A stretch of DNA of 39,892 nt from a virus: positions 1 to 39,892 of the IMG/VR virus record IMGVR_UViG_3300048777_000051; one strand, written 5' to 3'. The stretch's first letter is position 1. Each line of letters begins with the position of its first letter. Under the pieces are notes generated by a model. It worked only from the letters and a program-made list of their open reading frames with translations. It made no database searches and was not told the origin of the DNA. A program made the translations under genes and the position numbers. This document shows, in pieces, positions 1 through 39,892 of the stretch.

Positions 1-84
1 GAACCAATTGGCACAACCTTTGTTGCTATTGGTTCTATTATCGAAATAATGCCCTATAGTAACTTGTTTACGGTTCAAAAATAA
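1..84 (+). CDS. 3' end of the 113-residue hypothetical protein (duplicate copy)
   Basis: This encodes the last 27 residues and the TAA of the gene that is complete at 39512-39853. It is present only because of the terminal repeat and is not a second gene. The TAA at 82-84 overlaps an ATG at 84. Confidence 0.85.
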   Translation, partial: EPIGTTFVAIGSIIEIMPYSNLFTVQK

Positions 85-123
85 TGAACCAAGCAGTCGC
101 TAGAACTGGCTGGGAAAGTTCGA
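1..123. repeat. terminal direct repeat (circular assembly overlap)
   Basis: Bases 1-123 are identical to 39770-39892. This is what an assembler leaves when it closes a circular or circularly permuted genome. The copy ends exactly where the GGTCGN hexamer array begins at about 121, so the low-complexity array may have limited assembly and its true length is uncertain. It could in principle be a real short terminal repeat of a linear virion genome; the junction within a gene favours circular permutation. Confidence 0.9.
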
Positions 124-197
124 GGTCGAGGTCGGGGGCGGGGTCGAGGTCGTGGTCGGGGTCGTGGTCGTGGTCGTGGTCGAGGTATACAAGTTAA
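84..197 (+). CDS. short low-complexity ORF over the hexamer array
   Basis: A 37-codon frame starts at an ATG that shares its A with the stop of the preceding gene (TAATG). It begins MNQAVARTGWESS and then runs through the GGTCGN array as Ser-Arg/Ser-Trp dipeptides, ending at TAA 195-197, seven bases before the methyltransferase ATG. The start arrangement looks translationally coupled, but composition is dictated by the repeat. The same array read in the methyltransferase frame gives Arg-Gly repeats. Whether the peptide is made is unknown. Confidence 0.3.
   Translation: MNQAVARTGWESSRSRSGAGSRSWSGSWSWSWSRYTS
121..186. repeat. GGTCGN hexanucleotide tandem array
   Basis: About eleven tandem copies of GGTCGA, GGTCGT or GGTCGG, with one GGGGCG variant. 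A six-base unit keeps every reading frame open whatever the copy number. The G-rich strand has several GG and GGGG runs and could form G-quadruplex structure. It lies just upstream of the methyltransferase gene and at the circle junction. Confidence 0.85.
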
Positions 198-204
198 TTA
201 TGAG

Positions 205-668
205 ATGGCAAAATCACAAGTACAATTTACTAAAGATAATGAATACTATACGCCTAAAGAGTTTGTAGCTCGTTTTGGAGAGTTTGATTACGATCCTGCA
301 ACAACCAAAGAAAAAGCTGAAGAATTTGGAATTAAAAACTATGACACCAAAGAAACGGACGGACTTTCAAAAGATTGGACACAATATAAACGAATTTGGA
401 TCAATCCGCCCTTTACTAAAAAACACGAATTTATAGTAAAAGCCTGGCAAACTTACCAGCAAGTAAAAAATGATATTTTTATTTTGTTCCCAATAGAATT
501 TCTTACCACCGCCAAATTTCATAACTCCGTAGGGGGGGTAGGATATTTATACCTAATGGCCGAATAAACTTTGAAAGTGGTTTGGGTAAAAAAGGAAAAT
601 CACCAGCATTCGGCAGTATAGTAATGAGATTAACAGATAATTTTGAGATAGAGTTAATTAACAAATAA
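205..668 (+). CDS. phage DNA N6-adenine methyltransferase (Dam-like), frameshifted at a G7 run
   Basis: The first 110 residues resemble the phage N6-adenine methyltransferase family: an N-terminal YYTPKEF segment, a DPATT segment near residue 31 and the catalytic NPPF motif near residue 67. The frame stops at 567, but the following bases encode the missing C-terminus (PNGRINFESG then SPAFGSIVM, typical of the family end) in another frame up to TAA 666-668. The shift lies at the seven-G run 532-538; one extra G or two fewer joins the frames. This may be a sequencing or assembly error, a pseudogene or a slippage switch. The frame is also open upstream through the hexamer array but has no ATG there. 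Confidence 0.75.
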
Positions 669-702
669 AAGGGTAATAATGTATTTGGAAATAAGGAGGA
701 AA

Positions 703-741
703 ATGACTAAATATGACAATACAGAGTTGGAGATAAAATGA
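703..741 (+). CDS. 12-codon mini-ORF, leader-like remnant
   Basis: A strong Shine-Dalgarno sequence (AAGGAGG at 694-700) precedes ATG 703 and the peptide MTKYDNTELEIK. Its TGA overlaps the ATG of the next gene (ATGA). The first codons match the start of the gene at 1627 (MTKYDNVELIK) almost base for base. It therefore looks like the 5' end of a gene of that type left upstream of the alanine-repeat gene, now acting at most as a coupling leader. Confidence 0.4.
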   Translation: MTKYDNTELEIK

Positions 742-1469
742 AACTATTCAAACTAACAGATTCAGACAACAAAACGAGAGGTGACACCAAGTGGGGTGAG
801 AACGTCACTCACCAGCTCAAGAAAGTCAAAAATCCCCAACTGTGTTCAGGTAGTGTCCTACACGCCTATACCAATGTCAATTTAGGGCTTATCCTAAATC
901 CGATTCACGGCGATATCCAAAATCCTAACATCTGGGAGGCAGAGGGCGATATAGTGGTTAAAGATTACGGAAAAGTCGGGGTTTTTTCGCTTACCACCAC
1001 TGGGCTGATACCACCTCCTGCGTGGATAAGTTCCGATAAAGAAAAAAGCGTTCGGGTAATGTTTGCGATTCTTTGTGCCGAGAGTGTCCTGAAGTACTTT
1101 GAGAATAAGTATCCAAAAGACAATAGACCGAGAAGAGCGATAGAAGCAGCAAAAGGATACCTTAAACACCCAACGGCTGATGCGGCTGATGCGGCGGCTG
1201 ATGCGGCTCGTGCGGCGGCTCGTGCGGCTTATGCGGCTGATGCGGCTTATGCGGCTCGTGCGGCTTATGCGGCTCGTGCGGCGGCTCGTGCGGCTGATGC
1301 GGCTTATGCGGCTGATGCGGCTTATGCGGCTGATGCGGCTTATGCGGCGGATAATGCGGCTCGTGCGGCTTATGCTGAAATTGACTTTGCCCTCCTAGTT
1401 GATATGGCGGTCGAATTGATTATGAACCCAAAAAAGAAACCTAAAAAACTAGTAAAGGCTAAAAAATGA
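738..1469 (+). CDS. DUF7666-like protein with alanine-rich tripeptide repeats
   Basis: A 243-residue protein. Residues 1-145 contain a conserved-looking globular domain (KLFKLTD..., LHAYTN..., GDIVVKDYGKVG) of the kind I associate with DUF7666. Residues about 146-215 are tandem (D/R/Y)AA tripeptides, encoded by nine-base DNA repeats at about 1172-1377, and should form a long alanine helix. The tail is hydrophobic, then lysine-rich. The ATG overlaps the mini-ORF stop and has its own GGAG at 729-732. No enzymatic motif is visible. The repeat number is likely to vary between relatives by slippage. Function unknown. Confidence 0.75.
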   Translation: MKLFKLTDSDNKTRGDTKWGENVTHQLKKVKNPQLCSGSVLHAYTNVNLGLILNPIHGDIQNPNIWEAEGDIVVKDYGKVGVFSLTTTGLIPPPAWISSDKEKSVRVMFAILCAESVLKYFENKYPKDNRPRRAIEAAKGYLKHPTADAADAAADAARAAARAAYAADAAYAARAAYAARAAARAADAAYAADAAYAADAAYAADNAARAAYAEIDFALLVDMAVELIMNPKKKPKKLVKAKK

Positions 1470-1630
1470 CATTTGATTATGAGTGGATAGAAAAACAAGA
1501 AGATGTCCGAAAACATATCCAGGAGTGCGAGGGGAAACATACTCAGCAAGCGATATACAGTACCTTTCACGACGCTCTGACTCAGATATGCTTTGGGTGC
1601 CAAAAAATAAGAAGTACTATCAAGCGATGA
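1466..1630 (+). CDS. small hypothetical protein (54 aa)
   Basis: Begins at an ATG overlapping the TGA of the preceding gene (ATGA) and ends in a TGA overlapping the ATG of the next one. It is a middle link in a chain of coupled genes and shadows part of a longer frame that opens at 1483. The peptide starts MTFDYEWIEKQEDV and contains CEGKH and CFGC, possibly two halves of a small metal site. No family recognised. Confidence 0.6.
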   Translation: MTFDYEWIEKQEDVRKHIQECEGKHTQQAIYSTFHDALTQICFGCQKIRSTIKR

Positions 1631-1896
1631 CTAAATATGACAATGTCGAGTTGATTAAGTTCTTGCGAGGGCAACATTGGCTTTTAATGAGTGAAAGGGA
1701 GCAAGCTGAAGCCTTTGCTAACGCACTTGAAGCGCAGGACAAGTCGGACTCTGAACCTTCCAGTGGGGAGCCTGAATACTGCCAGTGCAAAAACAGAGGA
1801 ACATACTCTTTTACTTATCGTGCTGCAAGCATCAATCATCAACTATATTGCTCTGATTGTGACATGCCTCTCGCCCCTAAAAAAGAAAGAGAATAA
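1627..1896 (+). CDS. small zinc-ribbon protein (89 aa)
   Basis: I chose ATG 1627 because it overlaps the stop of the upstream gene and gives a product starting MTKYDNVELIKFL, matching the mini-ORF at 703. The frame is open back to 1483, but that stretch is explained by the coupled ORF at 1466-1630. The C-terminal third has CQCK and CSDC pairs about 25 residues apart, consistent with one zinc ribbon. Function unknown; last member of its operon before the noncoding region. Confidence 0.65.
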   Translation: MTKYDNVELIKFLRGQHWLLMSEREQAEAFANALEAQDKSDSEPSSGEPEYCQCKNRGTYSFTYRAASINHQLYCSDCDMPLAPKKERE

Positions 1897-1914
1897 TTAA
1901 AACTAAATAGGTAG

Positions 1915-2190
1915 TCAGCGCTCTGAGGGAGACCTGTCCCCCCTTAGAACATTGCTTATCCCTCAAGGTATTGCCAACCGAGTTTTACGCAATACTGGAA
2001 GATAAGCGCATAGGCCGACTTGCACCAAGTCGTAGGTTGCACGCTATGTCCTGGTTAATGCCAGCGTAGTCTAGATGTGTAACCGTTAAGAAAGTCCTAT
2101 GCCGCAGCCGTAAAAACAGCGTAATGTTTAGAACGGTAAGCGACTCGGAGGGTTGGAATAATAGTCGGTGTAGGCTACCAACCCTGCTTT
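1915..2190 (+). ncRNA. candidate structured noncoding RNA
   Basis: No convincing gene lies here, but six consecutive stems can be read: 1922-1929 with 1941-1948; a two-part arm 1954-1960/2001-2007 enclosing 1968-1974/1989-1995; 2009-2013/2044-2048 enclosing a perfect 6-bp hairpin 2016-2021/2027-2032; 2051-2054/2061-2064; 2082-2087/2132-2137; and a terminal 8-bp stem 2149-2156/2178-2185 followed by GCTTTTAT, terminator-like on the plus strand. The density and nesting suggest a folded RNA of roughly 270 nt. I cannot assign it to a known class; group I intron, RNase P and tmRNA signatures were not found. Confidence 0.5.
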
Positions 2191-2201
2191 TATAAAAAGA
2201 G

Positions 2202-2207
2202 TATACT
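2202..2207 (+). promoter_or_regulatory. possible -10 box (TATACT)
   Basis: TATACT lies seven bases before the ATG of the membrane gene, so any transcript would be nearly leaderless. No good -35 is visible at the right distance. Alternatively the gene is read through from the upstream RNA. Confidence 0.25.
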
Positions 2208-2213
2208 GTAGTT

Positions 2214-2375
2214 ATGAATAATTTAACGTCATTATTGATTGAAGTCGTAGTTTTGGGTGGTTTAGCGTATATTTGCGAGACATTTGTTCCTGCTCCGTTC
2301 GGAAGAGTAGCCGCTGTTATTTTAGGACTGGTTTTGGTTGTGATGATAATCAAAGCTTTTGTGCCTGGACTTTAG
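2214..2375 (+). CDS. small two-helix membrane protein (53 aa)
   Basis: Encodes MNNLTSLLIEVVVLGGLAY followed by a short CETFVPAPFGR loop and a second hydrophobic helix (AAVILGLVLVVMIIKAF). It is the last plus-strand gene and converges on the transglycosylase gene, whose stop codon it overlaps by four bases. A role in lysis or membrane alteration is possible from size and position only. Confidence 0.6.
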   Translation: MNNLTSLLIEVVVLGGLAYICETFVPAPFGRVAAVILGLVLVVMIIKAFVPGL

Positions 2376-2977
2376 TTCCAGCAAGAGCTCGAACTTGACC
2401 ACGCCCGCAAGCCACTAGAGTTGTATTCAATTAAAGCCCTCTGGTCTTGTATCGCTGGAGGCGCTTCGTATGCACGAGCATAGCCACCAAAATTATTCCA
2501 AGTACTATCCAAAAACTGAAAAGCCCCAGAAGCGCTACTAACCTTACTAACACGTGTGTAATCATTTCCACTCTCGCATTGTTTTATTTTAGCAAAAATT
2601 GGTGGTAGCGTATAGGCAGAGCTATTTTGTACCGTCACAAAACTCTCTGCATTAGCCTGCTTAACCGCAGGCTTTTGTAATACCCCTAAGTTACCGTTAG
2701 AACTGGCTGCTGTGAGAGCTTTTTGCTTCGCAATGGCCTCTTGCTGGGCTTGGTACTCACTTTGAGTTATTTTAATAGAAACTGTATTTCTGACAGGTTC
2801 ACAAATTTGAACATTAAGGCAACTAATTGAACCAACTAATTGACTTTGGCTAGAAGATGGCAACGAATTACCAGAATTCCCGGTAGATACGTCAGAACCC
2901 ACTAACGTAACAGACTGGCCGTAAGTCGAGGGTACAAGTATAAATGCGAGCAGGATTGCTAAGAGTATAAACTTCAA
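2372..2977 (-). CDS. secreted Rpf/transglycosylase-like endolysin
   Basis: A 201-residue protein with an N-terminal signal peptide (KFILLAILLAFILVP, likely cut near residue 20), a Ser/Gln-rich linker and a C-terminal transglycosylase-like domain at about 124-201. That domain has the IKQCESGNDY motif, with probable catalytic Glu135, plus SGAFQFLDSTW and a final Cys that could bond Cys134. Such domains cleave the glycan strand of peptidoglycan and are typical of Actinobacteria and their phages and of Saccharibacteria. The only start is TTG at 2977, with GGA eight bases upstream. It ends the lysis cluster and would act outside the membrane. Confidence 0.8.
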   Translation of the reverse strand: MKFILLAILLAFILVPSTYGQSVTLVGSDVSTGNSGNSLPSSSQSQLVGSISCLNVQICEPVRNTVSIKITQSEYQAQQEAIAKQKALTAASSNGNLGVLQKPAVKQANAESFVTVQNSSAYTLPPIFAKIKQCESGNDYTRVSKVSSASGAFQFLDSTWNNFGGYARAYEAPPAIQDQRALIEYNSSGLRAWSSSSSCWN

Positions 2978-3114
2978 GGGATTCCAGAGTACACAGGATA
3001 GACAGAGTGGGTGTGGTGCTTCGTTTTTAAGTCGTTTTATCGACTCCTTTAACTTGCATGACCTAGCTAGCGTAGCGTGTTTTGTTATAAATTTCTAGAT
3101 TTTGTCAAGTAATA

Positions 3115-3145
3115 AGCCCCCACTTCTTTGTAAGAAATGAGGGCT
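3115..3145 (-). terminator. hairpin, possible terminator
   Basis: AGCCC (3115-3119) pairs with GGGCT (3141-3145), and TTCTT with AAGAA inside. On the minus strand the stem is followed by TTATTACTT, a weak U-tract, so it may end transcription of the zinc-ribbon gene. A TTGACA lies just beyond it (minus, 3103-3108), but the nearest TATAAC is only 13 bases away, so I do not call a promoter. Confidence 0.4.
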
Positions 3146-3212
3146 GTTATGATTGTCACCGCAAGTCGTATTAGTCCATGAGCATCAAATCATTCAAAGG
3201 CGTGATCTCCTT

Positions 3213-3491
3213 TCATTGAGATACCTTCTCATAGTAGCCATCAGGCAGTCTTAGTTGGTTTAAGTCTGGTAATGGCTTGCGCTCAAGTTTTAGAGTTCCT
3301 GTGTATTTTATTCCACAGCTGATACATCTTAAATCAAGACAGGAAATGTCCAGGTGGACATAATCTTGACCCGATTCACGCAGAAGGGAGCTAATGAGCA
3401 AATCCCCTCCGCATTTATCGCAAGTAATATCAGACAAGAACACCTTCGTCTTTATATTGACGTGGATAGAAGCGATAGCTGTCGCAGACAT
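3213..3491 (-). CDS. zinc-ribbon hypothetical protein (92 aa)
   Basis: Contains CDKCGG near residue 24 and CISCG near residue 56, a four-cysteine zinc ribbon, and an acidic C-terminus. The start has an excellent Shine-Dalgarno (TTAGGAGGTTGCC before ATG). It lies between the lysis genes and the transglycosylase and is probably co-transcribed with the gene at 3532. No specific family recognised. Confidence 0.7.
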   Translation of the reverse strand: MSATAIASIHVNIKTKVFLSDITCDKCGGDLLISSLLRESGQDYVHLDISCLDLRCISCGIKYTGTLKLERKPLPDLNQLRLPDGYYEKVSQ

Positions 3492-3531
3492 GGCAACCTC
3501 CTAATGTGCTAGATAGTTTAATAATATACCA

Positions 3532-3852
3532 CTAATTGAAAGTTTCAATGATGGCTTCCCAACGGAACTTAGGCTTACGCCAGAGAATCAATTCCAGTCT
3601 ACCGCCAGCGTTAATCCACTCTCTGAGCAGTGGTTCTTCACGGATCTTTTTACGGTGGGCTGAAGCAGCGCCATAGGAAGTTGACTGGACTCCCAGGATC
3701 TCGCCGGGCTTGATAGCAATAAAATCAATGATATTGAACAGGTCATTAGTGACATGGATAGCAAAATTAGACCGCTCAACACAACCGATCGTATAACCGA
3801 GTGATCGGTAATACTTCATAGTCATCTGATTATAGGGCGGAATCCTCCTCAT
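3532..3852 (-). CDS. phage protein with PD-(D/E)XK-like fold, probably inactive or divergent
   Basis: The core LFNIIDFIAIKPGEILGVQSTSYG followed by an AHRKKI segment resembles small phage proteins with a restriction-endonuclease-like fold. An Asp sits in the first strand, but the usual (D/E)xK is replaced by QST, so catalysis is doubtful. The C-terminal strand is ELILWRKPKFRW. The frame is open from a GTG at 3867, inside the terminator flank; ATG 3852 and ATG 3825 are better starts, and the AGGAGG at 3849-3844 is badly spaced for both. Function unknown. Confidence 0.6.
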   Translation of the reverse strand: MRRIPPYNQMTMKYYRSLGYTIGCVERSNFAIHVTNDLFNIIDFIAIKPGEILGVQSTSYGAASAHRKKIREEPLLREWINAGGRLELILWRKPKFRWEAIIETFN

Positions 3853-3867
3853 ATATCCATAGTACAC

Positions 3868-3886
3868 AAAAAGCCCCGAAGGGCTA
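3868..3886 (-). terminator. rho-independent terminator of the lysis operon
   Basis: Read on the minus strand, AGCCC-TTCG-GGGCT is followed directly by TTTTTG (plus-strand A run 3868-3872). A UUCG tetraloop closing a GC stem before a U-tract is a classic intrinsic terminator. It lies just after the holin gene. Confidence 0.85.
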
Positions 3887-3912
3887 ATTATGACGAGTTG
3901 AAGACTTAACTA

Positions 3913-4287
3913 TTATAGGACTGGTTGATCAGTAGGAGCAACAGGATTACTCACAGGCTGAGCCACTGCAGTCTTCGTAGCAGCATTCTGTGCTGGTACG
4001 TTGATAATCTGGAGAGGTTTGAACCCTGTATTGAAGTCATGATACAGAATAGAAATGATCGTACAGGCAATAGACTTGATTAGGATAAAGGACGGGAACG
4101 TCCCTGACGTCGATACTAGGTAGACATCAACTGCTAAGGTAGCAACAAAGTTAAACAAGAATGTAATAAGAATAATCACGTAACCAGGTATCCTAGTCTT
4201 CGGATAACGTCCCTTGAACCACTGAACCAAACTACGAACAAAGACTCCGGTCGAAACGATCTGTGTTGGAATTGTAAATATGCCCAT
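3913..4287 (-). CDS. holin-like membrane protein
   Basis: A 124-residue protein with two to three hydrophobic segments (PGYVIILITFLFNFVATLAV near 40-59 and FILIKSIACTIISILY near 66-82) and a Pro/Ala-rich hydrophilic tail. It begins one base after the stop of the GH25 lysozyme, so the pair is a lysis cassette. By position and topology it should form the membrane lesion. The name rests on context rather than a recognised motif. Confidence 0.65.
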   Translation of the reverse strand: MGIFTIPTQIVSTGVFVRSLVQWFKGRYPKTRIPGYVIILITFLFNFVATLAVDVYLVSTSGTFPSFILIKSIACTIISILYHDFNTGFKPLQIINVPAQNAATKTAVAQPVSNPVAPTDQPVL

Positions 4288-4288
4288 G

Positions 4289-5263
4289 TTATATTTTCTC
4301 CTCTAGTTGTTTTATTATGAATTTTAATACACTCAAGACCCACTTTAGCAGTGACGAGTGATCAACGGAAGAGGAGGTTGGAAGGGTTGTTGGAGGGGTA
4401 CTTATAGCCTCCTCTGTTGCCGTTGGTTCACCCGGAGTCACTGCACCTACCGCTGGCGAAGTAACTTCGACAGGAGCGATAGTAGGTTCAACCTCAGGAG
4501 TAGCCGGGGTTTCATGCGTGTTATATGGCGGCACGTCCGAGATAGGCTCGGCCACTTCCGTTGGTTGCTCTGGGGTTAGTTCGGCCGTTATCTCAACTGG
4601 GGCTGGTATCGTTGGTTGTAATGGTTGAGCTGGCTGAGGTTTACCGTAGGCTTGGAACTGCGCTGCGTCACCAAAGAACAGATCGAGATCGACTGTGGTG
4701 GGAATACCACTTACTTGGCCTTTGTCTGAGTACTGCATAAACGCCGCCATCGGCCAGGGTTGACTGGTGTCGTATACGCCGTTATCGTTAAACGTCCATT
4801 CTGCTAACCATAGACCGTAGCCGGCGCTAATAACTGGTTGCCAATCGTGCGCCTTAGCTAGAGCAAGATTGATGTAAAGCAATGGTTTGAATCCTAGTAA
4901 TTGCTCAGCCTTGTTAAGCCACGCTAGACACCACGCCACTGAGTCGCCGTCATAGGCTTCCTCAAAGTCCAAGGCAACGATCTCACCGGGTTGGATATCG
5001 CTAAGGACACGGGCAACATACTCAGCCTCGGCTTCGGGCGTGTTGTACTGGGGGTAAGAGAAGTGATAGAAACCATGCAAGATACCAGAGTTTCTAGCCT
5101 CAGTCTTATTGGTTTCAAAATGGGGATCGAGATACTGGCTGTCTGGCTGACCCGGATCAGGGCAACCACCGCTAGATTTAATGATTGCGAAATCAACGTT
5201 GGACTTTAGAGTAGTCCAGTCGATAGTCCCTTGATATTCTGAACAGTCAATTCCCTTAAGCAT
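4289..5263 (-). CDS. GH25 muramidase endolysin
   Basis: Residues 1-205 are a glycoside hydrolase 25 domain: GIDCSEYQG with Asp6, and VALDFEE with Asp99 and Glu101, the usual catalytic residues, plus the LWLAEW segment. It cleaves the MurNAc-GlcNAc bond of peptidoglycan. A Pro/Thr/Glu-rich linker (about 205-300) leads to a hydrophobic and basic C-terminal helix (LLKWVLSVLKFIIKQLEEKI), perhaps a membrane or wall anchor in place of a repeat-type binding domain. No signal peptide, so release should depend on the downstream holin. Shine-Dalgarno AAGGAGG precedes the ATG. Confidence 0.9.
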   Translation of the reverse strand: MLKGIDCSEYQGTIDWTTLKSNVDFAIIKSSGGCPDPGQPDSQYLDPHFETNKTEARNSGILHGFYHFSYPQYNTPEAEAEYVARVLSDIQPGEIVALDFEEAYDGDSVAWCLAWLNKAEQLLGFKPLLYINLALAKAHDWQPVISAGYGLWLAEWTFNDNGVYDTSQPWPMAAFMQYSDKGQVSGIPTTVDLDLFFGDAAQFQAYGKPQPAQPLQPTIPAPVEITAELTPEQPTEVAEPISDVPPYNTHETPATPEVEPTIAPVEVTSPAVGAVTPGEPTATEEAISTPPTTLPTSSSVDHSSLLKWVLSVLKFIIKQLEEKI

Positions 5264-5285
5264 TTTCTACCTCCTTATTTATTTA

Positions 5286-5313
5286 ATTATGTACTCGGTA
5301 GCTACTTTGTCAA
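5286..5313 (-). promoter_or_regulatory. promoter for lysis genes
   Basis: Minus-strand -35 TTGACA (5308-5313), 16-base spacer and -10 CATAAT (5286-5291). The -10 lies inside a 22-base box (5275-5296) that recurs with two changes at 11410-11431, before the 394-residue virion protein gene. Confidence 0.6.
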
Positions 5314-5314
5314 G

Positions 5315-5653
5315 CTAACCCCTCATGTAATGCCATGCGGTTAGGATAGCTGCGACCAGCGACCCTATTATAGTCGCAACTATAGCCATAACTCCCAGGA
5401 AGGACATAATCCTTTTACTGAGCCAGGTCTGGTTCTCTTTGTCCTTAACTACGAGAGTTAGCGAGTCCTTAAAGTCTTTCTCCCCAAGATACGATAGGTT
5501 TTTAATTGTCTCGTCTACAACTGCCCAGCGAGGCTTGTCATCATCTACGTGCTTCTCGAGACTTGCTCTAACTCTAGCAGCATCCTTTAAGAGTTCATTA
5601 CGAATCTTTTTATTACTCTCATCGAACTCTTTTCTAGTTAGGAATTCCGGCAT
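5315..5653 (-). CDS. membrane-anchored small protein (lysis-associated?)
   Basis: A 112-residue protein with a charged helical N-terminal 80 residues and one C-terminal transmembrane segment (IMSFLGVMAIVATIIGSLVAAILT). The ATG overlaps the stop of the 1522-residue gene (TAATG), so it is coupled to it. The topology (soluble coiled part, one C-terminal helix) resembles some second holins or haemolysin XhlA-type proteins. Position next to the lysozyme supports a lysis role; the function is inferred. Confidence 0.6.
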   Translation of the reverse strand: MPEFLTRKEFDESNKKIRNELLKDAARVRASLEKHVDDDKPRWAVVDETIKNLSYLGEKDFKDSLTLVVKDKENQTWLSKRIMSFLGVMAIVATIIGSLVAAILTAWHYMRG

Positions 5654-8600
5654 TATTGTATATTTTGAATCCAGTAGGGAGCGATATTGAATCCAGTTGA
5701 TTGCTGTACTCGATCTATGAAGCTCTGATCTGGTTCTTCTTGATTTCCCTGGAAAGGAATTGGTTCGGCGGCTACTCCCAGACCATTCTCTAGTATGTTC
5801 TTAATCTGGGGCCAAAACGGAGCACCACCTTCATATATTCCCCACTCTGCTCCAGGACTACTACTAGCATAGTAAGGATTGATCGTTTGACCGTATAAAT
5901 TCTCATTATTAGCATACTGGTTGATTAGGTTTACTGCTCCAGTAAGACGAGAAGTGATGGCATTTCTCGGACTATGATGGATAGATAACCCTACTGTTAA
6001 GGGATTACCCGGAATGGAACGCCTGACTCCTTGGTTGTCCTTGTAGTAGATATAGTCAACTAACCCTTGGGGCTTATTCCCTGACATATATCCCATCACG
6101 GCCGTTAGAGCGGTATAGGTGGCAACGGTAGCTATTGTGGAGGCTACTCTAGGGCTTACAACAATTTTACCCTCAGAGAATGATTCAGGGGTGTCTCTCC
6201 ATAAATCTTGAACGGTCCCCACATACATAGAGTACTCTCTGGCAAACATTCTAGTTGACAGGAAGGCTATCTGTGCGTTTGCATTGAGTTGACTATTCCA
6301 GAACTGCTTATCAGCCTTCATTTGCATGAACCGTTGCTGAGTCTCTGTTAAGACTTGTTGAGTAACTTGCTTCCTATAGTCTTCATTAGTGCTCATAAGA
6401 GGGTCGTTACGATACTTAGCTTCTAGTATATCAACTGCGGATTGCATCATACCTAGCTTGGCGTAACCATCCCCGGCAAAGTAACCAGTACTCATTAATA
6501 GGTGAGCTCCGGCACTGGCAGCCTGGATTGGCTTCTTATCCATAATACCTTCATGTAATTCATCCAAGTATCCCTTGAGGATACCTTCCGAAGGACTACG
6601 ACCAATTCCAGCGGTAACTAGGTCTTTCAAGTATTTATTATCAATTGGATCTTCGCCTCGGTATTGATTAACGAGAGAATTATCTCCACCCTCATACATA
6701 GCCCTAAGTGGGTCGGCAATAGGAGCGATTATTGCTTTAACAGCTTGCTTAGGAATATCAGCGAAGCTCTTGAAGGCTGATTCGGTATCACCATTTTTCA
6801 TATAATTAAGACCGCCAACCATATCATCTACGGCTATCTGAATATGGCCAGCTACTTGGGCAACCGCCGCCACAGGAAGGTGGAAGGAGCTAAAAGCGAA
6901 CTTAGTAGTATTGATCATTTGATTGGATATTTTCAATGCATCTTTTACGTTATCAACAGGTGAGACACCTTTATCAACCGACTCTCCTGGGAAGAATCTA
7001 TTAACAATTTGGGATCCGGGTGGCAAGAGCCATCGCCCGGTATTCTCTAATCCCCCAGTCGTTATGGTCTGTTTGTTTACTTGGAGTTCTATCGAAGGCT
7101 TAATATCTTTGATCTGTTGAAGTTCAGGGTGCTTATCTAAGAACGCTTCGAATGTCTTAACAGTATTGGGAGCGACTTCTTTAGCTAACTCAGGCGCATT
7201 AACATAAGCATCAACAAAGGCGGCCACCTTTTCACGTGGATCGGCTACATACTTTTTATAGGAAGGTGTGACGTAATCCTTAGCAGTCTTATAGCGATCC
7301 TTTGCCAGTTCAGTTAGTTCGTCATCATTAATGCTATTACCTCTCATAAGAACATTCCCTAGAGCATACTTATCATCAAGCTGATGCCCAATCTCGTGGG
7401 CCAGAGTACCCGTACCACTCCCCATCTCTGTCTGGATATGACTTTGACCCCTAAATGAAAGTCCAACATGTTTCCCACGAATCTTAGCCAGACGCTCATG
7501 TTTGATACCGATATCATCGGCCAGCTGATTGAGTTTATCGTACATCTGTTTATCAACAGCTTCCTCAACCTGTATTGCAGTCTTGTGAACAGCTTGGAAG
7601 GACTTGTCGGCTGGCTCAAACCATCCGGCGTCTTTATAAGGCTTAGCTTCTTCGGCAGTTCTGACAAACTTTGCGCCATTATTCTTGATCTCATCCTTGG
7701 CTTGTTTATCAATAATAAGTTTGGCCACATCCATCTCGTGACCCTGCCATAGTACTTCTGGGTTAGAGGACTTTAGCTTCAAACCTTTCTGATCAATGGC
7801 TTGCAAGAACTCATCAAACCCGGAAGTAGTTCTTTTCTTAAGGAATCCCTTATCAGAGACGAGAGTGTCGTTCCTACCTTTGAATAACTTACTTCCTGTG
7901 TCTCCTTTATCTTCAACGGTATCGCGAGGAAAGTAATAGTCGATCCCCTTGAATCCTGGAAAGACAGATTGAATAGCTTTCGTAAGAGCGTTACCCTTAG
8001 TGTGATAGAACTCTTTAAGTTTATTCCAGTCATTAGTACGCTTCCCATACTGAGCATCAGTCTCTCCTTCGGCACGTGTCGGTCCCTTAGTGAAGTCTTT
8101 ATCATTAAATTGACGCTGGAATTCGATCTGATCTTCTGTTGGAAGAGCCTTGAAGTATCTCTCTCTACTCTGGCCAGCTTTCTCGAGTTGAGCCTGCTTG
8201 CGCTCAAGAGCACCTTCTCGTTTCAAAATTATGTCCTTAGACTTAGCGTCGTTGAACATTTTGATCTGTTTTTCGGTCATGTCTCCATAGACTTGCTGTG
8301 TCACGTCCCCAGCTATATCCGCTGGTTTTTGAGCCACTTCAGCTACTACTTGAGGGAGGTCGTCAGGAGCTCCAGTTACGTTGTTCTCTCCGCTACCAAT
8401 AGTAGTCCGTGGAGTCATTCCAGCGACCGTTGCAGCAGAGTCGGCATCGATAGTATTGGTTGGAGTTTTTTCAACGGTATCTTTAGCTCCATTTTGAGCT
8501 GCATCAGCCGCCTTATAATCCTGAATACTCTTAGCCATCTTAGCATTAGCAACGCGTGCCTCAACTTCCGACTGCACTCTTTTAACTGCCCATTCTTTCC

Positions 8601-10221
8601 ATTGTGTATAGGGATCGGTAGACTTAATTTCTGTTTGATACTGATCAACCTTAGCTTGATTGTGTTGCATGGCAATCTCCGACTTGAAACGAGTAATATC
8701 AGCATTAACTGAATCCTCACCTTTCGGGACAGCTGTCTCTAAAATCTTAGCGGCTGGTGAGATAAATCCTAAAACACTATCGGTAAAGTGCGAAGTGTTA
8801 GTGAGAGCATTACGGGGAGTTTGCTTGACCCTATCTCTTATGGTGTCCTCAGTATCACCAGTAACTTGAGTAATAGCATTAACTATCGCCTCTTTCTTGC
8901 TGAGACCTTCGATGTTGGTCATAGGACTATCACTCTTGGAATTGTCAGAAATCTCTTGAAAGATAACGTTCTTAACTTTATCAGGCATCTGAGCATAGAC
9001 ATATTCGGCCGCCGCCTGATCAGCTAACTCTTGGGTAGAGTATTTATCGGGGTTCTTAAGAACGTCTTCAGGGTCAAGTCTGAACATTGCATCATGAGTG
9101 CTTGCCGACACTGGTCGAACGTTTTTCTTGAGATTTTCGTCGATTGCGTCCTTAACATTAGGATCGGTTACACCTGTCCTAACAGACTCATCAAAACCAG
9201 GCTTTAGGGTTTGATTAATACGAACCTGTTCTCGATAGGCTGGGTTCATATTCTTTATTAATGTCTTTCCAAACTCTGTTGCCATACCAAGAGCCTCGAA
9301 ATCGATGCCCATTATAGCTCCCTGCTTAGCACCTTGTTCGGCAGCTTGCCCAATGTTTTGTTTATTTATGGCGGCTTGAGCAGCAGCAGTTGAAGCTCCA
9401 ATACCAGACTGTCCTGCTACGGCAGACGCAACACGAACTGTTGGGTCAGCTATTCCAGCCACCTTACCCATTAATCCGGTGAAGAGATAAGCGTTAGCAA
9501 ATGATACAGCAGCGTCTCCCCAGTTCACTCCTCTACCGTTAGATATTTGATCTAGTAAATTAGCCGTTAAACCCAGAGTTCCTCCCAAGGCATTCTTACC
9601 AAGTAACATCTTTGCTATTAAAGGAGTTCCATCACCTGCCGCCGCAAATTCCTCTAAACCTGGGGTCATAAGTAGAGCGCCTGTTGCCATCGCTCCACCA
9701 ACCTTTTCAACGTCTTGAGCTGTTGAAGCTTTACCGACAGCTTGAACTTGTGGGTTGTCTAGTAGCTTATTAGCTGGCCCCATTAAACTATTGATCTTAT
9801 CTTGGTTAGACTTCTGCTCAGATTCGATACGAGACTTAGTGATATTATTGAGAGTTCCGGCTTTCTTGCTACTAGTCAACTGGTTGTCTAGATCTTGATT
9901 GCGTTTTTGTAAACTATTTATAATAGGTTGGTTCACGACTTGATGAACTGAATCAATACTCCCCCTAATATCATCATAGAGAGGGTGAAGGGTGCTTACA
10001 CCGAAATTCCAAAGACTCTTAGCGGCACTAACCGCCATTAAGTTATTTGTCGGGTCTGATGCTGATCCTGCCCCATTTGATGAGTCAGTTGTGGTAGGTG
10101 ATGAAGTTAGCGTAGCTGGAGCGGCCGATGAACTAGCTGGGGGAGTATAGCTAATAAATTGAGATAGTGGAGTATCGTTGAGTGCGCCTGGCGTGGGAGC
10201 AGCTGCTTCTAATTGCGCCAT
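5653..10221 (-). CDS. giant virion protein with zinc-metalloprotease motif (probable ejected/internal protein)
   Basis: The largest gene, 1522 residues. The N-terminal 110 residues are Ser/Thr/Pro/Ala-rich; about 170-330 is Ala/Gly-rich with membrane-like helices; the middle is charged and helical. Around residue 940 there is TLAHEIGHQLDDKYALGN, an HEXXH zinc-peptidase motif, followed by a helical region with repeated acidic segments. The C-terminal third has amphipathic and hydrophobic stretches (FAFSSFHLPVAAVAQ and ASTIATVATYTALTAVMGYM). Such large polyvalent proteins lie late in podovirus structural clusters and are carried in the virion and injected. A role in crossing the envelope or acting in the host is inference. 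It starts two bases after the preceding gene. Confidence 0.7.
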   Translation of the reverse strand: MAQLEAAAPTPGALNDTPLSQFISYTPPASSSAAPATLTSSPTTTDSSNGAGSASDPTNNLMAVSAAKSLWNFGVSTLHPLYDDIRGSIDSVHQVVNQPIINSLQKRNQDLDNQLTSSKKAGTLNNITKSRIESEQKSNQDKINSLMGPANKLLDNPQVQAVGKASTAQDVEKVGGAMATGALLMTPGLEEFAAAGDGTPLIAKMLLGKNALGGTLGLTANLLDQISNGRGVNWGDAAVSFANAYLFTGLMGKVAGIADPTVRVASAVAGQSGIGASTAAAQAAINKQNIGQAAEQGAKQGAIMGIDFEALGMATEFGKTLIKNMNPAYREQVRINQTLKPGFDESVRTGVTDPNVKDAIDENLKKNVRPVSASTHDAMFRLDPEDVLKNPDKYSTQELADQAAAEYVYAQMPDKVKNVIFQEISDNSKSDSPMTNIEGLSKKEAIVNAITQVTGDTEDTIRDRVKQTPRNALTNTSHFTDSVLGFISPAAKILETAVPKGEDSVNADITRFKSEIAMQHNQAKVDQYQTEIKSTDPYTQWKEWAVKRVQSEVEARVANAKMAKSIQDYKAADAAQNGAKDTVEKTPTNTIDADSAATVAGMTPRTTIGSGENNVTGAPDDLPQVVAEVAQKPADIAGDVTQQVYGDMTEKQIKMFNDAKSKDIILKREGALERKQAQLEKAGQSRERYFKALPTEDQIEFQRQFNDKDFTKGPTRAEGETDAQYGKRTNDWNKLKEFYHTKGNALTKAIQSVFPGFKGIDYYFPRDTVEDKGDTGSKLFKGRNDTLVSDKGFLKKRTTSGFDEFLQAIDQKGLKLKSSNPEVLWQGHEMDVAKLIIDKQAKDEIKNNGAKFVRTAEEAKPYKDAGWFEPADKSFQAVHKTAIQVEEAVDKQMYDKLNQLADDIGIKHERLAKIRGKHVGLSFRGQSHIQTEMGSGTGTLAHEIGHQLDDKYALGNVLMRGNSINDDELTELAKDRYKTAKDYVTPSYKKYVADPREKVAAFVDAYVNAPELAKEVAPNTVKTFEAFLDKHPELQQIKDIKPSIELQVNKQTITTGGLENTGRWLLPPGSQIVNRFFPGESVDKGVSPVDNVKDALKISNQMINTTKFAFSSFHLPVAAVAQVAGHIQIAVDDMVGGLNYMKNGDTESAFKSFADIPKQAVKAIIAPIADPLRAMYEGGDNSLVNQYRGEDPIDNKYLKDLVTAGIGRSPSEGILKGYLDELHEGIMDKKPIQAASAGAHLLMSTGYFAGDGYAKLGMMQSAVDILEAKYRNDPLMSTNEDYRKQVTQQVLTETQQRFMQMKADKQFWNSQLNANAQIAFLSTRMFAREYSMYVGTVQDLWRDTPESFSEGKIVVSPRVASTIATVATYTALTAVMGYMSGNKPQGLVDYIYYKDNQGVRRSIPGNPLTVGLSIHHSPRNAITSRLTGAVNLINQYANNENLYGQTINPYYASSSPGAEWGIYEGGAPFWPQIKNILENGLGVAAEPIPFQGNQEEPDQSFIDRVQQSTGFNIAPYWIQNIQ

Positions 10222-10223
10222 AG

Positions 10224-11408
10224 TTACAGACCACCAGCAAGGGCGGCATCTTCTAGAGTATTTAGAAATCCACCGTCTGAGTTAGTCTTACTAGAACTAG
10301 GTTGAGGAGTTGCGCCAGCATTCGGGCCGCTCTGATCAGTAGCCAACCCAGGATCTTTATCGGTATAGGTAATAGTTGCGTCAGATCCAGAAGAAGCAAT
10401 GACTGAGTAAGCATTACCTACAGAATTCTTTGGCGCACCCTTTGGTACAGACCCAGCATAGTAAGTCGTCCCATTATAATTAAATGAGGATGATCCTTTA
10501 TTGGCCCACCAAACTGTACCTGGAACATTAGCGTCAACTAAAGTCTTCGGTACGCCTAATAGGCTATCAACAGTCGCATTAGATGGTGTTGATCCAGTAG
10601 CAAGAGCAATTTCATTGGAAAAGTTTTGGAAGGTGGTATTGAAATCAGTATTAGAGTTGGCCGCTCCTTTATTAACACCCGTCTGCCAGAAAAGGTTATC
10701 GACAGCCGTTGACTGAGACGAGGAGATACTACTAAGGGCACTGATGTTAAACTTAGCTAGGTCAAGGTTGTAGGACTGCTCAGCAGCCTCAGAGCTTGAG
10801 GCGTAGTTAAGTAACTCGGTGTTATATGAGGATTGCATCTGAGCCACACTGGTAAGAGCATTAGCAACGTCTATATTACCTTGTTCGGTATAATCAGCCG
10901 CCTTATCATTTATCTGTTGAATCTGAGTTTCCATATTAGTAACAGCGGTGGTCTGTTGGGCAGCATAGGAGGCTGCTGTTGAGGCAATGTTTTCATTTTG
11001 TTGATTTTGGGCAGCTGTTACGGGTGCTTCAAAAGAACCAGCAGCGTCAGTAACACCAGCAGCGGCCAGAGACGCCTTAGCTCCTCCAATGTTTTGTTCA
11101 CCAGTGGCCTTCTCTGCTCCTACATCGATATTCTCCTGGGTGCTTAACTCAGCAGACAGGTTAGCATACGTTTGCTGAACGAGAGGAAGCTGAGCAGTCT
11201 CTTGACTGGCCATTAAGTTCTCGCCAGCAGCCTCTTGCTTAGCAGCGTTAGTGGTTGCTGTTTCCAGGTTAGTCTCACTTGGACCAAGAAGAGATGAGGC
11301 TTGCGATAGATATGTATTCAAATCGGACGTCGTAGATGTTGTTGGTACGGTAGGAACTGCCGAGGATGCTGGGGCTGTGGTAGGTTGTACGTTTGTTTGT
11401 GTTGCCAT
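10224..11408 (-). CDS. low-complexity virion protein (probable internal/ejection protein)
   Basis: A 394-residue protein rich in Ala, Gln, Thr and Ser. Residues 1-45 are Pro/Thr-rich and unstructured, about 45-260 is a long helical coiled-coil-like region full of Gln and Ala, and the C-terminus is Gly/Ser/Asn-rich. There are no cysteines or enzymatic motifs. It is directly followed by the giant protein gene, as paired internal virion proteins often are. The 22-base promoter-like box at 11410-11431 precedes its start. Confidence 0.6.
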   Translation of the reverse strand: MATQTNVQPTTAPASSAVPTVPTTSTTSDLNTYLSQASSLLGPSETNLETATTNAAKQEAAGENLMASQETAQLPLVQQTYANLSAELSTQENIDVGAEKATGEQNIGGAKASLAAAGVTDAAGSFEAPVTAAQNQQNENIASTAASYAAQQTTAVTNMETQIQQINDKAADYTEQGNIDVANALTSVAQMQSSYNTELLNYASSSEAAEQSYNLDLAKFNISALSSISSSQSTAVDNLFWQTGVNKGAANSNTDFNTTFQNFSNEIALATGSTPSNATVDSLLGVPKTLVDANVPGTVWWANKGSSSFNYNGTTYYAGSVPKGAPKNSVGNAYSVIASSGSDATITYTDKDPGLATDQSGPNAGATPQPSSSKTNSDGGFLNTLEDAALAGGL

Positions 11409-11409
11409 T

Positions 11410-11431
11410 TTATTTATTTAATCATATACTC
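11410..11431 (-). promoter_or_regulatory. repeated promoter-like box
   Basis: This 22-base sequence matches 5275-5296 at 20 positions. On the minus strand it reads GAGTATATGATTAAATAAAT with TATGAT as a possible -10. No clear -35 is present here, unlike the copy at 5286-5313. It may be a phage-specific late element or an AT-rich translation leader. Confidence 0.4.
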
Positions 11432-11442
11432 TTTGTTTATAT

Positions 11443-12414
11443 TTACGCTACTAGTATCCATCCAGAGCCAGCCTTATAGAAGTATAATCCCTTGATACTG
11501 CCCGGGCTCTCAACGTTAACATATAGGTATGCCAAGGTGCCGTCTACTGGTAGCGGTAGCGCAGCTAATGGATAATATCTTACAGCCCCAGTAAAAAATG
11601 TTCCTGGAGAATTCGACGGTGTAGATATGAGAGCCAGAACTGGATCTGCGTCTGGAATTGTAATAATTGGTGGGGTGCCAGTTATATCTACTCCAAATAG
11701 GTGGGCCACGATGCTTACTACTATTGTGCCGAACTCGCCTGTCCCTGAACTAATAAGGTCGAAATCAGATATACTAGCAGGGTATCCTGCTGAAGAGTCT
11801 CCTGTAATGTCCATAGTATGTAAGTTCTCGGTAATTACATCTCCATTCAAATACAAAACTGAATCACCTTCAAAATCTTGTCCATATATAGATCCGGCTA
11901 AGCCACCCGTAGAACTCTGGAAAGTAATAGAACCGTCAGAGCCATTTATAGCGATATTGCTACCTGACGCACTGCCAGCGATAATACTCCCAGAGACTAT
12001 CTGGCCCACACCCCCACTCGTTAAGAACCCTGTAAGGTCAAGACCGTTAGCATAAACATTACCGGTAGACGCATCAACCCAGAACGAAGAAGATGAGCTT
12101 GGTGGAGTCTGACCGAAATAGAGTCCGTACTGATCAAGAGATATAGCTGGGACACTACCATTAGACAAGACTATCCGACGGTTATTCCCGTCTATTAACA
12201 CAGTATAGTTTCCGGTAGAACTATTAGAAGTGCTCGGACCAACTGTTATCTGACCTGTAAAAGATCCACCGACAGTACTAGCTGCCTGCCCAGCTTGCTC
12301 AACATTATTATCCATCGCCAGAGTTCCGGCTGGCAAGTCAGTGGTCACCCCTAAAGTAGACGAACCATTGTCTTCGACGATACTAGTCCAGTCGTTAAGA
12401 TCTGTGTCGTCCAT
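11443..12414 (-). CDS. tail fibre/spike-like protein
   Basis: A 323-residue Gly/Ser/Thr-rich protein with repeating short beta-strand patterns (VDASTGNVYANGLDLTG, NIAINGSDGSITFQSS) as in trimeric fibre shafts. A compact C-terminal region carries YYPLAALPLPVDGTLAYLYV and GLYFYKAGSGWI, a plausible tip domain. Its ATG overlaps the stop of the nozzle-like gene. Receptor binding is inferred from composition and place. Confidence 0.6.
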   Translation of the reverse strand: MDDTDLNDWTSIVEDNGSSTLGVTTDLPAGTLAMDNNVEQAGQAASTVGGSFTGQITVGPSTSNSSTGNYTVLIDGNNRRIVLSNGSVPAISLDQYGLYFGQTPPSSSSSFWVDASTGNVYANGLDLTGFLTSGGVGQIVSGSIIAGSASGSNIAINGSDGSITFQSSTGGLAGSIYGQDFEGDSVLYLNGDVITENLHTMDITGDSSAGYPASISDFDLISSGTGEFGTIVVSIVAHLFGVDITGTPPIITIPDADPVLALISTPSNSPGTFFTGAVRYYPLAALPLPVDGTLAYLYVNVESPGSIKGLYFYKAGSGWILVA

Positions 12415-14096
12415 TATCTCTTTTGAGCGCCTGACTTCATATTAGAATAACGATCTTCCATATCCTTGAAGCTGAAGGACATACCGTAAATCTCCGGGCG
12501 CTGACCATCGGAAGTAGAACCTAGGAACTCAAAAGAGATAGACTTGAAGGCTCTTAGGGAAGTAAGAAATCCTTTCTTGATTAGGTTGGGTTTGAAGGTC
12601 TGCTCTTCGATATATTCATTAGTATAATCGGTGGCGATATTCAAGGTAACGGCCGCTGACTGATCGCTTGATATAGAATAGCGATCGGTAATCTTATCAG
12701 AAATCGGAGAGTTGATATAGTTGTAAGCGGTTCTTAAGTGGTAGGCGATAGGAACATTATTGTCATTGTAGTAATCTTCTCCCCAGACATACGTATTACC
12801 TTCATCGTCTCCAGAGATTAAGTAAGGAGTGTTAGTTGCCGGATCAACATAGAAACTAAAACAGGTCATCTTATTATCCAAACTCCAGATATACCATTCA
12901 TCAAATAGTTCGTGGTGGACTAAACAACCATTAGGTATATCAAGCGCCCCATCTCCCTGACCAACCCTAAGAGTACCAATAAAGAAAATGGTGTAGTTGT
13001 CAAAAGAGAATGATGTCGGGTTGATAATGCCGTGGACACGGACTGTATCCTCAATGATGGTTCTAATACCGAAGTCCGATTCCTTAACATTCTGACCGTC
13101 GTTGGTATAGATACCATTAGTAGCCAAAATATAGTCGATGTTATTCTTGGTCGAACAGACCGACAGGATATTCCCGAAGAAAGGTAGATCCATAAAAGCG
13201 GCACCGTTGAACCTAGTAATACCAAACTCCTTGTAGACATTTATCCGATCGATCGAGGAAGTAATTTGAACTATCTGGCCATCATTACCAGCGTTGACCG
13301 AAGCTTGGCCACCACCGGAAGGGTCATTAGAGTTGTAATAAAAAGGATCTGTCTGATAACCAGTCGAGGCAGTTATACCGGAGGCCGTAGCTCCAGTAAA
13401 GTTAGAATCAAGGGTTAGGTGAGTATTGTCGGTGATAGCGGTTATACCATACTCAGTTCCACTAATAATGATATTGGCCGTAGCACTTAAGTCTGAAGTA
13501 AAGGAACTATTAGTCCCAACCACATTGGGATTACCATTAGTAACAGATACCGTACCATTAAGGTTATTGCCGTAAGTATCAAATTGAATGGCTGACTCGA
13601 CCAAAGATAGACGATTAAGATCAGTGAAGATACGAGATTGCCAGGCCGCTAAGTAAGAACCTTTAGGAGTGTAGGGCTGATTCCATGACTTAAAGTTAGA
13701 GCCGTCATAAGTATAGTATCCCATAGTCGGATCACTGAAGTGAACGAAGGGAATTGAGCCTGCTAGAGTAGCTGTTCCAATGGGTGTATCTTGACCCGTA
13801 TTTAATACAGAGTCGCCCCAAGACTCGCCGCTAAACTTATAGTTATACATTTGGCTATCCGAGACACGAAAAATGCCCTTAGAGCCATTGGGCAGGCTAT
13901 AATTTATGAGATTTCTTATCGGACTATTGTCGGGATTATCCAGGAACTTAGTATAACCAAAACGAACTTTCTTAGAGCCAAGACGGCGTGAGTACCAGTT
14001 GGTATTTAAGACGAGTTCAGAACTCTGATTCAAGAATGGGTTAACATCTCTATTGAGTTTCCCAACGTTGTAAAAATCGTTTAAGGTACTCTGCAT
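12414..14096 (-). CDS. tail nozzle-like protein (podovirus tail tube B type)
   Basis: A 560-residue protein with a beta-rich propeller-like pattern: aromatic-Gly blades such as GIFRVSDSQMYNYKFSG, MGYYTYDGSNFKSW, ILATNGIYTNDGQNV and YLISGDDEGNTYVWGED. It begins with a segment resembling podovirus tail proteins that recite loading of tail onto head (LNDFYNVGKLNRDVNPF). An insert at about 175-245 has an Ig-like or bacterial-Ig pattern (GTVSVTNGNPNVVG). It lies between the adaptor-like gene and the fibre. The assignment rests on pattern and synteny. Confidence 0.6.
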   Translation of the reverse strand: MQSTLNDFYNVGKLNRDVNPFLNQSSELVLNTNWYSRRLGSKKVRFGYTKFLDNPDNSPIRNLINYSLPNGSKGIFRVSDSQMYNYKFSGESWGDSVLNTGQDTPIGTATLAGSIPFVHFSDPTMGYYTYDGSNFKSWNQPYTPKGSYLAAWQSRIFTDLNRLSLVESAIQFDTYGNNLNGTVSVTNGNPNVVGTNSSFTSDLSATANIIISGTEYGITAITDNTHLTLDSNFTGATASGITASTGYQTDPFYYNSNDPSGGGQASVNAGNDGQIVQITSSIDRINVYKEFGITRFNGAAFMDLPFFGNILSVCSTKNNIDYILATNGIYTNDGQNVKESDFGIRTIIEDTVRVHGIINPTSFSFDNYTIFFIGTLRVGQGDGALDIPNGCLVHHELFDEWYIWSLDNKMTCFSFYVDPATNTPYLISGDDEGNTYVWGEDYYNDNNVPIAYHLRTAYNYINSPISDKITDRYSISSDQSAAVTLNIATDYTNEYIEEQTFKPNLIKKGFLTSLRAFKSISFEFLGSTSDGQRPEIYGMSFSFKDMEDRYSNMKSGAQKR

Positions 14097-15247
14097 TAGA
14101 ATCCATTGATATAGTCTTCGAAGGTCGAGGAGGCAGCGAAGTTACCTTGCTTAATTCTACTACGGATCTGAGAGAGCCAACTCTGATTGTTGGTGAGATC
14201 AGTCTGAGCATTAATTCTCTTCTCATAGGTAGGAACTAGTTCAGCCATCTTACGATCCTTCTCGTGAGCTCTCATCAAGCAGTAATCAACGAATATCTCA
14301 GTATTGTTTTGGAAGGGAGGCTTAAGCACATCTGTTGGGTCAACTAAGTTAGTAGCCACAGTGGTGTACCATATCCTAACGATATTATTGACAGTTGGAT
14401 AGGGGGGTGAGAAAACCATCGTATTACTGACTATGCGGTATTCGTATAGACTAATTGAGCCAGTCTGATCTTTGATACGGAAGTCTTTAGGAGTAACTGT
14501 CTGGGAGAAAGTAAAGCCACCATCGAGAGAGATCTGAACTAGGAATATCCCAACCATTTGATATTGAGAAATGTCGTAATTCTCACTACCGTCACATGGA
14601 ATATCAACGCTCACTGCGTCATAAGGGCTCTCATTATTCTGGATCTTGAACTGACAGTTGCGGTAGAAGCCATTGATCCAACGTGTAATCATTGGACGAG
14701 TAATAAAGTCCTCAGCGTTCGATCCGCCGAAGAGATCAAGCACCGCGTCCTGCATAGACTTGAGTGCCCAATCAGGATAACCAGTATAAGGAATCTCATC
14801 GGTCCTAACTGACTCTTGAGCGTTCGAAGTGTTATAATAAGAGAACTGATAAGAATAAGGTGACTGGGCCGTGAAGTCTCTAAAAACATTAGAGAGCTCA
14901 TCAACCTGCAAAGGAACACCAGCCAGGAGAGTATAAACGCCCCCTATTCCGGTGACTGAGCGATAGATTCTAAAAGTATTGTAAGGAATCTGGCTGACGG
15001 TAGTGTCAGATGGGTGAGGGAAAAGAGCAGGAGAAACTAACTGAAGCGTCTGTTGGTCGGTAATAGAAGCAATCTGAACTATCTCAGTTTGATCGAAGCC
15101 AATAGCTCCTAATAAGATATAGTCGTTTAGGTTAAATCCAGCAGTATTCTTGACTATTAGAGTTAGTCCATCCACATAATCAGTACCAATAAAACTGTAT
15201 ATATTGTTCTGAATGTTGGGCTGAGTTAGGGTGAGAACTTTTGCCAT
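14096..15247 (-). CDS. head-tail adaptor / tail tube-like protein
   Basis: A 383-residue protein. The N-terminal 120 residues are beta-rich (DGLTLIVKNTAGFNLNDYILLG, FRIYRSVTGIGGVYTLLAG). The middle (ALKSMQDAVLDLFGG, ITRWINGFYRNCQFKI) is helical, and the C-terminus is helical with EKDRKMAELVPTYEKRI. It is coupled to the nozzle-like gene, with its stop overlapping the next ATG. Preceded by the conserved 36-base late leader at 15248-15288. The adaptor role is inferred from order. Confidence 0.5.
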   Translation of the reverse strand: MAKVLTLTQPNIQNNIYSFIGTDYVDGLTLIVKNTAGFNLNDYILLGAIGFDQTEIVQIASITDQQTLQLVSPALFPHPSDTTVSQIPYNTFRIYRSVTGIGGVYTLLAGVPLQVDELSNVFRDFTAQSPYSYQFSYYNTSNAQESVRTDEIPYTGYPDWALKSMQDAVLDLFGGSNAEDFITRPMITRWINGFYRNCQFKIQNNESPYDAVSVDIPCDGSENYDISQYQMVGIFLVQISLDGGFTFSQTVTPKDFRIKDQTGSISLYEYRIVSNTMVFSPPYPTVNNIVRIWYTTVATNLVDPTDVLKPPFQNNTEIFVDYCLMRAHEKDRKMAELVPTYEKRINAQTDLTNNQSWLSQIRSRIKQGNFAASSTFEDYINGF

Positions 15248-15290
15248 TACTTTAAGAGTAGATATTTATCAACTTGTCAACTAGTTGAGA
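15248..15290 (-). promoter_or_regulatory. conserved late leader, copy 1
   Basis: Minus strand: the perfect palindrome TCAACTAGTTGA (15277-15288) overlaps TTGACA (complement 15275-15280), then ATAAATA and, 14 bases after TTGACA, TACTCT, then TAATG at the gene start. The same elements at identical spacing precede the gene ending at 26560. Spacing is too short for a standard sigma-70 promoter, so it may be a phage-specific promoter or leader. Confidence 0.5.
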
Positions 15291-15302
15291 GAGTGTAAAC
15301 AT

Positions 15303-15527
15303 CTAGTTATCCATCCCGGCATAAATTATCTCGTCTTCAATACCCCCCACAATAGGTGGAGAGGTAATATATGTCACCGGAGTTGTTATCAAATACATCG
15401 TGTACATTTCTATTGTGTACACCGCGCCACCAGGGTACAGATCAGCCCCCATAACCCCTAGCCAGGGGGTCGATAGACTCATGTCATTTAGTTCGATGCT
15501 GTCAGATATATTTAAGGTGTGAAGCAT
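15303..15527 (-). CDS. fibre tip paralog (74 aa)
   Basis: This short protein matches the last part of the 861-residue fibre just upstream: NISDSIELND, then PWLG, YPGG and YTM in the same order and spacing. It thus looks like a free-standing copy of the C-terminal tip module. Its ATG overlaps the fibre stop codon (TAATG), so both are translated together. It may be an alternative or accessory tip subunit, or a relic of a tandem duplication. Confidence 0.7.
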   Translation of the reverse strand: MLHTLNISDSIELNDMSLSTPWLGVMGADLYPGGAVYTIEMYTMYLITTPVTYITSPPIVGGIEDEIIYAGMDN

Positions 15528-18112
15528 TAGATGTCCCTGATTTCGGTTAAGAAAATGTCCTCATCGGTCACATCTCCGTAGATCTTCTCGTAGATAAAGG
15601 GAATGGTTATTGGAGTTCCCCCCGGTGTCAGAATCATTGTATACAAATTAGGTAGCCAGAGAATTCCACCACCTGGGTAAGTGTATATTCCAACATCTCC
15701 ACCAAGCCAAGGCTGTGAGTATCCTGTATCATTCAAACCGATTACTTCGGTAAAGAACTTGGACTGGAAAGCTCCGGGAGAGAACTCTTCGGATAGAACG
15801 ATCGTATCCACGAGTCTCCGAGAAGATCCGATAATCAATTCATCTGAAGAAACAATACTTTCAGTCACGGTTCTTAGTAACTCCTTGGAGAAGAGTATTT
15901 GTTCCCACTCTCCTTCGGCCGGATATGTTGTTCCAATCGCCCCATTCCAGTACTTGTTCACATCAGTCACACCAATGGCCTCCAAGAATCCCTTAACAAG
16001 AATACCCATCGAGTTGTCCGTCACTATAACAGAGTCATTAAAGTGTCTACCTCCAAGAAAGGTGATGTAGTCCAGTCCAATAATGTTTACCGAGTCTATA
16101 AAATTACCAGGGGATAGAAGATAGAAGTTCTCGAGGAGAAGAACGTTATCTCCGAATACGACTCCAGTCGAACGAACGATGTCATCGAGCAAGACGATAC
16201 TTTCTGAGAATGATTTGTTGTTTCCCGAGACTAAAAGGTCTGTTATGTCTAGTAGGTCTGTAAGTGATCTGCTAGTAGATTTGATGTCTAGATCATTAAC
16301 GATAATAGAATCGCTTATCGAGTAACTCGACGAGTAGGTAATTGAATCAACTGCAGAGAGTAATTCTGTGAAAGTCTCGATAGGGAACGGGACCATGCTG
16401 TCCGATACTATAAAGGATTCACCGATTGTTATGTTGGTAGACTTAGTGTCTTGATCGCTCACTATCGCTGAGTCTGATAGTGAGTAGCTAACGAAGTTGT
16501 TCTTAGAATCTAACACTACTATGGAATCCGAGAATGACTCAGTTTTAGCATTGGCATGGCTAAATGTATCTATAATCGACAGTACATCACTAAACTTCCT
16601 AGTCATTGAGGTTAGGAGACTATCTATAACTGATAGTGGCTCTACGTAGACTAGATCTGTCTGTTTGGTGAATAGAATCACCTTCCACTCATCGCCTCCA
16701 GGGCTTGTTGCGCCTAGATAGATAGCGCCTATATCTCCAAGAGGAGCTTGGTTAACGTCAGTAAAGGAAAGTTCATCTGAGAAACCAATCATGTTGACAT
16801 GAGTAGTTGTCTCACTGTCGGCAAGAACTACAGAGTCTGAGTATGACCGGGCAAGCTGGACTATTTCAGTGGCCGAGTCTAGGACGACCACACTCTCAGA
16901 GAGATAGTAATATGTTACTTTAGATATGTTGTCTGACACAACAACGTTAGTATCCAGCAAAGATATCCCCGAGAGACGTGACAGACTGTCGGCAAGCATT
17001 ACGGAATCTGAGTAGGTCCGGGCAAGTTGTATTATCTCACTAGCCGAATCTGATAGAATGACACTATCTATTGGGTTGACATACGTTATTTTAGAAACGT
17101 TATCCGAGAGTATAACTCCAGTGTCAGTAAACCCGAGTCCAGAGAGCCTAGACAGACTATCTACTGCTATCACGGAATCAGAGTACGAACGTGCTAGTTG
17201 AATAAGCTCCGATATATTATCTAAGAAGCTCACCACCTCCGAGAAAACCTTTTCCGCCATCAAGACGAATGAGTCTATAAACGTTACTAGATCACTCTGG
17301 TTCTTTCCTTGCAAGAATACCTCTTTGTCATTAGTTACTACATCGGTATCTACGAGAGTCATGTTACGAAGGTGGGGGTGATAGTCTGTACTCCTGGCTG
17401 ACTGAAAGAAACGGCCACGATTCATGACCCCTTTACCCGGATGTATCTTAGAAGTAACGGTTCCGTCACTTATCTTTCCAGAAGAGATAAAGGCAACGAT
17501 GCCAATGACAGAGGTAGCGGTATCATCCGTGCCAGCTGTCGCAGTATTAGAGCCAGCAGTATTGCTAGTATTGCTCTCAATAAAAGCTACAAAAAAATAT
17601 GGAGGACCAGAAGGAACGATGCTACATTCGGATAAATTAGAATATCCACTTCCAGCACTTACCCCATAACCGAAATTACCCCCCCACCCAATTAGAAGTT
17701 CGTTGGAATGAGCAGTCGTAACAGTGGGAGAAGTTATTGTAGAAGCTTCCTGCGTTGTTACGTTGTGAACATCTACTGGAGACGTATTTGAAATACCTGA
17801 CCATTCTTGAGCCGTCCCCCCCAAGACACTAGCATCCCCACTCTTACTAATGGTAACGGTATTGGCTCCTCCCTTGATATTAATGGCGTAGAAAAAAGAT
17901 GATATAAGAAATCCAGACGATATGCCAGTATCTACCTGGACATAAGTATTGCCCTGACTATCAGAGACACTTATAGTAGCTAATGTATCACTCGTAATAC
18001 TTGATACCAATATAGCGTTTCCGGCTACGTTGTTGTTAGAAAAAGACGCAGTAACACTAGTACTAGATACAGAACCGGTCGTTATCGGCGTTTGTGCTAA
18101 AGTGAATGCCAT
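15527..18112 (-). CDS. long repeat-built tail fibre/adhesin (861 aa)
   Basis: Residues about 1-215 form a beta-rich domain (FSNNNVAGNAILVSS..., QEWSGISNTSPVD..., ELLIGWGGNFGYG) seen at the start of surface and fibre proteins, probably carbohydrate- or particle-binding. Residues about 240-800 consist of repeating units of roughly 18-36 residues built on SDSV(V/I)hxD and LARSYSDSVxLADSLSRLSG. Modules with YPGG or PGGDEW then ILF occur near 480, 720 and the C-terminus. The repeats should make an extended shaft. The gene start lies beside a hairpin that covers its ribosome site (18113-18129). Confidence 0.7.
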   Translation of the reverse strand: MAFTLAQTPITTGSVSSTSVTASFSNNNVAGNAILVSSITSDTLATISVSDSQGNTYVQVDTGISSGFLISSFFYAINIKGGANTVTISKSGDASVLGGTAQEWSGISNTSPVDVHNVTTQEASTITSPTVTTAHSNELLIGWGGNFGYGVSAGSGYSNLSECSIVPSGPPYFFVAFIESNTSNTAGSNTATAGTDDTATSVIGIVAFISSGKISDGTVTSKIHPGKGVMNRGRFFQSARSTDYHPHLRNMTLVDTDVVTNDKEVFLQGKNQSDLVTFIDSFVLMAEKVFSEVVSFLDNISELIQLARSYSDSVIAVDSLSRLSGLGFTDTGVILSDNVSKITYVNPIDSVILSDSASEIIQLARTYSDSVMLADSLSRLSGISLLDTNVVVSDNISKVTYYYLSESVVVLDSATEIVQLARSYSDSVVLADSETTTHVNMIGFSDELSFTDVNQAPLGDIGAIYLGATSPGGDEWKVILFTKQTDLVYVEPLSVIDSLLTSMTRKFSDVLSIIDTFSHANAKTESFSDSIVVLDSKNNFVSYSLSDSAIVSDQDTKSTNITIGESFIVSDSMVPFPIETFTELLSAVDSITYSSSYSISDSIIVNDLDIKSTSRSLTDLLDITDLLVSGNNKSFSESIVLLDDIVRSTGVVFGDNVLLLENFYLLSPGNFIDSVNIIGLDYITFLGGRHFNDSVIVTDNSMGILVKGFLEAIGVTDVNKYWNGAIGTTYPAEGEWEQILFSKELLRTVTESIVSSDELIIGSSRRLVDTIVLSEEFSPGAFQSKFFTEVIGLNDTGYSQPWLGGDVGIYTYPGGGILWLPNLYTMILTPGGTPITIPFIYEKIYGDVTDEDIFLTEIRDI

Positions 18113-18129
18113 GGGAGGTCGCTCCTCCC
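18113..18129 (-). promoter_or_regulatory. ribosome-site-masking hairpin at the fibre gene start
   Basis: GGGAGG (plus 18113-18118) and CCTCCC (18124-18129) form a perfect six-base stem with a five-base loop. On the mRNA the GGGAGG Shine-Dalgarno pairs with CCTCCC immediately before the ATG at 18112. The upstream gene stops at 18131, so a terminating ribosome could open the hairpin. This predicts strict translational coupling. Confidence 0.6.
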
Positions 18130-18130
18130 T

Positions 18131-18652
18131 CTAGTTCAACGCTTTCAACGTATAGTTATCGAGTGTAATAGTGTTCGAAGAGTTCGCAGTTCCCCACGTC
18201 GCAAAGAAGTCAACAGTGTTAGAAACAGTTGAGTTGAAACTTGACGAGACTGCTGGTGAGGTTGCTGGGATAAGGGAGACACCAGAGGTACTCGTAATCC
18301 CTATAATCTCTCCGGTGAACATTGCATTACCCGTTGTCCCAATTGCTCGGCAAGTAATGAGCATTCTAACCTTAAAGGTCTGACTAGTCACGCTTGAAGC
18401 ACAAGTAATCGCTGCGGTGGCACAGAAAGCCACGCCACCAAGATAAACGGTGAAGATCAGTGTTGGCGTACTCGTTGTCGAGAAGTGTCCGTAAACCTCT
18501 ACTTCAATTGATTTACCAATGTCAAAGAAGTTGGCTGGGATAGTGAAGACTGCCCCGGCTGGTAATAGTGATGTTGGAGTAGTCGAGTTAGAAAGAGCGC
18601 TTCCGCTGGCTTCTGCCGTTACTAGTACTTCCTCCCATGTTTGTCTACTTAT
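18131..18652 (-). CDS. phage capsid/tail surface protein with no canonical start codon
   Basis: The frame encodes about 174 residues: SRQTWEEVLVTAE, SLLPAGAVFTIPANFFDIGKS, VYLGG and FKVRMLITCRAIGTTGNAMF. This layout (TSLLP, PANFFDIGK, LLxCRAIGT) matches a virion protein common in actinobacterial and metagenomic phages. No ATG, GTG or TTG opens it before GTG 18433, which would lose the first half of the domain. A Shine-Dalgarno (AAAGGA, plus 18659-18664) sits six bases before an ATA at 18652, which I take as the start; ATT 18658 is next. Either a rare start codon or an ATG-to-ATA change or error. Confidence 0.65.
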   Translation of the reverse strand: MSRQTWEEVLVTAEASGSALSNSTTPTSLLPAGAVFTIPANFFDIGKSIEVEVYGHFSTTSTPTLIFTVYLGGVAFCATAAITCASSVTSQTFKVRMLITCRAIGTTGNAMFTGEIIGITSTSGVSLIPATSPAVSSSFNSTVSNTVDFFATWGTANSSNTITLDNYTLKALN

Positions 18653-18690
18653 AGTAATTCCTTTCTTAGATTAGTTACCATTTATGTTTT

Positions 18691-19410
18691 TTAGAATCCG
18701 ATTGCTATCCACAGAATATCAATTGATCCTGTATTAACCCACGTACCGTCAGGCGTATTCCAGGCCCATATTGTAGCAAAAGATACGTTCGTAAGAGCAT
18801 TACTGTCATCTATTACCTGAAGGCCTATTGCGGTATCAGTTGGACCAGCCATAACAGGGAGGAAACACAGTAGCCCATTAGGAAATGAGTTAGGAAAATT
18901 TATTGTAGCGTTACCATGAGAGTTAGTGGTCACTGTAGTCTTGCCTGCCTGCATAAGAAAGTTACTAGAACCTACCGCTGGGGGATTACCACCACCTGTG
19001 CTAGCTGCTGCCCCAAATAAATTAAACGGTACTGTGCCAGCCGATAGTTTAGAGCCGACGATAGCAGCACCCGATGCGATGTTACTATTAGTCAAACCAT
19101 TAACGAGTGATAGCAATACCGCTACCGTCAATGTTGAAGCTATATTCCACCCAATTGCAATCGGCTGAGCCGTTCCCGGTTCTTCGGTATTGCGTTCTAT
19201 TGTGAGTGTATCACCTGAGACAGCCGTGACCGTAATTATCTCCGCGTTACTTGAGAGTGGCTGAGCGTTCGACGGCCAGACAGTCGCCTGAAAAGGCGTA
19301 GCTGGGAATAGAGCTCCCTGGCCAGTCGTAACCACCAGTGAAATTCCACTGGTGGAGGGACTTGGCGCTATAGCTACTGTTGAAACTGCGAAGTTAGCTA
19401 AGTTAGGCAT
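18691..19410 (-). CDS. virion fibre-like protein (239 aa)
   Basis: The N-terminal half (GISLVVTTGQGALFP, ITVTAVSGDTLTIERNTE) resembles the adsorption-apparatus domain that opens many minor tail fibres. A short helical linker with SLVNGLTNSNIASGAAIVG follows. The C-terminal half (TTNSHGNATINFPNSF, CFLPVMAGPTDTAIGLQVI, WIAIGF) resembles the gp53-like fibre C-terminal domain of receptor-binding proteins. Overall a small receptor-binding fibre is likely. Confidence 0.65.
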   Translation of the reverse strand: MPNLANFAVSTVAIAPSPSTSGISLVVTTGQGALFPATPFQATVWPSNAQPLSSNAEIITVTAVSGDTLTIERNTEEPGTAQPIAIGWNIASTLTVAVLLSLVNGLTNSNIASGAAIVGSKLSAGTVPFNLFGAAASTGGGNPPAVGSSNFLMQAGKTTVTTNSHGNATINFPNSFPNGLLCFLPVMAGPTDTAIGLQVIDDSNALTNVSFATIWAWNTPDGTWVNTGSIDILWIAIGF

Positions 19411-19414
19411 TGTC

Positions 19415-19969
19415 TTATGATACGACTACTTTATGTGTTATCTGGAGGCTATCACCCGAGACTATGTTGACTGCTGAGAATGACTGGTCGCAAACCATGT
19501 TACCACCAGAAGAGTTGTTATCGAACAAACCCTCTTCGGTCACGGCGAATGACGAAGTGAAGGTAAAGGTCTTTACCCACTGCTCTGTGTCACCTGTCGT
19601 TGTGGTCGTTGTGTTTGAGATTGTAGCAGCACCACGTGCGCCACCACCAGTCGTAATCTCCGAGCCAAGCGCTGTTGATCCTGGGGATCCAGTACCAATA
19701 GCAATAGCCGTCACTGGGGTAGTGGTTGTTCCACCAAGTTGTTGTGCAACAACTTTGTACCCCTGTGTGGTGACGGTGTTAAATTTAAGAGCCTCGGTGG
19801 TCCACATACCCGTTATAAACGGAATACGCAGATCAATTCCGAAATGACCCTTAATCAATTTCCAGAGAGCGTTATCTTTGAATTGAGCCTTTACGTTACC
19901 ATTGGCATCAAACAAACGACGCTCGACAATACCGGTAATTTTCGTACCTTCACTTTTCTTAAGATCCAT
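19415..19969 (-). CDS. virion protein of a common phage surface family (184 aa)
   Basis: Contains GITGIVERRLFD-like N-terminal strands, AIAIGTGSPG, TTGGGARGAATISN, WVKTFTFTSSFAVTEEGLFD and SGDSLQITHKVVVS. These are hallmarks of a beta-sandwich family frequent in phages and prophages as a minor structural or fibre-associated protein. The start has AGGAGGTACAG before ATG. It overlaps the upstream 72-residue gene by 11 bases. Confidence 0.65.
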   Translation of the reverse strand: MDLKKSEGTKITGIVERRLFDANGNVKAQFKDNALWKLIKGHFGIDLRIPFITGMWTTEALKFNTVTTQGYKVVAQQLGGTTTTPVTAIAIGTGSPGSTALGSEITTGGGARGAATISNTTTTTTGDTEQWVKTFTFTSSFAVTEEGLFDNNSSGGNMVCDQSFSAVNIVSGDSLQITHKVVVS

Positions 19970-20177
19970 CTGTACCTCCTGTTACTACTGCACTTAATTC
20001 TGATTCATCATAGATGCGAACGGCGTTCGAGAAAATCTCTTCCGTTGTTGGGTCCATCCAGTTAGCAGCCACAGTATAGTGGATACCATTGGCGTCTATT
20101 GAGATGCCAACGATGGCCGAGGCAACGTGACCATCATTAGGTTGAACCGTCTGTCCTACTGCAAACTGAGGACTCAT
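19959..20177 (-). CDS. small head/tail hypothetical protein (72 aa)
   Basis: MSPQFAVGQTVQPNDGHVAS... followed by a beta pattern (IHYTVAANWMDPTTEEIFSNAVRIYDESEL) that resembles a small SH3-like barrel. Immediately downstream of the basic protein gene, with its ATG adjacent to that stop, and overlapping the next gene. No known family recognised. Confidence 0.6.
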   Translation of the reverse strand: MSPQFAVGQTVQPNDGHVASAIVGISIDANGIHYTVAANWMDPTTEEIFSNAVRIYDESELSAVVTGGTDGS

Positions 20178-20318
20178 CTATTTGCCTTTCTTGTTTTTAC
20201 CACGAGAGTTTGATCCAGTCGTGCCAGCAACTTTGTGCTGTTCGCCTGGGGCTTTCATGTTGGGCTTGCTGCTAGGTGCAACTCCCTTTTTGTTCTGTGC
20301 TTTCAATGTATAAGCCAT
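20178..20318 (-). CDS. small basic protein (46 aa)
   Basis: MAYTLKAQNKKGVAP... ending in SNSRGKNKKGK, with many Lys and no hydrophobic core, so probably disordered and nucleic-acid binding. Its ATG overlaps the stop of the preceding gene (TAATG) and its TAG abuts the next ATG. Small Lys-rich proteins next to the capsid gene are sometimes packaged; here that is inference. Confidence 0.6.
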   Translation of the reverse strand: MAYTLKAQNKKGVAPSSKPNMKAPGEQHKVAGTTGSNSRGKNKKGK

Positions 20319-20539
20319 TAATTCCTTTCTGGGATATTACTATTATTTCTTAATCTACTAATTATCTCCCTTTGCTTTTTAGTGGATCGTGTCTTTCGAC
20401 GATTGATCTCTGAGAAGGCCCGAGATAGGAAGGTCGCTTCCTTAGTGAAGTCCGGCCCGTTCCTATCGGGATCTGAGCGATCAATGGAGTGCTGAACCGC
20501 TTCCCTGATCTGGAGTTTGTTCAAGTCCAGCACTGCCAT
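20318..20539 (-). CDS. small charged hypothetical protein (73 aa)
   Basis: A helical, strongly charged protein (LDLNKLQIREAVQHSIDRSD, FLSRAFSEINRRKTRSTKKQREI). It starts two bases after the capsid gene stop and is coupled to the basic protein gene. Could be a head-completion or DNA-binding factor; no family recognised. Confidence 0.55.
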   Translation of the reverse strand: MAVLDLNKLQIREAVQHSIDRSDPDRNGPDFTKEATFLSRAFSEINRRKTRSTKKQREIISRLRNNSNIPERN

Positions 20540-20541
20540 GA

Positions 20542-21765
20542 CTAACCTACTTGATTTTGAAGTACTCCGTGAGCACTGCGCAGTGTGGTTAGGAAGTTCG
20601 CCATTGTGTCGGCGATTACCTCATAATCAATGCGCTGTGGCAAACGTTGTCCAGAGCTGAATAGACCTGGTTCGAACTCGAGCGGTTGCAACTCACCCTT
20701 CATAAGATACTCAGGGGAGAGCATATAGACATCAGTATCTGGGCAGGCATTGTCAAGAATGACACTGACTTTACCACCCATGTATTCGATACCAGTCCAA
20801 CCACCCATCAACCAATCAACCGGACTGTAGCGGATATACTGAGTAAGACTTTCAGCAAACTTAGTGTACTGAGTCTTATTCAAGAGAGCCACTTTAACAT
20901 CACCAGTGATTTGAGCTTGCTGATAGATATTGTCCCAGTTATGGATATTAAATCCACCAAGGGTGTTATACACATTAGCACTCCATGTTGCGTCAACCGA
21001 TGGGTTGATGTTCATGTATGTATTGGTGTTAACGATCTCAGCAAGACCCGTTAGATCGCTTGAGACAGTGTTGGAAGCAGTGTACTTAACAACTGCTGCA
21101 CCAGCCGAAAAGGTGATTGGCGAGCTGACTGTGATTTGATTCGGTCCGGTAATCCCGGTCACTTTAACAATTCCACTTGAACCGACCTGAATAAATCCAT
21201 TAACGGCGAAGAAGAATGTCGCAAGAGGAATGTCACCATTCCAGTTGGTATTAAGTGAACCTGTGGCCATTGGCTGTAAGTTAACAGTCGTAGTCGAGGT
21301 TCCGGAAGCGGAGGCATAAGCTAACGTGGCAGATCCGTCGGCGTAGGCTTGGCGGTTTAAGTCAAGTGTTAGCGAACGAGTACCTGATTTCATGGTGTAG
21401 TTAAGCGTGTTAACGATTGCACCACCATCCTTAACGTTAAGGATGGCTTTTGGAATCAAGAAGGCCATAGTTGCTGTTGCATAAGCGATAGAGCCTTGAT
21501 CGAGCTGAGGCTCACCATACGTTACATTTTCACCCGTGGCAATCGATGAGGTCGCCATGTTACCAGTCTCTAGTGTTACGTAGAACTGGTTGTTGAGGAA
21601 TTGGATGTTCGGGGTGTTAACTCGGTTTTCCGAGATCGATCCATCCGTTCCTTCGGCCGCGCCACCAAAGAGCTGCCACAAGATAGATCTGTTGTAGATC
21701 TGTCGTGTTATTGTTGGCAGGATGTCTTTTTCTAGCGTGTCCTGTAGGACTGTAAAATCAACCAT
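20542..21765 (-). CDS. major capsid protein
   Basis: A 407-residue protein following the scaffold gene. The N-terminus is helical (LEKDILPTITRQIYNRSILWQLFGG). NATFSENRVNTPNIQFLN-like and FYVTLETGNMATSSIATGEN segments correspond to an extended E-loop. A probable inserted beta domain lies near residues 185-235 (VNGFIQVGSSGIVKVTG). The ending LPQRIDYEVIADTMANFLTTLRSAHG fits the P-domain of HK97-fold capsids. No protease partner is seen and no N-terminal propeptide is obvious. Assignment is by order and fold pattern. Confidence 0.8.
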   Translation of the reverse strand: MVDFTVLQDTLEKDILPTITRQIYNRSILWQLFGGAAEGTDGSISENRVNTPNIQFLNNQFYVTLETGNMATSSIATGENVTYGEPQLDQGSIAYATATMAFLIPKAILNVKDGGAIVNTLNYTMKSGTRSLTLDLNRQAYADGSATLAYASASGTSTTTVNLQPMATGSLNTNWNGDIPLATFFFAVNGFIQVGSSGIVKVTGITGPNQITVSSPITFSAGAAVVKYTASNTVSSDLTGLAEIVNTNTYMNINPSVDATWSANVYNTLGGFNIHNWDNIYQQAQITGDVKVALLNKTQYTKFAESLTQYIRYSPVDWLMGGWTGIEYMGGKVSVILDNACPDTDVYMLSPEYLMKGELQPLEFEPGLFSSGQRLPQRIDYEVIADTMANFLTTLRSAHGVLQNQVG

Positions 21766-21801
21766 TATTTCTTATTTTCTTTTCTAGTTTTCTAATTTGT
21801 A

Positions 21802-22530
21802 TTATTCAACGGGTTTGTTTCCATACAACCTTGCTTTGATCCGTTCGCTCATAGCAGGGCTTCCAAGCTCCGGCAACTTAGCCGGGGTCGGATCTTCGGG
21901 TCGTCCTTTAGTATCGGTCTTTTCGAAGTTAGGAAGGTCTTCGGGTTTCTTATTGTAACCCAATACCTGATCTTCGTACTTAACTAGGACTGCTTCATGC
22001 GGTGTCTTGAACCGATTGGCTTTAGCCTCCTCTTCAAGATAATTTTTGAGTTCATCTTCTTTAACGAAGGGGTATTTTACCGTCTCTTCTTTGATGAGGG
22101 AATTTATTTTTTCCTCAGTTGTTTTGAACTCAAATGCTTTTTGGGCTTCCGCAAGTGCTTCTTCCTTTGCTTTCGCAACGATCTCCTCGACATTTAATTC
22201 GCCGAGTTGTGGGACTAATTTTTTTATGTACGCGAGATCCACTAGTTCTTCAGCGGTCAAATCAGTGGCTTTAGTTGTGCCATCAGTGATGTCTTTTGCT
22301 AGTTTAGCCTTACGTTCGATGTCGGCTTGTTCTTGGTGAGTTTTTGTAAACTCTGCCTTGAGTGCTCTCCAATCGCCATGCTTCTGCGACCATTCGTCAA
22401 GCTCTTGCTTGGCGGCCGTAGCAGCTGCTAATTCCTCAGCCGTATACTCAACTTCGCCTACCTTTATTTTAGTGGGCTCAGCTGCGCTACCGTTATCCTC
22501 TGAAAGTACTTTACCTATTTCCTCTGACAT
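21802..22530 (-). CDS. capsid scaffold protein
   Basis: A 242-residue acidic, almost wholly helical protein (Glu/Lys/Ala-rich coiled-coil regions around 30-75 and 110-180) with a basic C-terminus (SERIKARLYGNKPVE), the usual architecture of scaffolds that bind the capsid protein by a basic tail. It sits directly before the major capsid gene. An AAGGAGG Shine-Dalgarno precedes its ATG, and a promoter lies about 70 bases upstream. Confidence 0.75.
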   Translation of the reverse strand: MSEEIGKVLSEDNGSAAEPTKIKVGEVEYTAEELAAATAAKQELDEWSQKHGDWRALKAEFTKTHQEQADIERKAKLAKDITDGTTKATDLTAEELVDLAYIKKLVPQLGELNVEEIVAKAKEEALAEAQKAFEFKTTEEKINSLIKEETVKYPFVKEDELKNYLEEEAKANRFKTPHEAVLVKYEDQVLGYNKKPEDLPNFEKTDTKGRPEDPTPAKLPELGSPAMSERIKARLYGNKPVE

Positions 22531-22542
22531 TTTTGCCTCCTT

Positions 22543-22597
22543 GAGTTCTGCCTGGCGATTATTCCTTACGGAGTTCTGCCCAGCGATTATTCTTATT
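22543..22597 (-). repeat. tandem 28-bp repeat in the scaffold leader
   Basis: Two imperfect copies with a 28-base period (22543-22570 and 22571-22597) share GAGTTCTGCC then GCGATTATTC. Both lie in the untranslated leader between the promoter and the scaffold start. Function unknown; a regulatory RNA or protein site is possible. Confidence 0.7.
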
Positions 22598-22598
22598 G

Positions 22599-22628
22599 GT
22601 TATAAATACACTGTGAACACAATGTAAA
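22599..22628 (-). promoter_or_regulatory. promoter for scaffold and capsid genes
   Basis: Minus strand -35 TTTACA (22623-22628), 18-base spacer containing TGTGTTCACA, and -10 TATAAC (22599-22604). Each hexamer is one base from consensus. It lies in the 119-base gap after the ATP-grasp gene and would give capsid proteins extra expression. Confidence 0.6.
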
Positions 22629-22649
22629 ATTTTGAATAGTTGCGAGTGG

Positions 22650-24029
22650 CTAAACTACTTCTTCTTGTTTTGGTAAGGGAAGATAGCCCCAGTCTTGGAG
22701 AGAATGTATTGTATCGGAAATACCTTCACCGATTGATTCTGAATAGAATAGATCGGGAGTTGTAAACAGATCGTTAGTAGGATTCAAAATAGAATATACT
22801 TTTGCGATGGCTTCCTCGGGTGTATCTCCACAAGCGGTCGCTACGCCAAGGGCATTGTCGGTCACTTCGTAATCGCCATCTTCATTACAAAGTATTCCCG
22901 ATAGCCAAAGATTCTCTTCGATGCTGGAGTCCCAGAAGATTGGCTTACCCTTAATCTCACTGTGCTTGGCACTAGTAGATTCACTGAAGAGACGGACAGA
23001 GCATGAATAACGGTTGGTTGGGAAGTAACCCTTGGGAAAATTCTTACCAGTTGCCCACATGATATAGAACTCAGCGATACTGTGCCCGGCATCTACCAGT
23101 AGGGCAAGCTCGCCGAATGTTGAATCCCAACCAAAACGCGGAGTGAACTCTAAGAAGTTTGGTTCGTGAGTCTCGGCTGAAATGATATTGTTAATCGCCC
23201 ACTGGCAAGGATTAGTGTTTTTTAGTTCGGGTAATAGATCAAGAAAGTATTTAGAATACTTACTCTCACGTGGATCGGTAAAGAAAAGAATCTGGCCTAG
23301 ACAGCCAAGTGCCTTACCAAGACCGTGTATTCTTTTCTGCTCAAATGAAGATACTATCGTCGGAAGATAGTTTTCCCCGTTGAAGTACATAGCAAAGTCA
23401 GCTTCTACTCCCGGAATAATTTCTTGTAGTTCGAATTTATCAAGTTTATAGCCGCAACGTTGGCTGTCGCGCTCTACCCAACTAACATAGCGCTTCATGT
23501 CCTCAACATTCTTACCCATATAAGTTTTAGATGAACCAGCAAGATCAGTCCCATTACCCTTGAAGACATAACGCATACCAGGATCTTTCTTGCCAACATT
23601 CTCTAAGAAAGAGGTAGCAGACCCAAAGTCAGTAAATGTTTTGGTAGGGGGCAAAACCAAACCGATGTCCTCGGCTAGTTCGTTACCACGATCGCGCTCA
23701 TACTCTACTTCATCTGACATAGCGCTTGAGCCGACGACATACCATCCCTCATTCTTAAGGTTAGTACACATATCACCCTCAGAGTTATCATCTACCACAA
23801 CGATGAGTTGACTCTTCTTATCAATGTTGTGAGTAGGATCGTAAAACTTGTTGAAGACATCGAAGACATCATCAACAATGTTGTCGAGAATACCTTTGCC
23901 ACTCTTAGTCTCTTTATGGTTACAACTCTGGTCATAATAGCAGTAGACGTCAAATCCCTCATCCTGAATGCGCTTGGCAATAGACATAGAATTTCCGCCG
24001 ATACCGATAAAGAGAAAAGAGTATTTCAT
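22650..24029 (-). CDS. PurD-like ATP-grasp protein
   Basis: A 459-residue protein with the layout of phosphoribosylamine-glycine ligase: N-terminal Rossmann start FLFIGIGGNSMSIAKRI, ATP-grasp lysine region RYVFKGNGTDLAGSS, LQEIIPGVEADFAMYFNG, LEFTPRFGWDSTFGE and a C-terminal GVATACGDTPEEAIAKV. PurD's GGREHA substrate loop is replaced by GGNSMS, and EFNARFGDPE by EFTPRFGWDS, so the substrate is probably not the purine intermediate. It would form an amide or peptide-like bond with ATP. It lies between GroES and scaffold, in the morphogenesis block, so a protein-modifying or nucleotide role is possible. Start overlaps the GroES stop region. Confidence 0.75.
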   Translation of the reverse strand: MKYSFLFIGIGGNSMSIAKRIQDEGFDVYCYYDQSCNHKETKSGKGILDNIVDDVFDVFNKFYDPTHNIDKKSQLIVVVDDNSEGDMCTNLKNEGWYVVGSSAMSDEVEYERDRGNELAEDIGLVLPPTKTFTDFGSATSFLENVGKKDPGMRYVFKGNGTDLAGSSKTYMGKNVEDMKRYVSWVERDSQRCGYKLDKFELQEIIPGVEADFAMYFNGENYLPTIVSSFEQKRIHGLGKALGCLGQILFFTDPRESKYSKYFLDLLPELKNTNPCQWAINNIISAETHEPNFLEFTPRFGWDSTFGELALLVDAGHSIAEFYIMWATGKNFPKGYFPTNRYSCSVRLFSESTSAKHSEIKGKPIFWDSSIEENLWLSGILCNEDGDYEVTDNALGVATACGDTPEEAIAKVYSILNPTNDLFTTPDLFYSESIGEGISDTIHSLQDWGYLPLPKQEEVV

Positions 24030-24281
24030 CTAGAGTATAACCAGCACATCCTCCCCATCGACGATAAATTTATTCTGACCTCCAAGTATAATCTTATAGT
24101 CCATATTTTTAGCAAAGAGAATCTTGTCACCAGCCTTAAGCGGCAGGTCGCAACCAGAACCAACTAACTCCACTACCCCAATTTGGGGATGACTTTCATC
24201 AGCTGTGTGAGGAATCATTATCCCGTCAACCTCAGTAGTCTCTTCGATCTTAATCAAAATTTTGTTTCCGATTACTTTCAT
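24030..24281 (-). CDS. GroES-like co-chaperonin
   Basis: An 83-residue protein with the Cpn10 fold pattern: VIGNKILIKIEE, a mobile loop with GIMIP (residues 20-24, equivalent to the GroEL-binding tripeptide), IGVVELVGSG, LKAGDKILFAK and VDGEDVLVIL. It is shorter than the usual 95-97 residues, mainly in the roof loop. It should cap a chaperonin, either host GroEL or the phage GroEL at 33089. Its ATG overlaps the stop of the small basic protein gene, and it sits between portal and capsid genes, like gp31 in purpose. Confidence 0.85.
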   Translation of the reverse strand: MKVIGNKILIKIEETTEVDGIMIPHTADESHPQIGVVELVGSGCDLPLKAGDKILFAKNMDYKIILGGQNKFIVDGEDVLVIL

Positions 24282-24466
24282 TAACTTCCTTTCTTAGTCT
24301 TATAGTGAGCTTGAGTTTTACCCTGTTTGGTCGCTGTCTTCAAGCCTTTTTGATAAGAGGCTTGTTTCTTGCCTTTAGAGTTCTCCATACCAAAATATAC
24401 TTTTTCAGCCTTCTTAGCACCATACTTCTTAGTCAGGGCGGCTTTAAGAGGTTTATTGATCGGCAT
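24281..24466 (-). CDS. small basic protein (61 aa)
   Basis: I use ATG 24466, which has AGGTGAT upstream and overlaps the portal end by 14 bases. The frame is open further upstream only as a shadow of the portal gene. The product is very Lys-rich (LKAALTKKYGAKKAEKVYFGMEN, then KGKKQ...KTKKGS). It resembles small Lys-rich phage proteins of unknown role found next to portal genes. Confidence 0.6.
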   Translation of the reverse strand: MPINKPLKAALTKKYGAKKAEKVYFGMENSKGKKQASYQKGLKTATKQGKTQAHYKTKKGS

Positions 24467-26279
24467 TATCATCACCTCCCTTAGGTGTCGCACCAGCCAC
24501 GGCTGGATTCTTAGCTGGTTGAGCTGGAGAAGCATTCTGTGGTGGTGCAGCAGGTGTCGGTGGTTTTGATTTAATTGGAGCGTTGTCTGGATGAGGAGTC
24601 GGAGCATTCTTAGCAAGCCATCCAAGAACAATCGAGAGAGCTTGTTTTGTTTGAGGATCAAGGTTGCCAGCTTTGGCCTGGGCGATAAGAGCTTGGAACT
24701 CTGGGTTGTCTTGCATTGTTAGACCCTTATTGTAGTCATCAATAAGATCCTTAGTTGAGCCGATCTTATAAAGATCCAATAGGACCTTCTGGAAAGCAGG
24801 ATTGATCTTCGGGAATAGTTCGGCTAATTCAATGACTGCTTCTTTCTTGGCAGCTATTGACTCAGATGAAGCATCCTCAATATCCACATCAAGTCCATTG
24901 ATAGAGGTGGGAATGATTGTGGCGTTAGGTGCTTTAGTTTTATACTTCTCGCCGATGAATGTCTTTTGTTCCATTGTCTGACCAGAAGGATCACGGAAGG
25001 TCATTGGAGTTGCGGTATCAGTATACTCGGCAAGATAGGCTAAGGTGATCATAGCAATCTGCTTGAATGACCACATGACATTATCAAGTGGGGTCTTCTG
25101 TTGACCCTGTGTTCCAGCAGCAGTCTGTTGCATCATCTTGGCTGAGCGCATCTGTGAGCCACGTGGCGTACCACCAAGAGCTTGGTTGTTGATACCGTAG
25201 CGCTCGGAAATACTGAAGAGCTGGTTATACCATTGCATTAGAGCTGGCGGTAATTGAGGAATGTCAAGGACTGTTGGCGGTTGACCAGAATAACGAACGA
25301 TTACATTACCTTCATCTGAGAAAGTAACGTCAGATCCTTCCGGCAAAAGGTATTGACCCTTAGCAAACTTCAGGATGAAATCTTCAATCCTATTATGAAC
25401 TAGATCGATCGAGCGTGAGATAGGAATTAGATTATTGACAAATGATGGGGCATAGGAATCACCACTAGAGAGCTGGAGCGGTACGACTGGATAGCGGTCA
25501 GCTCGTTTATAGGTCTTCTCCCAATAACGTTTACCGACAGTATCAATGATCTGAGTTTCCATACCATACTTAGTCTTCTCCATAACCTGATAAAGCAATA
25601 CTGGTTGGAGATCACCGTCGCCGTAGCGTGGTCCATACTTGTTATTGAAAAGCATTTCCTTAAGATCCTCAGCCACACTTAGTGTACTAGAGGTATTAAC
25701 TTTAAGATTCTGGTAGGTATCGAGTTGTCCAGCCGTCTTACGGATCTTCTTGATCACAACAGCGTTCTCTTGGAAAGGAACACGGGGATCAAAGAGCCAG
25801 TCAAAGACATCGGTAACCTCGGGAACAATCTCTCGTTTCCGTAATCCGGTCGCTGGATCAAGACGAAATTCGACATGAATTTCGAAGAATGACATTGGAT
25901 ACTTAATCGCTAGGTGGATGTATTGGTGGATGATATTGGTAGAGACCCAGTCGTTATAATACTTACGTAAGATCTTAGAGTTGTCAGCAGCCGCTTGGAT
26001 CTGGCCAGGCTGGGAGATGTCGTCTGGATATATCACAAATATCGGGAGTGACTTAAGAAGTTGGTTCTCTAGACCATCAGCCTGAAGCTTAATCTCAGGC
26101 AAGAGTGTGAAGTACTTCTTGCGATAAGGTGTGCGAACGAGAGTCTGTTGGTAACGATCCCAGTTAACGAAGACATTATTCTCGTAGGCTTCATAAGCAC
26201 GATACCACTCCGGCTCAAACATAAGTCGAGTATTTTTGAAATCATTGACGGCTTTAAGTGCTTTCTCGGGAGATAGCAT
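24453..26279 (-). CDS. portal protein
   Basis: A 608-residue protein following terminase. It has the helical entry region and the charged core typical of podovirus-type portals: EWYRAYEAYENNVFVNWDRYQQ, LPEIKLQADGLENQLLKSLP, DVFDWLFDPRVPF and the long helical SRSIDLVHNRIEDFILKFAKG, followed by RSAKMMQQTAAGTQGQ near 385. The C-terminal 60 residues are Pro/Ala-rich and disordered. It forms the dodecameric DNA channel at one capsid vertex. Confidence 0.8.
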   Translation of the reverse strand: MLSPEKALKAVNDFKNTRLMFEPEWYRAYEAYENNVFVNWDRYQQTLVRTPYRKKYFTLLPEIKLQADGLENQLLKSLPIFVIYPDDISQPGQIQAAADNSKILRKYYNDWVSTNIIHQYIHLAIKYPMSFFEIHVEFRLDPATGLRKREIVPEVTDVFDWLFDPRVPFQENAVVIKKIRKTAGQLDTYQNLKVNTSSTLSVAEDLKEMLFNNKYGPRYGDGDLQPVLLYQVMEKTKYGMETQIIDTVGKRYWEKTYKRADRYPVVPLQLSSGDSYAPSFVNNLIPISRSIDLVHNRIEDFILKFAKGQYLLPEGSDVTFSDEGNVIVRYSGQPPTVLDIPQLPPALMQWYNQLFSISERYGINNQALGGTPRGSQMRSAKMMQQTAAGTQGQQKTPLDNVMWSFKQIAMITLAYLAEYTDTATPMTFRDPSGQTMEQKTFIGEKYKTKAPNATIIPTSINGLDVDIEDASSESIAAKKEAVIELAELFPKINPAFQKVLLDLYKIGSTKDLIDDYNKGLTMQDNPEFQALIAQAKAGNLDPQTKQALSIVLGWLAKNAPTPHPDNAPIKSKPPTPAAPPQNASPAQPAKNPAVAGATPKGGDDNADQ

Positions 26280-26281
26280 TG

Positions 26282-26560
26282 TTATTCAATATCCGGTTCT
26301 TTTTTCTTCTTAGCGTCCAATATCTCAGACATCGGCACTGGAGTCATAGCAGCCTTAGCTCGTTCGTTTCGTTTGAGAAAGTCTTCGATGATATTCTCAT
26401 CAGTCGCCGGGCCATAGCGATCCGGGTCGTCTTCCGGTTTTTGTTTGGGTGGAAATATATTACGGATATTCTTATCGTCTTTCAAAAGAAGGATCATAAT
26501 TACAACCGCCGCCCAAAAGAGGTTACAAAAGATAAAGACGATTGCGTCCGCTATGCTCAT
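26282..26560 (-). CDS. small membrane protein (92 aa)
   Basis: One N-terminal transmembrane helix (AIVFIFCNLFWAAVVIMILLL) is followed by a charged cytoplasmic tail (Lys/Glu/Pro-rich). It is two bases upstream of portal, so they are co-transcribed, and is preceded by copy 2 of the late leader. Function unknown; a membrane protein between terminase and portal is unusual. Confidence 0.65.
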   Translation of the reverse strand: MSIADAIVFIFCNLFWAAVVIMILLLKDDKNIRNIFPPKQKPEDDPDRYGPATDENIIEDFLKRNERAKAAMTPVPMSEILDAKKKKEPDIE

Positions 26561-26603
26561 TAAATCCAGAGTAACTATTTATGGAATTGTCAACTAGTTG
26601 AGA
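26561..26603 (-). promoter_or_regulatory. conserved late leader, copy 2
   Basis: The palindrome TCAACTAGTTGA (26590-26601) overlaps TTGACA (complement 26588-26593), then ATAAATA and TACTCT, ending in TAATG at the gene start. Each element is at exactly the same distance from the ATG as in copy 1 (28 bases from the start codon to TGTCAA on the plus strand). Confidence 0.5.
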
Positions 26604-26604
26604 G

Positions 26605-27933
26605 CTACTCAATGCCTTCGTTAGAGAACGACTCATTGAAGCGATCATCAGAGGAAAGTTTGTCGGGCATACCCCGGGCATACTTACGTTGCCAGAAAGA
26701 TGGGAGCTCTTCTTTCTCCTCTTCTTTTTTACCAACGGCCTTTAGCCATTCATAGGTCGTGTAGATGATATAGCGGATCTCATCCATTATGTGATTATTA
26801 CGATCCTCCGGTTCGCTCCGTCTCTTTGCGTCATACTGGTAGAGCTCAAACTCACGACGTGTATTAACACACCTTGGAAAGACGTATACTTTTTTCTGAT
26901 AAATAAGGTCTCGTACCAGAGTAATACCACCGTGTAGATCCTTCTGCGCATCCATCGGATTAGCACGTGGAATGATGGAGAGACGCGCGACACCACCGGC
27001 TGAGTCAATTAACGTTAGCATTGGCGTACCATACTTTTCGATATAGCCCTCAAGAACTCTGTTGATCTCTTGAATACTCAAAGATGATTGATATGTTTCG
27101 TCGATGATGTACCAGCAGCCATCGTCGTTCAAAGTGACAACGGAGATAGCTGTTGGGTCGTTAACACCAAAATCTATACCGAACAAAATACGAACAGGCT
27201 TGGATCCATTGGGGTAAGCGTTCTCCTTCAAAAAGCCGTATAATTTTATTCCGGCATAAACTTTACCCGTATCAAAAACGAACTTAGCTTCGTACTCACG
27301 AGCGAAGTGAATTGGGTCAGTAGTGGCACGCAACTGATCCCACTCTTCTTGAGGGAAGGAAGGATTCTCAATGGACGGCCAGGTAATAATCTCATAGTCT
27401 TTTTGTTTCTTGTTGTAGATCTCATCGAAGACCCAACCAGCAATATAAATCGAGCTAGTAACAAGAATCTTTCCGAGAGTAGTAGCGACACGTGAGCGCA
27501 GTACGTCCCAGCCGTAGCGTGACATACCATCACCTTCATCTACCCATATCCAGTTAAGGTTAAGACCCTTGAGTAGATCTGGGTTATCCATGGAACGCGT
27601 ATATATCTTCACACCGTTCGGTAAATATACGGTTCTGTCCCGAACCACATAATACTTTTTGTACTGAGGGAATACTTCCCAAAACTTTGACAAAGTGGAT
27701 TGATTGAGCTGATCGATTGTGTTGGCTGTGATCAGTCCGGTCGTACCGGGAATTTGAGAGTTAAGTCCGGCCCAGTAAGCGCCTGTAGTTGTCTTGCCAC
27801 CGCGCTGGCCCGACATTGCAAAGATGAAACGATTCTTCGAACGGAAGATTTTCTTCTGACCCTCGGTTGGAATAAACTCAACTTGGTCGGGAGCCTCTTG
27901 TGGATGAATCCTATTGTTCAGCGCTAGCGGCAT
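26605..27933 (-). CDS. terL: terminase large subunit
   Basis: A 442-residue ATPase-nuclease that drives DNA packaging. Walker A is SGQRGGKTT (41-49), Walker B IWVDEGD (129-135), and the C-terminal RNase H-like nuclease has GIDFGVNDP (Asp254), LIDSAGG (Asp310) and HIMDEIRY near 390. All key residues are present. It overlaps the small-subunit gene by 23 bases, implying coupling. Confidence 0.95.
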   Translation of the reverse strand: MPLALNNRIHPQEAPDQVEFIPTEGQKKIFRSKNRFIFAMSGQRGGKTTTGAYWAGLNSQIPGTTGLITANTIDQLNQSTLSKFWEVFPQYKKYYVVRDRTVYLPNGVKIYTRSMDNPDLLKGLNLNWIWVDEGDGMSRYGWDVLRSRVATTLGKILVTSSIYIAGWVFDEIYNKKQKDYEIITWPSIENPSFPQEEWDQLRATTDPIHFAREYEAKFVFDTGKVYAGIKLYGFLKENAYPNGSKPVRILFGIDFGVNDPTAISVVTLNDDGCWYIIDETYQSSLSIQEINRVLEGYIEKYGTPMLTLIDSAGGVARLSIIPRANPMDAQKDLHGGITLVRDLIYQKKVYVFPRCVNTRREFELYQYDAKRRSEPEDRNNHIMDEIRYIIYTTYEWLKAVGKKEEEKEELPSFWQRKYARGMPDKLSSDDRFNESFSNEGIE

Positions 27934-28579
27934 GATCGAGACTAATTATCTTCTCAGCCCGGGGCTTATCATCGAAATTGATGTTAATCTGGACAGGCAT
28001 CATCGGTGGATTCTTAGCGTCCTGCGAGACCACACCAGCCCGGTCAAGCAAAGAGTTGGCCGCCTTAATACGATCCGCATTCTTAGAACCTTTGTCGATA
28101 GCAATATCCGTCAAGGTATTGATCATTTCGGGCGCAATAACTTTCAAGAGAGGCTTGGCATCAACAAGAAGATCCTCCATGTTGTACTTCTTGAAACGGT
28201 GGAGTACTTGGGCATTAGCTAGTTTCAGGAGACGTTCATAGGAAACGGAGTCGAGATTCTCGAGGTTATACTTAGTCAGATTCTTAACGAGGAAGGGTCG
28301 CGGTTTTCCCCCTTCACTACTGGTAGCAGACATGTAAACTATTTTAGCAACCCCTCCGATCCAACGTTCGATCAGGTCTGCCTCAGCCAACGCCTGTAAG
28401 TCATCGAGCCCCCGGAGTTTAGCCATGAAGAGTTTGCGCTGGTCAACGTGCATATCGTCAACAACCACCTGGAGATCTTGCGCCATTTCTTTCATGTGGA
28501 GCAAGGCATTCTCGGCCCGTCGCGTAGAGAGAACGTACTTAGAGGCTTGTTTTTTAGTTGAGAAACCCTTAGTGGCCAT
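27911..28579 (-). CDS. terS: terminase small subunit (probable)
   Basis: A 222-residue helical protein directly upstream of and overlapping the large subunit. Near residues 165-185 it has KNADRIKAANSLLDRAGV, a pattern common in small terminases, and the C-terminus (VQININFDD) could bind the large subunit. The N-terminus is basic and could bind DNA. Assignment is by position and pattern. Its promoter lies 8 bases upstream, so the message is nearly leaderless. Confidence 0.7.
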   Translation of the reverse strand: MATKGFSTKKQASKYVLSTRRAENALLHMKEMAQDLQVVVDDMHVDQRKLFMAKLRGLDDLQALAEADLIERWIGGVAKIVYMSATSSEGGKPRPFLVKNLTKYNLENLDSVSYERLLKLANAQVLHRFKKYNMEDLLVDAKPLLKVIAPEMINTLTDIAIDKGSKNADRIKAANSLLDRAGVVSQDAKNPPMMPVQININFDDKPRAEKIISLDHAASAEQ

Positions 28580-28586
28580 TGCGTTT

Positions 28587-28616
28587 AATATAGCCCCACA
28601 ATTGCGTATTTGACAA
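28587..28616 (-). promoter_or_regulatory. late (minus) promoter at the divergent region
   Basis: -35 TTGTCA (complement 28611-28616), 18-base spacer and -10 TATATT (complement 28587-28592), starting the terminase operon. Its -35 overlaps that of the plus promoter by five bases, so only one polymerase can occupy the site at a time. Confidence 0.7.
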
Positions 28617-28637
28617 GCGTTTTAAGTAGCATATTAT
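28610..28637 (+). promoter_or_regulatory. early (plus) promoter at the divergent region
   Basis: -35 TTGACA (28610-28615), 16-base spacer and -10 TATTAT (28632-28637), which serves the zinc-finger and replication genes. A near-consensus sigma-70 promoter. Confidence 0.85.
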
Positions 28638-28672
28638 GTTTTATAGGAAGCAACTTTAAGAAGGAGGGATAG

Positions 28673-28828
28673 ATGGAAGTTAAGGAAGTAGTACCGTCGG
28701 TAGTACCAGTTAAGTGCCCAGTCTGTAATGGATTTGGGACACTTAAATATGGGCAAAAAACATGTCAAGCCTGTAAGGGCTTGGGTTATATTTTAGTGCC
28801 AGTATCCAAGGAAGAAGACAATGGCTAA
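28673..28828 (+). CDS. small zinc-finger protein (51 aa)
   Basis: MEVKEVVPSVVPVKCPVCNGFGTLKYG followed by CQACKGLGY: two CxxCxGxG units as in the DnaJ cysteine-rich region, so one zinc site. First gene after the early promoter, with AAGGAGG upstream, and its stop overlaps the ATG of the replication gene by eight bases. Possibly a replication or chaperone helper. Confidence 0.7.
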   Translation: MEVKEVVPSVVPVKCPVCNGFGTLKYGQKTCQACKGLGYILVPVSKEEDNG

Positions 28829-29372
28829 TCCACAAGCGGAAAACGGACACACAGACATAGCTAACGAGCTGTTAGAGGTTCTGGCAAGAACCTATCTCTA
28901 CCCAAACGAATGGAAGATTGTGATGTGGGTATTTAGGTGTACGTACGGTTGGCACAAAAAAGAAGATACTATCTCAATGACCCAATTTGAGAGGCACACA
29001 AATATGTCAAGACCGGGTGTTAACCGTTCCCTGAAGAGCCTAGTACTGCACAAGATACTAGTAGTAGTATCTACAACGAAACTAGGTAACTCATATAAAT
29101 TTAATAAAAACTATGAAGAGTGGACTAGTACTGTGGAACGTACTAGTACTATGGACGTACGTTTTACTAGTACTGCGAAGCTTAAATTTGCTAGTACTGT
29201 GGACAGTACACACAAAAGAAACGTTACAACAAAAGAAATTATTACAAAAGAAAGGGAAATTGCTAACGCAAAAATTCAGAAAGAAGAACGAAAAACACAA
29301 CCAGCGACCGCACAAGATTTCAAAGAAGCAGAGGAACTTAGTAAACAGCTGTTGGAGGCAGCACAAAGATGA
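28821..29372 (+). CDS. replication initiator, phage protein O N-terminal-like
   Basis: A 183-residue protein. Residues about 10-105 (IANELLEVLARTYLYPNEWKIV, CTYGWHKKEDTISMTQFE, TNMSRPGVNRSLKSLVLHKIL) match the winged-helix origin-binding domain of lambda O-type proteins. The tail is Lys/Glu-rich and A-rich in DNA. Several CTAGTACT iterons lie inside its own gene, like lambda ori within O. No helicase or loader gene is evident, so host DnaB is presumably recruited. Confidence 0.75.
   Translation: MANPQAENGHTDIANELLEVLARTYLYPNEWKIVMWVFRCTYGWHKKEDTISMTQFERHTNMSRPGVNRSLKSLVLHKILVVVSTTKLGNSYKFNKNYEEWTSTVERTSTMDVRFTSTAKLKFASTVDSTHKRNVTTKEIITKEREIANAKIQKEERKTQPATAQDFKEAEELSKQLLEAAQR
29039..29310 (+). 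other. candidate replication origin with iterons inside the O-like gene
   Basis: Copies of (A/G)CTAGTACTG(T/C)GGA occur at 29124, 29142, 29166 and 29190 (starts 18, 24 and 24 bases apart, all multiples of six), with an outlying CCTAGTACTG at 29039. They are followed by an A-rich, easily melted stretch (about 29204-29310). Iterons next to an AT-rich element within an O gene are the classic lambda arrangement. The corresponding protein part reads TSTV, TSTM, TSTA, ASTV. Confidence 0.6.
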
Positions 29373-29572
29373 AACCAAAAAACGATCCCTTTACTTGGCC
29401 ATTCACAAGATTCACGCTGTGGCTCTATAGCCTACTGAAGACAGAGAAGATTGATCAGAATCTATTCGATATGTCCATAAAGAAGTGGGTGAGGATTAAT
29501 TATATCCCTTACAGGAATGTTGACCTGATCCAGGAGATTAGAGAAGTATTTAACACAGAAGATGGCTTATAA
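29369..29572 (+). CDS. hypothetical protein (67 aa)
   Basis: ATG overlaps the O-like gene stop (ATGA). The product has an aromatic-rich N-terminus (NDPFTWPFTRFTLWLYSLL) and helical acidic end (DLIQEIREVFNTEDG). It sits where lambda has the helicase loader, but is far too short, so no function is assigned. Confidence 0.55.
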   Translation: MKPKNDPFTWPFTRFTLWLYSLLKTEKIDQNLFDMSIKKWVRINYIPYRNVDLIQEIREVFNTEDGL

Positions 29573-29750
29573 CTCTAAAACAAATAAGGTCTCACCGTGG
29601 AAGTCGGGAACGTATTGCGGAGAGTGTGGTAATACCCGTTTCGTGTTAGATAAAGAACTACCGCCGCGTGTCGTTAACGGCATGGAATACGGACCAACCG
29701 CATTACCATGCCCTAAGTGTAACGCTAACCCACCAATGCTAGGCGACTAG
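29562..29750 (+). CDS. zinc-ribbon protein (62 aa)
   Basis: CGECGN near residue 19 and CPKCN near residue 50 form a zinc ribbon with an intervening RVVNGMEYG hairpin. It overlaps the preceding gene by 11 bases and ends the replication operon. Function unknown. Confidence 0.65.
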   Translation: MAYNSKTNKVSPWKSGTYCGECGNTRFVLDKELPPRVVNGMEYGPTALPCPKCNANPPMLGD

Positions 29751-29971
29751 CATAGGCAAGTACTCAATAAAATTTGACCGTAGGCGATAGTTTATTAGTT
29801 AGGTGGGGGATTGTATCGGAAAGGAAGTTTAGGACGCGTAGTCGTCACACACGTTACAGTAGAATGAAGTGCACGCTTCCCCCAATCTTGAACCGAGTCG
29901 AACCTATTAGCCTATTAGCCGGGATCAAATTAACAGGTGCGCAGACTGTTTAATGTACGGATGGTTCATAC

Positions 29972-30002
29972 ATATTGTCTGACAATATACATTGTGCGAC
30001 AA
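29972..30002. promoter_or_regulatory. two operator-like dyads
   Basis: ATATTGTC-T-GACAATAT (29972-29988) is a perfect 8-base dyad. TTGTGCGACAA (29992-30002) has the same outer TTGT/GACAA half-sites. The centres are 17 bases apart, about 1.6 helical turns. A repressor or resolvase-type site is plausible, but no such protein is evident. Confidence 0.55.
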
Positions 30003-30060
30003 GATTAACAGAGTACGACCTATTCGAGGTTATAATTGTTCGGGTGGTTATCGGTTTTGT

Positions 30061-30102
30061 TCGGTTTGTTCGGGTAAAAAATCGGTTTGTTCGGGTAAAA
30101 AA
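30061..30102. repeat. tandem 21-base repeat
   Basis: Two exact copies of TCGGTTTGTTCGGGTAAAAA plus A, with degraded copies on each side (30036-30060 and 30103-30115). Followed by TTTTCCACA, a near DnaA box. It resembles iterons. Confidence 0.8.
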
Positions 30103-30238
30103 TGGGTAGTAAAAAAGTTTTCCACAGGGCGTTGAGTGTGTGTCAATTGCCACAATTTTCCTCCTACCCTAACCAGTCCGAACCAACATATTCACCAATT
30201 TCTAGTAGCATATACTATTGCAGGTTTACGTGGGGGGC

Positions 30239-30267
30239 TTGACAACCGCTCAACTAGCGCGTATTGT
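30239..30267 (+). promoter_or_regulatory. promoter for small-gene block 1
   Basis: -35 TTGACA (30239-30244), 17-base spacer, -10 TATTGT (30262-30267). TCAACTAG lies in the spacer at 30250-30257, five bases after the -35, exactly as at 37456. Transcription would start at about 30274, right at element A1. Confidence 0.75.
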
Positions 30268-30283
30268 AAATAGTGAATTAGCA

Positions 30284-30310
30284 CATTAACATCTCGGTGA
30301 TAACTTGAAA
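30284..30310 (+). repeat. block 1 upstream element (A1)
   Basis: CATTAACATCTCGGTGAT (30284-30301), then CTTGAAA (30304-30310). These complement ATCACCGAGATATTAATG (30998-31015) and TTTCAAG (30983-30989) downstream of the block: 17 of 18 and 7 of 7 pairs. Confidence 0.7.
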
Positions 30311-30324
30311 CTAGGAAACAAAAA

Positions 30325-30657
30325 ATGCAAAAAACAGAATATAAAGAAACGTTATCAATCGCTAGCGCCAACGACTTAGTGCGTAAAAACACCCAGGCAG
30401 TCGGTTGGTTAGTGACGCCGCGCGTCTTAGGTACAATTAAAGATCAAGCCGGGCTATATAGGGCGATTAAAGAGTTTAACGCTTTCAATGATAGTAATGA
30501 TCCGTATCGCGAACATGACTTCGGGGCGCTTAAGTTTGAGGGTTGTAAAGTGTTTTGGAAAATAGACTATTACGACCAGAGTTTGCAGGGTTGGTGCGAT
30601 CCGTCGGATCCTAACTGTAACCGTGTACTAACTATTATGCTAGCGGATGAGTATTAA
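30325..30657 (+). CDS. DUF3768-like protein (110 aa)
   Basis: The C-terminal half (DPYREHDFGALKFEG..., WKIDYYDQSLQGW, NRVLTIMLADEY) is characteristic of DUF3768, a small family common in phage and plasmid accessory regions with no known activity. Weak Shine-Dalgarno AGGA just after element A1. First gene of block 1. Confidence 0.8.
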   Translation: MQKTEYKETLSIASANDLVRKNTQAVGWLVTPRVLGTIKDQAGLYRAIKEFNAFNDSNDPYREHDFGALKFEGCKVFWKIDYYDQSLQGWCDPSDPNCNRVLTIMLADEY

Positions 30658-30764
30658 TGACTATTAATAATTACTCACAACCGCTAAAGAAGGCGCTACG
30701 GGTTGGCGACGTGGTTCACTTGATCGAAGCGATCGGAATTGACATATACTATTACGGAGAATAA
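30657..30764 (+). CDS. tiny hypothetical protein (35 aa)
   Basis: ATG overlaps the stop of the DUF3768 gene (TAATG). The peptide is MTINNYSQPLKKALRVGDVV then HLIEAIGIDIYYYGE. It fills the space between two genes exactly. Real translation is plausible from the coupling. Confidence 0.5.
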   Translation: MTINNYSQPLKKALRVGDVVHLIEAIGIDIYYYGE

Positions 30765-30768
30765 TTAA

Positions 30769-30969
30769 ATGGCTACAAAAACTAATAAAATGACAGACGA
30801 ACAAGCGGCTAAGTACCTATACAACCTACTAATGAGTTTCCAATACAAACCATTAGAGGGGTACTTAAAAAACAACTGTAAGCCCGAACTCTGGGGGCAA
30901 TACCAGAAAATGAACTATCAAGCTAAAATCTTTAACTTGGATAGGTTGGCTAATCACTTAGGAAAATAA
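30769..30969 (+). CDS. hypothetical protein (66 aa)
   Basis: A basic, helical protein (DEQAAKYLYNLLMSFQYKPLEGY...) with GGAG before its ATG. Last gene of block 1. No family recognised. Confidence 0.6.
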   Translation: MATKTNKMTDEQAAKYLYNLLMSFQYKPLEGYLKNNCKPELWGQYQKMNYQAKIFNLDRLANHLGK

Positions 30970-30982
30970 TAATATAAATAAC

Positions 30983-31015
30983 TTTCAAGGGTTACGGATC
31001 ACCGAGATATTAATG
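30983..31015 (+). repeat. block 1 downstream element (B1)
   Basis: TTTCAAG (30983-30989), the B constant part GGGTTACGG, and ATCACCGAGATATTAATG (30998-31015). Complement of A1. Confidence 0.7.
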
Positions 31016-31020
31016 GGCTG

Positions 31021-31053
31021 ATTAGCACGTTTACATTATGGGCGAAACTTGAA
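31021..31053 (+). repeat. block 2 upstream element (A2)
   Basis: ATTAGCAC (shared with A1), then the core TTACATTATGGGCGAA (31031-31046) and CTTGAA (31048-31053). The core complements 32276-32291 perfectly. It directly follows B1. Confidence 0.7.
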
Positions 31054-31114
31054 TAACAAACGCCAACCAGTCAATTTATAGAACTGGAAGCGTACAAAAT
31101 AAAGGAGATATAAA

Positions 31115-31423
31115 ATGGAAAATATAGTAACAGATTTAAGCAAGTTCGGTTACCGTGAGTTAGATAGGGCGGGGGATTTATTAAAAGCCTATGCCGAATT
31201 TGATTTCGACGATATGGACAACGTGCAGTTAGTGATGAATACCAATTCCGGTTATGTATTCTTAACCAGTGAGGATAGTTCGACGGTTCTGATGATGAAT
31301 GGTGACAAGTTAGAGAAGTTTTATAGTTGTAATGAATGCGGCAACGAGGGCTTTGCTAATGAAGTTATGACCAAATCAGGCCGCTGTAATAACTGCCACA
31401 AGAAAGGGATGTTTCAAGAATGA
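31115..31423 (+). CDS. zinc-ribbon protein (102 aa)
   Basis: N-terminal helical and beta domain (YRELDRAGDLLKAYAEFDFD, VQLVMNTNSGYVFLTSEDSST) and C-terminal CNECGN...CNNCHKKG zinc ribbon. AAAGGAGATATAAA precedes ATG. First gene of block 2; function unknown. Confidence 0.7.
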   Translation: MENIVTDLSKFGYRELDRAGDLLKAYAEFDFDDMDNVQLVMNTNSGYVFLTSEDSSTVLMMNGDKLEKFYSCNECGNEGFANEVMTKSGRCNNCHKKGMFQE

Positions 31424-31629
31424 CTAAAAAAGATTACGAGCTGATCGCTAAGGTATTTCACGACTGCCTAAGGATCGAGCAAGATATTATAGATCAAAGG
31501 CATACCACGAACGAAACTATAAAATCTCTTGAGTGTTGCGCTATCCGTATGAGTGTAAAACTGGGCGTAGAAAATGCCAAGTTTGATGCTGGTAAATTCC
31601 TAGAAGCTTGCGGGGTTACAAATGACTAA
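31420..31629 (+). CDS. hypothetical protein (69 aa)
   Basis: ATG overlaps the upstream stop (ATGA). Helical (YELIAKVFHDCLRIEQDIIDQ, IKSLECCAIRMSVKLGVENA) with four cysteines. No family recognised. Confidence 0.6.
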   Translation: MTKKDYELIAKVFHDCLRIEQDIIDQRHTTNETIKSLECCAIRMSVKLGVENAKFDAGKFLEACGVTND

Positions 31630-31891
31630 GGTTAGAGTTAGAGTTTTACCAGAATATCTACAGTTTAGCTTGAAAATAGATTACTGGCCGTCTCGCAATA
31701 GTTCTGAATGGTTCTATACGCCAAGTATAACTAAAAATGACCGTTATATTTTCAAACTAACAGATAGCCAATGGCGTAAAGCTAGTAAGTATTTAACTAG
31801 GGTATTGATACCGTTTAGTGGCTACAGTTACAGTGTCAAGCCAGAGTATCAAGTACCAGAATATCAAAACAAGGAGATAATAATAAAATGA
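31622..31891 (+). CDS. hypothetical protein (89 aa)
   Basis: Overlaps the upstream gene by eight bases. Beta-rich and aromatic (RVLPEYLQFSLKIDYWPS..., NDRYIFKLTDSQWRKAS). No family recognised. Confidence 0.55.
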   Translation: MTKVRVRVLPEYLQFSLKIDYWPSRNSSEWFYTPSITKNDRYIFKLTDSQWRKASKYLTRVLIPFSGYSYSVKPEYQVPEYQNKEIIIK

Positions 31892-32010
31892 CTAACTATA
31901 TTATGCTAGCTATTCTAGTTGGTTCGGTGTTCGAGCTAGGCCGTATGATTGAAAGAAACATGCAAGCAAAACGGTTTACAAAGTATTTACAAAATAAGGA
32001 GGTAAAATAA
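31888..32010 (+). CDS. small membrane protein (40 aa)
   Basis: ATGA overlap with the preceding gene and AAGGAG upstream. One N-terminal hydrophobic helix (YIMLAILVGSVFELGRMI) and a basic tail. Ends one base before the next ATG region. Confidence 0.55.
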   Translation: MTNYIMLAILVGSVFELGRMIERNMQAKRFTKYLQNKEVK

Positions 32011-32011
32011 G

Positions 32012-32245
32012 ATGGGGCAAACGATACAACCGCAGAGACAGGCGAAAGTATGGGCGCAAATTGACGCTAGTAAAGCAAGACTAACAGAGCGCGAGAAAGG
32101 CTACAACGTCAATCTGAATATGCATGAGATTAGCATTTTGCTAGACGTAACCGACTATTACGACAAACGGTTAGGCCTACCAGATGACGCTAAAGCGTTG
32201 ACCGAGCGATTACATGAGGAATATGTAAAATACTTTCCGTTCTGA
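32012..32245 (+). CDS. hypothetical helical protein (77 aa)
   Basis: AAGGAGG upstream lies inside the previous gene. Helical protein (RQAKVWAQIDASKARLTERE, DDAKALTERLHEEYVKYF). Last gene of block 2. Unknown function. Confidence 0.6.
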   Translation: MGQTIQPQRQAKVWAQIDASKARLTEREKGYNVNLNMHEISILLDVTDYYDKRLGLPDDAKALTERLHEEYVKYFPF

Positions 32246-32261
32246 ATAATATAAATTAAAC

Positions 32262-32291
32262 TTCAAGGGATACGGTTCGCCCATAATGTAA
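32262..32291 (+). repeat. block 2 downstream element (B2)
   Basis: TTCAAG (32262-32267), constant GGGATACGG, then TTCGCCCATAATGTAA (32276-32291), a perfect 16-base complement of the A2 core. Confidence 0.75.
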
Positions 32292-32339
32292 GCGCGGTGG
32301 TGGTGGTGGTGGTGGTGGCGCTAGCAATTGTTCCTTACA
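32287..32339 (+). repeat. TGG-repeat hairpin between blocks 2 and 3
   Basis: About seven GGT units lie between AGCGC and GCGCT, enclosed by TGTAAG and CTTACA. A stem-loop with a G-rich loop that could also form a two-tier G-quadruplex. Confidence 0.55.
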
Positions 32340-32343
32340 ATCT

Positions 32344-32369
32344 GGGTCGGTTTAACACCTGTTTTCTAG
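32344..32369 (+). repeat. block 3 upstream element (A3)
   Basis: GGGTCGGT (32344-32351) complements ACCGACCC (32625-32632). CACCTGTTTT (32356-32365) complements AAAACAGGTG (32571-32580). The two pairings are nested. Confidence 0.6.
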
Positions 32370-32382
32370 AGAGTGGATAAGT

Positions 32383-32544
32383 ATGATAGAATTACTGCAA
32401 AAATTAGGCTTTGTAGAGTATCACGAAGGTGGTATCTGGTATTTCACAAAGGGAGTGGGGGGAGGATATACGATTGATTATGGTAAAATGACATACGCTA
32501 ATTATGGCGATGATCGGTGGCACTGGAAAATAAACAAGACATAG
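32383..32544 (+). CDS. small hypothetical protein (53 aa)
   Basis: MIELLQKLGFVEYHEGGIWYF ... YGDDRWHWKINKT, a compact aromatic-rich domain. Sole gene of block 3; GAGTGG lies upstream. Unknown function. Confidence 0.6.
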   Translation: MIELLQKLGFVEYHEGGIWYFTKGVGGGYTIDYGKMTYANYGDDRWHWKINKT

Positions 32545-32550
32545 CCAGGT

Positions 32551-32632
32551 CGTTTACGGGGCTATAAACTAAAACAGGTGGAGAGTTACGGGGGTTCGAG
32601 GTAGCCGTAAACCATCTCGAACCTACCGACCC
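32551..32632 (+). repeat. block 3 downstream element (B3), pseudoknot-like
   Basis: Besides the A3 partners, GGTTCGAG (32593-32600) pairs with CTCGAACC (32616-32623). The loop of that hairpin contains CCGTAAAC (32605-32612), complementary to GTTTACGG (32552-32559): a kissing or pseudoknot fold. It lies just before the ATG at 32641. Confidence 0.6.
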
Positions 32633-32640
32633 GGGTTGTA

Positions 32641-32961
32641 ATGAATAAAATAAAATACATAGTAACAATGGGGAATGGAGTTATGATATTGCTCCTCGAC
32701 GTTTTAGCGATAACCTTCTGTACTCTTACAATTAGCACGATCATTTTTTTCTTTCAAGGTAAAGCGCTCACTGCCACTAATTGCGTCGCTACTACTGTCA
32801 CCGTACCCGCAAATAAAACAGTTACACCAACCGCCACCACCACCAACGGAAACTTACTGGTTCCCTCCGCAGACAGCGACGATCCTAGCGCCTCCTGGAG
32901 CGTTTTCATCCAGTCATATAAGCAAGAGCAAGCGGAAACTAAGAGTAAATTAACAGATTAG
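32641..32961 (+). CDS. membrane-anchored Thr-rich protein (106 aa)
   Basis: An N-terminal hydrophobic segment (GVMILLLDVLAITFCTLTISTIIFFF) and a Thr/Ala/Pro-rich outside-facing part with a charged tail. Might act at the host envelope. Start has no strong Shine-Dalgarno and lies at the edge of B3. Confidence 0.6.
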   Translation: MNKIKYIVTMGNGVMILLLDVLAITFCTLTISTIIFFFQGKALTATNCVATTVTVPANKTVTPTATTTNGNLLVPSADSDDPSASWSVFIQSYKQEQAETKSKLTD

Positions 32962-32968
32962 TAGATTG

Positions 32969-33030
32969 TTAGAGAGAGAGTTTTGTCAATAAAAAACGTG
33001 GCCTATCCTGGTAATCGTTTCTCTCTCTAA
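32969..33030 (+). terminator. long-loop hairpin before GroEL
   Basis: TTAGAGAGAGA (32969-32979) pairs perfectly with TCTCTCTCTAA (33020-33030), 11 bases, over a 40-base loop. No clear U-tract, so a terminator, RNA processing site or leader of the groEL message are all possible. Downstream GGCGTTTACGGAGCC (33057-33071) shares GTTTACGG with B3. Confidence 0.4.
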
Positions 33031-33088
33031 GAGTCTATTAATAAATAATAAAAAAGGCGTTTACGGAGCCATAACAAAGGAGGGGAAA

Positions 33089-34675
33089 ATGCCTGGTAAA
33101 TTATATAACGACATACTGTTTGGCAACGAAGCCACTAAAGAATTGCGCGAGGGTGTGCGTAAGATGGCGCAACTGGTTGGCACAACGCTCGGAGCTGGTG
33201 GACGTAACGTCATCTCTCAACGTGCCGGCGGCCAATCCCCGGAAGTAATTAATGACGGGGTAACGATTGCTCGCAACGTGGCGCGCTTACAGTTTGAGTA
33301 TCAAGATCTAGCTGCACAGATGATCAAAGACGCTTCAATACGTACCGTGGAGCTGGCTGGTGATGGTACAACAACGTCGATGGTACTAGCTGGCAAGATC
33401 GTTGAACTTGGCTTTGCCGAGATCGACAAAGGCTACAACGCCATGAAATTACGCCAGGAGATCGAAGAAGCAACTGGCAAGGTCGTTGAAGAGCTTCTCA
33501 AGATGGCCAAACCAATAAAGTCCCGGGAAGAGATCATACAAGTAGCGACTGTTAGCTCCGGTAGCGAGGAAGTGGCTAAATTAATCAATGAAGTACTCGA
33601 GAAGGTGGGTGACGATGGTGTGATCGCTGTCGAGCAAGATCTGTCTCTGAATAATTACAGCTACACCATCTCAGAGGGTATGGAATTTGATCGCGGTTGG
33701 CTGTCGCGCTCGTTTGTCAAAGATGAAGAGCGTCAGTCAGTAACTCTGTATAATCCTTATATCTTGATAGTGGATGGATCTTTGCGCTCGATCTCAGACA
33801 TACAACAGGCTTTGATGCTCGTTAACAACGCCCCGGACGGTGTGCGCGAGCTACTAGTGATTGCTGATCAAGTAACGGATGACGCGTTGCAAATCTTGGC
33901 GGTTAACGCTGGACACGCTGTTAAATGTGCGGCTATCCAATCACCAACCTACGGCGATCAACGTCATGACCACCTACAGGACATTGCTACAGCCACGGCT
34001 GCACAACTAATCGATCCAACTAAAAATCGTATGGACAAGATAACGATTGACGATCTTGGCCGGGCGAGAAAGGTTGTGGTTAGTAAGGCCAAAACTCAGA
34101 TCTTTGAGGGTCGTGGCGAACCTGATGAAATTGCCGAGCGCGCCGAGTTCATCCGTAAGCAAATGAAAAACGCTATTGCTGGCTATGAACAAGACAAACT
34201 GCAACAGCGCTTAGCTCAGTTGACAACTGGCATGGGTATTATCAGAGTCGGTGGTACGACCGAAACAGAGTCGCGCGAGCGCAAGTTACGTGTCGAGGAC
34301 GCCATTGAAGCCACTAAAGCCGCTATTGCCGAGGGAATTGTCGCCGGGGGAGGTGTAGCGCTCTACAACGCTGTTAATGTACTAGACAGAGATCAAAGCG
34401 TTGGAGGGGACGTCGTCTATGGCGCTTGCATTGAGCCACTCAGCCTAATCCTAGAGAATTCCGGTCAAGATATTGAGACTTTAACTACCCTAATGAGCAA
34501 AGATGACAGTAACCTTTATGGTCAAAATGTCGCTACAGGCGAGTTTGGCAATATGATCGATCTAGGTATCATCGATCCAGTCAAGGTCGTACGTAGCGCC
34601 CTGTCAAACGCCTCGGCAGTGGCTTCACAGCTACTCACCGCTGGCGCAGCAATAGTAGTTAAGGAGGAAAAGTAA
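33089..34675 (+). CDS. groEL: GroEL-like chaperonin
   Basis: A 528-residue group I chaperonin. The nucleotide-binding residues are present: NDGVTIA near 55, GDGTTT (91-96), RVEDA near 395 and VAGGGVALY. The usual TLGPKGRN phosphate loop is TLGAGGRN (33-40), losing Pro and Lys. The C-terminal GGM repeats are missing. Apical helices are conserved enough to bind a co-chaperonin. It sits in the middle-expression arm, far from GroES at 24030. AAAGGAGG is upstream. It probably folds phage capsid or tail proteins. Confidence 0.95.
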   Translation: MPGKLYNDILFGNEATKELREGVRKMAQLVGTTLGAGGRNVISQRAGGQSPEVINDGVTIARNVARLQFEYQDLAAQMIKDASIRTVELAGDGTTTSMVLAGKIVELGFAEIDKGYNAMKLRQEIEEATGKVVEELLKMAKPIKSREEIIQVATVSSGSEEVAKLINEVLEKVGDDGVIAVEQDLSLNNYSYTISEGMEFDRGWLSRSFVKDEERQSVTLYNPYILIVDGSLRSISDIQQALMLVNNAPDGVRELLVIADQVTDDALQILAVNAGHAVKCAAIQSPTYGDQRHDHLQDIATATAAQLIDPTKNRMDKITIDDLGRARKVVVSKAKTQIFEGRGEPDEIAERAEFIRKQMKNAIAGYEQDKLQQRLAQLTTGMGIIRVGGTTETESRERKLRVEDAIEATKAAIAEGIVAGGGVALYNAVNVLDRDQSVGGDVVYGACIEPLSLILENSGQDIETLTTLMSKDDSNLYGQNVATGEFGNMIDLGIIDPVKVVRSALSNASAVASQLLTAGAAIVVKEEK

Positions 34676-34909
34676 ATGAATGAAGATGAGCTACTCGAGC
34701 TATGTAAAAAAGCCAAACTAACTGTCTTTCAAACCGAAGTGGTTTTTGGTCGGTTGATCCAGCAGACTATTAAGCGCCCGTACTTCTTTTCTGAGATTGC
34801 TGAGCACCACGGTTGTAGCGTGCAACGAGCTAGCCAAGTATTTCAGATCGCAATGGGCAAGATTGAGAGGATCATTGATGATCAACAAAAGAAGAAAAAA
34901 GATGTATAA
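34676..34909 (+). CDS. HTH protein, sigma-region-4-like (77 aa)
   Basis: A helix-turn-helix is visible in FFSEIAEHHGCSVQRASQVFQIAMGKI, like sigma-70 region 4 or KorA-type DNA binders. The end is Lys-rich. GGAGGAAAAG precedes the ATG, which directly follows the groEL stop. Candidate for a transcription regulator, for example of the late leaders; that is inference. Confidence 0.6.
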   Translation: MNEDELLELCKKAKLTVFQTEVVFGRLIQQTIKRPYFFSEIAEHHGCSVQRASQVFQIAMGKIERIIDDQQKKKKDV

Positions 34910-35579
34910 AATCGACTTCTATATCACGTGTGGTTACGAGTCTGAGCACTTAATCAATGCCGTTAAATCTGTCGTCGGTCACGAAAAGTCTGATCGTTTT
35001 AAGTTAAATATAACAGTGATCAACAATACGGGTAAACCGTGGAATAACTATATTGGTGAGACTACTGCTATCTACAATACGCCAGTCCGCTTCACAATGG
35101 CACAACTCGCAAACTATATCATGCGTCAGACTATCGAAAAGGGTATGTTATTCTCAATAGCAATGCACGATGACGCGGTTATGAATCCGGGTGCGATTGA
35201 CGCGTTACTTGATAAGTATGAAGAGGTTAAAGATCAGAAGTGGGTAACGATCACCGCTAAAGGTTCAACCGGGGTATTGGCGATGGGTAACGTTGCGCCT
35301 TACATTGAAGATAATATCTGGTGGGACACCTACCTATTTCCGATGTATTACGTTGATTTGCACTACTACCGAATGGTTGGTCTTAAGGGTTGGAAGATAT
35401 TTGAGACTGATCGAGATGATCTAATTGAACATATCGGCTCAAACAGCCTTAAATCCGATCCGATTATGGCCGAGCGTAACCGAATCAACTCTAAGTATAG
35501 TTCGGAGATCTACAAAGATATTTGGGGTGGTTTACCTGGTGAAGAGACGACAGATAAATGTGAAATTCTAGGTCAATGA
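34878..35579 (+). CDS. glycosyltransferase-like protein (GT2 type)
   Basis: KIDFYITCGYESEHLINAVKS, IAMHDDAVMNPGAIDAL and WWDTYLFPMYYVDLHYYRM give a Rossmann-like GT-A layout with an HDDA acidic motif. I favour ATG 34878 (GAGAGG eight bases before). ATG 34902, overlapping the upstream stop region, is possible. It may modify host surface sugars or phage DNA/proteins. Start codon and donor are uncertain. Confidence 0.65.
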   Translation: MINKRRKKMYKIDFYITCGYESEHLINAVKSVVGHEKSDRFKLNITVINNTGKPWNNYIGETTAIYNTPVRFTMAQLANYIMRQTIEKGMLFSIAMHDDAVMNPGAIDALLDKYEEVKDQKWVTITAKGSTGVLAMGNVAPYIEDNIWWDTYLFPMYYVDLHYYRMVGLKGWKIFETDRDDLIEHIGSNSLKSDPIMAERNRINSKYSSEIYKDIWGGLPGEETTDKCEILGQ

Positions 35580-35800
35580 AAGGTACTATTCCCGGAGCTT
35601 TCTTATTGGGTATCAAGTACGCTAAGACCCATGGCGTCGACGGCATAACCACTTCAGTAGACGAATTTAGTTGTAAAGACGACTTTTTCGTATCCATGAT
35701 CAGCGCGGCTAAAAATAAAATAATAGTTGTGCTCATGCCAAGGATGAAAGACTTTTATGAAAAAAAAGATGATGGGTCTGGTAGATGGTGGGAAGAATGA
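35576..35800 (+). CDS. hypothetical protein (74 aa)
   Basis: ATGA overlap with the glycosyltransferase. GAFLLGIKYAKTHGVDGITTS, then FFVSMISAAKNKIIVVLMP: a compact alpha/beta protein. No family recognised. Confidence 0.55.
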   Translation: MKGTIPGAFLLGIKYAKTHGVDGITTSVDEFSCKDDFFVSMISAAKNKIIVVLMPRMKDFYEKKDDGSGRWWEE

Positions 35801-36147
35801 GAGATATTAAAAAATCTTTTGAGATATTCAAAGAAGAGTTTATCTTATGGCAAAAATACTTTGGCTTGATTTATTGGCGTATAGATTTTTCTATTGCGCC
35901 ACTAAAGGAATCCAAGGCTGATATTAAGACTGATTGCGAGAGTTATACTGCTGAGGTTAGGTTTAACAAAGGTAATAGGGATGATGAAGAGTTAGTCAGA
36001 CAAACAGCTAAGCATGAGGCGATCCATCTCTTGCTTGCGAGACTATCCGAATGTGCTTATGATCCACGCGGCTATTCCACTACTGATATTAGCGCCGCTG
36101 AAGAAGAATTAGTAAGACGATTAACCATAATAATAGGAGGAAAATAA
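35797..36147 (+). CDS. small zinc metalloprotease-like protein (116 aa)
   Basis: AKHEAIHLLLARL (His73, Glu74, His77) is an HExxH motif and a downstream AAEEELVRRL could give the third ligand. I use ATG 35797, overlapping the upstream stop with GGTGGGAAG before it; ATG 35785 also opens the frame. Possibly a SprT- or ImmA-like peptidase acting on a host factor. Confidence 0.65.
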   Translation: MRDIKKSFEIFKEEFILWQKYFGLIYWRIDFSIAPLKESKADIKTDCESYTAEVRFNKGNRDDEELVRQTAKHEAIHLLLARLSECAYDPRGYSTTDISAAEEELVRRLTIIIGGK

Positions 36148-37424
36148 TGGAAAAACCAGAAGAAAAACAAAAGATTAACTTATTAGCTTGGCTCGATTTC
36201 AACTGCCAGACTGGCTTCGCCCAAGTGTCGGAGAATATAATCAAGCGCCTGATCGCTACAGGAGACTACAATATCGTGGTCGTTGGTACTAACTATAACG
36301 GAGAACCTCATAACTGGCCGATTGTTATCTACCCGGCGAGTCAACTATCTCATCCAGAGCCAAGCTACCGTGATCAGCTCGGCCGCCGCCGTGTCTGTGA
36401 TCTACTTAAAAACGGCGAGTTTGATGTCCTATTCTCTATCCAAGATCCGTGGGTACTGTCTGATCCGGTTAGCGAAGACGAGGGTAAGCCAATCTCTTTT
36501 GGCAAGGGTATTAAGCTGATCCAGAAGAGTCTGCGTAAAAATAAGATGAAGATCTTCAACTGGGTTCATTACTACCCGGTTGACTGTACTATGCGTGCTC
36601 ACTGGGTACTTGATGGTCTTGATCACGTTGACACTTTAGTTGCTTATACACAGTTCGGCAAAAAGGAAACCGAGAGACATACTAGTAAGCCTATCCAAGT
36701 GATCCCTCATGGAATTGACTTAACACAGTTTTTCCCATATAGCGACGAAGATCGTCAGAAAGCCCACGACATCTATGCTAAGGGAAAGATCCTAATCACT
36801 AACATCAACAAGAACCAGCGCCGTAAAGACCTACCAACTACCTTACAAGCTTTCAAGATATTCAAAGAGAAATATCCTCAGTCAAAACTCTTCCTGCACA
36901 CTCAACCGGGGAGTTATGATGGTTGGGATATTCGTGTGCTATGCGAAGATCTTGGTCTTAAGGTTCCTGATGACGTTCTTTTCCCTCACAACTTAGGAGA
37001 TAAGGGCGTTGGCGTAGAGATTATGAACGCGCTCTACAACGCTTCCGACATGGTTGTAACTACGACTCTAGGCGAGGGTTGGGGCTTAAGTATTACCGAA
37101 GCAATGGCTACTAAAACGCCGGTAGTGGCACCGGACAATACTTCGATTACTGAGATTGGCGATTTTGGAAATAGATTAGTTTCTATTCCATGTAGCCACA
37201 CTGTTAACTGGGGAATGACTGACCGTAATATAACAAGACCAAAAATTGATCCTTCAGATATGGCAATTGGAATGAAAATAGCTATTAAAGATCCGACAAT
37301 TAAACCACTGGAAAACATAGATAAAGTGGTTGAAGCTGCCTATAAGTACGTCACCGAAGAACTCAACTGGGACGACATTGTTAAGGTTTGGGACAAATTA
37401 TTCAAGGGAACTGAAAAGAAATGA
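36147..37424 (+). CDS. glycosyltransferase family 4
   Basis: 425 residues with GT-B features: N-terminal LDFNCQTGFAQVSENI, central IPHGIDLTQFFPYS, NINKNQRRKDLPTTLQAFKIF and C-terminal GEGWGLSITEAMATKTPVVAP with the nucleotide-sugar Glu pattern. AGGAGGAAAAT precedes the ATG. It likely modifies glycans; it is adjacent to a GT2-like protein. Confidence 0.9.
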   Translation: MEKPEEKQKINLLAWLDFNCQTGFAQVSENIIKRLIATGDYNIVVVGTNYNGEPHNWPIVIYPASQLSHPEPSYRDQLGRRRVCDLLKNGEFDVLFSIQDPWVLSDPVSEDEGKPISFGKGIKLIQKSLRKNKMKIFNWVHYYPVDCTMRAHWVLDGLDHVDTLVAYTQFGKKETERHTSKPIQVIPHGIDLTQFFPYSDEDRQKAHDIYAKGKILITNINKNQRRKDLPTTLQAFKIFKEKYPQSKLFLHTQPGSYDGWDIRVLCEDLGLKVPDDVLFPHNLGDKGVGVEIMNALYNASDMVVTTTLGEGWGLSITEAMATKTPVVAPDNTSITEIGDFGNRLVSIPCSHTVNWGMTDRNITRPKIDPSDMAIGMKIAIKDPTIKPLENIDKVVEAAYKYVTEELNWDDIVKVWDKLFKGTEKK

Positions 37425-37455
37425 AGATAACTCTCGAATTGGGAAGATAGAGACA

Positions 37456-37483
37456 TTGACACTTAGTCAACTAGTACTAAAAT
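37456..37483 (+). promoter_or_regulatory. promoter for recombination genes
   Basis: -35 TTGACA (37456-37461), 16-base spacer, -10 TAAAAT (37478-37483). TCAACTAG at 37467-37474 lies in the spacer five bases after the -35, as at 30239. Confidence 0.65.
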
Positions 37484-37501
37484 TAAATAAAAGGAGGATT
37501 A

Positions 37502-37630
37502 ATGGAATTCAAAAACGATGACGAAATAGTCGCTTATATAAGAAAGACCTTACTACCTGAAGAGGTATTCTCTGAGGATGAACTATCAGAGTGGGCGGTA
37601 AATAACGGTTTTACGGATGTTAATGAATAA
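37502..37630 (+). CDS. small acidic protein (42 aa)
   Basis: MEFKNDDEIVAYIRKTLLPE then EVFSEDELSEWAVNNGFTDVNE, helical and acidic. AAGGAGG upstream. Overlaps the ERF gene start, so likely translated with it. Could be a regulator of ERF; unknown. Confidence 0.6.
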   Translation: MEFKNDDEIVAYIRKTLLPEEVFSEDELSEWAVNNGFTDVNE

Positions 37631-38618
37631 GAAAGAAGTTGTTCCCTACGATGGTGAGCCGCCAGTTTCTATAGAGAAACGTGCTCCAGCTCCAAGATCA
37701 ACGGAGGATCTGATTGCTATGGCGATCCAAAGTGGTACGTCTGTCGAAAGCTTAGAGAAGCTTCTGGCTATGAAAGAGCGCATGGACGCTAAGATTGCTA
37801 AAGAAGCGTTCAATGCTGATATGGCCGAGTTTCAGAATGATTGTCCGGTGATAGCTAAGAATAGAAGTGTTGAGGGGTCTTACAAGTACGCTACGCTCGA
37901 TTCGATAATTAGTCAGGTTAAGGGTTTGCTTAAAGAGCACGGATTCAGCTATGCCATCCAAACCGAAACTGGAGATAATAAGGTTAAGATCACCTGTGTT
38001 GCCAAGCACATCGCCGGTCATTCCGAGTCCTCCAGCGTTGAGGTACCGTTAGGTACTAAAACTCGCCTGATGAGCGATACGCAGGTAGTGGCCGCCGCCA
38101 TGACTTTTGCTAAGCGTTACGCTTTCTGTAATGCCTTTGGTATCTTAACGGGTGACGAAGATAGTGACGCGCACAAAAAGAAGACCGCCACCAACGCAAC
38201 AACTCCGACATCTTCTGCGATCAATACTGACAGCCTTAATAATAAAGTTGACCAACTGGAAAAAGCGAACGAGAATGAGCAGGGCGAAGCTCTCATGACC
38301 GAGCCCCAGAAGCGCAAGATATTTGCGCTAGCCAAAGAGGCTCATAGCTCAAACGACGAGCTTCACATTATTATCAAGAAAGACTTTGACATTGAGAGCT
38401 TCAAGCAGATGACTAAAGATCAAGCCGGGACCTTCATTGAGTATCTCCAAGGTCAAGCTGATATTCAAAAGAAGAACCCTTTCTTCACTGAGGAAGCTGG
38501 TTATGAAGAGCCTAAATCTATCGGGGCATCTAATGCTAAGGAAGTTATCGAATCCAGGAAGGGTCAACAAGAGGAGACCATAAGCGCAGAAGAGGCGAAG
38601 GAGGTGTTGAATGGCTAA
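37617..38618 (+). CDS. erf: ERF-family single-strand annealing protein
   Basis: A 333-residue protein. The ERF domain covers about 30-195: MKERMDAKIAKEAFNADMAEFQ, YKYATLDSIISQVKGLLKEHG, DTQVVAAAMTFAKRYAFCNAFG and a GDEDSD end. The C-terminal part is linker plus helical domain (TEPQKRKIFALAKEAHSSND). It anneals complementary strands in recombination. ATG 37617 is used; 37623 is possible. Confidence 0.9.
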   Translation: MLMNKKEVVPYDGEPPVSIEKRAPAPRSTEDLIAMAIQSGTSVESLEKLLAMKERMDAKIAKEAFNADMAEFQNDCPVIAKNRSVEGSYKYATLDSIISQVKGLLKEHGFSYAIQTETGDNKVKITCVAKHIAGHSESSSVEVPLGTKTRLMSDTQVVAAAMTFAKRYAFCNAFGILTGDEDSDAHKKKTATNATTPTSSAINTDSLNNKVDQLEKANENEQGEALMTEPQKRKIFALAKEAHSSNDELHIIIKKDFDIESFKQMTKDQAGTFIEYLQGQADIQKKNPFFTEEAGYEEPKSIGASNAKEVIESRKGQQEETISAEEAKEVLNG

Positions 38619-39387
38619 AACTGAGATCGAGAAAGTAAAACTTTACAACGGCACGGTCGAAATAGACTTCTACCCGAACAGTCACCAATACAAGATTAAT
38701 GGTGTGAATATCCCATCAGTTACTGGTATTACCGGGATAATAGACAAAAGCCAGGTCTTGCTGGGCTGGGCGGAACGGTTGACGAATGAGTATATGGACG
38801 ATAAGTGGCCTCTGAATGTCCGGGTTTGGAAAGATGTGGATTCAGATAGTATTAAAGCCCTTGTTAAAGAAGCCGCCCACCAATATGCTATCAAAAAGAC
38901 CGAAGCGGCCGACATCGGTACTCTGGTTCATGACTATGCGATGGAGTTTGCTAAGGCCAAAATCAACGGGACACAGTTGCCCCGTCTGAATGATGAGCTC
39001 TACCCTCAACAGGCCTTTAACGGGATCAACGCTTTCTTGGAGTGGGTCAGAGTTCATAATGTCGAGTTCAGTGACACTGAGTTTGTCGTCTACTCCAAGC
39101 AGTATAAGTATGTCGGTACGTGTGATGTCTTTGCTACTGTCGATGGAGTCGAGACTGTCCTGGACTACAAGACGAGCAAAGGGGTATATCCAGAGGCTCA
39201 CCTGCAGGTATCGGCCTACCACCACGCCTTTAAGGAAGAGTATGGCTATAAGTATAGTAAGGCGGCGATACTCCACTTCAACAAGGACACTGGAGAGTTT
39301 GCCGTCCACGAAGTAAACACAGTTAAAGCGTTCCAGGGCTTCAAGGCAGCGCTCAAACTTAAGAATGTGATCAAGGAGATCGGCTAA
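38611..39387 (+). CDS. PD-(D/E)XK exonuclease (RecB/Cas4-like)
   Basis: 258 residues. GTLVHDYAMEFAKAK (His near 110), YVGTCDVFATVDG (Asp), ETVLDYKTSKG (DxK) and a HLQVSAYHHAF motif give the full PD-(D/E)XK active site. It would resect DNA ends and pair with ERF. Starts inside the ERF gene (8-base overlap) with AAGGAGG. Confidence 0.85.
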   Translation: MAKTEIEKVKLYNGTVEIDFYPNSHQYKINGVNIPSVTGITGIIDKSQVLLGWAERLTNEYMDDKWPLNVRVWKDVDSDSIKALVKEAAHQYAIKKTEAADIGTLVHDYAMEFAKAKINGTQLPRLNDELYPQQAFNGINAFLEWVRVHNVEFSDTEFVVYSKQYKYVGTCDVFATVDGVETVLDYKTSKGVYPEAHLQVSAYHHAFKEEYGYKYSKAAILHFNKDTGEFAVHEVNTVKAFQGFKAALKLKNVIKEIG

Positions 39388-39491
39388 TGCCTGACGACAA
39401 TCTCAAAATCCTCCTCGGAGCAGTCTTTCTAGCGTCTTGTCTGCTGATAGGGGTGTTGGTGGTGACAATAATAGTAATGAGCTGGAAATAA
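39387..39491 (+). CDS. tiny membrane protein (34 aa)
   Basis: ATG overlaps the exonuclease stop (TAATG). MPDDNLKILLGAVF then LASCLLIGVLVVTIIVMSWK: one transmembrane helix. Function unknown. Confidence 0.5.
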   Translation: MPDDNLKILLGAVFLASCLLIGVLVVTIIVMSWK

Positions 39492-39511
39492 ATTAACTAG
39501 AAAAGGAAATT

Positions 39512-39853
39512 ATGGCAACAGAATACAAACTAACAAAAGAAGAATACGAGAAAGTTAAGCACCTGCTTAAGAAAGAGGCTATTAAGTACAACGCACTTGA
39601 CGATTTAGTCGGTGGAATTGTCTTTATTAGAACTGTCACCCACTACTTCACGGGTCGAGCAATAAACATAACGGGTGACTTTATTCACCTGGAAGACGCT
39701 GCCTGGATACCTGATACGGGTCGTTTCTATGAGTTCGTTAAAGGAACACCTAACGATTCGTTGGAAGTAGAACCAATTGGCACAACCTTTGTTGCTATTG
39801 GTTCTATTATCGAAATAATGCCCTATAGTAACTTGTTTACGGTTCAAAAATAA
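39512..39853 (+). CDS. hypothetical protein (113 aa)
   Basis: Helical N-terminus (TKEEYEKVKHLLKKEAIKYN), then beta segments VGGIVFIRTVTHYFTGRAINI, IHLEDAAWIPDTGRFYEF and FVAIGSIIEIMPYSN. The pattern resembles small beta-barrel proteins seen in other phages, of unknown role. It is the gene cut by the circle junction; its last 28 codons repeat at 1-84. Confidence 0.7.
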   Translation: MATEYKLTKEEYEKVKHLLKKEAIKYNALDDLVGGIVFIRTVTHYFTGRAINITGDFIHLEDAAWIPDTGRFYEFVKGTPNDSLEVEPIGTTFVAIGSIIEIMPYSNLFTVQK

Positions 39854-39892
39854 TGAACCAAGCAGTCGCTAGAACTGGCTGGGAAAGTTCGA

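Follow-up and report, generated by a model that had tools for sequence, protein, structure and literature searches.

A candidate structured noncoding RNA where the converging gene arms of a phage genome meet

Introduction

Near the beginning of the phage genome held in IMG/VR as record IMGVR_UViG_3300048777_000051 lies a gene-free stretch of about 270 bases in which an earlier note, made from the letters alone, saw a dense candidate structured RNA at the end of the plus-strand arm of genes. Is this stretch the gene for a discrete noncoding RNA, or is it the leader of the small gene that follows, the tail of the message that precedes it, a DNA element, or a noncoding sequence that folds well by accident? 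Here we analyse its predicted fold, its coding potential, its possible membership of known RNA families and its distribution among related genomes, and weigh these explanations against each other. The window refers throughout to the whole stretch of DNA analysed, that is, the complete record of 39,892 bases.

Results

The first 123 bases of the record are the same as the last 123 (a perfect direct repeat, 1-123 and 39770-39892), indicating that the phage genome is either circular as assembled or terminally redundant. Its genes are arranged in two arms. The plus arm runs on the plus strand from 28821 through the record end to 2375 and carries a replication initiator, GroEL, a glycosyltransferase, an Erf-like annealing protein, an exonuclease and small genes, and the minus arm runs on the minus strand from 28579 down to 2372 and carries the terminase, the structural genes, a GH25 endolysin and an Rpf-like transglycosylase. 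The candidate RNA sits where the converging arms meet, which is also a mosaic boundary. The Rpf-like transglycosylase hints at hosts of Actinomycetota or Saccharibacteria type, a suggestion for which there was no supporting genome match; genome contigs searched for phage relatives yielded distant GH25 enzymes only.

The plus strand of the candidate region folds better than any other plus-strand part of this genome. When 397 windows, each of 200 bases, were scanned for folding on both strands, with z taken relative to shuffles, the windows starting at 1901 and 2001, which cover the RNA, reached z values of -5.0 and -4.0 and ranked first and second of the 397 plus-strand windows. Positions 1909-2195 folded with -101.3 kcal/mol on the plus strand compared to -79.7 ± 4.8 kcal/mol in shuffles (z -4.49, with 0 of 200 shuffles folding equally well), whereas the minus strand was weaker (z -2.68). 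For the core of the RNA (1913-2146), z was -4.76 and the ensemble diversity was 17.8, as against 55.3 ± 16.3 in shuffles, a single one of which (of 400) was as uniform. G-U pairs number 10 in the best fold of the plus strand versus 5 in that of the minus strand, and this excess is consistent with an RNA read from the plus strand. The sequence is thus more stable and better defined than its shuffles and favours one strand, the pattern that we took to mark a structured noncoding RNA. These values confirm that the stretch is densely structured, as first proposed, and we conclude that the fold is real in the thermodynamic sense.

Five top-level stems are predicted in succession, most of them with nested stems and most helices with a mean pair probability of 0.9-1.0, so that the initial description of successive stems, several with nested inner stems, was right in substance. 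Four stem domains, all read on the plus strand, make up the core of about 234 nt, whose ends are possibly held together by 4 bp (1913-1916 with 2142-2145), although these closing pairs are weak (probability about 0.5). H1 (1922-1948) is an 8-bp hairpin with a mean pair probability of 0.98. H2 (1954-2007) consists of two stacked stems of 7 and 8 bp (mean pair probability 0.98-0.99 for both) beneath a 14-nt loop. H3 (2008-2102; 0.79-1.00) is a three-way junction, in which a closing stem (2008-2015 with 2094-2102) carries two inner arms (2016-2032 and 2035-2084) and unpaired GUUAAGAAA. H4 (2104-2141; 0.94-0.97 for the two main stems) is a hairpin with internal loops and the hexaloop GCGUAA. A kissing interaction between the H2 and H4 loops was considered and not adopted, as the loops strictly share 4 bp, or 6 if two stem pairs open. 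Directly 3' of the core, the terminator-like hairpin H5 (2147-2193, plus strand, stem 2149-2185; -18.7 to -19.8 kcal/mol) comprises an 8-bp stem followed by a U-rich tail, GCTTTTAT, in agreement with the 8-bp stem plus tail with which the earlier note closed the stretch. A consensus scan flagged a terminator-like site in the plus direction at H5, and in the predicted structure this hairpin likely sets the 3' end of the RNA.

Does the RNA belong to a known family? With membership defined as a covariance-model score at or above the gathering score of the family, 0 of the 4,227 families of Rfam 15, which include ROOL, GOLLD, RNase P, tmRNA, introns and riboswitches, matched anywhere in the window, and none reached E ≤ 10 in the region 1700-2400. 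When 1900-2200 was searched alone, a 22-nt fragment of the TPP family appeared at E 3, far under the gathering score, and is attributed to chance. ARAGORN predicted 0 tRNA or tmRNA genes in the window. The statement that the stretch resembles no tRNA, tmRNA, RNase P or group I intron is borne out by these searches, and the Rfam check recommended with it gave no credible match.

Nor does the stretch encode a protein. All six frames across the RNA have negative per-codon scores (-0.31 to -0.98, compared to 0.27 ± 0.08 for the long genes of this phage), and coding by a minus-strand ORF (1985-2353) was ruled out by its codon score of -0.28 over the RNA. The stretch is noncoding, and the gene-free reading of it holds, within the limits 1897-2213; the core starts 16 nt past the stop codon of the upstream gene. 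On the other side, 28 nt 3' of the H5 stem, the ORF list contains a 53-codon plus-strand ORF (2214-2375; codon score +0.05); its stop codon and that of the converging transglycosylase gene (2372) overlap. This ORF is probably a gene. Its hydrophobic product, for which no family match was found, would be a small membrane protein and its expression a possible target of cis control. The RNA is accordingly the penultimate feature of the plus arm; of the original reading the dense, strand-biased, well-defined, noncoding structure outside Rfam stands, whereas its placement at the end of the plus arm was slightly off.

Searches for relatives of the RNA itself recovered no homologue in 50,697 phage records, 72,556 plasmids or 5,426 E. 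coli genomes, and scanning IMG/VR with an exact 23-nt pattern from the RNA returned nothing. A 15-nt junction pattern was present in 17 IMG/VR contigs, whose flanks aligned no better or modestly better than shuffles (the best, L051, 20 versus 13); this word is readable there as ordinary codons, and the covariance model had no match in these contigs. In G016 and G002, blastn gave weak matches of 14-18 nt, which are ascribed to chance. A single-sequence covariance model, the sensitivity of which is only slightly above that of blastn, retrieved only the RNA itself from 62 sources (0.63 Mb) and nothing from 24 whole records or from 1,089 genomes of three phyla. The RNA is an orphan relative to the collections searched, from which the records closest to the window may be missing, and since there is no homologue there is no covariation.

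IMG/VR scans with six proteins (neighbours and hallmark genes) identified a single close relative, IMGVR_UViG_3300037150_000196 (L002). It aligns with 94.8% identity over 686-1776 and, in inverted order, with 99.3% over 2561-3153, and has no counterpart between the aligned parts for the segment of 784 bp (1777-2560, no strand assigned) that holds the RNA; blastn and the covariance model found no copy of the RNA in the whole L002 record. Because L002 aligns on both sides of 1777-2560 and not across it, we place the RNA in an exchangeable module. At the corresponding position, L002-L005 have structured windows whose sequences are unrelated to the RNA. The transglycosylase and endolysin genes beyond the module (2561-5289) share 95-99% DNA identity with those of L002, where they are oriented opposite to the early genes, with other genes between; judging from this pattern, the region appears to be a recent mosaic exchange with L002. 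The terminase and the replication initiator of this phage have no match in the L002 record, so L002 is a mosaic partner and not a sister, and the absence of the RNA from it does not by itself exclude a role in packaging or replication.

Several other features of the genome were recorded. A phage-encoded GroEL-like chaperonin (33089-34675; phrog_5725, E 4e-114) has at most about 40% identity to those in other phage records. A DNA methyltransferase-like ORF (phrog_111, 205-670), preceded on its 5' side by low-complexity units of GGTCGN type (120-185), ends shortly past seven consecutive Gs (532-538) and seemingly continues in another frame, which may reflect decay, phase variation or a sequencing error. 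A long GCGGCTNATGCGGCT-type array (1175-1375) gives the product of ORF 738-1469 an alanine-rich tail and differs in L002. On the minus strand, the genome folds most strongly in window 3101 (z -4.9), within a noncoding stretch (2978-3300) that is nearly identical in L002 and probably forms terminator or leader hairpins. In the plus arm, 574 bases without a good ORF (29751-30324) may be an origin or a second RNA, and both strands of the adjoining window at 29601 fold well (z about -3 and -4). Finally, a 37-bp direct repeat with 86% identity (15255-15291 and 26568-26604) lies between genes at two places in the minus arm and perhaps represents promoters or regulatory sites.

Discussion

Which explanation accounts best for this locus? 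On balance, we favour, with some reserve, the gene for a discrete accessory phage noncoding RNA, composed of a 234-nt core and its own terminator and probably acting in trans. The z values of -4.5 to -5, the plus-strand bias, the lack of coding signal, the terminator-like hairpin, the closeness of the core to the upstream stop and the exchangeable module all speak for such a gene and tip our judgement slightly towards it, having set against them the lack of a homologue and of a recognisable promoter of its own, as well as the order of RNA and small ORF, which fits a leader equally well. Our scan recorded no plus-strand sigma-70-type promoter near the RNA, and from this, together with the 16 nt that part the core from the upstream stop codon, we infer that the RNA would be transcribed from the plus strand as the tail of the plus-arm message; alternatively, it could be made from a type of promoter outside the coverage of the scan. 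Termination at the H5 hairpin would generate the 3' end, trimming of the plus-arm message might release the discrete RNA, and the folded product could then act in trans, for example through binding to a protein of the host or the phage. The four-domain fold with its uniform ensemble suggests an RNA that binds a protein or ligand, and speaks less for an antisense RNA.

The main rival to a trans-acting RNA, and one that the present data do not separate from it, is a leader that acts in cis, riboswitch-like or by protein binding, on the gene for the 53-aa membrane protein; transcription of this gene would be decided by the H5 terminator. We regard this as rather unlikely. The succession of core, terminator and ORF is that of terminating riboswitch-type leaders, and inspection by eye suggests a putative antiterminator, formed by CCAACC of the H2 loop (1974-1979) and the complementary GGUUGG on the 5' side of the H5 stem (2151-2156), but pairings of 6 nt are not uncommon by chance alone. 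Moreover, no Rfam riboswitch matched above chance, the ribosome site of the ORF is weak and far from its start codon, and a -10-like TATACT (2202-2207) hints that the ORF may have a transcription start of its own.

An improbable alternative is that the structure is merely the 3' untranslated tail of the plus-arm message, stabilising it and ending transcription with no separate RNA product. The site after the last sizeable early gene, the failure to find an own promoter and the terminator-like hairpin at the end would all suit such a tail, but a 234-nt structure with four domains and a uniform ensemble far exceeds the needs of a terminator, and L002 manages without the RNA. We consider it more doubtful still that inverted repeats of a DNA element (an origin, a packaging or a recombination site) or of a decayed mobile-element remnant fold incidentally at what is both the junction of the converging arms and a mosaic boundary, as the plus strand folds better than the minus strand and is richer in G-U pairs, of which DNA has no need, and no intron or other element family from Rfam matched. 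That a noncoding stretch folds this well by accident is very unlikely, for although there is neither homologue nor covariation and about 400 windows were compared on two strands, z values of -4.5 to -5 recurred in independent runs together with an unusually uniform ensemble.

We therefore return to the noncoding RNA gene: the locus offers a credible and new candidate for a phage noncoding RNA, known from a single instance. Should it prove real, this RNA belongs to no Rfam family, has no detectable relatives and comes from a poorly known phage lineage. Its orphan status makes it a candidate and not a class; that it might exemplify a new class of phage structured RNA, of about 234 nt plus terminator, carried on an accessory module and acting in trans, for example by protein binding or in host takeover, is a possibility that we put forward tentatively.

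How does the candidate compare with known systems? It shares with terminating riboswitch leaders the arrangement of a folded core, a terminator and a small gene, but no aptamer family is matched and no ligand-linked gene lies downstream here. The packaging RNA (pRNA) of phi29-type phages, of 100-200 nt, is likewise a structured phage RNA; in contrast to phi29, this phage has a terminase of the phrog_2 group, and Rfam gave no match to pRNA. Phage-encoded small regulatory RNAs fall in a size class of 50-550 nt and are mostly base-pairing regulators (PMC12197685). The candidate resembles them in size class and terminator hairpin and differs in that paired domains dominate, with few free stretches. 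ROOL and GOLLD are noncoding RNAs of phages and prophages, intricately folded and of unknown function; GOLLD members often exceed 800 nt, and both are often found near tRNA islands (PMC12286853). They are much larger than the 234-nt core, Rfam gave no match to either, and no tRNA was found in the window, but the likeness of an elaborately folded phage noncoding RNA remains. The nearest kind is thus the orphan structured RNAs of phages, of which ROOL and GOLLD are the best-known examples, and the candidate, if real, would enlarge this small group of elaborate phage RNAs whose roles are unknown.

Follow-up and report, generated by a model that had tools for sequence, protein, structure and literature searches.

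Three successive gene blocks in the early region of a phage genome (30276–31023, 31025–32297 and 32328–32648) are each flanked by sequences that are reverse complements of one another, raising the question of what such block-specific brackets do. The flanks had been read in a first-pass annotation either as the ends of mRNAs that could close into a panhandle or as the ends of mobile gene cassettes. We compared these readings, together with gene conversion between DNA repeats, translational control by fold-back and chance, using the layout of the flanks, duplex statistics, changes among the blocks and database searches.

Layout of the blocks and their flanks

The window, that is, the whole stretch of DNA analysed, is a record of 39,892 bases. 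Its first 123 bases are identical to its last 123, which makes a complete genome of 39,769 bp, circular or circularly permuted, the most likely interpretation. The late genes, at about 2–28.6 kb, are oriented leftward, and the early genes, from 28.7 kb, rightward. The early region contains a replication protein O-like gene, the three blocks, a chaperonin, a glycosyltransferase, an ERF gene and a PD-(D/E)XK nuclease. On the plus strand, which carries all the features described below, block 1 encodes a DUF3768 protein (110 aa) and ORFs of 35 and 66 aa (30325–30969), block 2 encodes a 102-aa protein with CxxC pairs followed by ORFs of 69, 89, 40 and 77 aa (31115–32245), and block 3 encodes an ORF of 53 aa (32383–32544). 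Whole ORFs lie inside every block, and the complementary arms are confined to the gaps between ORFs.

We found that each block is closed by an outer helix (P1) of 22–26 nt and an inner helix (P2), with an asymmetric internal loop between them. All of the arms named in the first-pass annotation were present, and the three pairs were confirmed. In block 1, the 26-nt 5′ arm A1 (30276–30301) pairs with B1 (30998–31023) through 23 Watson–Crick pairs and one G-U pair. In block 2, the 22-nt arm A2 (31025–31046) pairs with B2 (32276–32297) through 19 Watson–Crick pairs and one G-U pair, and the core of this helix (31031–31046 with 32276–32291) is exact at 16/16 positions; no exact inverted repeat in the genome is longer, and none other with separated arms is as long. 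In block 3, the 24-nt arm A3 (32328–32351) pairs with B3 (32625–32648), which overlaps the first possible ATG of the next ORF (32641), through 20 Watson–Crick pairs and three G-U pairs. The 8/8 match described earlier for block 3 is real pairing, but was an incomplete account, being part of this 24-nt helix once G-U pairs are allowed.

The inner helix of block 1 is formed by CTTGAAA (30304–30310), 14 nt upstream of the first ATG, and TTTCAAG (30983–30989), 13 nt past the last stop codon, with 7/7 positions paired. In block 2, CTTGAA (31048–31053) and TTCAAG (32262–32267) pair at 6/6 positions; the first ATG lies 61 nt beyond the 5′ arm, and the 3′ arm lies 16 nt past the last stop codon. The counterpart in block 3 is the previously noted 10/10 helix, which was verified and which joins CACCTGTTTT (32356–32365), 17 nt upstream of the ATG, to AAAACAGGTG (32571–32580), 26 nt past the stop codon.

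The internal loop between P1 and P2 has a recurrent form, with A or AA at the end of its 5′ side and GRGWUACGG as its 3′ side. The 3′ side comprises AGGGTTACGG (30988–30997) in block 1 and AGGGATACGG (32266–32275) in block 2, each with its first two bases within P2, and AGAGTTACGG (32582–32591) in block 3; read across blocks 1, 2 and 3, this side of the loop is GGTTACGG, GGATACGG and GAGAGTTACGG, respectively. On the two strands of the genome together, the motif AGRGWTACGG has exactly three perfect matches, one beside each P1 3′ arm. As the first-pass annotation had stated, ATTAGCAC, ACTTGAA and TTCAAGGG(T/A)TACGG are common to the ends of blocks 1 and 2; block 3 is without these shared ends. 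The core AGRGWTACGG of the B motif is also found at B3, where it had been overlooked. In addition, the 3′ side of the block 3 loop carries an extra 33-nt hairpin (32592–32624), whose hairpin loop contains CCGTAAAC. Copies of GTTTACGG can pair with the loop of this B3 hairpin, an observation left out of the explanation below.

Pairing against chance and changes among the blocks

One reading is that complementarity arose by chance and was selected by eye. Single helices of such energy do arise randomly, and GC-rich phages give many of them. In RNAduplex, about 0.3% of random 57–60-nt segment pairs reach the −37 to −43 kcal/mol of the cognate arms, and for this reason the energy is a poor argument for any single block. 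When all ungapped duplexes with arms 150–2500 nt apart were scanned across the whole genome, the P1 helices scored 46.5 (block 1), 44.5 (block 2) and 46.5 (block 3) and were three of the top four, the remaining one being a (GGT)n run. One duplex scoring at least 44.5 was found in 4 of 60 dinucleotide-shuffled genomes, and two were found in none of the 60. For the 150 nt upstream of the first ORFs, the blocks reach the P1 scores, compared with shuffled means of 25–28. The pairing almost certainly exceeds chance. The shuffle results, the occurrence of three helices in tandem, the common loop motif and the paralogous arms with compensatory changes, described below, largely refute a chance origin and leave it highly implausible.

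Folding of the whole blocks gave sampled P1 pairs that were mostly at a probability of 0.92–1.0 in all three ensembles, the innermost sampled P1 pair of block 2 being at 0.52. P2 was weaker in blocks 1 and 2, with pair probabilities of 0.26–0.31, whereas block 3 reached 1.0. The fold z-scores were −3.4 for block 1 and −4.6 for block 3. The complementary strand of block 3 likewise folded better than shuffles (z −3.1), as expected because block 3 is a strong inverted repeat.

The A arms of the three blocks are paralogous and, with gaps placed by hand, can be written TTAACATC-TCGG-TGAT, TTTACATTATGGG-CGAA and CTTACAATCTGGGTCGGT. The claim that the cores differ and that each fits its own partner was borne out by cross-pairing: the cognate pairs reached −37.0, −39.5 and −43.2 kcal/mol in RNAduplex, compared with −16.1 to −29.8 kcal/mol for the six non-cognate pairs, and these energies are independent of gap placement. 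Across the three blocks, in an alignment gapped by hand to fit the structure, 14/28 pairs carried changes on both sides and 97% of cells were paired. Column shuffles gave a mean of 5.7 double-sided changes, with 0/500 reaching 14, and sliding the partner by 1–3 columns left at most one double-sided pair. Blocks 1 and 2 differed by five compensatory changes, a single change to G-U, one restored mismatch and an additional base pair inserted on both strands. An ungapped MAFFT alignment of these two blocks gave only one double change; such an alignment fails for covariation, since block 2 has one more pair in its helix. Since the gaps follow the structure and the ungapped alignment retains a single double change, the count of 14 leans on where the paired insertion is placed. 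The covariation reported in the first-pass annotation thus holds among the three paralogous blocks within this genome, but the claim does not extend between species.

RNA-level and DNA-level readings

The main rival to an RNA function is gene conversion. The flanks would then be inverted repeats at the DNA level, whose two arms in each block stay similar through gene conversion or inversion, or a recombination scaffold on which the ERF annealing protein of the phage shuffles accessory blocks, with RNA pairing as a by-product. Gene conversion would likewise make the arms covary separately in each block. Blocks 1 and 2 have similar flanks that adjoin each other, the A1-like sequence at A2 starting at 31021 and so overlapping the end of B1 at 31023, and the phage encodes an ERF-family protein. 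The balance of G-U over A-C mismatches in the helices, 5 to 2, does not significantly separate RNA from DNA. However, conversion tracts would need to skip the conserved asymmetric loop lying between the complementary P1 and P2. The P2 of block 3 is different yet still paired at 10/10 positions, and the extra hairpin of this block is on one side only. Furthermore, the positions of the arms are fixed relative to the start and stop codons. We regard the DNA-level reading as unlikely, and the pairing probably acts at the RNA level.

The second DNA-level reading treats the blocks as mobile gene cassettes or transposons with their own terminal inverted repeats. It is suggested by the inverted repeats around unrelated gene sets and by the outer and inner sequences common to blocks 1 and 2. 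Pfam scans of about 40 ORFs, which took in most of the larger ones and left about 20 outside, contained no integrase, transposase, resolvase or other recombinase, and the common terminal sequences are absent from block 3. A pattern spanning the B1–A2 junction had no match in 2.9 million viral contigs. In IMG/VR, 91 loci (70 + 21) carry homologues of the leading gene of block 1 or block 2, and none showed comparable flanks. The cassette half of the earlier proposal is therefore unsupported by these data, and we consider it very unlikely. Many small ORFs are without a Pfam match, and a recombinase could act in trans.

A few of these loci gave candidates that were rejected. The strongest hits were L060, L064 and L065, which have hairpins on both sides of a DUF3768 gene that are locally self-complementary, and L100, whose palindromic GGCGAYATGTCGCC is likewise self-complementary locally; the pair in L084 lies within coding sequence. 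When tandem closing duplexes were sought more generally in other loci, GC-rich noise swamped the search.

Megablast of the phage returned nothing in the collections searched, from which very near records may be absent, and no relative carrying homologous flanks was found in the same collections. Terminase relatives had only 21–31% identity over part of the protein, and the portal, the capsid, the 1522-aa protein and the 89-aa protein had no close relative in the collections searched. For bacterial genomes, the B motif was lengthened to 17 bases; the at least 80 loci retrieved served as a negative control and had no comparable upstream partner, the best scoring 40.5 in GC-rich DNA compared with 46.5/44.5 here. 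Comparison with Rfam models of known structured RNAs, among them group I and group II introns, ribozymes and riboswitches, gave no match, including weak ones with E-values as high as 5.

Proposed end pairing in the early transcript

A candidate sigma-70-type promoter, TTGACA-17-TATTGT (30239–30267), matches the consensus at 10/12 positions. On this consensus match alone, transcription is predicted to start at about 30273–30276, the first bases of block 1 P1; promoter-type matches were no more frequent than in shuffles. No convincing intrinsic terminator was found between the blocks, terminator matches being no more numerous than in shuffles. A single transcript across all three blocks is therefore likely, and the stems most likely work like rRNA processing stems. 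Between the two functions first suggested for the flanks, the panhandle is the better supported, by the block-specific pairing, the compensatory changes, the non-coding arms and the predicted start at A1. We propose that the flanks may well be RNA end-pairing stems, of the panhandle or processing kind, in the early rightward mRNA. By analogy with known stems, there is about an even chance that they work mainly in processing or end protection.

In the proposed mechanism, the untranslated ends of a block would pair as a closed panhandle made up of P1 (22–26 nt), the internal loop and P2 (6–10 bp). The intact ORFs would sit in the loop of the panhandle and be translated from internal ribosome sites while the stems form in vivo, and P2, at 13–26 nt past the stop codon, would lie at about the edge of a terminating ribosome. 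A duplex-specific nuclease, for example host RNase III, or a factor that reads the internal loop, might then cut the polycistronic transcript into a separate mRNA for each block, with its 5′ and 3′ ends still paired. Such paired ends would be expected to resist both 5′-end-dependent and 3′ exonucleolytic decay.

The same pairing could instead control translation by fold-back. The 3′ end would either hold back translation by folding onto the leader until removal of the 3′ arm, as hok mRNA does, or, in the manner of icaR, make the duplex accessible to RNase III. Both of these mRNAs are precedents (PMC3868564), and in blocks 1 and 3 the 5′ arm of P2 lies 14 and 17 nt, respectively, upstream of the start codon. 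However, the helices leave the ribosome-binding sites uncovered, and the first ATG of block 2 is 61 nt beyond P2 and has its own GGAG site. The icaR 3′ UTR pairs with the Shine–Dalgarno sequence itself, which the phage helices do not. Fold-back control accordingly seems to us quite unlikely.

The end-pairing stems that we favour were compared with known systems. The first-pass annotation had found no described system that matched, which holds for the tandem gene-bracketing layout but not for long-range end pairing, for which icaR and the pre-rRNA stems are precedents. An archaeal bulge-helix-bulge consists of two 3-nt bulges around 4 bp, whereas the phage loop is one-sided, with at least 8 nt facing 1–4 nt, and is thus not of this class. 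Archaeal stems of that type yield circular pre-rRNA (PMC7038931), and the phage stems resemble them in being long, in closing the unit and in containing a conserved irregularity. Bacterial pre-16S and pre-23S rRNA processing stems commonly carry RNase III sites (PMC7038931). There, as in the phage, unit-specific complementary flanks close consecutive long units with a long helix, the single transcript being inferred in our case. The phage units differ in being protein-coding and in their recurring, conserved asymmetric internal loop, and cleavage is likewise inferred for them.

In Staphylococcus aureus, RNase III cuts the duplex between the 5′ and 3′ UTRs of the icaR mRNA (PMC3868564), whose ends pair across the entire coding region as proposed for the phage blocks. 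The icaR pairing is a short motif on the Shine–Dalgarno sequence that represses translation, whereas the phage helices are 22–26 nt long, lie outside the ribosome sites and occur three in tandem. In the hok mRNA of plasmid R1, the 3′ end folds back onto the leader region (PMC3868564), which is like the proposed panhandle in that both ends belong to the same mRNA. The hok mRNA encodes one small toxin, whereas the phage blocks contain several ORFs each (a 53-aa ORF in block 3), and we noticed neither an antisense nor a toxin partner.

In its fullest form, the proposal is that of a reusable RNA bracket, in which paralogous stems and a conserved loop (A or AA facing GRGWUACGG) around unrelated coding blocks would split the early transcript into closed-loop mRNAs read by a dedicated factor. 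We put forward this form as a tentative possibility. Long-range end pairing in bacterial mRNAs is known from single cases; if the proposal is true, end closure would be a modular, duplicable means of cutting or protecting mRNAs.

Genome ends and motif content

The first 123 bases of the window (1-123) were found to be identical to the last (39770-39892), and because of this terminal repeat the record most likely represents a genome that is complete (39,769 bp) and either circular or circularly permuted. Across the whole window TTACGG occurred 27 times versus 15.9 expected, a count that was matched in 1 of 100 shuffles. An Imm5-like protein (Pfam Imm5_like/Imm5) is encoded at 738-1469, and its gene contains a 66-bp tandem repeat whose encoded stretch is alanine-rich.

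The region upstream of block 1

Block 1 is the first of three consecutive ORF groups closed by complementary flanks. The half kilobase preceding it (29754-30270) held only short and doubtful ORFs. We observed that TTGTTCGG is repeated within this region and that TTTTCCACA, lying immediately ahead of block 1, resembles a DnaA box. The region is a possible replication origin.

Repeats in other viral contigs

In three IMG/VR loci carrying a DUF3768 gene homologous to the first gene of block 1, this gene lay between two copies of a hairpin whose sequence is AAAGCCCC(T/C)AATTATTAGGGGCTTT or closely similar (L060, 1258-1725; L064, 4024-4498; L065, 4889-5363). Reading by eye of another viral contig locus, L091, revealed three CRISPR-like repeats at 4770-4880, ACTGCCGAATAGGCAGC and variants, some of them followed by TTAGAAATATGA; these may form a mini-array.

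Possible pairings around block 3 and the chaperonin gene

An extra hairpin (32592-32624) precedes the 3′ arm of the outer helix of block 3. Its loop contains CCGTAAAC (32609-32616). GTTTACGGRGCYATAA was present in two copies, one after the block 3 ORF (32552-32567) and the other in the chaperonin gene leader (33059-33074); GTTTACGG is complementary at 8/8 positions to CCGTAAAC in the hairpin loop, which makes alternative or pseudoknot pairings possible. Between blocks 2 and 3 lies a (GGT)n run (32296-32318), complementary to CCACCACCACC within the next ORF (32830-32848). Further downstream, a hairpin (32957-33042) whose two 23-nt arms are 87% complementary and enclose a 40-nt loop separates a 106-aa ORF from the chaperonin gene; this hairpin could be a local processing site. 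The phage-encoded chaperonin (33089-34675) shares ~40% identity with GroEL proteins from the phage collection.
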